From an uncultured Granulicella sp. (GTDB taxonomy: Bacteria > Acidobacteriota > Terriglobia > Terriglobales > Acidobacteriaceae), in NCBI GenBank assembly GCA_937871785.1, contig CALMON010000145.1, positions 1-35,971 of the forward strand: a stretch of DNA of 35,971 nucleotides. The letters run 5' to 3'. Below the pieces are notes generated by a model that saw nothing but the letters and a program-made list of their open reading frames with translations, had not been told where the DNA came from and ran no database searches. Of the stretch, positions 1-35,971 are shown one piece after another. The position numbers were made by a program, and so were the translations under genes. How positions within the stretch are numbered: position 1 is the first letter of the stretch; each line of letters opens with the position of its first letter.

Positions 1-2363
1 ACCTTGCCGATCGTGAACACCAGCAGACCAAGGCCCTGCCAGCGAATAAACGCCATGCGTCGCACGAAGCCGAGTGTAAGCAGAGCCGCGGCAAACACCA
101 TCAGCCAGGCGGAGATGCTGACGGCCTCCGCCAGGCCGGAGTTGGTGGAAGCATGGAGATCGAAGAACGTGAGGATCTCATGCACACCAGCAAAAAGTGC
201 GAGCAGATTAAAGGCGACGAAGCCGCTGCCGGCGATGATCTGCCATTGTTTGGGCGGGGGAGCCGCCGCGGTGCGGGATTGCCCCCACGCCATCGCCGTC
301 GTCCAGGCAAGCGCGGCCAGGCCGATCAGCTCGAAGAAAACGGTGCGGTTCCAGATCACCGTACCGGACATCGCATTGCTGGCGACAGGGGTGAACAGCA
401 TCAGGAAAAAGCCAAGCCCCTGGCCGACCAGGGCGACCGTACGCAGGAGTTTGCGGCGCGTGGTTTCGGCGGGAACACGGGTCAGGGTGTAGAACAGCAG
501 CACCGCCCCGTATACCAGCAGCAGCGTGCCGACGTTTAACTCCGAAAGCTGGTCGCGAAGCAGGGCCGTCGCGTCCAGGCCGACGTGCCAATAGGCCACA
601 AATTCCCGTGCTATTGCCAGCGGAGCCAGCAGATGCGTGAGCAGGATGGTGGTCAGAGCGATCGATACCCATGACGGAGCGGAGGCGGTGTCGCCAGCGG
701 TGGTGGCAAGGGAGTGCACCGCCGGGGCAGGGTTTGAGGCGCTTGAACCCAGCGCCTCCGGCTCGGAAAGAACGGTGGGGGCCGCGGCCGTAAGCGCGTT
801 GGCGGCACCGCGGGCGAGCCAGGCCGTCACGGCGACTGCGGCGACTGCGGCCATTTCCGTGGCGAACCGGCCATTCCAGAAAGCGGAGTAGGCGTCTTCC
901 CCGGCCCAGAAAAGGAGCGATTCGCCGACGCCGAGAGCAACAGCGGCGCAGGCCATCCAGCGCATCACGCTGCGGACGCGCGCCTGCACCTCGGGACCGA
1001 ACACCCGGGCGGCAACGTACATCAGCGCGAGCCCTTCGGCCAGCCAGCCAATGGTGATCCAGCGGCCTTCCGCCTTGAGCGGGATCGCGACGGTCAGGAA
1101 AGTGATACCCAGCGCCAGATGCACGGCTTCGGCAACGCCGTTGCGGCGGAGCCGCATCAGCAGCAGATACAAGGCGCCCAGCGCCACGGCCACCCACGGC
1201 AGCCAGCTATGGCGCTGGCTGTCCTGCAGCACGGAATACAGGCCAAGCGACAGGAAAGCGGCGGACGCAACCGGGGTAAGCAGGCCTTCGAGCACGCCTT
1301 CCCGCTGTTTGCCCAGAAGCGCCACCGCCATCATCGGTGCGCTCAACAGGAGGACGAAAAAGGCCACAAGGTTGGCGGGTTGCGGCGTCCAGTAATTGGC
1401 GTACCAAAGTACGAAGTAAAGCACCGTGGCCGGAAAGGACCCCAGAATGAGCCGCTGCCAGGGTTTTTTGCTGACCAGGAACAGGACCGCCAGGTCCATG
1501 GCGAACAGGTACGTGAACAGGAAAGCAAAGTGGCCGCCCCCGGAGCCGAGCAGGCTGGGCGTGGCGAAGCCGCCGACCAGCGCGTACACCGCGAGCAGTT
1601 CGGCGTCCTGCAACCAGGCCATGGTTGCGTTCCACACCGTGACCGCGATCATAAGAAGCAGCGCGGCCCACGCGGGCAGCAAATGATACATGTGGAACGA
1701 CGCCCACAGCGCCAGGTACAACACACCCGTGCCGACTGCTTTGAGCGAGTAGGAAAACGCCGGGTACCCTTTGCGGCGGAAGCGCTCCGACCAGAGCACG
1801 ACACCAGCGCCGACCACCAGGCCGGCGATGACGCGGCCAGTGGGCGTCGGCACAATCCAGCGGTTATCGACCGCGAGCTTCAGGAACACGGCCACCGCGA
1901 TCAGGATGGCGACGATGCCGATGCGGTTGAAAAGCTGCGCGCCGATGCGATTTTCGAGTGACCGCTTGGGACCGGCGGTGGCCGGCGCAGCCTCGCTAAG
2001 GGGCGAAGGCTCAACGAACGCGGAAGGGGCCGGGCCGCCGGGAATTTCCGCAGGAGCCGGGCTGACCGCTTCCGCGAAAGATCCGATAGGCGGCGCGAAA
2101 TGGATGGCGGGCGATGGGTCTGTAGCGGCAGAGGCGAGCTGCGGACCGGCCACGGGAGCGTTCGCGGACTTTTCGGCCCTCGCCTGTGAGAATGGGGACT
2201 GCGCTGACTCGCGGCGAGGAAGAAGGCGCTGCACATCATCGCGAAGCGCTTCGAGCATGGCACGCTGCGCAGCGAGTTGCTTTTCAAGCTGCGCGACTCG
2301 TGCGGACAGGCGAGCGTCAGAAGCGGAAGAATCTGCGAGCGGACCTTCGGGCGAACCGTCCAT
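1..2363 (-). CDS. DUF2339 family polytopic membrane protein (C-terminus beyond window)
   Basis: An uninterrupted reading frame runs from the ATG at 2363 to the window edge, giving 787 residues without a stop. The first ~50 residues are Leu/Glu/Arg-rich and look like a short coiled coil (around LSARVAQLEKQLAAQ). An Ala/Pro-rich linker follows to about residue 130. At about residue 135 comes the family signature ENRIGAQLFNRIGIVAILIA, and then many hydrophobic helices to the edge, where FTIGK is still in frame. DUF2339 proteins are large inner-membrane proteins of about 800-950 residues with no established function, so little is missing. There is no Shine-Dalgarno sequence before the ATG. A TACAGT hexamer seven bases upstream suggests a leaderless message. 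Family identity is fairly sure; function is unknown. Confidence 0.85.
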   Translation of the reverse strand, partial: MDGSPEGPLADSSASDARLSARVAQLEKQLAAQRAMLEALRDDVQRLLPRRESAQSPFSQARAEKSANAPVAGPQLASAATDPSPAIHFAPPIGSFAEAVSPAPAEIPGGPAPSAFVEPSPLSEAAPATAGPKRSLENRIGAQLFNRIGIVAILIAVAVFLKLAVDNRWIVPTPTGRVIAGLVVGAGVVLWSERFRRKGYPAFSYSLKAVGTGVLYLALWASFHMYHLLPAWAALLLMIAVTVWNATMAWLQDAELLAVYALVGGFATPSLLGSGGGHFAFLFTYLFAMDLAVLFLVSKKPWQRLILGSFPATVLYFVLWYANYWTPQPANLVAFFVLLLSAPMMAVALLGKQREGVLEGLLTPVASAAFLSLGLYSVLQDSQRHSWLPWVAVALGALYLLLMRLRRNGVAEAVHLALGITFLTVAIPLKAEGRWITIGWLAEGLALMYVAARVFGPEVQARVRSVMRWMACAAVALGVGESLLFWAGEDAYSAFWNGRFATEMAAVAAVAVTAWLARGAANALTAAAPTVLSEPEALGSSASNPAPAVHSLATTAGDTASAPSWVSIALTTILLTHLLAPLAIAREFVAYWHVGLDATALLRDQLSELNVGTLLLVYGAVLLFYTLTRVPAETTRRKLLRTVALVGQGLGFFLMLFTPVASNAMSGTVIWNRTVFFELIGLAALAWTTAMAWGQSRTAAAPPPKQWQIIAGSGFVAFNLLALFAGVHEILTFFDLHASTNSGLAEAVSISAWLMVFAAALLTLGFVRRMAFIRWQGLGLLVFTIGK

Positions 2364-2370
2364 GGGCTTT

Positions 2371-2376
2371 ACTGTA
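2371..2376 (-). promoter_or_regulatory. Putative -10 element (TACAGT) of the DUF2339 gene
   Basis: On the minus strand TACAGT stands seven bases before the ATG at 2363. It fits the TANNNT pattern seen before other genes here, but with a spacer one base longer. No ribosome binding site lies between it and the start, so transcription would begin at or next to the ATG. This is inference from spacing only. Confidence 0.35.
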
Positions 2377-2487
2377 TCGCTTTCACAGGAATTGTGATGC
2401 GATGTCCGTCACGGCATTTGCGTTGGCCGGTTACCCTCAGGAAGGGGGACAATCGTAGGTGCTCCGGTGGTCTGCCGGGAGGAATCG

Positions 2488-3234
2488 ATGCTGACAGGGA
2501 TGGGGCGGGTTCTGGTCGTCGACGACGATGAGGTGATGCGCGACGTGTTGTCGCTCGTGCTCGAATCCGAGACGTACGACGTGGTGACGGCGGCGTCTGG
2601 TGAGGAGGCTTTGGCGCTGCTGGCCGGGGCGGCTGCGGGCCAAAGGCTGCTGTGCGTGCTGACCGATCTCCAGATGCCGGGACTCTCCGGCAAAGCGCTT
2701 GCCGACGCCCTGCGCAAAACCTGCGCGGCCGAAACTAGGCTGATCGCGATGAGCGGCAGCGAGCCCGAGGCCGGGGAGCGCGCGGCGTACGACGGCTTCC
2801 TGCTGAAGCCGTTTTCTGTCGAAGACTTTACCGCTACGTTGGACGAGCTACAGTTACCGGTGACGACGGCCGATAAAAGGGACGAGGGACCCTCATCCCA
2901 TGGAAAGCCAGCGGAAGAAGCGCTCGACCCTGAGGTCTACCGCAAGCTGCGGGCGTCCATGCCGGCGGCGCAACTGGCTGCCCTGTATACGCTGTGTCTG
3001 GACGACGCGGCGATGCGCGCCGAGCGGATGCGGGCTGCCGCCCAAAGCGGCGACTCGGCCGCCTTTGTGCGCGAAGCCCATGCCGTCAAGGGAGGTTGCG
3101 GCATGGTAGGGGCTCGGGAGATGGGCGCGCTGGCCGCGCGCATGGAAGCAGGTGCTCTTGCGTGTACCTCGTTGCTCACTGAATTCACCGTTGCGGTGGC
3201 TCGGCTTCGGCGTATGCTAGAGGCGCATCGCTGA
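2488..3234 (+). CDS. Receiver-HPt fusion response regulator
   Basis: The protein has 248 residues. The ATG at 2488 is chosen because GGGAGGA (2477-2483) lies four bases upstream; an in-frame GTG at 2467 would precede that site. Residues 5-120 form a CheY-like receiver with the acidic pair D12/D13, phospho-acceptor D60 in LTDLQMPG, S89 in IAMSGS and K107 in LLKPF. After a hydrophilic linker, residues ~145-240 form an Hpt domain with phospho-accepting H198 in EAHAVKGGCGMVGA. There is no output or kinase domain, so it probably relays phosphate between a distant hybrid kinase and another regulator. The NarL-type regulator 126 bases downstream on the same strand is the obvious partner. No histidine kinase is encoded in the window. 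Confidence 0.88.
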   Translation: MLTGMGRVLVVDDDEVMRDVLSLVLESETYDVVTAASGEEALALLAGAAAGQRLLCVLTDLQMPGLSGKALADALRKTCAAETRLIAMSGSEPEAGERAAYDGFLLKPFSVEDFTATLDELQLPVTTADKRDEGPSSHGKPAEEALDPEVYRKLRASMPAAQLAALYTLCLDDAAMRAERMRAAAQSGDSAAFVREAHAVKGGCGMVGAREMGALAARMEAGALACTSLLTEFTVAVARLRRMLEAHR

Positions 3235-3360
3235 AAAACTTGTGCCGGTCAACTGCCGTTCGCTGTCCCGTTCTGAAGAAACGCTGCACGTCTTTGAAGA
3301 TGGGGTGCTCCGGGAAGGCTCTGGACGCTCCCCGAATGCTCCGATTGAGGAAAGTCACCG

Positions 3361-4086
3361 ATGGCCATCGCCGCGAAGAAGTCTGAAAGCCCCCTTAAGC
3401 CTGAACGCGCCGAGCGCGCTCTTCCTCCTATCCGCATCGTGGTCGCGGACGACCACCCCGTGGTGCGATTCGGCGTAAAAAACATGCTGCAATCGGAAGC
3501 CAGCTGCGAGGTGGTCGGTGAAGCGGAAGATGGTGACATCGCCATTCAGCAGACGCTGGAGCTGGAGCCGGATATTCTGCTGCTCGACTTGCAGATGCCC
3601 AGGCTACCGGGGCTGGAAGCGTTGCGGGCGATCATGGCGAAGTCGCCACGGGTAAAAATCATCCTCCTGACCAGCACGATTTCCACGCAGCAGGTGATCG
3701 AAGCGCTGCAGTTGGGCGCGCGCGGTATCGTGCTGAAAGATGCCGTGGCCGAGGACCTCGGCGAGTCCCTACGGGCGGTGCTTTCGGGCGATTACTGGAT
3801 TGGCGGCCAACGCGTCGCCAACCTGCTGACCGCGTTGAGCGAGCTGATGGCCAAAGCCGCAGCGGTGCCCGAAAAGAAGACCTACGGCCTTACGCCGCGC
3901 GAGCTCGAAGTGGTGACGTGTATCGTTGAAGGCTGCTCAAACAAGGACATCGCAAAGCAGTTTACGATTTCCGAGGAAACCGTAAAGCGGCACCTGTCGA
4001 ACATCTTCGATAAGACCGGCGTGGGTACGCGGCTGGAGTTGGCGCTGTTTGCGATCAGCCATAAGCTGGTCGATTTGGACGCGTGA
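3361..4086 (+). CDS. NarL/FixJ-type response regulator with LuxR DNA-binding domain
   Basis: The protein has 241 residues. The ATG at 3361 follows GAGGAAAG about six bases upstream. Residues 24-140 are a receiver: ADDHP with D30/D31, phospho-acceptor D76 in LLLDLQMP, a Thr in IILLTS and the Lys in VLKDA. Residues ~177-235 are a LuxR/GerE helix-turn-helix (LTPRELEVV, then NKDIAKQFTISEETVKRHLS). It should be a phosphorylation-dependent transcription factor. The first ~22 residues are a charged extension not needed by the fold. It follows the receiver-HPt gene on the same strand and may take phosphate from its H198. Its target genes cannot be told from this sequence. Confidence 0.92.
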   Translation: MAIAAKKSESPLKPERAERALPPIRIVVADDHPVVRFGVKNMLQSEASCEVVGEAEDGDIAIQQTLELEPDILLLDLQMPRLPGLEALRAIMAKSPRVKIILLTSTISTQQVIEALQLGARGIVLKDAVAEDLGESLRAVLSGDYWIGGQRVANLLTALSELMAKAAAVPEKKTYGLTPRELEVVTCIVEGCSNKDIAKQFTISEETVKRHLSNIFDKTGVGTRLELALFAISHKLVDLDA

Positions 4087-4276
4087 CGCGGTGCCTTGGC
4101 TTCGCAAGGTCGGTTGAACTGCGTTGCTGCTCTGCATCGTCGGCTGTCCCATCAACCTGAGGGTTGCGCTGCTTCGTCCGGGAGACGAGATGGCCTGCTC
4201 TACGGAAAATGTGACCAGAACAGTCGCCGTGTCCGGCCATTTTGCTTTGGCTCTCATCGCGGTCGCCTTCGTGGCA

Positions 4277-4305
4277 ATTCGCTCAACTGATTCAGTCGAG
4301 CGAAT
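4277..4305. repeat. 29-base near-perfect palindrome
   Basis: The arms are ATTCGCTCAACTGA and TCAGTCGAGCGAAT around a single central T. All but one of the 14 positions match, and the exception is a wobble pair if read as minus-strand RNA. It lies about 105 bases upstream of the ypdA start. No T-run follows on either side, so it does not look like a classical terminator. An operator for a dimeric regulator is possible. Confidence 0.6.
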
Positions 4306-4397
4306 CGCCTGTTCATAAATCCCGATCGTCGTTTTGCATGTTCAAGGGTCTTCTCAGGCAAGGAACACCACCGCACGCATCCTTCTTCGTAAGTCAC

Positions 4398-4403
4398 TAC
4401 AAT
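4398..4403 (+). promoter_or_regulatory. Putative -10 element (TACAAT) of ypdA, leaderless arrangement
   Basis: TACAAT matches five of six bases of the TATAAT consensus. It is followed by exactly six bases and then the ATG at 4410, so the transcript should begin at the start codon. No good TTGACA-like hexamer is seen at -35. Confidence 0.5.
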
Positions 4404-4409
4404 GGAAAG

Positions 4410-5450
4410 ATGAGCGGAACCTGCTATGACGTTCTTGTGATCGGCGCTGGCCCCACAGGCCTGGCTTGTGCGATTGCGGCGCAGCGCGCGGGCTGCAGCG
4501 TAGTGCTGGTCGATAAGGGCTGCCTGACGAATTCGCTGTTCCATTACCCCGCGCACATGACGTTCTTCACGACGCCGGAACTGCTTGAAATCGGCGATAT
4601 GCCGTTTTCTTCGCCGAACCAGAAGCCCACCCGCGGGGAGGCGCTCGAGTATTACCGAAAGGTGAGCGTCCACTACGGGCTCGACGTGCGGCAGTATGAG
4701 AGGGTCGAGCGCGTGAGCGGAAGCGACGGCAATTTCTGCGTTCATACAGCTGACCGCTTCGGCAGGGCTGTCACGCACCGGGCGCGCAAGCTGATCGTTT
4801 CGACGGGGTACTACGACCTACCGGTGATGCTGGGCGTCCCGGGGGAGGAGCTCCCCAAGGTGCAGCACTACTATAACGAGCCGCACCCGTATTTCGCGCA
4901 GGACGTGCTGGTGGTCGGCGGGAAGAACTCGGCGGCCATTGCGGCGCTGGAGCTTTGGCGGCACGGCGCGCGGGTAACCCTGGTGCATCGCGGCACGGAG
5001 CTGCACCGGCACATCAAATATTGGATCAAGCCGGACATCGAAAACCGCATCAAGAATCACGAAATTGCCGCTTATTTTGAGACCACGATCGCCGAAATCG
5101 GCGAGGACACCGTCACCCTCGAAACGCCGGACGGTCCCAAAACGATCGCGAATCAGTTCGTATTTGCGCTGACAGGATACCGGCCAGACTTCGCGTTTAT
5201 CGAGTCGATGGGCGTGCGCCTGGACCCAGATAACGCGCGCTGCCCGATCTACAAGCCGGATACGCTGGAGTCGAACGTGCCCGGACTCTACGTGGCGGGT
5301 GTGGTGGTTGCGGGCGAGCGCACCAATGAGGTCTTTATTGAGAACGGGCGCTTTCACGGCGCGGTGATCGCGAAGGACATCGCGGAAAAGCTGGGCATGG
5401 GCGAGCAGGAAGAGTTGGTCGCGCCGGAGCACACGTACGCGGCGGAATGA
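4410..5450 (+). CDS. ypdA: YpdA-like FAD/NADPH-dependent thiol-disulfide reductase
   Basis: The protein has 346 residues from ATG 4410. The frame stays open upstream, but those residues resemble nothing and the TACAAT box argues for 4410. It has an FAD-binding Rossmann motif (VIGAGPTGLAC, G12-G17), the family-typical stretch NYP/HYP-like FHYPAHMTFFTTPELLEIGD, a second dinucleotide motif VVGGKNSAA (G170-A176), and the C-terminal FIENGRFHG. The family includes bacillithiol-disulfide reductase (Bdr/YpdA), which keeps the low-molecular-weight thiol reduced with NADPH. In the S. aureus protein, as I remember it, the FAD motif reads GPCGL with a redox-active Cys14. Here the matching residue is Thr16, and the nearest Cys is C20. 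It is a single-gene unit, convergent with the small membrane gene at 5467. A reductase is very likely; the substrate is less certain. Confidence 0.82.
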   Translation: MSGTCYDVLVIGAGPTGLACAIAAQRAGCSVVLVDKGCLTNSLFHYPAHMTFFTTPELLEIGDMPFSSPNQKPTRGEALEYYRKVSVHYGLDVRQYERVERVSGSDGNFCVHTADRFGRAVTHRARKLIVSTGYYDLPVMLGVPGEELPKVQHYYNEPHPYFAQDVLVVGGKNSAAIAALELWRHGARVTLVHRGTELHRHIKYWIKPDIENRIKNHEIAAYFETTIAEIGEDTVTLETPDGPKTIANQFVFALTGYRPDFAFIESMGVRLDPDNARCPIYKPDTLESNVPGLYVAGVVVAGERTNEVFIENGRFHGAVIAKDIAEKLGMGEQEELVAPEHTYAAE

Positions 5451-5466
5451 GAAAGCAGAGAACCAC

Positions 5467-5850
5467 CTACAGCGCTGAGTAGCCAAGCGACTTCAGGTAC
5501 AGGTCCCAGGCCGTGATGGTGACGGCAATGACAACGAGAAAACCGCCGATAAAAATCCAGCCTTTACGGGTGGCGCGCTTTTTACCGTCCGGGCCAATGG
5601 TGAAGGCCTGGCCGTCGCGCAGGTCCGTGACCAGCGTGGCACAGCCCATATAAAAGAACGCCGGCGTAATGAGAACGCCCTTCATCGAATAGCTGAACGA
5701 CGCTCCCGTGCGGGCGTGCTGCAGCGGAATCCAGATGAAGAAGTAGCCCATCACGAGGCTGACAAGCATGATGAGCAGGCCGCCGACGCGGCTCCTTGCG
5801 AGGCTTGGAGCAGGCTTAGCCGGGTTCAGCGAGGTGTCGACATCCTGCAT
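5467..5850 (-). CDS. Small three-helix membrane protein, unknown function
   Basis: The protein has 127 residues. The ATG at 5850 is preferred over the upstream GTG at 5922 because GGAG sits nine bases before it. Residues 1-20 are polar. Hydrophobic segments lie at about 23-42, 58-75 and 97-119, separated by the charged loop RDGQAFTIGPDGKKRATRK. No family is recognised. It follows the ABC permease on the same strand after 109 bases, so it may be co-transcribed with the exporter as an accessory protein, but nothing in it proves this. Its 3' end faces ypdA 16 bases away, with no clear terminator between them. Confidence 0.65.
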   Translation of the reverse strand: MQDVDTSLNPAKPAPSLARSRVGGLLIMLVSLVMGYFFIWIPLQHARTGASFSYSMKGVLITPAFFYMGCATLVTDLRDGQAFTIGPDGKKRATRKGWIFIGGFLVVIAVTITAWDLYLKSLGYSAL

Positions 5851-5959
5851 CGGTGAAGTCTCCAGTCGATCGGCTTGCCGCAGAATCCGCAGGCTGAACG
5901 CCTGGCGGGTACCCTTGAACACGCACGATAGGATTTCGATGCGGCCCGTGTGGTCTGCG

Positions 5960-6829
5960 TTAGCCGACGACCCTGCGGTGGAATCCGCGCAGACCGGCCC
6001 AGGTGAGCAGGGCCAGGAAGAAGCAAAGCATCAACAGGATGACGGGTTCGTTCATGTGTCCGAGCGCCGGGGTGAGCGACGCGCGCAGGCCTTCGCTCAT
6101 GTACACGATGGGGTTCAGGCAAACGGCATATTGCAGCCAGCGGATGCCGCCGAGCGCGGCCCACGGGTAATACACGCAGCCGAGAAACGTGATGGGCATC
6201 ACGACTACACCGAAGATCAGGCCGATCTGTTTGGGCTGCACGGCCGTGCCGATGAACAGGCCGAGCGCACCGGCCAAAAGGCTGGCGAGCACCAGCACTG
6301 CCGAAAAAAAGGCGACATTGGTGACATGCACCGCAGGCCGCGCAGACGGGACATAGTACGCAATCGGGAACACGATGGCGGCGGCGATGATCGACTGAAT
6401 GGCGCTGAAAACGATCTTTTCGATCCCAACGGCTGCTACCGGCAGAGGGCACATGACACGGTCGTCGATTTCGCGGGTGACGCCGAACTCCTGCGCCAGC
6501 GGCAAGGCGACCGCCGCGATGCCCGAGAACATAATCGCCACGGCCATGAGCCCGGGGATAAGCACGGTGCCGAAGTTCGCGCCGCCGCCCCCGCCCGCCA
6601 TTTGCGCCGTGGGGTTCATCGCGGCGCCGCCCGACATGTGCGGCATGATGTAGGTGAACACAAACAGGAACAGGAGCGGGTTCATGACGACGCGGATCAG
6701 AAAGGTGCCGAGTTCGCGGCGCAGGACGTACAGGTCACGCAAGAACAGGCCGGTAAAAGCGCGCGTGTAGCTTTCGCGCTGGCTGGGAGCGGCGACGGCG
6801 AGGTTCGGAACGGTAATGGCAGTGCTCAT
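5960..6829 (-). CDS. ABC-2 type exporter permease
   Basis: The protein has 289 residues. The start at 6829 has AAGGA five bases upstream. About six hydrophobic segments are visible. The first follows the basic stretch DLYVLRRELGTFLIR, and the last ends just before the C-terminal HRRVVG. The short conserved region around PLPVAAVGIEKIVFSAIQS and the YYPWAALGGIRWLQY segment are typical of ABC-2 permeases of the drug/lipid exporter group (DrrB-like). A Gly/Met-rich insertion (MAGGGGGANFG) lies in the first external loop. With the ATPase encoded 102 bases upstream it should form a homodimeric-type exporter, with two copies of each subunit. The cargo cannot be predicted. Confidence 0.88.
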   Translation of the reverse strand: MSTAITVPNLAVAAPSQRESYTRAFTGLFLRDLYVLRRELGTFLIRVVMNPLLFLFVFTYIMPHMSGGAAMNPTAQMAGGGGGANFGTVLIPGLMAVAIMFSGIAAVALPLAQEFGVTREIDDRVMCPLPVAAVGIEKIVFSAIQSIIAAAIVFPIAYYVPSARPAVHVTNVAFFSAVLVLASLLAGALGLFIGTAVQPKQIGLIFGVVVMPITFLGCVYYPWAALGGIRWLQYAVCLNPIVYMSEGLRASLTPALGHMNEPVILLMLCFFLALLTWAGLRGFHRRVVG

Positions 6830-6891
6830 GGGAATCCTTGAGGAGCTTGCTTCGATCTGAGGTACGGGTTCCGCTTCGTGCTTGGTCTGGA

Positions 6892-6950
6892 AAAGGCCCG
6901 GTGGCGTGGCAGAGCTGCGCTGAGGGTGCGCCTATTCGCGAAGGGCCTTT
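6892..6950 (-). other. Long-range inverted repeat between ABC ATPase and permease genes
   Basis: AAAGGCCC (6892-6899) and GGGCCTTT (6943-6950) form a perfect 8-base inverted repeat enclosing 43 bases, which themselves contain GGCG/CGCC. On the minus-strand transcript it begins in the last codons of the ATPase gene and ends with GGGCCTTTT. It could slow polymerase or trim the message between the two subunit genes. The loop is too long for a standard terminator. Confidence 0.3.
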
Positions 6951-7921
6951 CCGGTGAGCTTGATGAAAACGGCTTCGAGCGAGGCCTGGCTGGTGCTGAC
7001 GTCGACGACGTCGTGACCGGCGGAAGCCGCAACGACGCGGGCAACGATGCCGCTTTCGGCGCGGGCGAAGACGCGCAGGCCGGTGTCTGTCGGCTCGATT
7101 TCCGTGACTCCGGCAACCTGCCGCAGCAGGCCGGTAAGTTCGGCCGAGGAAGTCGGATTGCCCAGCTTCAGCTCAATAATGCGCTCGCCGCCGAGTGACG
7201 CTTTGAGCGCGGCAGGGGTGTCTTCAACGAGGATGCGGCCGTGATCGATGACGGCCAGGCGATCGCAGAGCTCGTCGGCTTCTTCCATGTAGTGGGTGGT
7301 GAGAACGACGGTGATGCCCTGCTCGCGCAGGCCGCGAACGGCCTCCCACATGGCCAGCCGGCTTTGCGGGTCAAGCCCCGCGGAGGGCTCGTCCAAAAAC
7401 AGGACACGCGGTCCGTGGGCGATGGCGCGGGCAATCTGCACACGCTGGGCGAGCCCCCCGCTCAACGACGTGGGGTAGGCTTTGGCCTTGTCGGCGAGGC
7501 GAAACTGATCGAGCAACTGAACCGTGCGCGCGCGGCCTTCGCTCCTCGACATGCCGAAATACAGGCAGTGAAACTGAATGTTCTCTTCAACCGTGCAGGC
7601 GCGGTCGAGCGTGTTGTACTGCGGCACCACCCCGATGAAGCGGCGAGCGTGGGCGGGCTCTTTGACGACATCGACACCGGCAATGTGAACGCTGCCGGAG
7701 GTGGGAATGACGCGCGTCGTGGCAATGGAGATCGTGGTGGTTTTGCCGGCGCCATTGGGGCCAAGCAGACCGTAAATCTCGCCTTCGCGCACGTTCAGGT
7801 CGATCCCATCGACAGCTTTCACTTCGCCACCCTTGCCGTTGTACAGCTTGCGGAGACCGCGCAGGGCGACGATAGGCGTATTGGCTTCGGAGATCAACGT
7901 CAGGGCGCCCTCGCTCCCCAT
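6932..7921 (-). CDS. ABC exporter ATP-binding protein (DrrA-like)
   Basis: The protein has 329 residues if started at the ATG at 7921. The frame continues upstream, but those residues are not ABC-like. Walker A is GPNGAGKT (54-61). The signature LSGGLAQR has Leu in place of the usual Gln. Walker B is VLFLDEPSAGLDPQ, and the switch His lies in VLTTHYMEEADELCDR. A C-terminal ~90-residue domain ends with the TSQASLEAVFIKLTG motif of the DrrA/CcmA-like exporter group. It powers the permease encoded next. The start is doubtful: on the minus strand TATAATG fuses a perfect -10 hexamer with this ATG, and no ribosome binding site precedes it. A TTG at 7897, nine bases after GAGGGC, would give a protein eight residues shorter and would suit transcription from that box. 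Confidence 0.9.
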   Translation of the reverse strand: MGSEGALTLISEANTPIVALRGLRKLYNGKGGEVKAVDGIDLNVREGEIYGLLGPNGAGKTTTISIATTRVIPTSGSVHIAGVDVVKEPAHARRFIGVVPQYNTLDRACTVEENIQFHCLYFGMSRSEGRARTVQLLDQFRLADKAKAYPTSLSGGLAQRVQIARAIAHGPRVLFLDEPSAGLDPQSRLAMWEAVRGLREQGITVVLTTHYMEEADELCDRLAVIDHGRILVEDTPAALKASLGGERIIELKLGNPTSSAELTGLLRQVAGVTEIEPTDTGLRVFARAESGIVARVVAASAGHDVVDVSTSQASLEAVFIKLTGKALRE

Positions 7922-7981
7922 TATAGAAGTGGAAAGGGCGAGCCAGAAGCGGACCGGTCGCGCAAGCGGAGGCGAAAGCCG

Positions 7982-7987
7982 TAAAAT
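7982..7987 (+). promoter_or_regulatory. Putative -10 element (TAAAAT) of the small gene at 7994, leaderless arrangement
   Basis: TAAAAT is followed by exactly six bases (GACGGT) and then the ATG at 7994. There is no Shine-Dalgarno sequence. It faces away from the ABC exporter genes, so the 72-base gap holds two divergent starts. Confidence 0.45.
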
Positions 7988-7993
7988 GACGGT

Positions 7994-8254
7994 ATGTCCA
8001 AAGGCTGGGAATCGAAAAGCGTCGAAGAACAGCAGGCGGAAGCGGCTTCCGCAAAACCCTCCACGCAGGAAGCGTCCAAGGCGGCCGTGCTGGTCGACGG
8101 CGACCGTAAACGCCGTTTGCAGGCTCTTGAAATGCAGCGCGAGCGCGTGCTTTCGGAGCGAACCTCGAGCCCGCACCGTCGGTCGGCGCTGGAAGGTGCC
8201 CTGGCGACCATCGAGCGCGAGCTCGAGCAGCTGGGCTGGGCGATCAAGCTGTAG
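7994..8254 (+). CDS. Small charged protein, unknown function
   Basis: The protein has 86 residues with no signal peptide or membrane segment. The N-terminal half is rich in Glu, Ala, Ser and Lys. The C-terminal half (residues ~37-82) is helical and heptad-like (DRKRRLQALEMQRERVL, then ALEGALATIERELEQLGWAI), which suggests a short coiled-coil hairpin. I do not recognise a named family. The clean start architecture (TAAAAT, six bases, ATG) supports it as a real gene. It overlaps the 3' end of the diguanylate cyclase gene by 11 bases in convergent orientation, so read-through from either side would make antisense RNA to the other. Confidence 0.7.
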   Translation: MSKGWESKSVEEQQAEAASAKPSTQEASKAAVLVDGDRKRRLQALEMQRERVLSERTSSPHRRSALEGALATIERELEQLGWAIKL

Positions 8255-9524
8255 CGTTCGCGCCGAGAACGGCCGACGCCCTGGCAAGGGGCCTGCGCTT
8301 GTCGCTGTACATGCGGCTGTCGGCGATGCTGCGCAGCAACTTCTTATCGGTGGCGTCCCCGGGGTACAAGGCAAAGCCGATGCTCCCGGACAACGGTGCC
8401 ACGGTATCCAAGGCCGAGTTATTCAGCGACGCCAGCAGCGCCTGCCGCAGTTGCTCGCACGCGGCGCTGCTTCGCAGGTCACCGGCAACGATGGTGAACT
8501 CATCGCCTCCCCAGCGGGCCAGCGTGTCGGAGGAACCAAGCGCGCTCGTCAGCCTCTCGGAAGCCTGGCACAGCACGCGGTCGCCTTCTTCGTGGCCGAA
8601 CTCGTCGTTGATGGCCTTGAAGCCGTTCAGGTCGACCACGAACAGCGCAAACGAGCCACCGGTGCGGTCGGCGAGGTGCATGGCCTGGGTCAGGCGATCG
8701 TCTAAAAGGCGGCGGTTGGGCAGGCCCGTCAGCGAGTCGTACAGCGCCATGGTGAGACTATGGCTGCGCTCTTCGTCCAGCAAAACGAGCAACAGGCCGA
8801 TGGTGACGAAGAATTTCTGCAGCGTCCAGACCTGGTCGAGCAGGACGGCCGAAAGGCTGTTCGCGACCGCATACGGGTGCAGGAACAGGCACGTTGACCA
8901 AACAGCGAAACCGGCGATGACGATGCCGCCGCCCAGCTTGCTGCGCTTGAGCATCGATCGCAAAACAATGGCCACCGCGAGATACAGGCAGGCCAAACCC
9001 CAGTACACAGCTCCGCGGAACTGCCCGCGATGCGCCAGCCAGAGCATCACGCCCCATTCTGGCAGTTGCAGAAGCGCGGCGAGGCTGAGTGTGCGGCTGC
9101 GGTTGCGAAAAAACACGGCATAAAACGCCTGCGCCGCAAAGGCCGCGACCAGCACTGCCGTATAGCTTGCCGCGCGCTTGGACCCGCTACCGTACAACGC
9201 TGCCAAAGCCAGCAGCGGGACCATCCACGCGAGCGAAAACAGCAGGTACCGCTTCTGCAGGATGCGCTGGCCGCGGGACGCCCAGGCAAACGTGAACCCC
9301 GCGAATATGTAGGCCGAAAGCGCCACCGTGTGCATCACTTCGTGCAAAATCGGCCCGGAACGGTAAGTTCCTGCCGCCACATCCTCCACGAGGATGAAGC
9401 TCAGGCCGATGAGCCAGAACGTGGCATCGCCCGCGTGGCTGCGCACCCGCAGGTACAGCAACACGCCCATCAGCACCAGCATGGCGATTGCGTCCGGGAT
9501 GTAAAGAACGCCAGTCTGGCTCAT
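8244..9524 (-). CDS. Membrane-anchored diguanylate cyclase (GGDEF)
   Basis: The protein has 426 residues. Residues 1-250 carry about eight hydrophobic helices with no recognised sensor family. Residues ~255-415 are a GGDEF domain beginning DSLTGLPNRRLLDDRL, with VVDLNGFKAINDEFGHEEGD and the active-site motif RWGGDEF (GGDEF at 339-343). It should make cyclic di-GMP from two GTP at the membrane. The product-inhibition site, RxxD five residues before GGDEF, reads GSSD. The Asp is kept but the Arg is lost, so feedback by c-di-GMP is probably weak or absent. The start at 9524 has only a weak TAGGGC upstream. No EAL or PilZ partner is encoded nearby. Confidence 0.92.
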   Translation of the reverse strand: MSQTGVLYIPDAIAMLVLMGVLLYLRVRSHAGDATFWLIGLSFILVEDVAAGTYRSGPILHEVMHTVALSAYIFAGFTFAWASRGQRILQKRYLLFSLAWMVPLLALAALYGSGSKRAASYTAVLVAAFAAQAFYAVFFRNRSRTLSLAALLQLPEWGVMLWLAHRGQFRGAVYWGLACLYLAVAIVLRSMLKRSKLGGGIVIAGFAVWSTCLFLHPYAVANSLSAVLLDQVWTLQKFFVTIGLLLVLLDEERSHSLTMALYDSLTGLPNRRLLDDRLTQAMHLADRTGGSFALFVVDLNGFKAINDEFGHEEGDRVLCQASERLTSALGSSDTLARWGGDEFTIVAGDLRSSAACEQLRQALLASLNNSALDTVAPLSGSIGFALYPGDATDKKLLRSIADSRMYSDKRRPLARASAVLGANATA

Positions 9525-9659
9525 AGAAATGCCCTAGCGAAACACTAGCGTATGCGGCAGAAGAAACCCAGTGTGAAATATCGGTGAACGAAGCTGGAAG
9601 ATGAATTTTTGGATGAATCGGCATGGATTGCACCTGGCCGGAAGCGCTGCCCGTAGCCG

Positions 9660-11294
9660 TCAGGGATGGAGGTCGGCCAGAGTTTTTTCATCCGTCAGAA
9701 AAAGGTTATCGGCGCCAAGTTTGCCATTGTCCAGCCGAACGATAAAGCGCAGCCGCGCCGCAGGAGACCTGGTGGCGATGCGCGTGGGGATCACGATGGT
9801 TGCGGCGACAGGACCGCCGGTGACGGGGTTCGCGTTGGTATGGACAACCTTCTTTTCGGCGAGCTGGCTAAGCTGTTTGCCCTTGCGGTCGAAACTGTCG
9901 ACGATCAGCGCAATGTTGCCGACGAGCCGATTGGGGCCGCCCGGTTGCCAGGGGATCGTCGCCGCGTTCAGGGTCAGCGTAAACTCGTCCGCTTCGGGCG
10001 CCGCGCGCGTCACCGTAAGCGGGACAGCGTCGTAGACCAGGGTGGTTTGCGCGGCGAGAGTGAGGTCGTACACGAGAGGGTCGGGCAGCTTCGACGCGGC
10101 GTTTAAGCTGACCGGCGACGCCGGCGGCCTGTTGTAATAGCCTTCCCGAGTGGCCGCGTGCAGGTTCGGGTCGCGCATGACGACGCGGATGTTGTGGAAG
10201 GTTTTGGTATCCGCGGCAGGACGTTCGGGATCGTAGGAAAGCGTATAAAAGCTGGCGGTATCGCGGGCGCTGATGCTGATCAGCTTATCGACATCGTTGC
10301 GGCCATAGAAGGCTTCGCCGCCGGTGGCGCGGGCGAGCGCGTTGAAGTCGACCTGCCCGGAAAAAGGGTCATTCTCCTGGAAGCCGTTGGGGTCCTGCGT
10401 GGGCGCGGCGGAAGGAACCCCTGCAGGGTCGAGCGTGTACATCACGATGCGCGCGTCGCGCAGAGCGTTGGTGCAGGTTTGGAGCGTGCGGTCCAAAGCC
10501 TCGTCCATGGCAGGCGACAGGTTGGCGGGGTCGAACGCCGGGAAGCCGCGGCCTACCCAGATAAGGCCTTTGTGCCCGGGATGGCCGGCGGTGGCCTGCG
10601 CAATCTCAAGAACCGAAGCGACCGAGCGGTTGAACTGCTCGGTTTGCCAGCCGCCGGTCTTCTGCCGGAACGGATAGATGCTGACGTGGTGCTCGACCGT
10701 CAAAAGGATCTCCTGGCTGGACGTCGTGTAGTCGTGCAGCATCGTGAAGTGGTCCATGTCGACGGCGATCAGCATCACGGGTTCGGGAAGCGTGCCGCCC
10801 ATGGTGTTCAGGTATTTTTTCAGCGAATAGCGCGCGAAGTTCGCGTCTTCAAAGCTGGTGTTGATCTCGTCTAAAACAAGGATCAGGACCGGGGCCATGG
10901 GTGCCGCTCGGTCAAGCTGCCGGGTGGACGTGACCGGCGTACCGAGAGCTTCCGGTCCGGCGTCGTGCCGGGCCTCAGGCGCTTCGAACGAGCGGATCGT
11001 TTGTGGGGCCTTGTCTTCGAAAATCTGAAAAGCATCGCGGGGGAGGTTCGTTACCGGCTTACCCTGCGCATCCGTGACGACGACGTCGAGAACGACAGCC
11101 TGCGTGTTGACCTGCAGCGTAAAGGTCCCCGGCTGCGGCGACTGTATGGCGGGCGGCATAGGCGGCTGTTGCGCGGTCGCCAGCGAACACACAATGGCCG
11201 TCGCGCACGTAAAAAGCAGAAGCGTCGCGCGACCGCAAAGGGTTCGAAACAGAGCCGATTTCGAGCGAGAAGCAGAACGGGGCGAACGTCGCAT
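9660..11294 (-). CDS. Secreted VWFA-related protein (Acidobacterial type)
   Basis: The protein has 544 residues from the ATG at 11294. An ATG at 11324 is in frame, but the later one has TATTCT exactly six bases before it and gives a sensible signal peptide. Residues 1-42 contain an Arg/Ser-rich n-region, the hydrophobic core ATLLLFTCATAIVC and a likely cut after SLATA. Next come a beta-rich segment (FTLQVNTQAVVLDVVVTDAQ, DAFQIFEDKAPQTI) and a von Willebrand A-like domain beginning VLILVLDEINTSFED, which carries a DxNxS-like variant of the metal-binding motif. The C-terminal ~170 residues are another beta-rich domain. This architecture matches the large family of VWFA-related exported proteins characteristic of Acidobacteria. 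Their role is unknown; adhesion or protein-protein contact is a guess. Confidence 0.85.
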   Translation of the reverse strand: MRRSPRSASRSKSALFRTLCGRATLLLFTCATAIVCSLATAQQPPMPPAIQSPQPGTFTLQVNTQAVVLDVVVTDAQGKPVTNLPRDAFQIFEDKAPQTIRSFEAPEARHDAGPEALGTPVTSTRQLDRAAPMAPVLILVLDEINTSFEDANFARYSLKKYLNTMGGTLPEPVMLIAVDMDHFTMLHDYTTSSQEILLTVEHHVSIYPFRQKTGGWQTEQFNRSVASVLEIAQATAGHPGHKGLIWVGRGFPAFDPANLSPAMDEALDRTLQTCTNALRDARIVMYTLDPAGVPSAAPTQDPNGFQENDPFSGQVDFNALARATGGEAFYGRNDVDKLISISARDTASFYTLSYDPERPAADTKTFHNIRVVMRDPNLHAATREGYYNRPPASPVSLNAASKLPDPLVYDLTLAAQTTLVYDAVPLTVTRAAPEADEFTLTLNAATIPWQPGGPNRLVGNIALIVDSFDRKGKQLSQLAEKKVVHTNANPVTGGPVAATIVIPTRIATRSPAARLRFIVRLDNGKLGADNLFLTDEKTLADLHP

Positions 11295-11300
11295 AGAGGG

Positions 11301-11330
11301 AGAATACGGCTTCGCAACTAGCATTCACAA
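11301..11330 (-). promoter_or_regulatory. Putative promoter of the VWFA-like gene
   Basis: On the minus strand TTGTGA (11325-11330) lies 18 bases before TATTCT (11301-11306). TATTCT in turn is six bases before the ATG at 11294. The -35-like hexamer matches TTGACA at four positions. There is no ribosome binding site, so a leaderless transcript is implied. Confidence 0.5.
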
Positions 11331-11357
11331 CGGACGTATCGCGACAATCAACGTCCG
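11331..11357. repeat. Inverted repeat in the divergent intergenic region
   Basis: CGGACGT (11331-11337) and ACGTCCG (11351-11357) are perfect inverted copies with 13 bases between them. Their centres are 20 bases apart, about two helical turns. The left arm abuts the putative -35 hexamer of the VWFA-like gene, and the site lies 60 bases upstream of the efflux pump start. It may be an operator; no regulator gene is adjacent. Confidence 0.45.
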
Positions 11358-11417
11358 CGCCACGAGAAAGCGGATGCTCTTTGCATCGGGAGCCTTCGTC
11401 TCGTCGTCCTATAGCCT

Positions 11418-12881
11418 ATGACTTCGCCCAACGGTTCGCCGCAAACGTCTCCGGACACTTCCGGGCGAACGCCGCAAAACGCCTCCCGGCCGAACCTGGT
11501 GCTCGGCATCTGCTGCATGAGCCTGCTGATCGTCAGCATGGATGTGACGATCGTCAACGTAGCGCTGCCCGCGATCCAGCACGATCTACGCGCCAACCTG
11601 TCCCAACTGCAATGGATCGTCGACGCCTACACGCTGGTGGTTGCGAGCCTGCTGATGCTTTCGGGCTCCATGTCTGACCGGTTCGGGCGGCGGCGCGTCT
11701 TTCAGATTGGCCTGGTATTGTTCACGGCGGGCTCGGTGCTGTGCAGTCTTGCGCAAAGCATCGGCCAGCTCATCGCTTTCCGCGCGATGCAGGGTTTAGG
11801 CGCGTCGATGCTGAACCCTGTGGCGCTCTCGATTATTGCGAACACGTTTACCGACCGCAAGGCGCGGGCGCGCGCGGTCGGCATCTGGGGCGCGGTGGCC
11901 GGCATCTCGCTGGCGCTGGGCCCGCTGGTAGGCGGCGCGCTGACGCAGACGGTCGGCTGGCGCTCGATCTTCTGGATCAACCTGCCCATCGGCGCGCTGG
12001 CGGTGATCCTGGCCGCGCTATATGTTCCGGAGTCCAAGGCACCGCAGGCTCGCGCTTTCGATCCGTTAGGCCAATTCCTGATCTTCGCCTGCCTTACGTC
12101 GCTTACCTATGCGGTGATCGAAGGCACGCACGCCGGTTGGGGATCACCGCTGATCGTCAGCCTGCTGACGGTAATGGGGGCCTCCTTCGTTGTGTTTTGC
12201 GTCTATGAGCCTCGCCTTCGGGAGCCGCTGATCGATCCGCGGTTCTTTCGCAGTGTGCCGTTTACGACCGCGACTCTGCTGGCCCTGGGCGCGTTCGCCT
12301 CGTTCGCCGCCTTTCTGTTTCTGAACGCGCTCTACCTGCAACAATCGCGGGGGTTTTCGGCCTTCCATGCCGGTTTAAGCACGCTTCCGCTGGCGCTGAT
12401 GATGTCGATCTGCGCGCCGCTTTCAGGAAGGATCGTTGCCAACCACGGCACGCGGCCACCGTTGCTATTGTCCGGTGTGGCGTTTCTGCTGAGCACGGTT
12501 TTGTTGACGCGCTTGCAAGCGTCGACTCCGCTGGTGTTGCTGCTGGTAGCCTATGCCCTGTTCGGGGCCGCCCTGGGGTTCGTCAACCCGACCATCACCA
12601 ACAGTGCCGTGGCCGGCATGCCGCTTTCGCAGGCCGGGGTGGCGGCGGCGATCGCCTCGACAGGGCGGCAGGTCGGCGCGGCGCTGGGCGTGGCGGTCGC
12701 GGGCAGCGTCGTCGCGGCCAGCCGCGCGCATGGTGTTGACTTCGCCACGGCGACGCACCCCGTCTGGTGGGCGATGACCCTGATCGGCGCGGTGATCGTG
12801 GTGCTGGGCTGGGCGTCCAACACGCCGTGGGCGCGCGACAGCCAAAGGCACGTGGCGGAGTTGCTGGGCGAAGGCAAATGA
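11418..12881 (+). CDS. DHA2-family (EmrB/QacA-like) MFS efflux transporter
   Basis: The protein has 487 residues with about 14 hydrophobic helices. Family marks are SMDVTIVNVALPAIQHDL in helix 1, WIVDAYTLVVASL at the start of helix 2, the loop-2/3 motif GSMSDRFGRRRVF, and motif C of drug/proton antiporters, GISLALGPLVGGAL, in helix 5. These point to a proton-driven exporter of drugs or other small hydrophobic molecules. The first ~25 residues are Ser/Thr/Pro-rich and cytoplasmic. The ATG at 11418 has no convincing ribosome binding site; TATAGC lies two bases before it. No membrane-fusion (EmrA-like) partner is adjacent. It is divergent from the VWFA-like gene, sharing a region with an inverted repeat. 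Confidence 0.9.
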   Translation: MTSPNGSPQTSPDTSGRTPQNASRPNLVLGICCMSLLIVSMDVTIVNVALPAIQHDLRANLSQLQWIVDAYTLVVASLLMLSGSMSDRFGRRRVFQIGLVLFTAGSVLCSLAQSIGQLIAFRAMQGLGASMLNPVALSIIANTFTDRKARARAVGIWGAVAGISLALGPLVGGALTQTVGWRSIFWINLPIGALAVILAALYVPESKAPQARAFDPLGQFLIFACLTSLTYAVIEGTHAGWGSPLIVSLLTVMGASFVVFCVYEPRLREPLIDPRFFRSVPFTTATLLALGAFASFAAFLFLNALYLQQSRGFSAFHAGLSTLPLALMMSICAPLSGRIVANHGTRPPLLLSGVAFLLSTVLLTRLQASTPLVLLLVAYALFGAALGFVNPTITNSAVAGMPLSQAGVAAAIASTGRQVGAALGVAVAGSVVAASRAHGVDFATATHPVWWAMTLIGAVIVVLGWASNTPWARDSQRHVAELLGEGK

Positions 12882-12907
12882 CGTAGGTGGGCTTCTGTCT
12901 CGCCCTT

Positions 12908-13642
12908 TCAGTTTGCCGTGCCTCCAGCTACGGGCAACGATACGCCGGAGATATAGTCGGCAGCCGGCGAAAGCAAAAACGCCATCGCCCCCACAACGTC
13001 CGCAGGCGTTGCATTGCGGCCGAGGGGGTGCCCGGCCGCGGCCAGTTGGACGGCGACTTCGCCGATTTCGGTCAGAAACTGCGTGGCCACCATGCTGGGG
13101 GCGACGGCGTTGATGCGCACGGGGGTTCCGGCGTAATCCGCCGCCAGCGCCCGCATCAGGCCCAACTGCGCGTACTTCACCACGCTGTAGGAGCTCATGT
13201 ATTTCGGCGGCACCCCATGCACCACGCTGGACAGCATAAATAAAACGCGGGCGCGCTCGAGCTTCGCCATCTTCGGTAGAAAGCGTTGCAGCAGCACGAT
13301 GATCGACCGCAATTGGATCGCCATGTCCTGCTCCATGCGCTCCCAGCGGAGCTTCGTGAAGCGTTCATAGGTGAGGCGCAGCGCGGGTAAGTGGACGATG
13401 GCCGACGGTGTGCCGTGGGCGGCCACGGCGTCGGCAAGCGAGACGGCGCCCTCAGGCGTCGAAAGGTCGGCCGTCAGCGCGGCCACGCGATCGGGATATT
13501 GCGCGATCAGGGCGTCGAACTTCGCCGGGTTGCTGAAGCTGTGCGCCAGCAGGCGGCTGCCCGTGGTCGCGAGCAGTGTGCTCATCAGCGCAAGACCGAT
13601 GTCGGACGACGCACCGGTGATCAAAACAAGGTCATTCTCCAT
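12908..13642 (-). CDS. Short-chain dehydrogenase/reductase (SDR)
   Basis: The protein has 244 residues with an NAD(P)-binding motif near the N-terminus (LITGASSDIGLAL, where Asp replaces the middle Gly of TGxxxGxG) and the catalytic Ser in LFMLSSVVHG. Tyr and Lys are in YSVVK, and the C-terminal GVSLPVAGG is typical of FabG-like SDRs. The start at 13642 overlaps the end of the MaoC gene by 11 bases, so translation is probably coupled. It is the last gene of the FkbH-ACP-MaoC-SDR cassette. It most likely reduces or oxidises a keto/hydroxy group on the carrier-bound acyl unit, but its exact substrate is not evident. Confidence 0.88.
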   Translation of the reverse strand: MENDLVLITGASSDIGLALMSTLLATTGSRLLAHSFSNPAKFDALIAQYPDRVAALTADLSTPEGAVSLADAVAAHGTPSAIVHLPALRLTYERFTKLRWERMEQDMAIQLRSIIVLLQRFLPKMAKLERARVLFMLSSVVHGVPPKYMSSYSVVKYAQLGLMRALAADYAGTPVRINAVAPSMVATQFLTEIGEVAVQLAAAGHPLGRNATPADVVGAMAFLLSPAADYISGVSLPVAGGTAN

Positions 13643-14054
13643 GGAACCCCACGCGGATGGTGCTTTTTGAAACCAGCTTGCGGTCCGCGGCTTTGCGGAT
13701 GCGCGCGCGGATCTCGAATCGTTTGTAAGCCTCGTTCATATACGACACTTCGCCTTCGACGCTCAGTACGTCTCCGGCAAAACAGGGCGAGTTGAAGTCG
13801 ATATCGAGCCCCTGCAGAAGCGCGTACTGGCCGGGGAGATACAGGCCAACCAGCCGCGAATACAGCGAGCTGCTCATCAGGCCGAAGACCACAGGCGACG
13901 CAAACCCCTGCCGGACGGCATACTTCGGGTCGACGTGCAGCGGGTTTCGATCGCCGGAAAGCTCAGCAAACTGCCCCATCATCGCCTCGGTAAACGTCGC
14001 CTCGAAATCCGCCTTCAGGCCGAGGTGAATGTCTTCCCAGCGGTACTGGTTCAT
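13632..14054 (-). CDS. MaoC-like (R)-hydratase, hot-dog fold
   Basis: The protein has 140 residues, the usual size for a stand-alone (R)-specific enoyl hydratase. The catalytic segment FAELSGDRNPLHVDPKYA carries the Asp and His of the hydratase 2 motif, followed by VVFGLMSSSLYSRLVG. It would add water to, or remove it from, an acyl thioester. The start at 14054 shares ATGA with the ACP stop. Sitting between an ACP and an SDR, it probably works on an ACP-bound rather than CoA-bound substrate; that is inference. Confidence 0.88.
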   Translation of the reverse strand: MNQYRWEDIHLGLKADFEATFTEAMMGQFAELSGDRNPLHVDPKYAVRQGFASPVVFGLMSSSLYSRLVGLYLPGQYALLQGLDIDFNSPCFAGDVLSVEGEVSYMNEAYKRFEIRARIRKAADRKLVSKSTIRVGFHGE

Positions 14055-14299
14055 TTCGCGGCCAGTTTGGTCTCAATCAGGTCGATCATTTCCCCGACGT
14101 TCTTAAGACCCTGGAGCTGGTCGAGAGCGAACTTGATCTTGAAATGCTTTTCAATGGTCGTGATGAGGTTGATGTGCGCGAGCGAGTCCCAGTCTTCCAC
14201 GTTTTGCGCGTTGGACTCGCGAGTGACGACGAGGTCGGGCTGATCGAGAATGTCCTGAAAGATGGGCTGCAACTGGTCGAGGATGTCCTGGCTGGTCAT
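14051..14299 (-). CDS. Acyl carrier protein
   Basis: The protein has 82 residues with the phosphopantetheine attachment Ser39 in WDSLAHINL, then the acidic helix and a final EMIDLIETKL. AGGAG lies four bases before the ATG at 14299. It is not the fatty-acid AcpP: the motif around the Ser (EDWDSLAH) is the one seen in dedicated carriers encoded next to FkbH-like enzymes. The gene is 18 bases downstream of the fkbH-like gene and overlaps the MaoC gene by four bases. It needs a phosphopantetheinyl transferase encoded elsewhere. Confidence 0.9.
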   Translation of the reverse strand: MTSQDILDQLQPIFQDILDQPDLVVTRESNAQNVEDWDSLAHINLITTIEKHFKIKFALDQLQGLKNVGEMIDLIETKLAAK

Positions 14300-14317
14300 G
14301 TAGCTCCTGGGTGAGGG

Positions 14318-16108
14318 TTACGTCCGAAGGGTGTCTAGAGAAATGTATTTGTTTTGCGGCTGGTAGCCGGCGAGCAGAAGCCGGTATCGTTTCGCGCCAT
14401 CTTCCGCGACGTGCTCAAGCGTAAAGCCAAGTGTGTCGTAAAACTCCGCTACCATGCTGTTTTTCTTTGTGGGTATGTACCGGCCGATCAGCGTCGTGAC
14501 GCCTCGTGCGACCGCTTCCCCGACCATCCGGTCGAGCATGGCGAGCTCCATGTCGCGCTTCAACACGCGGCAGCTCATCAGCCAAAGGTCGAGCTCCAGG
14601 TCATGTTCCACACGCCGGCCGAGCACCACCGACACCAGCCCATTGTCACCGAATCGATCTTGCAAGCGGCCGTAAACACCGATCGTTTCGGGGTCGTCGA
14701 GCAGGCTCGACATTTCGCTCAACGTGTACCGGCGTGTGGTGAGGTTGAACTGGTTGGTTTTGTTGGTAAGCTGCGCGATGCGCTCCAGATATACGGGGCG
14801 AAAGCGTTCGATTTCAGCCGTCATCGCCAGCGAAGCAAGGTACTCGCCGTAGTTGGCAAAGGCGGCCTGCGCGGCGTGGCGCTGCGCGTTGCCGGCGTAC
14901 TGCGCGGTGCGGGCAAGGTCTTCAGCGGAAAGCGAAACGGCCTCAAAGTAGCGGCCCGCGTCGAGGATGCGGGGGTACTGCGACGGATCGTTGCCGAGCT
15001 CCGGCACGGCGATGCCGGGCACCTGCGCGGCGACGATCGCGCGCTCGGCCGGGTTGTCGTCGGCGAAGACGAACGAGTCGGCGCCGAGGTTCAACTCGGT
15101 GGCGAGGCTCAGGATGTTTTCGTGCTTCGGCTGCCAGTTGGCGCGAAACGCCGAAAGGTGTTCGAGCTTCAGCACCGAGTCTGGATGCGCGAAGCCGGAG
15201 CGCGCCACCGCGTCATCGTTTTTTGAGCAGACCGCAAGCAGCACGCCACGGTCGCGCAGCGCGAGGCAGTACTCCTGAAAGGCCGTGAAGGCCTCGGCCA
15301 CAGGCGTTTCGCGGCCGATCTGGATGCGGTCGGCACCGTCGTCGCCGATAACACCGCCCCACAATGTGTTGTCGAGATCGAGCACCAATACCTTGCGCGA
15401 GCGGCCATAGAGCGCGCGCACGATGGAGGTGAGCGAGCGCGCGAGCAGCAGGTTAGCCTCCACGGTGAGCAGCAGCTTGTAGCTGAACCAGCGGTCGGCG
15501 TCGAACCATTGCGCAAGGCCTAAATGCGCCGAAAGGCCATGCACGTCCTGCAGCGTAAGCCACGTCCGACTGGCCGCCTCGTGCGCGAAGGCGGCGTTCA
15601 GAGCCAGCACGAAGCGGGTCGCGCTGCCGGGGGTGACGGCGTCGAAATTGCCGAAGCGGCTGAGCGGCGGAAGCTCGAAATTGTTCTGAATCACCTGGCA
15701 GCCGACGCCCGCTTCGAGCGCCGCCCACACCTGGCGATAGCGCTCGGTTTCCTGCTCTACCGCCTCTGCAAGCTCGGCTTCCGAGGTCCCGGCGGCGGGC
15801 GCTCCAAGAGCGTTTCGATACGACGTATGGACGTACACGAGATCGGGAGCGAAGCGCTTGAGCGCCGCCGTGTTCAGCACGGCTTCTTCGTAGAAGTGCC
15901 CGTACTCGGACTGGTGGAATGTCGGCAGAAACCCCGCTTCCAGCAGATGAAGCTGCAGAAGATCCACCACCTCGTTCGTCGTGGACCCACCGAGAACCGC
16001 GATGCGCAGGGGATGCAACCCCGGAGTCGCCGCCAGCTCACGCGCCAGAGAACGCCGCTTGCGCAGGATCTGGTCGACCGGCAGGTGAGACAAGGCGACG
16101 GAAGGCAT
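14318..16108 (-). CDS. FkbH-like HAD/acyltransferase (glyceryl-ACP-forming type)
   Basis: The protein has 596 residues in three parts. Residues ~30-220 resemble the SGNH-like N-terminal region of FkbH proteins (RIAVLGGSTTNEVVDLL, HQSEYGHFYEE). Residues ~235-400 are a HAD phosphatase-type domain with VLDLDNTLWGG (D244, D246, T248), CSKND and FADDNPAER. Residues ~430-590 are a GNAT-like domain (NKTNQFNLTTRRY, then FGDNGLVSV). Characterised FkbH enzymes dephosphorylate 1,3-bisphosphoglycerate and load the glyceryl group on an ACP, and an ACP gene follows 18 bases downstream. The ATG at 16108 lacks a ribosome binding site but has TAAACT exactly six bases upstream, implying a leaderless transcript for the cassette. 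Substrate assignment rests on family knowledge. Confidence 0.88.
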   Translation of the reverse strand: MPSVALSHLPVDQILRKRRSLARELAATPGLHPLRIAVLGGSTTNEVVDLLQLHLLEAGFLPTFHQSEYGHFYEEAVLNTAALKRFAPDLVYVHTSYRNALGAPAAGTSEAELAEAVEQETERYRQVWAALEAGVGCQVIQNNFELPPLSRFGNFDAVTPGSATRFVLALNAAFAHEAASRTWLTLQDVHGLSAHLGLAQWFDADRWFSYKLLLTVEANLLLARSLTSIVRALYGRSRKVLVLDLDNTLWGGVIGDDGADRIQIGRETPVAEAFTAFQEYCLALRDRGVLLAVCSKNDDAVARSGFAHPDSVLKLEHLSAFRANWQPKHENILSLATELNLGADSFVFADDNPAERAIVAAQVPGIAVPELGNDPSQYPRILDAGRYFEAVSLSAEDLARTAQYAGNAQRHAAQAAFANYGEYLASLAMTAEIERFRPVYLERIAQLTNKTNQFNLTTRRYTLSEMSSLLDDPETIGVYGRLQDRFGDNGLVSVVLGRRVEHDLELDLWLMSCRVLKRDMELAMLDRMVGEAVARGVTTLIGRYIPTKKNSMVAEFYDTLGFTLEHVAEDGAKRYRLLLAGYQPQNKYISLDTLRT

Positions 16109-16114
16109 GGCCGT

Positions 16115-16120
16115 AGTTTA
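16115..16120 (-). promoter_or_regulatory. Putative -10 element (TAAACT) of the fkbH-like gene, leaderless arrangement
   Basis: On the minus strand TAAACT is followed by ACGGCC and then the ATG at 16108, the same six-base spacing as at 4398, 7982 and 11301. No TTGACA-like hexamer is obvious upstream. Confidence 0.5.
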
Positions 16121-16270
16121 CCAACTTCGCAGGCAGGCCGCCGCGCGGAAGCTCGCCTCGCTGCTGTGGCTCTCGATGAGACGAAATGCAGCAACCGGTC
16201 GGAGAAAGCGTGTTTGGCTGAGCTACGGGCTATAAGCCGCGAGTTGGAGGATGCGCATCGAGCCCTTTCT

Positions 16271-16298
16271 ATGCTCACCGCTCAACGCTCGCCGCTCA
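16271..16298. repeat. Tandem heptanucleotide repeat, four units
   Basis: Four consecutive 7-base units, ATGCTCA, CCGCTCA, ACGCTCG and CCGCTCA, share the core NNGCTCR. They lie in the 212-base gap between the MFS carrier stop and the fkbH-like start. The same heptad array occurs inside purL at 33430-33457. Apart from this and the TAAACT box, the gap shows no gene or terminator. Confidence 0.6.
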
Positions 16299-16320
16299 CA
16301 CAAGCCCACCGCGGCACTCA

Positions 16321-17610
16321 TCACCCAACGAAGGCGGAAGCGGCACCACCCCGCGGAGGCTGAGCTTTCCGCGGGTGGTGCTCCTCGCGCAGAAAGAACC
16401 AGAAGAACGCCGCCGCAAGGAACGCCGCCGCGTCGAGCGAAAACGCTGCGCGGAAACCGTGACGGTCCGCCAGGCCGCCTGCAAGGAACGGGGCAGCCGC
16501 GCTGGCCAGGCGGCCGAAATTGTAAGTAAAGCCCTGCGCCGTCGAACGGATCGCGGTGGAATAGGCATTGGCGGTTACATCGGCGAAGCCGCTGAAGTAA
16601 CCGGTCGCGGCGAAGGCCACGCAGGGCCCCAGCGCCAGCAGCAGCCAGGGCGAATGCACGCGCGCAAACAGCATCAGAAGCGCGGCGGCGGTTAGTAGGA
16701 ACGCGACATACACCCGCTTACGGCCGAACGCGGTCGCCAGGTACCCAAAGCCGATGTACCCGCACCACATGCCCACCTGCATGGCGACAAGTATGCCCGT
16801 CATGGTGCGCGCCGTGAAACCTATACCTCCGTGAGCGGGCGCGAGCGAAAGGTACGCGGGCACCCACAGGTTAAAGCCCCACCACGCAAACAGGCAGCAG
16901 GCATTCATGAGCGTAAGCACCACGGTTTGCGGCAGCAGCGGCGGGCGAAGGATGGTCGCGAACGGGTGTGCCGCGACGCGTTCCCGCACCGCCGTTCGCC
17001 AGGCTTCGGGTTCTGGCACGCGACGGCGCAGCCAGACCGTCAACAACGCCGGCAGCAGGCCGACGGCAAACACGCCGCGCCAGGTGATCAGCGGCTGCAG
17101 TCCGTAGGACACCAATGCCGCCAGACCGAAGCCGACCGCAAACGAGCTTTGCATCAACGCAAGCGCTTTGGCGCGGCTCGCGGCCGGCCACGTTTCGCTG
17201 ACGAGCGACGCGCCGGTGGCCCACTCGCCGCCCATACCAAACCCAAGCAACACGCGGAAGCAAAGCAGCGACGGGAAGTTCCACGCCAGGCCGCAAGCTG
17301 CGGTGAAGACGGCGTACACCAGCACGCACAGGGTCAGCATCCGCACACGTCCCCAGCGGTCGGCAGCGATGCCGAACAGGATGCCGCCGACGGCTGCGGC
17401 CACCAGCGTCACCGACCCAAGCGCTCCGGCCAGGCTCTTGTTCAGGTGGAGGCTGGTCATGACGGCGGGCAGAACCAGGGCGTAAAGCAGGATGTCGAAG
17501 GCGTCGAGCATCCAGCCGAGCGAGGCAGCCAGCAGCGCGCGACGGGCCGCGAGCGGAGCGCCGAGCAGCCAGGCCAGCGGGCGTTCCTTTCGAACAGCCG
17601 CGGCGCTCAG
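16321..17610 (-). CDS. MFS carrier (metabolite:proton symporter type), probable CTG start
   Basis: The protein has 429 residues and about 12 helices if started at CTG 17610. The first ATG in frame (17511) falls inside helix 1, and no GTG or TTG lies between. The residues before it, RRALLAASLGWMLDAFD, are exactly the conserved start of helix 1 in the aromatic acid/sialate symporter group. AGAGGAG lies five bases before the CTG, and CTGA overlaps the stop of the hyuB-like gene. Other marks are GIAADRWGRVRML in loop 2/3 and LLGFGMGGEWATGASLV in helix 4. It probably imports the substrate or exports the product of the hydantoinase encoded just upstream. A conservative annotation would start at 17511 with 396 residues. 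Confidence 0.85.
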   Translation of the reverse strand: MSAAAVRKERPLAWLLGAPLAARRALLAASLGWMLDAFDILLYALVLPAVMTSLHLNKSLAGALGSVTLVAAAVGGILFGIAADRWGRVRMLTLCVLVYAVFTAACGLAWNFPSLLCFRVLLGFGMGGEWATGASLVSETWPAASRAKALALMQSSFAVGFGLAALVSYGLQPLITWRGVFAVGLLPALLTVWLRRRVPEPEAWRTAVRERVAAHPFATILRPPLLPQTVVLTLMNACCLFAWWGFNLWVPAYLSLAPAHGGIGFTARTMTGILVAMQVGMWCGYIGFGYLATAFGRKRVYVAFLLTAAALLMLFARVHSPWLLLALGPCVAFAATGYFSGFADVTANAYSTAIRSTAQGFTYNFGRLASAAAPFLAGGLADRHGFRAAFSLDAAAFLAAAFFWFFLREEHHPRKAQPPRGGAASAFVG

Positions 17611-19247
17611 GCGGGCTCCTCTTCTGCTATCGAGACGTTTGCGGCCGGAGCCCCAAAGGCGCCGCCGCCGGGCGTTGCCATGCGCAGGCGGTCGCCGGCG
17701 GCAAGCTCCAGCCGCGCCTTGGCCGGCAGCCGCTCTTCCGTGCCATCGGCGCGAATCAGGGTATTGACGCCGGACGCTCCGGGGCCGCCGCCGGCCATGC
17801 CGTAGGGACGGCTTTCGCGGCGGTCGGTCAGAATCGTCGCCGACGTAGGCACCAGCACTTCGTACTCGCGGATAAGCCCCTCCCCACCGGCGAACTCGCC
17901 CACACCGCCCGAACCCTGCCGCAGCGCATACTGCCGGATGCGCACCGGCAGCGCCTGCTCAAACGCTTCGACCGGCGTGTTGCGCGTGTTGCTCATGTGG
18001 GTGTGGACGCCGCTTAGTCCAGGCAAACCGGGTCGCGCGCCCATGCCGCCACCGGCGGTTTCATAATAGGCGAACGGCCGGCCGAGCCGGTCGGTTCCTC
18101 CCAGCGTCACGTTGTTCATGGTGCCCTGGCTGGCTGCGGGAATCCTGCCCGGCAGCGCCTTTGCGAGCGCACCCAGCACTACGTCGGTGATGCGCTGCGA
18201 GCATTCCACATTGCCCCCGGCGACCGCCGACGGGTGCCGCGCATTCACCACCGTTCCCGCAGGCGCGATCAAGGTGACCGGGCGCGTCATGCCGTCGTTG
18301 TACATCACGTCTTCTTTTATCAGGCAACGGAAGCAGTACAGCGTCGCCGAAAGCGTGATGGCGAGGTTCGCGTTGACGCCGCCGGAGGTTTGCGCGTCGG
18401 TGCCGGTGAAGTCGACCGTGGCATGGTCATCGGCAATGGTCACGACGACGCGAAGGTGCACGGGCGCGTCCGAAAAACCGTCGTTGTCGAGCGCATCGGC
18501 GAACTCGTAGCGGCCGTCCGGAATGGCGGCGATGGTCCGTCGCAGCACACGCTCGGCGTAATCCTGCACCTCGCCGGCATAAAGGTTCACACGCCCAGCC
18601 CCGTAGCGCGCGACCAGCCGCAGCAGCCGCGCTTCGCCAATGCGATTGGCCGCGATCTGCGCGGTCAGGTCGCCTTCGCGCTCTATCGGCGTCCGCACGT
18701 TGGCAAGAATCAGCGACAAAAGTTCGCGGTTTATTTCGCCGCCTTTGACCAGCCGAACCGGAGGCAGGATCAAGCCTTCCTGGAAGATTTCGCGCGCCAG
18801 CGGCATCGACCCCGGACTCATGCCGCCGACGTCCGAATGATGGGCGCGATTGGCGGCGAAGAACGCCGGTTTGTCTCCCGCGACCGCGCCCGGAAGGAAG
18901 ATCGGAGCGACCAGCGTAATATCCGGCAGGTGCGTTCCGCCGCGAAACGGGTCGTTCAATACGATCATGTCGCCGGGCGCCATCGCAACGTGGTCGATAG
19001 CCGCGCGCACTGAAAGCGGCATAGCGCCCAGGTGCACGGGCAGGTGGTCGCCCTGCGCGACGGTGCGCCCGGCGCTGTCGTAGATAGCGCAGGAATAGTC
19101 GAGACGCTCCTTGATGTTGGGCGAAAAGCCGGTGCGGCAAAGCGTGACGCCCATCTCCTCGGCGATCGACAGAAACAGGTTCTTGAAAATTTCGAATTCA
19201 ATCGGGTCGGATACGGCTGAGGTGACCATGGTCACGGGTATGGTCAT
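17607..19247 (-). CDS. hyuB: Hydantoinase B/oxoprolinase subunit
   Basis: The protein has 546 residues. The ATG at 19247 has GGAGG six bases upstream and shares ATGA with the hyuA stop; frame upstream of it is not conserved-looking. Family marks are FKNLFLSIAEEMGVTL, VLNDPFRGGTHLPDITL, AHHSDVGGMSPGSMP, and near the end the Gly-rich GGGPGASG and MATPGGGAFG. It pairs with HyuA to open cyclic amides with ATP. Substrates in the family include 5-oxoproline, N-methylhydantoin and, in larger complexes, acetone. The neighbouring exported aminopeptidase favours a peptide-derived substrate such as 5-oxoproline, but this is inference. Confidence 0.92.
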   Translation of the reverse strand: MTIPVTMVTSAVSDPIEFEIFKNLFLSIAEEMGVTLCRTGFSPNIKERLDYSCAIYDSAGRTVAQGDHLPVHLGAMPLSVRAAIDHVAMAPGDMIVLNDPFRGGTHLPDITLVAPIFLPGAVAGDKPAFFAANRAHHSDVGGMSPGSMPLAREIFQEGLILPPVRLVKGGEINRELLSLILANVRTPIEREGDLTAQIAANRIGEARLLRLVARYGAGRVNLYAGEVQDYAERVLRRTIAAIPDGRYEFADALDNDGFSDAPVHLRVVVTIADDHATVDFTGTDAQTSGGVNANLAITLSATLYCFRCLIKEDVMYNDGMTRPVTLIAPAGTVVNARHPSAVAGGNVECSQRITDVVLGALAKALPGRIPAASQGTMNNVTLGGTDRLGRPFAYYETAGGGMGARPGLPGLSGVHTHMSNTRNTPVEAFEQALPVRIRQYALRQGSGGVGEFAGGEGLIREYEVLVPTSATILTDRRESRPYGMAGGGPGASGVNTLIRADGTEERLPAKARLELAAGDRLRMATPGGGAFGAPAANVSIAEEEPA

Positions 19248-21322
19248 GAGTGTCCTCCGGCAACGTCGGTGGAGGTGAGGACAAGCATTCCGTGCTGATC
19301 GAGTCGCCATGTCCAGTCCGGTGGAACTACATGTGTCGACTCACCCGCGATCAGCAGAGCAGGGCCACTGCCAGTCATGCCGGGGCTTAATTGACTCGTT
19401 CGGAACAGCGGCGTCGGCCACGGTTTGCCCGCGAACACCACATCCGCAAAGCGTTCCGGGACGCAAGGAGCTGAGGTCCAGATAGCCTGCGCGGGCACAG
19501 CCGGCGGCTTCTGCGTGCGGCCCGTGGCGCGCAGCCGAAGCTGCACGCATTCCGTGGCTCGCGCGGAGTTGCTGTAGCCGTACAGCTTCGCGTGCAGCGC
19601 ATGGAAGCTGGCGGCAAAAGCTTCAGTGGTGCTGCCTTCGCCCAGCGCGGCGGCGGGGAACGGCACATCAATCTCAAACGCCTGTCCGATGTAGCGCATC
19701 GCGAGCGCAGGTTCAATCACTACCTCACCTGTGCCGAAACCCTCTTCGGCAAGAGCGGCGCGGGCTCGCTGTTCGAGCCCGCCGAGCGCGGCGCGCAGGT
19801 TTGCAGGCAAAAGCGCGGCGGTAGCCTGCAGCACCGGCGCGGAAAAGTCTTTGACAACATCGGCGAGCAACATGCCAAGTGCGGAAAGTACGCCGGCGTG
19901 CTCCGGAATCAGAACCGTCGTGATCTCAAGCGACTCCGCCAGGCCGCACGCATGGAGCCCCCCGGCACCACCGAAGGCCAGCAGAGCGAAGTCGCGCGGA
20001 TCGTGCCCGCGTTGCACGCTGACCACCCGTACGGCGCGCTCCATGCTTGCGTTGGCGATGCGCACGATCCCTTCGGCCAGCGCGATGACGCTCAACCCTG
20101 TGCGTTGGCCGAACGCCTTGGCGACGCGTTGCGTGCGGTCGATGTCGAGCGTCATGCGGCCGCCTAGAAAATAACCCGGGTCCAGCCGTCCGAGCAGCAG
20201 GTTGGCGTCGGTCACGGTGAGTTCCTCCCCCTTGCCGAAGCAGACCGGGCCGGGGTCCGCTCCCGCAGAGCGCGGCCCTACGCGCAGGCCGCCGCCGGAA
20301 TCGAGCCAGGCGACAGACCCGCCACCCGCGCCGACGGTGTGGATGTCGAGCACGGGCAACCGCACCGGAAGGTCGCCCACCAGCGACTCGTTGGTGGTGC
20401 CGATCGCGCCGTCGATGAGGCTGACGTCGGTCGACGTGCCGCCCATGTCGAAGGTGATCAGCCGCGTGTAGCCGGACCGTGCGCCGACGGATTGCGCACC
20501 CACCACGCCCGCTGCGGGGCCGGAAAGGATCGTTTGCACGGCTTCGGTGCTGGCGCGCGCGGCAGATATCGAGCCGCCATTCGACTGCATGATGCGCAAC
20601 GCGCCCTGGCTCTCCATGGCCCCTGCGACGAGTTCCGCCTGCAGCTTGCCGAGATACGTCGCCATCAGCGGAGCCACATAGGCGTTCACCGCGGTTGTGG
20701 CCCAGCGTTCGTATTCGCGGTACTCCGGCAGCACCTCGTGCGAGGCGGACACGCGAAAGCCTTCGTCCCGCAGGGTCTTGGCTGCCTGCTCCTCATGCGC
20801 GGGGCTCCTGTAGGAATGCAGAAAGCAGATCGCCACCGACTCGATACCCGCGTTGCGAAGCTGCGGGATCAGCCCTTCCACCTCGCCGAGGTCGAGCGCT
20901 TGCAACACCGTGCCGTCGGCAGCGACGCGCTCGGCTATGCCGAAGGTGTGGGCCGAGCCGACCAGCGGCTCCGGCCGGCGAACCTGGAAGTTGTACAGCT
21001 CCGGCCGGGTCTGCCGGCCAAGCCGCAGCACGTCTTCGAAGCCGGCCGTGGTGAGCAGCGCGACACGCGCGCCCTTGCGCTCCAGCACCGCGTTGGTGGC
21101 GACAGTGGGCCCATGCGTGACATCCAGCGTGAGCGCGAGGAGGTCGTCGCCAACCAAAGCACGAATCCCGGCAAGCACCGCGACCGACGGGTCGGCCGGC
21201 GTGGAGCGCAGCTTGCCGACACGCAGGCCGCGCTCGTCGTCGAGGCACACGAGATCCGTGAACGTGCCTCCGGTGTCGACGCCGATGCGCATCACCTTGC
21301 GCTGTGCCGAACCCCCGCTCAA
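19244..21322 (-). CDS. hyuA: Hydantoinase A/oxoprolinase subunit
   Basis: The protein has 692 residues if started at TTG 21322, which shares TTGA with the aminopeptidase stop. An ATG at 21292 would begin MRIGVDTGG, with only a poorly placed AAGG before it. The ASKHA-type phosphate motif IGVDTGGTFTDLV (residues 13-25) opens the N-terminal domain. HGPTVATNAVLERKG and, mid-protein, LITFDMGGTSTDVSL are the second set of nucleotide-binding loops. The C-terminal part has LLAFGGAGGLHACGLAE. It binds ATP and activates the substrate for ring opening together with HyuB. The length is normal for the separate A subunit (~690). It lies in a four-gene operon with overlapping stops and starts. Confidence 0.92.
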   Translation of the reverse strand: MSGGSAQRKVMRIGVDTGGTFTDLVCLDDERGLRVGKLRSTPADPSVAVLAGIRALVGDDLLALTLDVTHGPTVATNAVLERKGARVALLTTAGFEDVLRLGRQTRPELYNFQVRRPEPLVGSAHTFGIAERVAADGTVLQALDLGEVEGLIPQLRNAGIESVAICFLHSYRSPAHEEQAAKTLRDEGFRVSASHEVLPEYREYERWATTAVNAYVAPLMATYLGKLQAELVAGAMESQGALRIMQSNGGSISAARASTEAVQTILSGPAAGVVGAQSVGARSGYTRLITFDMGGTSTDVSLIDGAIGTTNESLVGDLPVRLPVLDIHTVGAGGGSVAWLDSGGGLRVGPRSAGADPGPVCFGKGEELTVTDANLLLGRLDPGYFLGGRMTLDIDRTQRVAKAFGQRTGLSVIALAEGIVRIANASMERAVRVVSVQRGHDPRDFALLAFGGAGGLHACGLAESLEITTVLIPEHAGVLSALGMLLADVVKDFSAPVLQATAALLPANLRAALGGLEQRARAALAEEGFGTGEVVIEPALAMRYIGQAFEIDVPFPAAALGEGSTTEAFAASFHALHAKLYGYSNSARATECVQLRLRATGRTQKPPAVPAQAIWTSAPCVPERFADVVFAGKPWPTPLFRTSQLSPGMTGSGPALLIAGESTHVVPPDWTWRLDQHGMLVLTSTDVAGGHS

Positions 21323-23976
21323 TCCGGAAACCGTTGCCGGATGCGCACCGTGCGGTCGAGTTCGTCGGCTTCTTCAAGCACCTTGCGGCGCAGGTCGGGG
21401 TCAAGCCCCGGCTGCGCCAGCCACCCGCGCACTGCGGCCAGCGAAGCCGCGTCCACCTGCCCGCCAAAGAACGCGCCGAGCCACGCCCCGAGAAAGAAGA
21501 TCTTGCGGTCGCGCTTGATTTCCGGAAGCTGGTCGAGCGCGCGCACCATGTACGGCGCGGTCAGCGCGGTCTGGTTCCAAACATTGAAGGGTCGCAGGCT
21601 GCCGGTCAGCCAGTCTTCGGGCTTGGCGGCTTTGTCGGTGGGCGGAAGCAGGTACTGCGCGAAATACTGCTGCTTCACGGCGGCATCCGGAGCGCCGGCC
21701 AGCACGCCGAACGCGTACTTGTCGCCTTCGCCGGAGTGGTCGCGAGCCGTTTCTGCCGTCACCAGCGACATAGCCTCGGGGTCGCCCGCCGCCACCAACC
21801 GACCGACCATGCCCCAGCGGTCGAGCGGCCGCAGTTCGACGCCCGACACAAGCACCTTGCTGGCGAGCAGCTCCTTCAGCGTAGTGCGTGCGTTCGGCGT
21901 TTCCGCCACGCCGACGAAGGTGCGGAAGCTCACGATGCGCAGTCCAACCGTGGGCGCGTTCCGCATGCGGTCGGAGGCGATTGCTTCAAGCTTCGGCACC
22001 AGCGCCGCGCGGCCCGCGGCGGTCATGTACGTGTGCATGGCCTGCGTGGCGTGCGCGCCTTGAATGCGCGTCAGGGTCTCGTCGCTTTCGTGCGGGAGGT
22101 TGGCGAGCGCAAGCTCGACATAGCCGCGTGGGGCGGACGCCGCGACATGCACGTTGTCCCAAAGCGCGCCCCAAAGCTGCGAACGCAGCAAGGGAACAAT
22201 GTTCGTCGGGGGCTGCACGAGCAGGCTCTGCCGAACGCCGGCTTCACTCGTCGCATCAAGCAGAAAGCGGCCATAAGCTTCGTCGCCTGCGTTCGCGAAA
22301 ATGTACTGTGGGCAAGGCTTGCCGGCGGCTTGCGGAACGGCATAGCTGGCGCTGTTCCACTCGGCGCGAAGCACCATCGGCGGCCCGCTCGCATAGGCCA
22401 GGGCCACTTCGTTTGAGATTGGCCACATGAAGCCATGGTTGAGCACGTCGCTTTGCTTGAGCGTCAGAGCATCTAGCGTGCCGTTGCTGCATGTCCAGGC
22501 CGCGGTCACTTCCGGCATGCCGCGCCGCAGCACCCAGGCGTCGGCCCAGGTGCGCACGTCCTTTTTGCTGCTTGTGTGGAACGCCTCAACCAGATCGCTC
22601 CACTGCGCGTTCGCATAGGCGTGCTGTTGCAGATACAGCCGCAGCCCGCCGCGAAAGGCGTCCGCGCCCAGCCAGAACTCAAGCTGCTTGAGGATCGCCG
22701 GGGCCTTCTGGTAGACGATCGCGCCGTACGCGCTCTTGGCGTCCTTGAGGTTCGGGATGTCCTGGAAAATGGGCGTCGTGCCCTCGGTTTCGTCGATCCC
22801 GTAGGCCAGCGGCTTGATGTCCTCGTAGAAGTGCTTCCACGGCTCGGAACCCGGTTGCAACGCGTCTTCCGCGCGATACGCCATGTATTGCGCGAAGCCT
22901 TCCTTGAGCCAAAGGTCGTCGAACCAGCGCATCGTCACCAGGTCGCCGAACCACTGGTGCGTGAGCTCATGCAGCGTCAGGATGTCGCGGCCGAAGCGGT
23001 CGCTGGCCGTCGGCGCACTGCGGAACAGCACGCCATCTTCGCGCAGAAACGTGGCCCCGGCATGCTCCATGCCGCCGAACGGGAAGCCGGGGATGAGGAC
23101 AATGTCGTATTTCGGGAACGGAAACGGCTGCTGAAAGTAGTCGGCGAGCCAGGCCATGCCGCGCGCGGTGATGTCCTGGAGCTGCGGGATTTCTGGTTCG
23201 GCACGTTGTACCTGCGAACGGCGCACGTACACCGTGGGCAGGCCCGGGGTGGCGTGAACCGGCTCCCATGTTCCTGCGGCAAACGCGAACAGGTAGGTCG
23301 AAATCGGCTGCGTTTCCGGGAATGTCCAGAGCATGTTCTTGCCCGCCGCTTCCATGCGCGAAGCTCTTGTATTGCTGACGATCGTCCAGTCGGATTGCGT
23401 GTCCACGGCGAGCGTAAAGCGCGCCTTCAGGTCGGGTTGATCGAAGCATGGAAACGCCATGCTGGCGTCCATGGGCACGAAGAGCGAATACAGGTATTCG
23501 CTGCCGTCGTCCTTGTCGGCGTAGCGCGTGATCGCCGCGCCGGCAGCGGCGATACGCGACTGGAAGGCAAGCGTGACAGTGTTGCCGCCGGCATGCAAGG
23601 CAGCCGCGGGCAGGCGCAAGTGGCCCTGTTCAAGCTGCGTCGAAATCGCCTGTCCATTCACTTCTGCCGAGGTGAGTTCGCCGTCGCGGTAGTCGAGCAG
23701 AAGGTCGCTGGCAGGGCTTGTGGCGGAGCCTGAAGCGGTGGTCGGCGCGGCCAGCGTGAACTGCAGCACCTCACGGCCCGGCATGGTGTCGGCGTGCGGC
23801 ATCAACGTGAGCTGCAAAGCATAGTGAACCGCGGAAATGCGTGCTGCCCGCGACAGCGCAAGCTCCCGGGAAACACCGGCGGTCGCCTGCTGCGCGGCGG
23901 CCGACGCCCAGGCGGCTGCCAGCAGGAACAGCCACAGCGGGGAAAGACGGAGATGCGAGGAGGAGTGTCGTTTCAC
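21319..23976 (-). CDS. Exported M1-family zinc aminopeptidase
   Basis: The protein has 885 residues from GTG 23976, with GAGG seven bases upstream. A signal peptide is clear: basic start, core LWLFLLAAAWASA, likely cut near AAAQQ. The exopeptidase motif is GGMEH (301-305, a variant of GAMEN). The zinc site is H336-E337-L-T-H340 with E359 in WLKEGFAQ. The C-terminal ~350 residues form the helical ERAP1-like domain. It should remove N-terminal residues from peptides in the periplasm or outside. It heads the operon with hyuA, hyuB and an MFS carrier. That suggests peptide breakdown followed by use of a blocked or cyclic amino acid, an inference from gene order. Confidence 0.92.
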   Translation of the reverse strand: MKRHSSSHLRLSPLWLFLLAAAWASAAAQQATAGVSRELALSRAARISAVHYALQLTLMPHADTMPGREVLQFTLAAPTTASGSATSPASDLLLDYRDGELTSAEVNGQAISTQLEQGHLRLPAAALHAGGNTVTLAFQSRIAAAGAAITRYADKDDGSEYLYSLFVPMDASMAFPCFDQPDLKARFTLAVDTQSDWTIVSNTRASRMEAAGKNMLWTFPETQPISTYLFAFAAGTWEPVHATPGLPTVYVRRSQVQRAEPEIPQLQDITARGMAWLADYFQQPFPFPKYDIVLIPGFPFGGMEHAGATFLREDGVLFRSAPTASDRFGRDILTLHELTHQWFGDLVTMRWFDDLWLKEGFAQYMAYRAEDALQPGSEPWKHFYEDIKPLAYGIDETEGTTPIFQDIPNLKDAKSAYGAIVYQKAPAILKQLEFWLGADAFRGGLRLYLQQHAYANAQWSDLVEAFHTSSKKDVRTWADAWVLRRGMPEVTAAWTCSNGTLDALTLKQSDVLNHGFMWPISNEVALAYASGPPMVLRAEWNSASYAVPQAAGKPCPQYIFANAGDEAYGRFLLDATSEAGVRQSLLVQPPTNIVPLLRSQLWGALWDNVHVAASAPRGYVELALANLPHESDETLTRIQGAHATQAMHTYMTAAGRAALVPKLEAIASDRMRNAPTVGLRIVSFRTFVGVAETPNARTTLKELLASKVLVSGVELRPLDRWGMVGRLVAAGDPEAMSLVTAETARDHSGEGDKYAFGVLAGAPDAAVKQQYFAQYLLPPTDKAAKPEDWLTGSLRPFNVWNQTALTAPYMVRALDQLPEIKRDRKIFFLGAWLGAFFGGQVDAASLAAVRGWLAQPGLDPDLRRKVLEEADELDRTVRIRQRFPD

Positions 23977-24104
23977 GCGCGCGGGCCTCGTCAGGATGGG
24001 GCAAATTTTGGTGGGTCAGATGTTGGCATCAGTTTACGGGACGAAGCGTGGCGAAGGCCAGAGCGACGTTTCCTGTGCGAGTCGTTCGCCGACCGAACAG
24101 CAGA

Positions 24105-24127
24105 TTCCTTCGCTGCGCTGCGGAATA
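24105..24127. repeat. REP-like intergenic palindrome
   Basis: ATTCC (24105-24109) and GGAAT (24123-24127) flank TTCGCTGCGCTGC, followed by an A/C-rich tail of about 25 bases. Short elements of this form (attccttcgctgcg...ggaat-aca) are, from memory, common between genes in Acidobacteria and other soil bacteria. It fills part of the 192-base gap between pyrB and the aminopeptidase gene. No T-run follows it in the direction of pyrB transcription, so it is not a standard terminator. Confidence 0.4.
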
Positions 24128-24168
24128 ACAAAACAAGAAAACAAAGAACGATTCACCCGAGCGTTCCT

Positions 24169-25095
24169 TTAGGCCAGCAAATCGTTCAACAACGCCATGC
24201 GGCAGTAAAGCGCGTTCTTGGTTTGCCGGAAATAGGCGGCGCGGTGGTTGGCATCGACCTCCGGCGAAATCTCATGTACCCGCGGCAGGGCGTGCATGAT
24301 GATAGCGTGCGGCTTCAGCGTGTCGGCCAGAGCGGCACTCAGGATAAAGACATCCTGTACGGCAGCGTAGTCGGCTTCGGTGGCGAAGCGTTCGCGCTGC
24401 ACCCGCGTGATGTACGCGACGTCGGCGGCTTGCAGCGCACGTTCGAAATCGGCAGTCTCGCGGAACTGGATGCCGTGGTCGCGAAGCAGGTTGAGGTAGG
24501 CTTCCGGCAGGCGCAGTTGCGGCGGCGAAATGAGGTCCAGCATCACGCCGCGATGCACGCACAAGAGCGGCAGCAGCGAATGGATTGTGCGGCCGTAGCG
24601 CAGGTCGCCGACCAGCGCGATGCGCAGACCATCGATGCCGCCAAGCTCGCGCTGCATAGTGTAGATGTCGCCAAGAGCCTGTGTAGGGTGCTCGCCGGCA
24701 CCATCGCCGGCGTTGATCACGGGCACCGGAGAAATAGCCGCGGCAGCCGCGGCGGCACCCTCCGCGAAGTGCCGCATCACGATTGCGTCGGCGTAGCCGG
24801 CGATGACCTTGACCGTGTCCGAAATGGTTTCACCCTTCACCGCGGACGAGCTGTCGCGCGCGTTCTCGGCGGTAATCACGCCGCCGCCCAGCTTCTGCAT
24901 GGCCGCCTCGAAAGAAAAACGCGTGCGCGTGCTGGGCTCGTAAAATAGGCTTGCCAGGATGCGCCCGCGCATCGGCTGCGGCAGCGTGCGGCCGACGTCG
25001 TCGAGCTCCATACGGCCGGCGGAGGCGAACAGACTGGCCAGCAGATCGCGGTCCAGAAACACCCGCGCGGTAATGACGTGCCTGAGCCGGCTCAC
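24169..25095 (-). CDS. pyrB: Aspartate carbamoyltransferase catalytic subunit
   Basis: The protein has 308 residues. It joins carbamoyl phosphate and aspartate to give carbamoyl-aspartate, the first committed step of pyrimidine synthesis. The carbamoyl-phosphate site is STRTRFSFE; other marks are MRHFAEG, HPTQALGDIYT, VGDLRYGRTIHSL and MHALPRVHEI. The start is GTG 25095, which overlaps the pyrC stop (GTGA). GGAGG lies seven bases upstream, so translation is coupled. It is the last gene of the pyrDEFCB operon; no regulatory pyrI follows. Confidence 0.96.
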   Translation of the reverse strand: MSRLRHVITARVFLDRDLLASLFASAGRMELDDVGRTLPQPMRGRILASLFYEPSTRTRFSFEAAMQKLGGGVITAENARDSSSAVKGETISDTVKVIAGYADAIVMRHFAEGAAAAAAAISPVPVINAGDGAGEHPTQALGDIYTMQRELGGIDGLRIALVGDLRYGRTIHSLLPLLCVHRGVMLDLISPPQLRLPEAYLNLLRDHGIQFRETADFERALQAADVAYITRVQRERFATEADYAAVQDVFILSAALADTLKPHAIIMHALPRVHEISPEVDANHRAAYFRQTKNALYCRMALLNDLLA

Positions 25096-26339
25096 GCGCT
25101 CACCTCCGGGAAAACCGTGCCGCGAATCACTGTGGCGCGTACGCTGCCGGGTAGCGTGTGGCCTTCAAACGGCGACCACGCACAACGGCTGCGAATGCTT
25201 TCGCGCGTGACGTTATACGGCTTGCTGAGATCGAGAATTGTGAGCGAACCGATGTAGCCCGGTGCGATCAGGCCGAAGCCTTCGCCGCTGTTGGCCGGCA
25301 GAAATTCGCGCACGAACTGCCCCGGGTTCCACGCGCAGACGCGGCTGATCTGCTGTGGGGTGAAGCCCTGCTCGACCATGAGCCACCCGGCAAACGCGCC
25401 ATAGGTGTCGAGGTGCGGGACACCGCTCACGCCGGTCTGTTTCTCTTCGAGCGTATGTGGCGCGTGGTCGGTGGCGATGTAGTCGATAGTGCCATCGCGC
25501 AAGGCTTCGATCAAAGCCAGCCGGTCGGACGGCGCGCGCAGCGGCGGGTTCATTTGCAACGCGAGCCGGTTGCCGTCGGTCAGCATCGCATCGTCGAAGT
25601 ACAGGTGGTGCGGCGTCGCTTCGCAGGTGACGCGGACACCGCGGGCCCGTGCCGCGCGTATCTGCGCGAGGCCTTCGCCAGTAGAATAGTGGCACAACTT
25701 GCCAACCAGCCCGTAAGTTTCAATCAGTTTTAGCGCAAACTCCGTCGCGGCGACTTCAGCGATAGCGGGGCGGCGCGCTTCGTGCGTGGCCGCGCCTTTG
25801 TGCTGTTCCAGCAGCACGGGGTCTTCACAATGGAAGCTCACGTTACAGCCGCGGTAGCGCGCGATCGCTTCTTCCAACTGGGCCTGCGACGCAAAAAACA
25901 GGTCGCCCACCGAAGGCCCCATGAACGCCTTGTACGGCACGGGCCGCGCGAGCGGCTGCGTGCCCGGGCCGATGCCCGCGTAGAGCGTCACGTGCACGGA
26001 GGAGCTTCGCGTGAGCACGGCCTTGGCGGCGTAGCTCGCTTCATCGACCGGAGCCACCGGGTTGTTGGGCATGTCGGCTACCTGCACCACGCCGCCATGG
26101 AGCGCGGCGTTCGAAGCCGAACGGAAATCCTCCTTGTGCAACTGCGTTCCGCTGACATCTTCACGCGCATGGATGTGGACGTCGCCGAAGCCGGGGAAGA
26201 TAAGGCAGCCGCTCGTGTCGAGGTCGCTGCGGCCCTGAGCCGGGCCTACATGTGTGATGAGACCGGTCGCCGTATCGACTTCGACGGCACCGTCGAACTC
26301 ACGGTCATGGTTTGCGATGCGGCCTTCAACGCGCAGCAT
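25092..26339 (-). CDS. pyrC: Dihydroorotase
   Basis: The protein has 415 residues. The ATG at 26339 is chosen because AAAGGA lies five bases before it and the protein then begins with the usual short beta strand (MLRVEGRIANH). Metal ligands are in DVHIHARED; the carboxylated Lys is likely in QLHKEDF. SFHCEDP, CEATPHHLYFDD, TDHAPHTLEEK and GVPHLDT complete a type I dihydroorotase. It closes carbamoyl-aspartate to dihydroorotate. The usual HLREPG after the metal site reads HARED, a modest divergence. The gene overlaps pyrF by 14 bases and pyrB by four. Confidence 0.93.
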   Translation of the reverse strand: MLRVEGRIANHDREFDGAVEVDTATGLITHVGPAQGRSDLDTSGCLIFPGFGDVHIHAREDVSGTQLHKEDFRSASNAALHGGVVQVADMPNNPVAPVDEASYAAKAVLTRSSSVHVTLYAGIGPGTQPLARPVPYKAFMGPSVGDLFFASQAQLEEAIARYRGCNVSFHCEDPVLLEQHKGAATHEARRPAIAEVAATEFALKLIETYGLVGKLCHYSTGEGLAQIRAARARGVRVTCEATPHHLYFDDAMLTDGNRLALQMNPPLRAPSDRLALIEALRDGTIDYIATDHAPHTLEEKQTGVSGVPHLDTYGAFAGWLMVEQGFTPQQISRVCAWNPGQFVREFLPANSGEGFGLIAPGYIGSLTILDLSKPYNVTRESIRSRCAWSPFEGHTLPGSVRATVIRGTVFPEVSA

Positions 26340-27159
26340 GGACGTCCTTTCGCACAACGCTGCGTGCGGTGTTGATCGCATCGCGAAAGCCGCGCGCCGC
26401 CCCAGCCGGCTCGCTGCTGTACAGGATGTCACGCGACACGCTCAGGATCAGGCCTTTGCCGCTCGAGTCGAGCCCCGCCGCGACCACCGCGGCGATGTCG
26501 CCGCCCTGAGTGCCGATGCCCGGAACCAGAAACACCGTGTGCGGCGCGAGCGCACGCAGCACGCGCATTTCCTCAGGATACGTAGCACCGACGACCAACA
26601 TACAGTTGCCGTCGCGGTCCCACTCGCGCGTCACTTTTTCGGCGACGATCTGCCATAGCGGTTTGCCATCGCAAAGGAGATCCTGAAACTCACCCGCACC
26701 CGCGTTCGACGTGCGGCAAAGCACGATGCAGGCCTTGTCGGCGCGTTTAAGAAAAGGCTCCATGGCCTCGCGGCCAAGGTACGGATGCAGGGTGATGGCG
26801 TCGCATTGCAACTCGTCGAACGCCGCGGTCGCGTAGCCGCGATTGGTGTTGCCGATGTCGGCGCGTTTGGCGTCGCAGATGACCATGTGGTCGGGGTACT
26901 CGTCGTGCAGATACTCACAGATCATGTCGAGTTCCGTGGCCCCTACAGCGCCACGCGCTTCGAAAAAAGCCGTGTTCGGCTTGAACGCAGCCGCGTAGGG
27001 CGCGGTCTGGTCGATGATGCCGCGGCAGAACGTCCAGAGTGGAAATGTCTCGGCTCGAAAGCGCTCCGGCATACGCTCGAGATCGGGGTCGAGCCCGACA
27101 CACAGCAGCGAGTTCGCAGCCTCGGCGCGCGTGTTGAACTTGGCGGCCACGGCGTTCAT
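26326..27159 (-). CDS. pyrF: Orotidine 5'-phosphate decarboxylase, type 2
   Basis: The protein has 277 residues. The ATG at 27159 shares ATGA with the pyrE stop; the longer open frame upstream is only the shadow of pyrE. Marks of the larger type 2 group are LLCVGLDPD, AFKPNTAFFEA, the catalytic ICDAKRADIGNTNRGYA, VGATYPEEM and VPGIGTQGGD. It decarboxylates OMP to UMP, the last step of the pathway. It lies between pyrE and pyrC with overlaps at both ends, so the two final enzymes are made side by side. Confidence 0.95.
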   Translation of the reverse strand: MNAVAAKFNTRAEAANSLLCVGLDPDLERMPERFRAETFPLWTFCRGIIDQTAPYAAAFKPNTAFFEARGAVGATELDMICEYLHDEYPDHMVICDAKRADIGNTNRGYATAAFDELQCDAITLHPYLGREAMEPFLKRADKACIVLCRTSNAGAGEFQDLLCDGKPLWQIVAEKVTREWDRDGNCMLVVGATYPEEMRVLRALAPHTVFLVPGIGTQGGDIAAVVAAGLDSSGKGLILSVSRDILYSSEPAGAARGFRDAINTARSVVRKDVHAAR

Positions 27160-27851
27160 GGGCGAACGCTCGGCAGCGTCGCGGCTTTGCGCGGGTTGGG
27201 GGCCACCGGCTTCCAGGTGTGCGGACTGCGGAGCCATTCGCGGATGTTCGCTGCGGTCTCGGCGTCGAGCATGCCGCGCGTCTCCGCGCGCTCCAGCACG
27301 GTGTCGAAGGTCGTCAGCGTGTGCAACCGAACGCCCGCCGCGGCGAACTGCTCCCCCGCTTCCCTGAAGCCGTAGCTGATGATCGCGAGGCAGTCGGTCG
27401 ATGTAGCGCCCTCGTCGCGCAGCGCCTGCACCCCGGCAAGACTGCTGCTGCCCGTAGTCACAAGATCTTCCACCAGCAGGACGCGGCAGCCGGACACCTT
27501 GCCGCCCTCCACACGCCGCTTTGTGCCATGCGTCTTGGCTTCCTTGCGAATAAAAATAGAAGGTCGCCGCATGGCAAAACCCAGCGCCGCGCTGTGCGGG
27601 ATACCGGCGGACTCGATGCCGCCCAGCACATTGAAGCCGAGAGCTTCGCGCGCGATGAGCTGCTCGAACCCGGCGATCACTTTGCGCCACTGCGCGGGAT
27701 GAAACGGAAACCGGCGATTGTCGCAATACACCGGCGACTGCATGCCGGATTTGAACGTCAGCGGAGCGTCCGGCACAAAGCCCACACCGCCGATGTCGAG
27801 CAGCGCGTCGGCCACATCTTGCTGCAACAACCTGGTTGCCTCATCGGGCAT
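27156..27851 (-). CDS. pyrE: Orotate phosphoribosyltransferase
   Basis: The protein has 231 residues. The ATG at 27851 has GGAG seven bases upstream and overlaps the end of pyrD by 11 bases; more upstream sequence in frame is pyrD shadow. SGMQSPVYCDNRR, VLGGIESAGIPHSAALG and the PRPP-binding VLLVEDLVTTGSS identify it. It joins orotate to PRPP to make OMP. The C-terminus carries about 25 residues beyond the usual fold. Confidence 0.95.
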   Translation of the reverse strand: MPDEATRLLQQDVADALLDIGGVGFVPDAPLTFKSGMQSPVYCDNRRFPFHPAQWRKVIAGFEQLIAREALGFNVLGGIESAGIPHSAALGFAMRRPSIFIRKEAKTHGTKRRVEGGKVSGCRVLLVEDLVTTGSSSLAGVQALRDEGATSTDCLAIISYGFREAGEQFAAAGVRLHTLTTFDTVLERAETRGMLDAETAANIREWLRSPHTWKPVAPNPRKAATLPSVRP

Positions 27852-28983
27852 GGGCTGGCTCCTCCCGAGGCGCGGCGGCGCTCTGCCGTGCCATGACGCT
27901 ATCGGTTTCGCGGAAAGACTGCACGGCGATTTCCTGCGCCAGCGACGGATTCCACATCGCTCCCGCCGCGGACATGACGGCATCGGCACCCGCCTTGCGA
28001 TACGCCGCGTAGTCCGCGGGCGTGGTCACGCCGCCGACGCCAACAATCTCGAAGCGCATGCCAAGCCGCTCCCGCAGGGCCTTCAGCCGGCCCGTCATTT
28101 CGAGCCCCGCCCAACGGATGGCCGCGCCGCAAACGCCGCTGCGCAAGCGCCCTTCGCCCGGCAGCGCCTGCCCTCCTCGCGCGTCGACCACTTCCGCCGA
28201 AATCGTGTTGATCGCGGAGATCGCATCCGCCGTGTGCCCCACTGCGCGCAGCAGATGAAGCAGAGCTTCGTCATCCGGGAAGTAGGCGATTTTGATCACC
28301 AGCGGCGTGTTTCCAAGCACCGTCTTGATGGCTTCGACGATCCGTTGCGTGCGAGCGACGTCGAAGCAAAGCAGGTTCGCCGTGCCTTCATTGGGGCAGC
28401 TCAGGTTCACCTCGACCACACGCACGCCGGTTTCCTTCACCAGCCGCGCGCCGAGCACGAAGTCCGCGATATACGCGTCTACACTGCCGTTTTCGGACTT
28501 CGTTCCTTGAAAGCTGCCGATGACCACCTGCCCGGACCCTGCGCTGGCCGCGGCGGCGGCCATATCCGGCTGCCACACGTCGGGGTCGAACGATGGAACA
28601 CCGAAGGAATTCGTGATCGAAAGCGGATCGCTGTACACCGCTCCGGCAATAAGGCGACCAGCACTCGGCAGGAGGTCGCCTTCCACCTGCACCGGAAGCA
28701 CGTTGGGCCAGGCGTGCGAGGCGTGCGCGTGGGTGCGCACGGTTTTGTACACCGGCAGGTTGAAGCCATGCTGAAGCGCGGCTCGCACAAAGTTGGCGTT
28801 AAGCAGAGGACCGGCCGGAATGCCCAGCGGCAACGCGACCGGAAGCCCTAAAAAGCGGGACCGCGGGCTGCTTGCCACAGCAGCCGCGGCAGGCTGAGCG
28901 GGCGCGGTGAAGGCACCGAACGGACCGCGCCGATAGTTCTCCTCGTAAGATCGAAGAGGATCGTAGAAGGGTTCAGAGGGCAT
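27841..28983 (-). CDS. pyrD: Dihydroorotate dehydrogenase
   Basis: The protein has 380 residues. The ATG at 28983 has GGAG nine bases upstream. It shows LGIPAGPLLNANFVRAAL, VYKTVRTHAHASHAWPN, SITNSFGVPS, VNLSCPNEGT, VIKIAYFPDDEAL, and the FMN-phosphate region IVGVGGVTTPADYAAYRKAG. The TIM-barrel oxidase fold and operon position support oxidation of dihydroorotate to orotate. The N-terminal ~45 residues are Ala/Pro-rich and not typical. I cannot assign class 1 or 2 from the sequence alone, so the electron acceptor is open. It is the first gene of the pyr operon and diverges from purF. Confidence 0.92.
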   Translation of the reverse strand: MPSEPFYDPLRSYEENYRRGPFGAFTAPAQPAAAAVASSPRSRFLGLPVALPLGIPAGPLLNANFVRAALQHGFNLPVYKTVRTHAHASHAWPNVLPVQVEGDLLPSAGRLIAGAVYSDPLSITNSFGVPSFDPDVWQPDMAAAAASAGSGQVVIGSFQGTKSENGSVDAYIADFVLGARLVKETGVRVVEVNLSCPNEGTANLLCFDVARTQRIVEAIKTVLGNTPLVIKIAYFPDDEALLHLLRAVGHTADAISAINTISAEVVDARGGQALPGEGRLRSGVCGAAIRWAGLEMTGRLKALRERLGMRFEIVGVGGVTTPADYAAYRKAGADAVMSAAGAMWNPSLAQEIAVQSFRETDSVMARQSAAAPREEPAHAR

Positions 28984-29221
28984 TCAGGAACGCTCCACTT
29001 GTAAGGTGTACCACAGGTTCGCCCGTGGACCTCGGACCCTCACCAGTGAAGCAGCGTGCCCCGGCGCCGAGTGTGAACAAGAGATGAATTTGGCCGCAAG
29101 TCTGCTTCGGCTCGGTCGGCCGGCGCTCCTCGCAGCCGACCGCGTGTGAGAAACTTAGGGGAGCGGTGCGGGGGCGCAGGGGGCTTTCCTCCACGTCGGC
29201 CCGGCCAGTCAGCGAGGCTCC
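28984..29221. promoter_or_regulatory. Shared divergent control region of the pyr and pur operons
   Basis: These 238 bases separate the pyrD and purF starts and must hold the promoters of both operons. No known purine or pyrimidine operator was recognised. The visible structure is the hairpin at 29113-29142 on the purF side and a short CCAC/GTGG inverted repeat near 29010-29027 on the pyrD side. Confidence 0.5.
29113..29142 (+). other. Stem-loop in the purF leader
   Basis: CGGTCGGC (29113-29120) pairs perfectly with GCCGACCG (29135-29142) around a 14-base loop. It ends about 80 bases before the purF ATG. No T-run follows, so it is not an evident terminator. A role in leader control or in DNA binding is possible. 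No riboswitch class was recognised. Confidence 0.4.
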
Positions 29222-30733
29222 ATGTGCGGCATTGTCGGCGTCGTTGGACACCATCCTGTCAGCCAGACCGTGTACGACGCGCTTTCCATGCTGCAGCATC
29301 GCGGGCAGGACGCCGCGGGCATCGCGACCTGCTTTGCCGACCGCTTCTACCTGCATAAAGGCAACGGCCTCATCACCGATGTGTTCGATGGCGCCAGCAT
29401 GGCGCGGCTGCTCGGCGATATGGGCATTGGGCACGTTCGCTACCCGACCGCCGGTTGCGCGTCGGTCGCCGAGGCTCAGCCGTTTTACGTGAACTCGCCG
29501 CATGGCATCGTGTTTGCCCATAACGGCAATCTCACCAATGTGTCCGAAATCATCGGCAGCCTGTTCAAGACCGACCTCCGTCACCTGAATACGACCTCCG
29601 ACTCTGAAGTGATGCTGAACGTGTTCGCGCACGGTCTGGCGCGCCGCGGCATGGTCAACCCGCACCCGTTCGACGTCTTCGCGGCGGTTGAAGAAGTGCA
29701 TCGCCGCTGCAAGGGCGGATATGCGGTGATCGCGATGATCGCCGGCGTGGGCATGGTCGCGTTTCGCGATCTGCACGGCATCCGACCGCTGGTGTTCGGC
29801 ACGCGGGCGGCAGGTGAGGCAACCGACTACATGCTGGCGTCGGAAAGCGTGGCGCTGCAGGTGGCCGGCTTTGAGCTCGACCACGATCTCGCGCCGGGCG
29901 AAGTGATCTTTATCGACACCGCCGGCGAGTTGCACACGCACATCAGCCTGCAGGCCCGCGGCAAGGCTCCCTGCCTGTTTGAATACGTGTACCTGGCGCG
30001 GCCGGACTCCGTGCTCGACGGTGCCAGCGTGTACCAGGCGCGCATCAACATGGGCACCAAGCTGGCCGCGAAAATTCGCCGCGAATGGGAGCATGTGCCT
30101 ATCGATGTCGTCGTGCCGATCCCTTCGACCAGCCGCGTGGCCGCGCAGGAAATGGCCAACTGCCTGCGCCTCCCGTATCGCGACGCGCTGGTGCGCAACC
30201 GCTATGTAGGCCGCACGTTCATCATGCCCGGGCAGGCGCAGCGCAAACAATCTATCCGCCGTAAATTGAACCCGATTCCCGGAGCTTTTCGTGGCAAAAA
30301 CGTGCTGCTCGTCGACGACTCCATCGTGCGCGGCACCACCATTCGCGAGATCGTCGCGATGGTCCGCGAGCAGGGCGCGCGCTGCGTCTATGTCGCGTCC
30401 GCCGCGCCGCCGGTGCGCTTTCCCAACGTGTACGGCATCGATATGCCCGCGCGTTCCGAGCTCGTCGCCAACGGCAAGACGGTCCGCGAGCTGGCCGCCG
30501 ACATCGGCGCCGATGAGTTGATCTTTCAAGACCTGCAGGACCTCAGAGACGCCGTTACAGAAGCTTCTCCCGGCCTGACCAGTTTCGACTGCTCGGTGTT
30601 CGACGGCGAGTACGTCACCGGTGACATTACCGCCGAATACCTCGCCACGCTCGAGCAGCAGCGCAACGACGCCGCGCGGCACACCGAAGACGTTCGCAGC
30701 TACATCAACCGCAATCTTTCGGCGCAGCTCTGA
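29222..30733 (+). CDS. purF: Amidophosphoribosyltransferase
   Basis: The protein has 503 residues. The ATG at 29222 has GAGG four bases upstream. Met is followed at once by Cys2 (MCGIVGVVG), the N-terminal nucleophile of the glutaminase half. [22 protein letters not shown] and FAHNGNLTN complete that domain. The C-terminal half has [11 protein letters not shown] and the PRPP site [14 protein letters not shown]. It makes phosphoribosylamine from PRPP and glutamine, the committed step of purine synthesis. No propeptide is present. It leads the purF-L-M-C operon and is only one base from purL. Confidence 0.97.
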
Positions 30734-30734
30734 C

Positions 30735-33700
30735 GTGGCGTCAGTCCTCGTTTTACCCGGACCCGCCGCGCTGCCTGCCTCCGAAGCGTTGCGCCTGCTC
30801 GCCCGCCTGCAGGCCGTCGATAGCGGTGTCACAGCCGTCCACGCCGAGTTCCTGTACATCCTTAAGCTTGACGAGACCGCGCTGAAAACTGCCGCTGAGA
30901 GCAGACTTCGCGATCTTCTCAGCGTGCCATCGCGGCCATCGACTCGGCGCGCGTCGCTGTGGATTGCGCCGCGTCTCGGAACGCAGTCGCCCTGGTCCAG
31001 CAAGGCGACGGACATCCTTCGCAACACCGGCTTTGGCGCGATCGCCCGCATGGAGCGGGCTCGCGCGGTCTCGGTGCAGGGTGCGGCTGATGCCTTTCCC
31101 CTCGCGTCCCTGTTGCACGACCGCATGACGGAAAGCGTCTTCACCACCAAGTCTGCGTTGCAGCATATATTCGACGAGCACGAAGCAAAGCCTCTCCGGC
31201 AGATCGAGCTGCTGGGGCAGGGTCCGAAGGCGATTGCCGACGCCGACCGCACACTCGGGCTCTCGTTGAGCGACGGCGAAATCCGCTACCTGGTGAACGC
31301 GTTCACGAAGCTCGGCCGCAACCCGACCGACGTCGAGCTGTACATGTTCGCGCAGGCCAACAGTGAGCATTGCCGCCATAAAATCTTCAACGCACAGTGG
31401 ATCGTCGACGGCGTCCGGCAGCCGCGCTCGCTTTTTGGCATGATCCGCCATACGCACGAACTGCACCCCGAAAACGTGCTTTCGGCGTACAAAGATAACG
31501 CCGCCGTGATCCGCGGCTCGGCAGGGAGCCGCTTCTTTCCCGACCCCGTCGACAGCACCTATGCCAGCCACGCGGAAGACGTGCACATCCTGCTGAAGGT
31601 GGAAACGCACAACCATCCCACGGCGATTTCGCCGTGGCCCGGAGCAGCGACCGGTGCCGGCGGCGAGCTTCGCGACGAAGGTGCCACCGGCCGCGGCGGC
31701 AAGCCCAAGGCGGGCCTGAGCGGCTTTACGGTGTCGAACCTCCATTTGCCGCAAGCCCCGCAGCCCTGGGAAGTAGAGTATGGGAGGCCCTCGCACATCG
31801 CGTCTCCGTTGAGCATCATGCTCGACGGGCCACTAGGCGCGGCGGCCTTCAACAACGAATTCGGCAGGCCTGTCCTGTGCGGGTACTTTCGTACATTCGA
31901 GCTCCAGGTAGAGGGCACCACCTACGGCTACGCCAAGCCCATCATGCTGGCCGGCGGACTCGGCAGCATCCGCGCCGAGCACGTTCAAAAAAGCGCGATG
32001 AAGCCCGGCTACGCGCTCGTTGCGCTTGGCGGACCCGCGATGCTGATCGGCCTGGGTGGCGGCGCGGCGTCAAGCGCGGCGTCTTCCAGCGCTAGCGCCG
32101 AGCTCGACTTCGCCTCCGTGCAGCGCGACAACGCCGAAATGGAGCGGCGCGCGCAGGAGGTCATCGACCGCTGCTGGCAGCTTGGCGACGCGAACCCCAT
32201 CGCCTTCCTTCATGACGTTGGGGCCGGTGGCCTGTCGAATGCGTTTCCGGAGCTCGTCAAGGACGGCGGCTGCGGCGGCACATTTTCTCTGCCCCAAATT
32301 CCTCGCGCGCAAAGCGGCTTGAGCCCGCTCGAGCTCTGGTGCAACGAGGCACAGGAGCGCTACGTGCTGGCCGTCGCGCCTGAGCACCTTGCCGCATTCA
32401 CCGCCCTTTGCGAGCGCGAGCGCTGCCCCGTTGCGGTCATCGGCACAGCCGTTGCGGAGCCGCACTTGACGCTCACCGACGGCGCGACGACGCCCATCGA
32501 CCTGCCGCTCGACGTCCTGTTCGGCAACCCGCCGAAGATGGAGCGCCGCTTCACGCGTGCTGCGACACAGAGGCAGCCACTTGCCCTCGAGGGCATCGAC
32601 CTCGCCGACGCGATCGAACGCGTTCTGCGCTTGCCTGCTGTCGCGTCGAAGTCGTTCCTCATTACCATCGGGGACCGCAGTGTCGGCGGCCTCGTCGTGC
32701 AGGAGCAGATGGTCGGTCCATGGCAGGTGCCGGTGGCCGACTGCGCCGTCACGCTGGCCGGCTTCGACACGACCTGCGGCGAGGCCATGGCTGTAGGCGA
32801 GCGCACGCCGCTCGCGCTGATCGACGCCGCGGCTTCCGCGCGCATGGCCGTCGGCGAAGTGATCACCAACATGGCGGGCGCGGCGATCGAAAAACTCGCC
32901 GACATCAAGCTTTCCGCCAACTGGATGGCCGCGGCGGGCGAGCCCGGGCAGGATCAGGCGCTGTATGCGGCCGTCCACGCCGTCGGCATGGAGCTTTGCC
33001 CCGCGCTCGGCATGACGATTCCAGTGGGCAAGGATTCCATGTCGATGAAGCTCAAGTGGCGCGATGGCGACGAAGCGAAGGCTGTGATCTCGCCGCTCTC
33101 GCTGGTCGTTTCGGGCTTCGCTCCGGTCGCGGATGTTCGCCGCACGCTTACGCCACAGCTTGAAGCCGGCAACACCGTGCTGATCCTCGTTGATCTCGGC
33201 GAAGGGAAAAACCGGCTGGGCGGCTCGGCCTTGGCGCAGGTCTACAGCCAGCTCGGCAACGCCTGCCCCGACACACCGGACCCTGCTCGGCTTCAGGCCT
33301 TCTTCGACGCGATCCAGCAGCTCAACTGTGCAGGCAAACTCCTCGCCTACCACGACCGCTCCGACGGCGGCCTGCTCGTCACTCTGCTGGAAATGGCCTT
33401 CGCCGGCAACACCGGCCTCCACATCACGCTACCTCAACGCTCTACGCTCGAAGCTCAAAGCGTATCGGGGCCCCACAGCGACTTCAGCCAACTCTTCGCC
33501 GAAGAACTCGGAGCCGTCCTCCAGGTCGCCGTCACGGACGCCGAATTCCTCCTCGCCACGCTGCGAGCCGCCTCGCTCACGGCTGACATCGTCGGCCAAC
33601 CCGTACCCGGCAACGAGGTCGTGATCCGCAGCGGGCAGGAGGTGCTCTACCGCAGTACCCGCACCGCGCTGTACAAGCTTTGGGCTGAGACCAGCTTTCA

Positions 33701-34595
33701 CCTCCAGTCGCTGCGCGACAACCCCGACTGCGCCGCGCAGGAGCTTTCGCTTCTCGACGACCCCGACCGCCCCGGTCTTTCCGTAACGACGCCCTTCGAC
33801 CCCGCCGAGCGCGTGTCCGCGCCCTTGCTCCACACCGCGCGCCCCCGCGTGGCGATCCTGCGCGAACAGGGCGTTAACGGCCAGACGGAGATGGCCGCCG
33901 CCTTCGACCGCGCCGGCTTCAGCGCCGTCGACGTCACGATGAGCGACCTGCTGGCCGGGCGCAAGCGGCTTGGGAACTTTATCGGCCTTGCCGCCTGCGG
34001 TGGCTTCAGCTATGGCGACGTGCTCGGCGCGGGCAGCGGCTGGGCCAGGACCATCCTGTTCAACGACGCGCTTGCGGAGCAGTTCAGCGGCTTTTTTGCG
34101 CGCGCGGACACGTTTTCGCTTGGAATCTGCAACGGCTGCCAGATGATGGCGCAACTCGCCCCGATTATTCCCGGCGCAGCCGCCTGGCGCCCCTTCAGCC
34201 ACAATGTTTCGACGCGCTTTGAAGCCCGCCTGTGCATGGTCGAAATTCAGCCGGGCCCCGCGATCTTCTTTGCGGACATGGCCGGCGCGCGCGTTCCCAT
34301 CGTGATCGCGCACGGTGAAGGCCACGTTGCCGCCGAACCGGCGAACGCCGCCGTCAGCCTGCGCTACCTCGACACGCGCGGCACCGTCACGGAGCACTAT
34401 CCCGAAAACCCCAGCGGCTCCGCTGCCGGTATTGCCGGCTTTGCGAGCGACGATGGACGCGCCATGGTCCTGATGCCGCACCCTGAGCGTATGTTTCTTG
34501 GCCTGCAGCACACCTGGCTCAGCCGCACGGGACGTACACTCTTCCACAGCCCCTGGCAGCGGCTGTTCGATAACGCGCGAAAATGGGTGGGTTAG
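30735..34595 (+). CDS. purL: Phosphoribosylformylglycinamidine synthase, single-chain type
   Basis: The protein has 1286 residues. It starts at GTG 30735, one base after the purF stop; upstream frame is purF shadow and no good ribosome binding site is seen, so reinitiation is likely. The order is N-terminal domain, linker ([16 protein letters not shown]), two AIR-synthase-like ATP domains ([31 protein letters not shown]) and a C-terminal class I glutaminase with C1132 in GICNGCQMM and PHPERMF near the end. This is the large form as in E. coli, replacing separate PurL, PurQ and PurS. Against my memory of the E. coli protein it carries about 10 extra residues between AGNTGLHI and [11 protein letters not shown], exactly where a heptanucleotide repeat sits. 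Confidence 0.96.
33430..33457 (+). repeat. Heptanucleotide repeat inside purL
   Basis: Four 7-base units, TACCTCA, ACGCTCT, ACGCTCG and AAGCTCA, match in period and core the intergenic array at 16271-16298. They encode part of [12 protein letters not shown], an apparent insertion in a loop of PurL. Confidence 0.5.
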
Positions 34596-34597
34596 CT

Positions 34598-35659
34598 ATG
34601 AACAAGACAGAACAGCCCATCGACTACAAATCCGCCGGTGTCGATATTGAAGCCGGCAACGAGGCCGTGCGCCGCATCGCCGCGCACGCCCGCCGCACAC
34701 ATTCGACCGCGGTGCTTACGGGGCTGGGCTCGTTCGGCACGCTGTTCAGCCTGCAAGACGCGCTTGCGGGCATGGCCGATCCTGTGATGGTGCAAAGCAC
34801 CGACGGCGTCGGCACCAAGACCAAAGTCGCGGTGATGGCTGGCCGCTATGAAGGTCTGGGGCGCGACCTCGTCGCCGCCGTGGCCGGGGACATCGCCGTA
34901 ATGGGAGCGCGGCCGCTCACCTTTCTCGACTATATCGGCCTGCACAAAACAGACCCAGCCATCGTCGAAGAACTCGTTCGCGGCATGAGCGCGGCGTGCC
35001 TTGAAGCCGGTATGTCGCTGGTTGGCGGGGAAACGGCCGAGATGCCCGCCGTATATGCCGAAGGCGATCTCGACGTGGTCGGCTTCGTGACCGGAGTCGC
35101 CGATCGCTCGCAACTCATCGACGGAAGCACCATCGCCCACGGCGACATCGTGTACGGCGTCGCGTCCACGGGCCTCCATACCAATGGCTGGTCGCTCGCG
35201 CGCAAACTCCTGTTTGAGCGAGCCGGCTTCAGCATCAACGACCGGCCAGTCGAGCTTGGCGGCCGCGAGCTGGCGGATGTACTGCTTGAGCCGCATGCGA
35301 ATTACGTGATGCCCATTCGCCGCGCGCTTGACGCCGGACTCCCCCTCAAGGGCATGGCCCACATCACCGGCGGAGGCCTGATCGAAAACGTACCGCGCAT
35401 CCTGCCGGCCGGTCTGGGCGTCGTCATCGATCCCGAAGCGTGGGAGCCGCAGCCCATTTTCGGCCTGTTGCAGCAACTCGGTAGCATCGGCCGCGAAGAA
35501 ATGCACCGCGTCTTCAACATGGGTGTCGGCCTGGCCGTCATTGCTCCCCTCGGCCTGCGCGAGCGGCTCGCCGCGCAGATGGCTCCATTTGCCGTCTGGG
35601 AAATCGGACACATCGACAACACCGTCACGGAAACCCTGCTGCAAACGGAGCCTGTATGA
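34598..35659 (+). CDS. purM: Phosphoribosylformylglycinamidine cyclo-ligase (AIR synthetase)
   Basis: The protein has 353 residues. The ATG at 34598 is two bases after the purL stop, with GGGTGGG a few bases upstream; an in-frame upstream ATG inside purL is less likely. YKSAGVDIEAGNEAV, STDGVGTKTKVA, LVGGETAEMPAVY, GVASTGLHTNGWSLAR and AHITGGGLIENVPRIL are all family motifs. It closes FGAM to AIR with ATP, using the product of PurL encoded just before. The stop shares ATGA with purC. Confidence 0.96.
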   Translation: MNKTEQPIDYKSAGVDIEAGNEAVRRIAAHARRTHSTAVLTGLGSFGTLFSLQDALAGMADPVMVQSTDGVGTKTKVAVMAGRYEGLGRDLVAAVAGDIAVMGARPLTFLDYIGLHKTDPAIVEELVRGMSAACLEAGMSLVGGETAEMPAVYAEGDLDVVGFVTGVADRSQLIDGSTIAHGDIVYGVASTGLHTNGWSLARKLLFERAGFSINDRPVELGGRELADVLLEPHANYVMPIRRALDAGLPLKGMAHITGGGLIENVPRILPAGLGVVIDPEAWEPQPIFGLLQQLGSIGREEMHRVFNMGVGLAVIAPLGLRERLAAQMAPFAVWEIGHIDNTVTETLLQTEPV

Positions 35660-35971
35660 TCGAGCGCGGCGCGTTGTTGCAAGCTATCCCGCATTGCCTC
35701 ACGCAAACGGATCTCCCGTTCGGCCGCAAGTACGCGGGCAAGGTGCGCGACACCTACGACCTCGCTTCTTATGACGCCACCGACCGCCTGCTGCTCATCA
35801 CGACCGACCGCCAAAGCGGCTTCGACCGCCTGCTCGGCGCAATCCCGTACAAGGGCCAGGTGCTCAACCAGACGTCGCTGTTCTGGTTTCGCGCCACCGC
35901 CGGCATCGTCGCGAATCATGTGCTCGGCAGCCCCCACGCGAACGCACTGCTGGCCCGGAAGTGCCGCGTGC
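35656..35971 (+). CDS. purC: SAICAR synthetase, N-terminal part (cut by window end)
   Basis: The frame opens at ATG 35656, overlapping the purM stop, and stays open for 105 codons to the window edge. [45 protein letters not shown] and [10 protein letters not shown] match the start of SAICAR synthetase. It joins CAIR and aspartate with ATP. The usual DRxSAFD motif reads DRQSGFD here. The rest of the protein is outside the window. Confidence 0.92.

Follow-up and report, generated by a model that had tools for sequence, protein, structure and literature searches.

A four-gene FkbH-ACP-MaoC-SDR cassette in an acidobacterial genome, a possible donor module for Dlt-like acylation

A set of four genes, encoding an FkbH-type enzyme, a discrete acyl carrier protein (ACP), a MaoC-type hydratase and an SDR-family reductase, occupies positions 12908-16108 on the minus strand of the window, by which we mean the whole stretch of DNA analysed here (35,971 nucleotides). 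ORF reading together with Pfam and NCBIfam matches places the genes exactly and finds their motifs intact. The cassette is more than a product of chance, as the full set recurs in several phyla with its catalytic motifs kept. By analogy with Dlt, it may supply activated acyl groups from the cytoplasmic side of an acylation system, with FkbH in the place of the adenylating enzyme, a proposal to which we give about even weight. Because the carrier gene in relatives often adjoins a membrane acyltransferase pair of a type known for cell-surface decoration, the set would be best read as such a donor half, and not as stray antibiotic synthesis.

The four-gene cassette

The host genome belongs to the Acidobacteriaceae. 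The genes of the cassette are as follows.

14318..16108, minus strand: FkbH-type glyceryl transferase/phosphatase, 596 aa, with an N-terminal FkbH_N region, a HAD-IIIC core and a C-terminal FkbH region
14051..14299, minus strand: discrete ACP, 82 aa, PF00550 over cut-off, carrier serine in DSL
13632..14054, minus strand: MaoC-type (R)-specific hydratase/dehydratase, 140 aa, PF01575, GDRNPLH
12908..13642, minus strand: SDR-family reductase, 244 aa, PF13561/PF00106, TGASSDIG and YSVVK

A gap of 18 nt separates FkbH from the ACP gene, the ACP and MaoC genes overlap by 4 nt, and MaoC and SDR overlap by 11 nt. ORFs, domain matches and motifs thus confirm the four overlapping or tightly spaced genes described in the first-pass annotation, which was also right about missing partners: Pfam scans of 28 window ORFs found no ketosynthase, PKS acyltransferase or adenylation domain.

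The FkbH protein scores 283 bits against TIGR01686 (cut-off 147) and 64 bits against HAD-IIIC, with its FkbH_N region, at 24.2 bits, slightly under the cut-off of 27. It has the FkbH domain, HAD active-site motifs and C-terminal Cys expected of the family. Residues D244-x-D246-x-T248, DDNP and C513 are invariant across 14 aligned proteins, and among the best 80 of 143 confirmed FkbH loci the D-x-D-x-T motif is kept in 80/80 and the C-terminal SCR cysteine, which we take to be the acylated residue, in 79/80. A sequence search of the PDB returned a single relative, the uncharacterised protein 3slr. The ACP matches seven NCBIfam models (E up to 0.001), all of them general ACP models and none over cut-off; [DE]S[LMVIF] is present in 75/75 linked ACPs among the same 80 loci. 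For MaoC, the best solved match is the (R)-specific enoyl-CoA hydratase 1iq6 (E 1.4e-18), and the Asp and His in GDxNPxH that typify (R)-specific hydratases of the MaoC/PhaJ kind are both present. Across the 28 full cassettes found among the best 80 loci, the strict GDxNPxH motif occurs in 25, with Asp and His retained in the remaining three, and the SDR YxxxK is conserved in all 28. With all four frames open and motifs kept, a decayed remnant is ruled out, as is part of a defence system, the FkbH being without a PADLOC match.

Neighbourhoods of related loci and a candidate partner

The FkbH loci studied are the best 80 of the 143 confirmed, and all locus counts below refer to these 80 unless 61 relatives are named. 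Fetched flanks extend up to 10 kb a side, many being shorter, and reach at least 6 kb on both sides in 40/80 loci. The search profiles were seeded with sequences from loci where the gene pairs had already been observed, and were then remade from the hits they yielded. The full FkbH-ACP-MaoC-SDR set is found in 28/80 loci from several phyla; MaoC and SDR occur together in 29 loci, MaoC alone in five and SDR alone in two. At L048, a VOC-fold protein and a methyltransferase occupy the place held elsewhere by MaoC and SDR.

Comparison of the neighbourhoods for a recurring acyltransferase, as the first-pass annotation had proposed, revealed an MBOAT within 6.5 kb of FkbH in 35/80 loci and an MBOAT with an SGNH partner in 30/80, others having hexapeptide or GNAT proteins. 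From the MBOAT density of 61 relatives, a linkage of about 0.2% is expected, a rate that may differ in other phyla. Among well-flanked full cassettes (at least 6 kb on both sides), 5/17 have an MBOAT within 6.5 kb and 12/17 do not, and no MBOAT at all was found in 5 of 15 genomes, these being drafts, whose full cassette is without a linked one (L038, L041, L044, L066 and L091). The set therefore stands alone, as first described, in this window but not in the many relatives with an acyltransferase next door.

Some of these neighbourhoods, several of them in Pseudomonadota and Bacillota, suggest acylation before export, with the ACP-bound group used in the cytoplasm by a GNAT or hexapeptide acyltransferase acting on an amino sugar or nucleotide sugar. 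Hexapeptide acyltransferases lie beside full cassettes at L038, L050 and L092 (and L044 by resemblance), GNAT proteins beside those at L058 and L085, and NeuB-like (L084) and CMP-sugar-like genes (L084, L087) are nearby, again by resemblance. The acidobacterial full cassette L038 has its hexapeptide gene 0.3 kb upstream, and its genome and the four others just named are those in which no MBOAT was found. We nevertheless consider this use unlikely here, given that no GNAT or hexapeptide gene occurs in the 28 window ORFs scanned and that, among the closest FkbH relatives (L022-L039), an MBOAT is nearby in 13/18 and elsewhere in the genome in four of the other five (L027, L029, L032 and L037). 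The MBOAT-SGNH, hexapeptide and GNAT neighbourhoods agree with the first-pass suggestion that the set provides a small hydroxy-acyl group to decorate a glycan, a lipid or an amino sugar. The set is not intrinsically orphan.

Nor do relatives always place the set inside a PKS/NRPS cluster, an arrangement the first-pass annotation had weighed against its own reading: the fetched flanks hold a KS/AT protein in 0/80 loci and an adenylation protein in 2/80. These flanks, with the 28 window ORFs scanned, rule out a cassette lying within such a cluster. It is very unlikely that the cassette, like classical FkbH sets, delivers a starter or extender unit in trans to a distant NRPS or PKS of the same genome. 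The genome does have adenylation domains on two contigs, C166 (8 kb) and C120, the latter also encoding a PKS-type acyltransferase domain, and PMC7489565 describes FkbH units that feed PKSs. The flank counts argue against it, however, and of the methoxymalonyl and tetronate partner genes given in that source (two C3 dehydrogenases and an O-methyltransferase, or a FabH-like protein, an acyltransferase and a dehydratase, with a PKS) none was seen in the 28 window ORFs scanned.

Co-occurrence across genomes points to the MBOAT as well. Among the 61 relatives, an MBOAT is present in 15/15 of those with a high-scoring FkbH versus 7/46 others, where the FkbH limit of '340 bits or more' was chosen after inspection of the table and the 44 MBOAT rows represent 42 genes, two of which gave two rows. 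At the level of the locus, 8/16 high-scoring FkbH genes have an MBOAT within 5 kb and 8/16 do not; for lower-scoring FkbH rows in the same genomes the figure is 0/20, by hand count from coordinates. In seven genomes among the relatives no ACP was found near FkbH either, and ispE adjoins FkbH in five. Given these unlinked genes and the seven genomes without a near ACP, the history of the locus or shared descent may account for part of the co-occurrence. Pairwise distances of FkbH, ACP, MaoC and SDR correlate over 29 cassettes (r 0.76-0.90), and those of FkbH and MBOAT over 38 loci (r 0.60). Once the set is thinned to nine distant cassettes, FkbH and ACP correlate weakly (r 0.31, p 0.06), and MaoC and SDR still correlate (r 0.68).

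No MBOAT was found on the window's 41.7-kb contig. The parts are split within the genome, with an orphan cassette on C145 and an orphan SGNH-MBOAT pair on C186, and a second genome (L029/G062), in which a single FkbH was found, has the same layout. The C186 MBOAT matches DltB 6bug (E 6.5e-25) and ends in FLYFQF. In a tree of 38 MBOAT rows, from which 14 duplicate or cut loci were omitted (L002-L005, L008, L063, L090, L098, L102-L105, L111 and L113), it falls in a group with 100% support whose other four members are FkbH-linked. The motif FxYxxF ends 26/32 complete FkbH-linked MBOATs (of 37 rows, two that extend past a contig end and three fragments of the broken L090 gene were excluded), versus 1/1255 other stop-to-stop ORFs of at least 300 aa. 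MBOATs with the FxYxxF ending of the Pat/Alg type are thus found in relatives and on C186, not in the window itself.

The SGNH partners likewise have the features of the Pat/Alg type, with G-x-S in 47/47 rows and a C-terminal His in 45/47, rows that include five second copies of the same genes, leaving 42 distinct. A predicted SGNH structure (pLDDT 90.6) resembles known SGNH enzymes, PatB and OatA among them, with Z 10.4-10.5 (for PatB 7tlv, Z 10.4, rmsd 3.9, 159 aligned). DltD (6o93) is a weak fold match of the model (Foldseek rank 12, E 0.03) and is not among the matches listed by VIA. Six SGNH partners scanned with Pfam gave one DUF1574 match, below cut-off.

The likeliest partner to act in trans is the C186 pair; second comes C235, a contig of the same genome that carries its own FkbH and ACP. 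At the collinear G025 locus, a C186-like MBOAT accompanies an FkbH only 39% identical to that of the window; therefore, the true partner of C186 may have been lost, or C235 may serve it. On one further point the first-pass reading needs revision: a likely acceptor machine does exist, and the same genome holds a related SGNH-MBOAT pair.

Proposed route and known systems

Judging from its family, FkbH would move the glyceryl group of 1,3-bisphosphoglycerate onto the phosphopantetheine of its dedicated ACP. MaoC would strip the 3-hydroxyl as water, giving pyruvyl-ACP via the enol, and the SDR would reduce this to lactyl-ACP; loci without MaoC and SDR would keep glyceryl. By analogy with Dlt and Pat, the MBOAT would transfer the ACP-bound acyl group to the tyrosine in its own C-terminal FxYxxF tail, and the SGNH transesterase would then pass it to an envelope polymer. 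The conversion of glyceryl-ACP to lactyl-ACP by MaoC and SDR is probable on the basis of the chemistry and of the lactate-type loading modules of bryostatin and tartrolon, where FkbH, DH and KR domains presumably load, dehydrate and reduce. The same presumed chemistry would here be carried out by discrete enzymes outside any PKS.

We think it distinctly unlikely that a donor system of this kind carries some group other than lactyl, with MaoC and SDR making another unit, or with glyceryl itself moved and MaoC and SDR serving a side path. Glyceryl alone is a plausible cargo because, of the 41 loci that have an ACP and neither MaoC nor SDR, 20 retain an MBOAT, and the replacement at L048 also speaks for another unit. 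Against this, MaoC and SDR are mostly paired, and their correlation after thinning is that expected of a dehydrate-then-reduce pair.

The proposed lactyl donor system resembles Dlt (DltA, DltB, DltC, DltX and DltD; D-alanylation of teichoic acids) in its discrete carrier as presumed donor, DltB-related MBOAT, SGNH partner and FxYxxF, the acyl-shuttle motif of Dlt and Pat (PMC12148441). It differs in that no DltA was found and a glycolytic acyl phosphate would be the source from which FkbH charges the ACP, in that the motif ends the MBOAT where Dlt carries it on DltX, and in its proposed cargo, a hydroxy acid edited by MaoC and SDR in place of an amino acid. Moreover, 31 of the 35 MBOAT-linked FkbH loci come from phyla other than Bacillota. 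A Dlt operon proper is ruled out: DltA (TIGR01734) has no match over the cut-off of 559.85 bits in the genome (83% complete; best 269), the ACP is not of the DltC family, no dltC model being among its seven NCBIfam matches, and the window's contig is without an MBOAT. The idea of D-lactate placed on lipoteichoic acid via Dlt was dropped after a check of the literature.

PatA/PatB and alginate-type acetylation are alike in their FxYxxF-ending MBOAT and SGNH transferase (PMC12148441), but PatA uses acetyl-CoA, whereas here an ACP and loading enzyme are linked in relatives. According to the same paper, MBOAT-SGNH pathways other than Dlt are without a carrier protein, and according to a review (PMC10213974) all MBOATs except DltB use acyl-CoA. 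Operons for glycerate utilisation by FkbH/ACP and for methoxymalonyl-ACP (FK520, tetronates; PMC7489565) share FkbH, a discrete ACP and a presumed 1,3-bisphosphoglycerate source. They differ in their FabH-like protein, O-methyltransferase, paired C3 dehydrogenases and nearby PKS, which are not seen here, MaoC and SDR being present instead. The Campylobacter flagellin-glycan genes Cj1299-Cj1308 are alike in having an FkbH-like protein and ACPs that are used for glycan acylation. FkbH also occurs with an MBOAT in suomilide/aeruginosin-type NRPS systems, where FkbH loads the glycerate that starts the chain and a different step has been proposed for the MBOAT. In the open-licence literature, FkbH and MBOAT together were not found outside such products, no paper was found to combine three or more of FkbH, O-antigen, acyl carrier protein and MaoC, and FkbH with polysaccharide, glycosyltransferase and acyltransferase gave nothing beyond a BGC software paper.

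More tentatively, with somewhat less than even confidence, we propose a second carrier-fed MBOAT system, in which 1,3-bisphosphoglycerate would give lactyl-ACP without adenylation and the acyl group would pass by the MBOAT tyrosine tail and SGNH to cell-surface polymers; its donor half would be a module on which GNAT and hexapeptide acyltransferases also draw and which can lie apart from its acyltransferase, as here and in L029. If true, ACP-linked MBOAT-SGNH sets with an FkbH loader would form a second, widespread class of carrier-fed MBOATs, lactate or glycerate esters would be predicted on the envelope polymers of many bacteria other than the Gram-positives that have Dlt, and glycolysis would directly supply surface lactylation or glycerylation. 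Many genes now bearing family names only (HAD-IIIC phosphatase, ACP, MaoC, SDR) would gain a role. The orphan cassette becomes testable, as load, edit and transfer are each readable by mass spectrometry.

A putative leaderless promoter

The claim that the cassette has its own leaderless promoter finds support at the level of sequence.

16115..16120, minus strand: TAAACT hexamer, ending 6 nt before the FkbH ATG, likely -10 element

TAAACT is likely the -10 element of a leaderless FkbH transcript. TANNNT at exactly this 6-nt distance occurs in 6/19 close sequences (the window and 5/18 relatives), a count reached by 0 of 2000 shuffles (mean 0.25), and in 1/56 more distant loci; this distance was set once the sequences had been inspected, and a rule assigned the start codons (GTG in L034 and L022). 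A sigma-70 scan over 11300-17700 gave no site. Five of the same 19 close sequences have a Shine-Dalgarno-like stretch.

Gene content and proposed promoter of the cassette

The four-gene FkbH-ACP-MaoC-SDR set lies where the first-pass annotation placed it, with open reading frames and family assignments in agreement. The cassette and its immediate neighbors are arranged as follows:

9660-11324, acidobacterial VWA-domain protein (TIGR03436 over cut-off)
11418-12881, plus strand, MFS transporter gene flanking the cassette
12908-13642, minus strand, SDR (PF13561 over cut-off; TGASSDIG, YSVVK)
13632-14054, minus strand, MaoC (PF01575 over cut-off; GDRNPLH)
14051-14299, minus strand, ACP (PF00550 over cut-off; DSL)
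14318-16108, minus strand, FkbH (TIGR01686, 283 bits; DLDNT, DDNP and the C-terminal SCR cysteine intact)
16321-17511, minus strand, MFS transporter gene flanking the cassette on the other side, downstream of hydantoinase genes

Catalytic motifs are whole in all four cassette proteins. The FkbH and ACP genes are 18 nt apart, while ACP and MaoC overlap by 4 nt and MaoC and SDR by 11 nt. On one side, the MFS gene is followed by acidobacterial VWA, GGDEF and ABC-transporter genes; the far side carries hydantoinase genes together with pyrimidine-type and purine-type ones. The hydantoinase B and A genes (17607-21322) overlap each other by 67 nt. Between 24169 and 35659, minus-strand genes for OTCace-family, amidohydrolase, OMP decarboxylase and dihydroorotate dehydrogenase proteins adjoin plus-strand PurF-, PurL- and PurM-like genes. 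A Pfam scan of 28 window ORFs found no ketosynthase, PKS acyltransferase, adenylation enzyme or MBOAT. The window is part of contig C145, which measures 41.7 kb, in a genome of 269 contigs that is 82.9% complete.

A leaderless promoter had been proposed for the cassette. A TAAACT hexamer (16115-16120) ends 6 nt ahead of the FkbH ATG, a position that fits the need of a leaderless transcript. The comparison set of 19 close sequences comprised the window, L112 and 17 of the 18 loci L022-L039. Six of them (the window, L024, L026, L028, L035 and L112) have TANNNT at exactly this 6-nt distance from the FkbH start, with the distance fixed post hoc and start codons picked by rule. None of 2000 shuffled controls reached six (mean 0.25, highest 4), and the spacing recurs in 1 of 56 more distant FkbH loci. 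It is a plausible sign, on sequence grounds, of leaderless FkbH transcripts in the window's close group. The proposal thus stands as plausible and common to some relatives; a sigma-70 scan around the cassette returned no site, and a Shine-Dalgarno-like stretch occurs in 5 of the 19.

Recurrence and acyltransferase linkage

Scanning 84,980 species genomes yielded 143 confirmed FkbH stretches, of which the best 80 were analysed, neighboring genes being found by profiles built from the loci and then re-applied. Among these 80, the nearest relatives of the window FkbH belong to Terriglobus, Silvibacterium, Edaphobacter and Granulicella (61-73% identity), which makes an Acidobacteriaceae bacterium the most probable host. 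An ACP lies close to FkbH in 75 and the full set occurs in 28, assigned to Pseudomonadota (12), Acidobacteriota (5), Bacillota (5), Campylobacterota (3), Myxococcota (1), Bacteroidota (1) and no phylum (1); a few of these labels probably reflect misbinned contigs. FkbH proteins 59-75% identical to the acidobacterial one occur at L033, L034 and L037; the contigs, assigned to bins of Rhodanobacteraceae, Verrucomicrobia and Hyphomicrobiales, are probably misbinned.

MaoC and SDR are mostly paired (both in 29 of the 80 loci, MaoC only in 5, SDR only in 2). Distances among the four cassette proteins correlate over 29 cassettes (r 0.76-0.90, Mantel p 0.0005, kinship uncorrected), and five of the six correlations keep p < 0.05 after thinning to 9 distant cassettes, the exception being FkbH-ACP (r 0.31, p 0.06). 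FkbH and MBOAT distances correlate as well (r 0.60 over 38 loci, 0.65 over 18 thinned loci). These relatives do not always lie inside a complete PKS/NRPS cluster: in the fetched flanks, which were at most 10 kb and at least 6 kb on both sides in 40 loci, one NRPS and one PKS protein from the window's genome, used as queries, found a KS/AT protein in 0/80 and an adenylation protein in 2/80 (L045, L052). The window's genome itself has NRPS pieces on contig C166 and an NRPS/PKS stretch on C120.

The neighborhood comparison suggested in the first-pass annotation did reveal a recurring acyltransferase. Among the best 80 of 143 loci, an MBOAT gene lies within 6.5 kb of FkbH in 35, in 30 of them with an SGNH-type partner; a PF03062 match was obtained for one linked MBOAT. 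The chance expectation at this distance is about 0.2% (42 MBOAT genes in 240 Mb of 61 relatives; other phyla may run higher). Counting only loci with flanks of 6 kb or more at both ends, MBOAT is found in 19/40 loci and in only 5/17 full cassettes; in the closest group, L022-L039, it is nearby in 13/18. Named strains with linked sets include Granulicella sp. L46 (L031), Edaphobacter lichenicola M8UP30 (L024) and Silvibacterium bohemicum S15 (L023). The acyl-shuttle motif F-x-Y-x-x-F, which in PatA and DltX carries the acyl group on its tyrosine (PMC12148441), ends 26 of 32 complete linked MBOATs (the others being L023, L035, L040, L042, L095 and L096), versus 1 of 1255 other ORFs of at least 300 aa. 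G-x-S is present in 47/47 rows of the SGNH-type partner and the C-terminal histidine in 45/47 (42 distinct genes).

Across 61 relatives, MBOAT occurs in all 15 genomes with a high-scoring FkbH (at least 340 bits) versus 7 of 46 others (Fisher p 2e-9), a test that overstates the evidence because the compared genomes are related and some FkbH perhaps serve another function. Within the genus, the counts are 14/14 versus 3/14 (p 3e-5). Genomes with low-scoring FkbH only have MBOAT in 1/13, and no MBOAT lies within 5 kb of 8 of the 16 high-scoring FkbH genes. Seven genomes (G002, G006, G009, G010, G016, G022 and G027) showed no ACP in the vicinity of FkbH, and in five of them ispE adjoins FkbH; such FkbH proteins may serve another function.

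Full cassettes free of MBOAT adjoin hexapeptide acyltransferases in L038, L050 and L092 (by Pfam) and L044 (by resemblance), or GNAT acyltransferases in L058 and L085 (by Pfam). By resemblance, L084 has a NeuB-like gene, and L084 and L087 have CMP-sugar-like genes; cassette-adjoining proteins of L066, L080, L084, L087 and L094 returned no Pfam match. Among 15 genomes with a full cassette and no linked MBOAT, MBOAT occurs elsewhere in 10, and none was found genome-wide in five (L038, L041, L044, L066, L091), which a cytoplasmic use of the acyl group would accommodate. Given the MBOAT, hexapeptide and GNAT neighbors together with these MBOAT-free genomes, FkbH-ACP-MaoC-SDR looks like a donor module serving several kinds of acyltransferase.

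A glyoxalase/VOC-fold protein takes the place of MaoC-SDR in L023, L024 and L048, joined in L048 by a methyltransferase, which suggests that the glyceryl group is modified in other ways there. A second group of FkbH proteins, with about 32-34% identity, comprises L114, L141 and L142, where ACP and a VOC-fold protein adjoin it, and genomes G003, G008, G011, G020 and G026, in which no MBOAT was found.

Proposed route and known systems

The gene set, motifs, linkage and shuttle motif are established by sequence, and the SGNH fold by model. A donor module for glycan or envelope acylation is the probable role of the cassette. FkbH would transfer the glyceryl group of 1,3-bisphosphoglycerate onto the ACP, the step put forward for FkbH in tetronate and methoxymalonyl biosynthesis (PMC7489565). 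By family, MaoC is an (R)-hydratase (1iq6 match) and SDR a reductase. Glyceryl-ACP would be dehydrated to enol-pyruvyl/pyruvyl-ACP, whose reduction would give lactyl-ACP, and MBOAT and the SGNH protein would carry the acyl group outward. The same load-dehydrate-reduce logic is found in the bryostatin and tartrolon loading modules. OocJ, in which a dehydratase accompanies FkbH, is described as probably not functional (PMC4552970). We give the whole chain, from FkbH loading through MBOAT-SGNH transfer, roughly even chances, and lactyl as the cargo is a more tentative assignment.

The system would presumably work much like Dlt. It is not a Dlt system, however, because it has neither DltA nor a DltC-family carrier, the shuttle motif is on the MBOAT itself, and the presumed cargo is different. 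From Pat/Alg-type systems it differs in its linked carrier protein; PMC12148441 describes non-Dlt MBOAT-SGNH pathways as lacking a carrier protein, and a review states that all MBOATs except DltB use acyl-CoA (PMC10213974). Searches of open-licence literature turned up no report linking FkbH to MBOAT-SGNH acylation.

Split layout in the window's genome

Window-type FkbH (>770 bits) occurs in only 4/61 genomes, with MBOAT adjoining in three and not in the window's. That genome has four MBOAT genes, on contigs C235, C186, C159 and C71, the last two more distant. C235 carries a second FkbH-ACP-MBOAT-SGNH set (L109, 5401-10218) without MaoC or SDR, its FkbH 43% identical to that of the window. C186 carries an SGNH-MBOAT pair with neither FkbH nor ACP adjoining. 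Its MBOAT ends in FLYFQF, matches DltB (6bug, E 6.5e-25) and groups at 100% SH-aLRT with those of L024, L031, L036 and C235, all four FkbH-linked, in a quick tree whose rows, except those of the window's genome, were collected through FkbH linkage. C186-type MBOATs (>450 bits) occur in 10 genomes, every one among the 15 with high-scoring FkbH. The modeled C186 SGNH protein (pLDDT 90.6) combines an N-terminal helix with an SGNH fold and matches SGNH enzymes, including OatA and PatB, at Z 10-12 and DltD weakly (Foldseek rank 12, E 0.03).

The C186 locus shares its gene order with relative G025 (identities: flanking gene 70%, SGNH 47%, MBOAT 61%, ispE 64%, next gene 85%), where FkbH-ACP, absent at that place in C186, stands between flanking gene and SGNH; the G025 FkbH is only 39% identical to that of the window. 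In the window's genome, then, one acyltransferase pair lacks a loader and one loader cassette lacks an acyltransferase. That the C186 pair is the cassette's partner is a possibility we rate below the chain as a whole. A like split occurs in the genome of L029. The single FkbH found there belongs to a full cassette that has no MBOAT inside 10 kb, and another contig carries an SGNH-MBOAT pair; this pair ends in FLYFQF and shares 54% identity with that of C186. MBOATs are likewise present elsewhere in the genomes of L027, L032 and L037.

The stretch before ispE holds FkbH-ACP-SGNH-MBOAT in L129, SGNH-MBOAT alone in L108, and FkbH without ACP and MBOAT in L124, L126, L131, L133 and L140, as if parts of the ispE locus had been lost or gained piecemeal.
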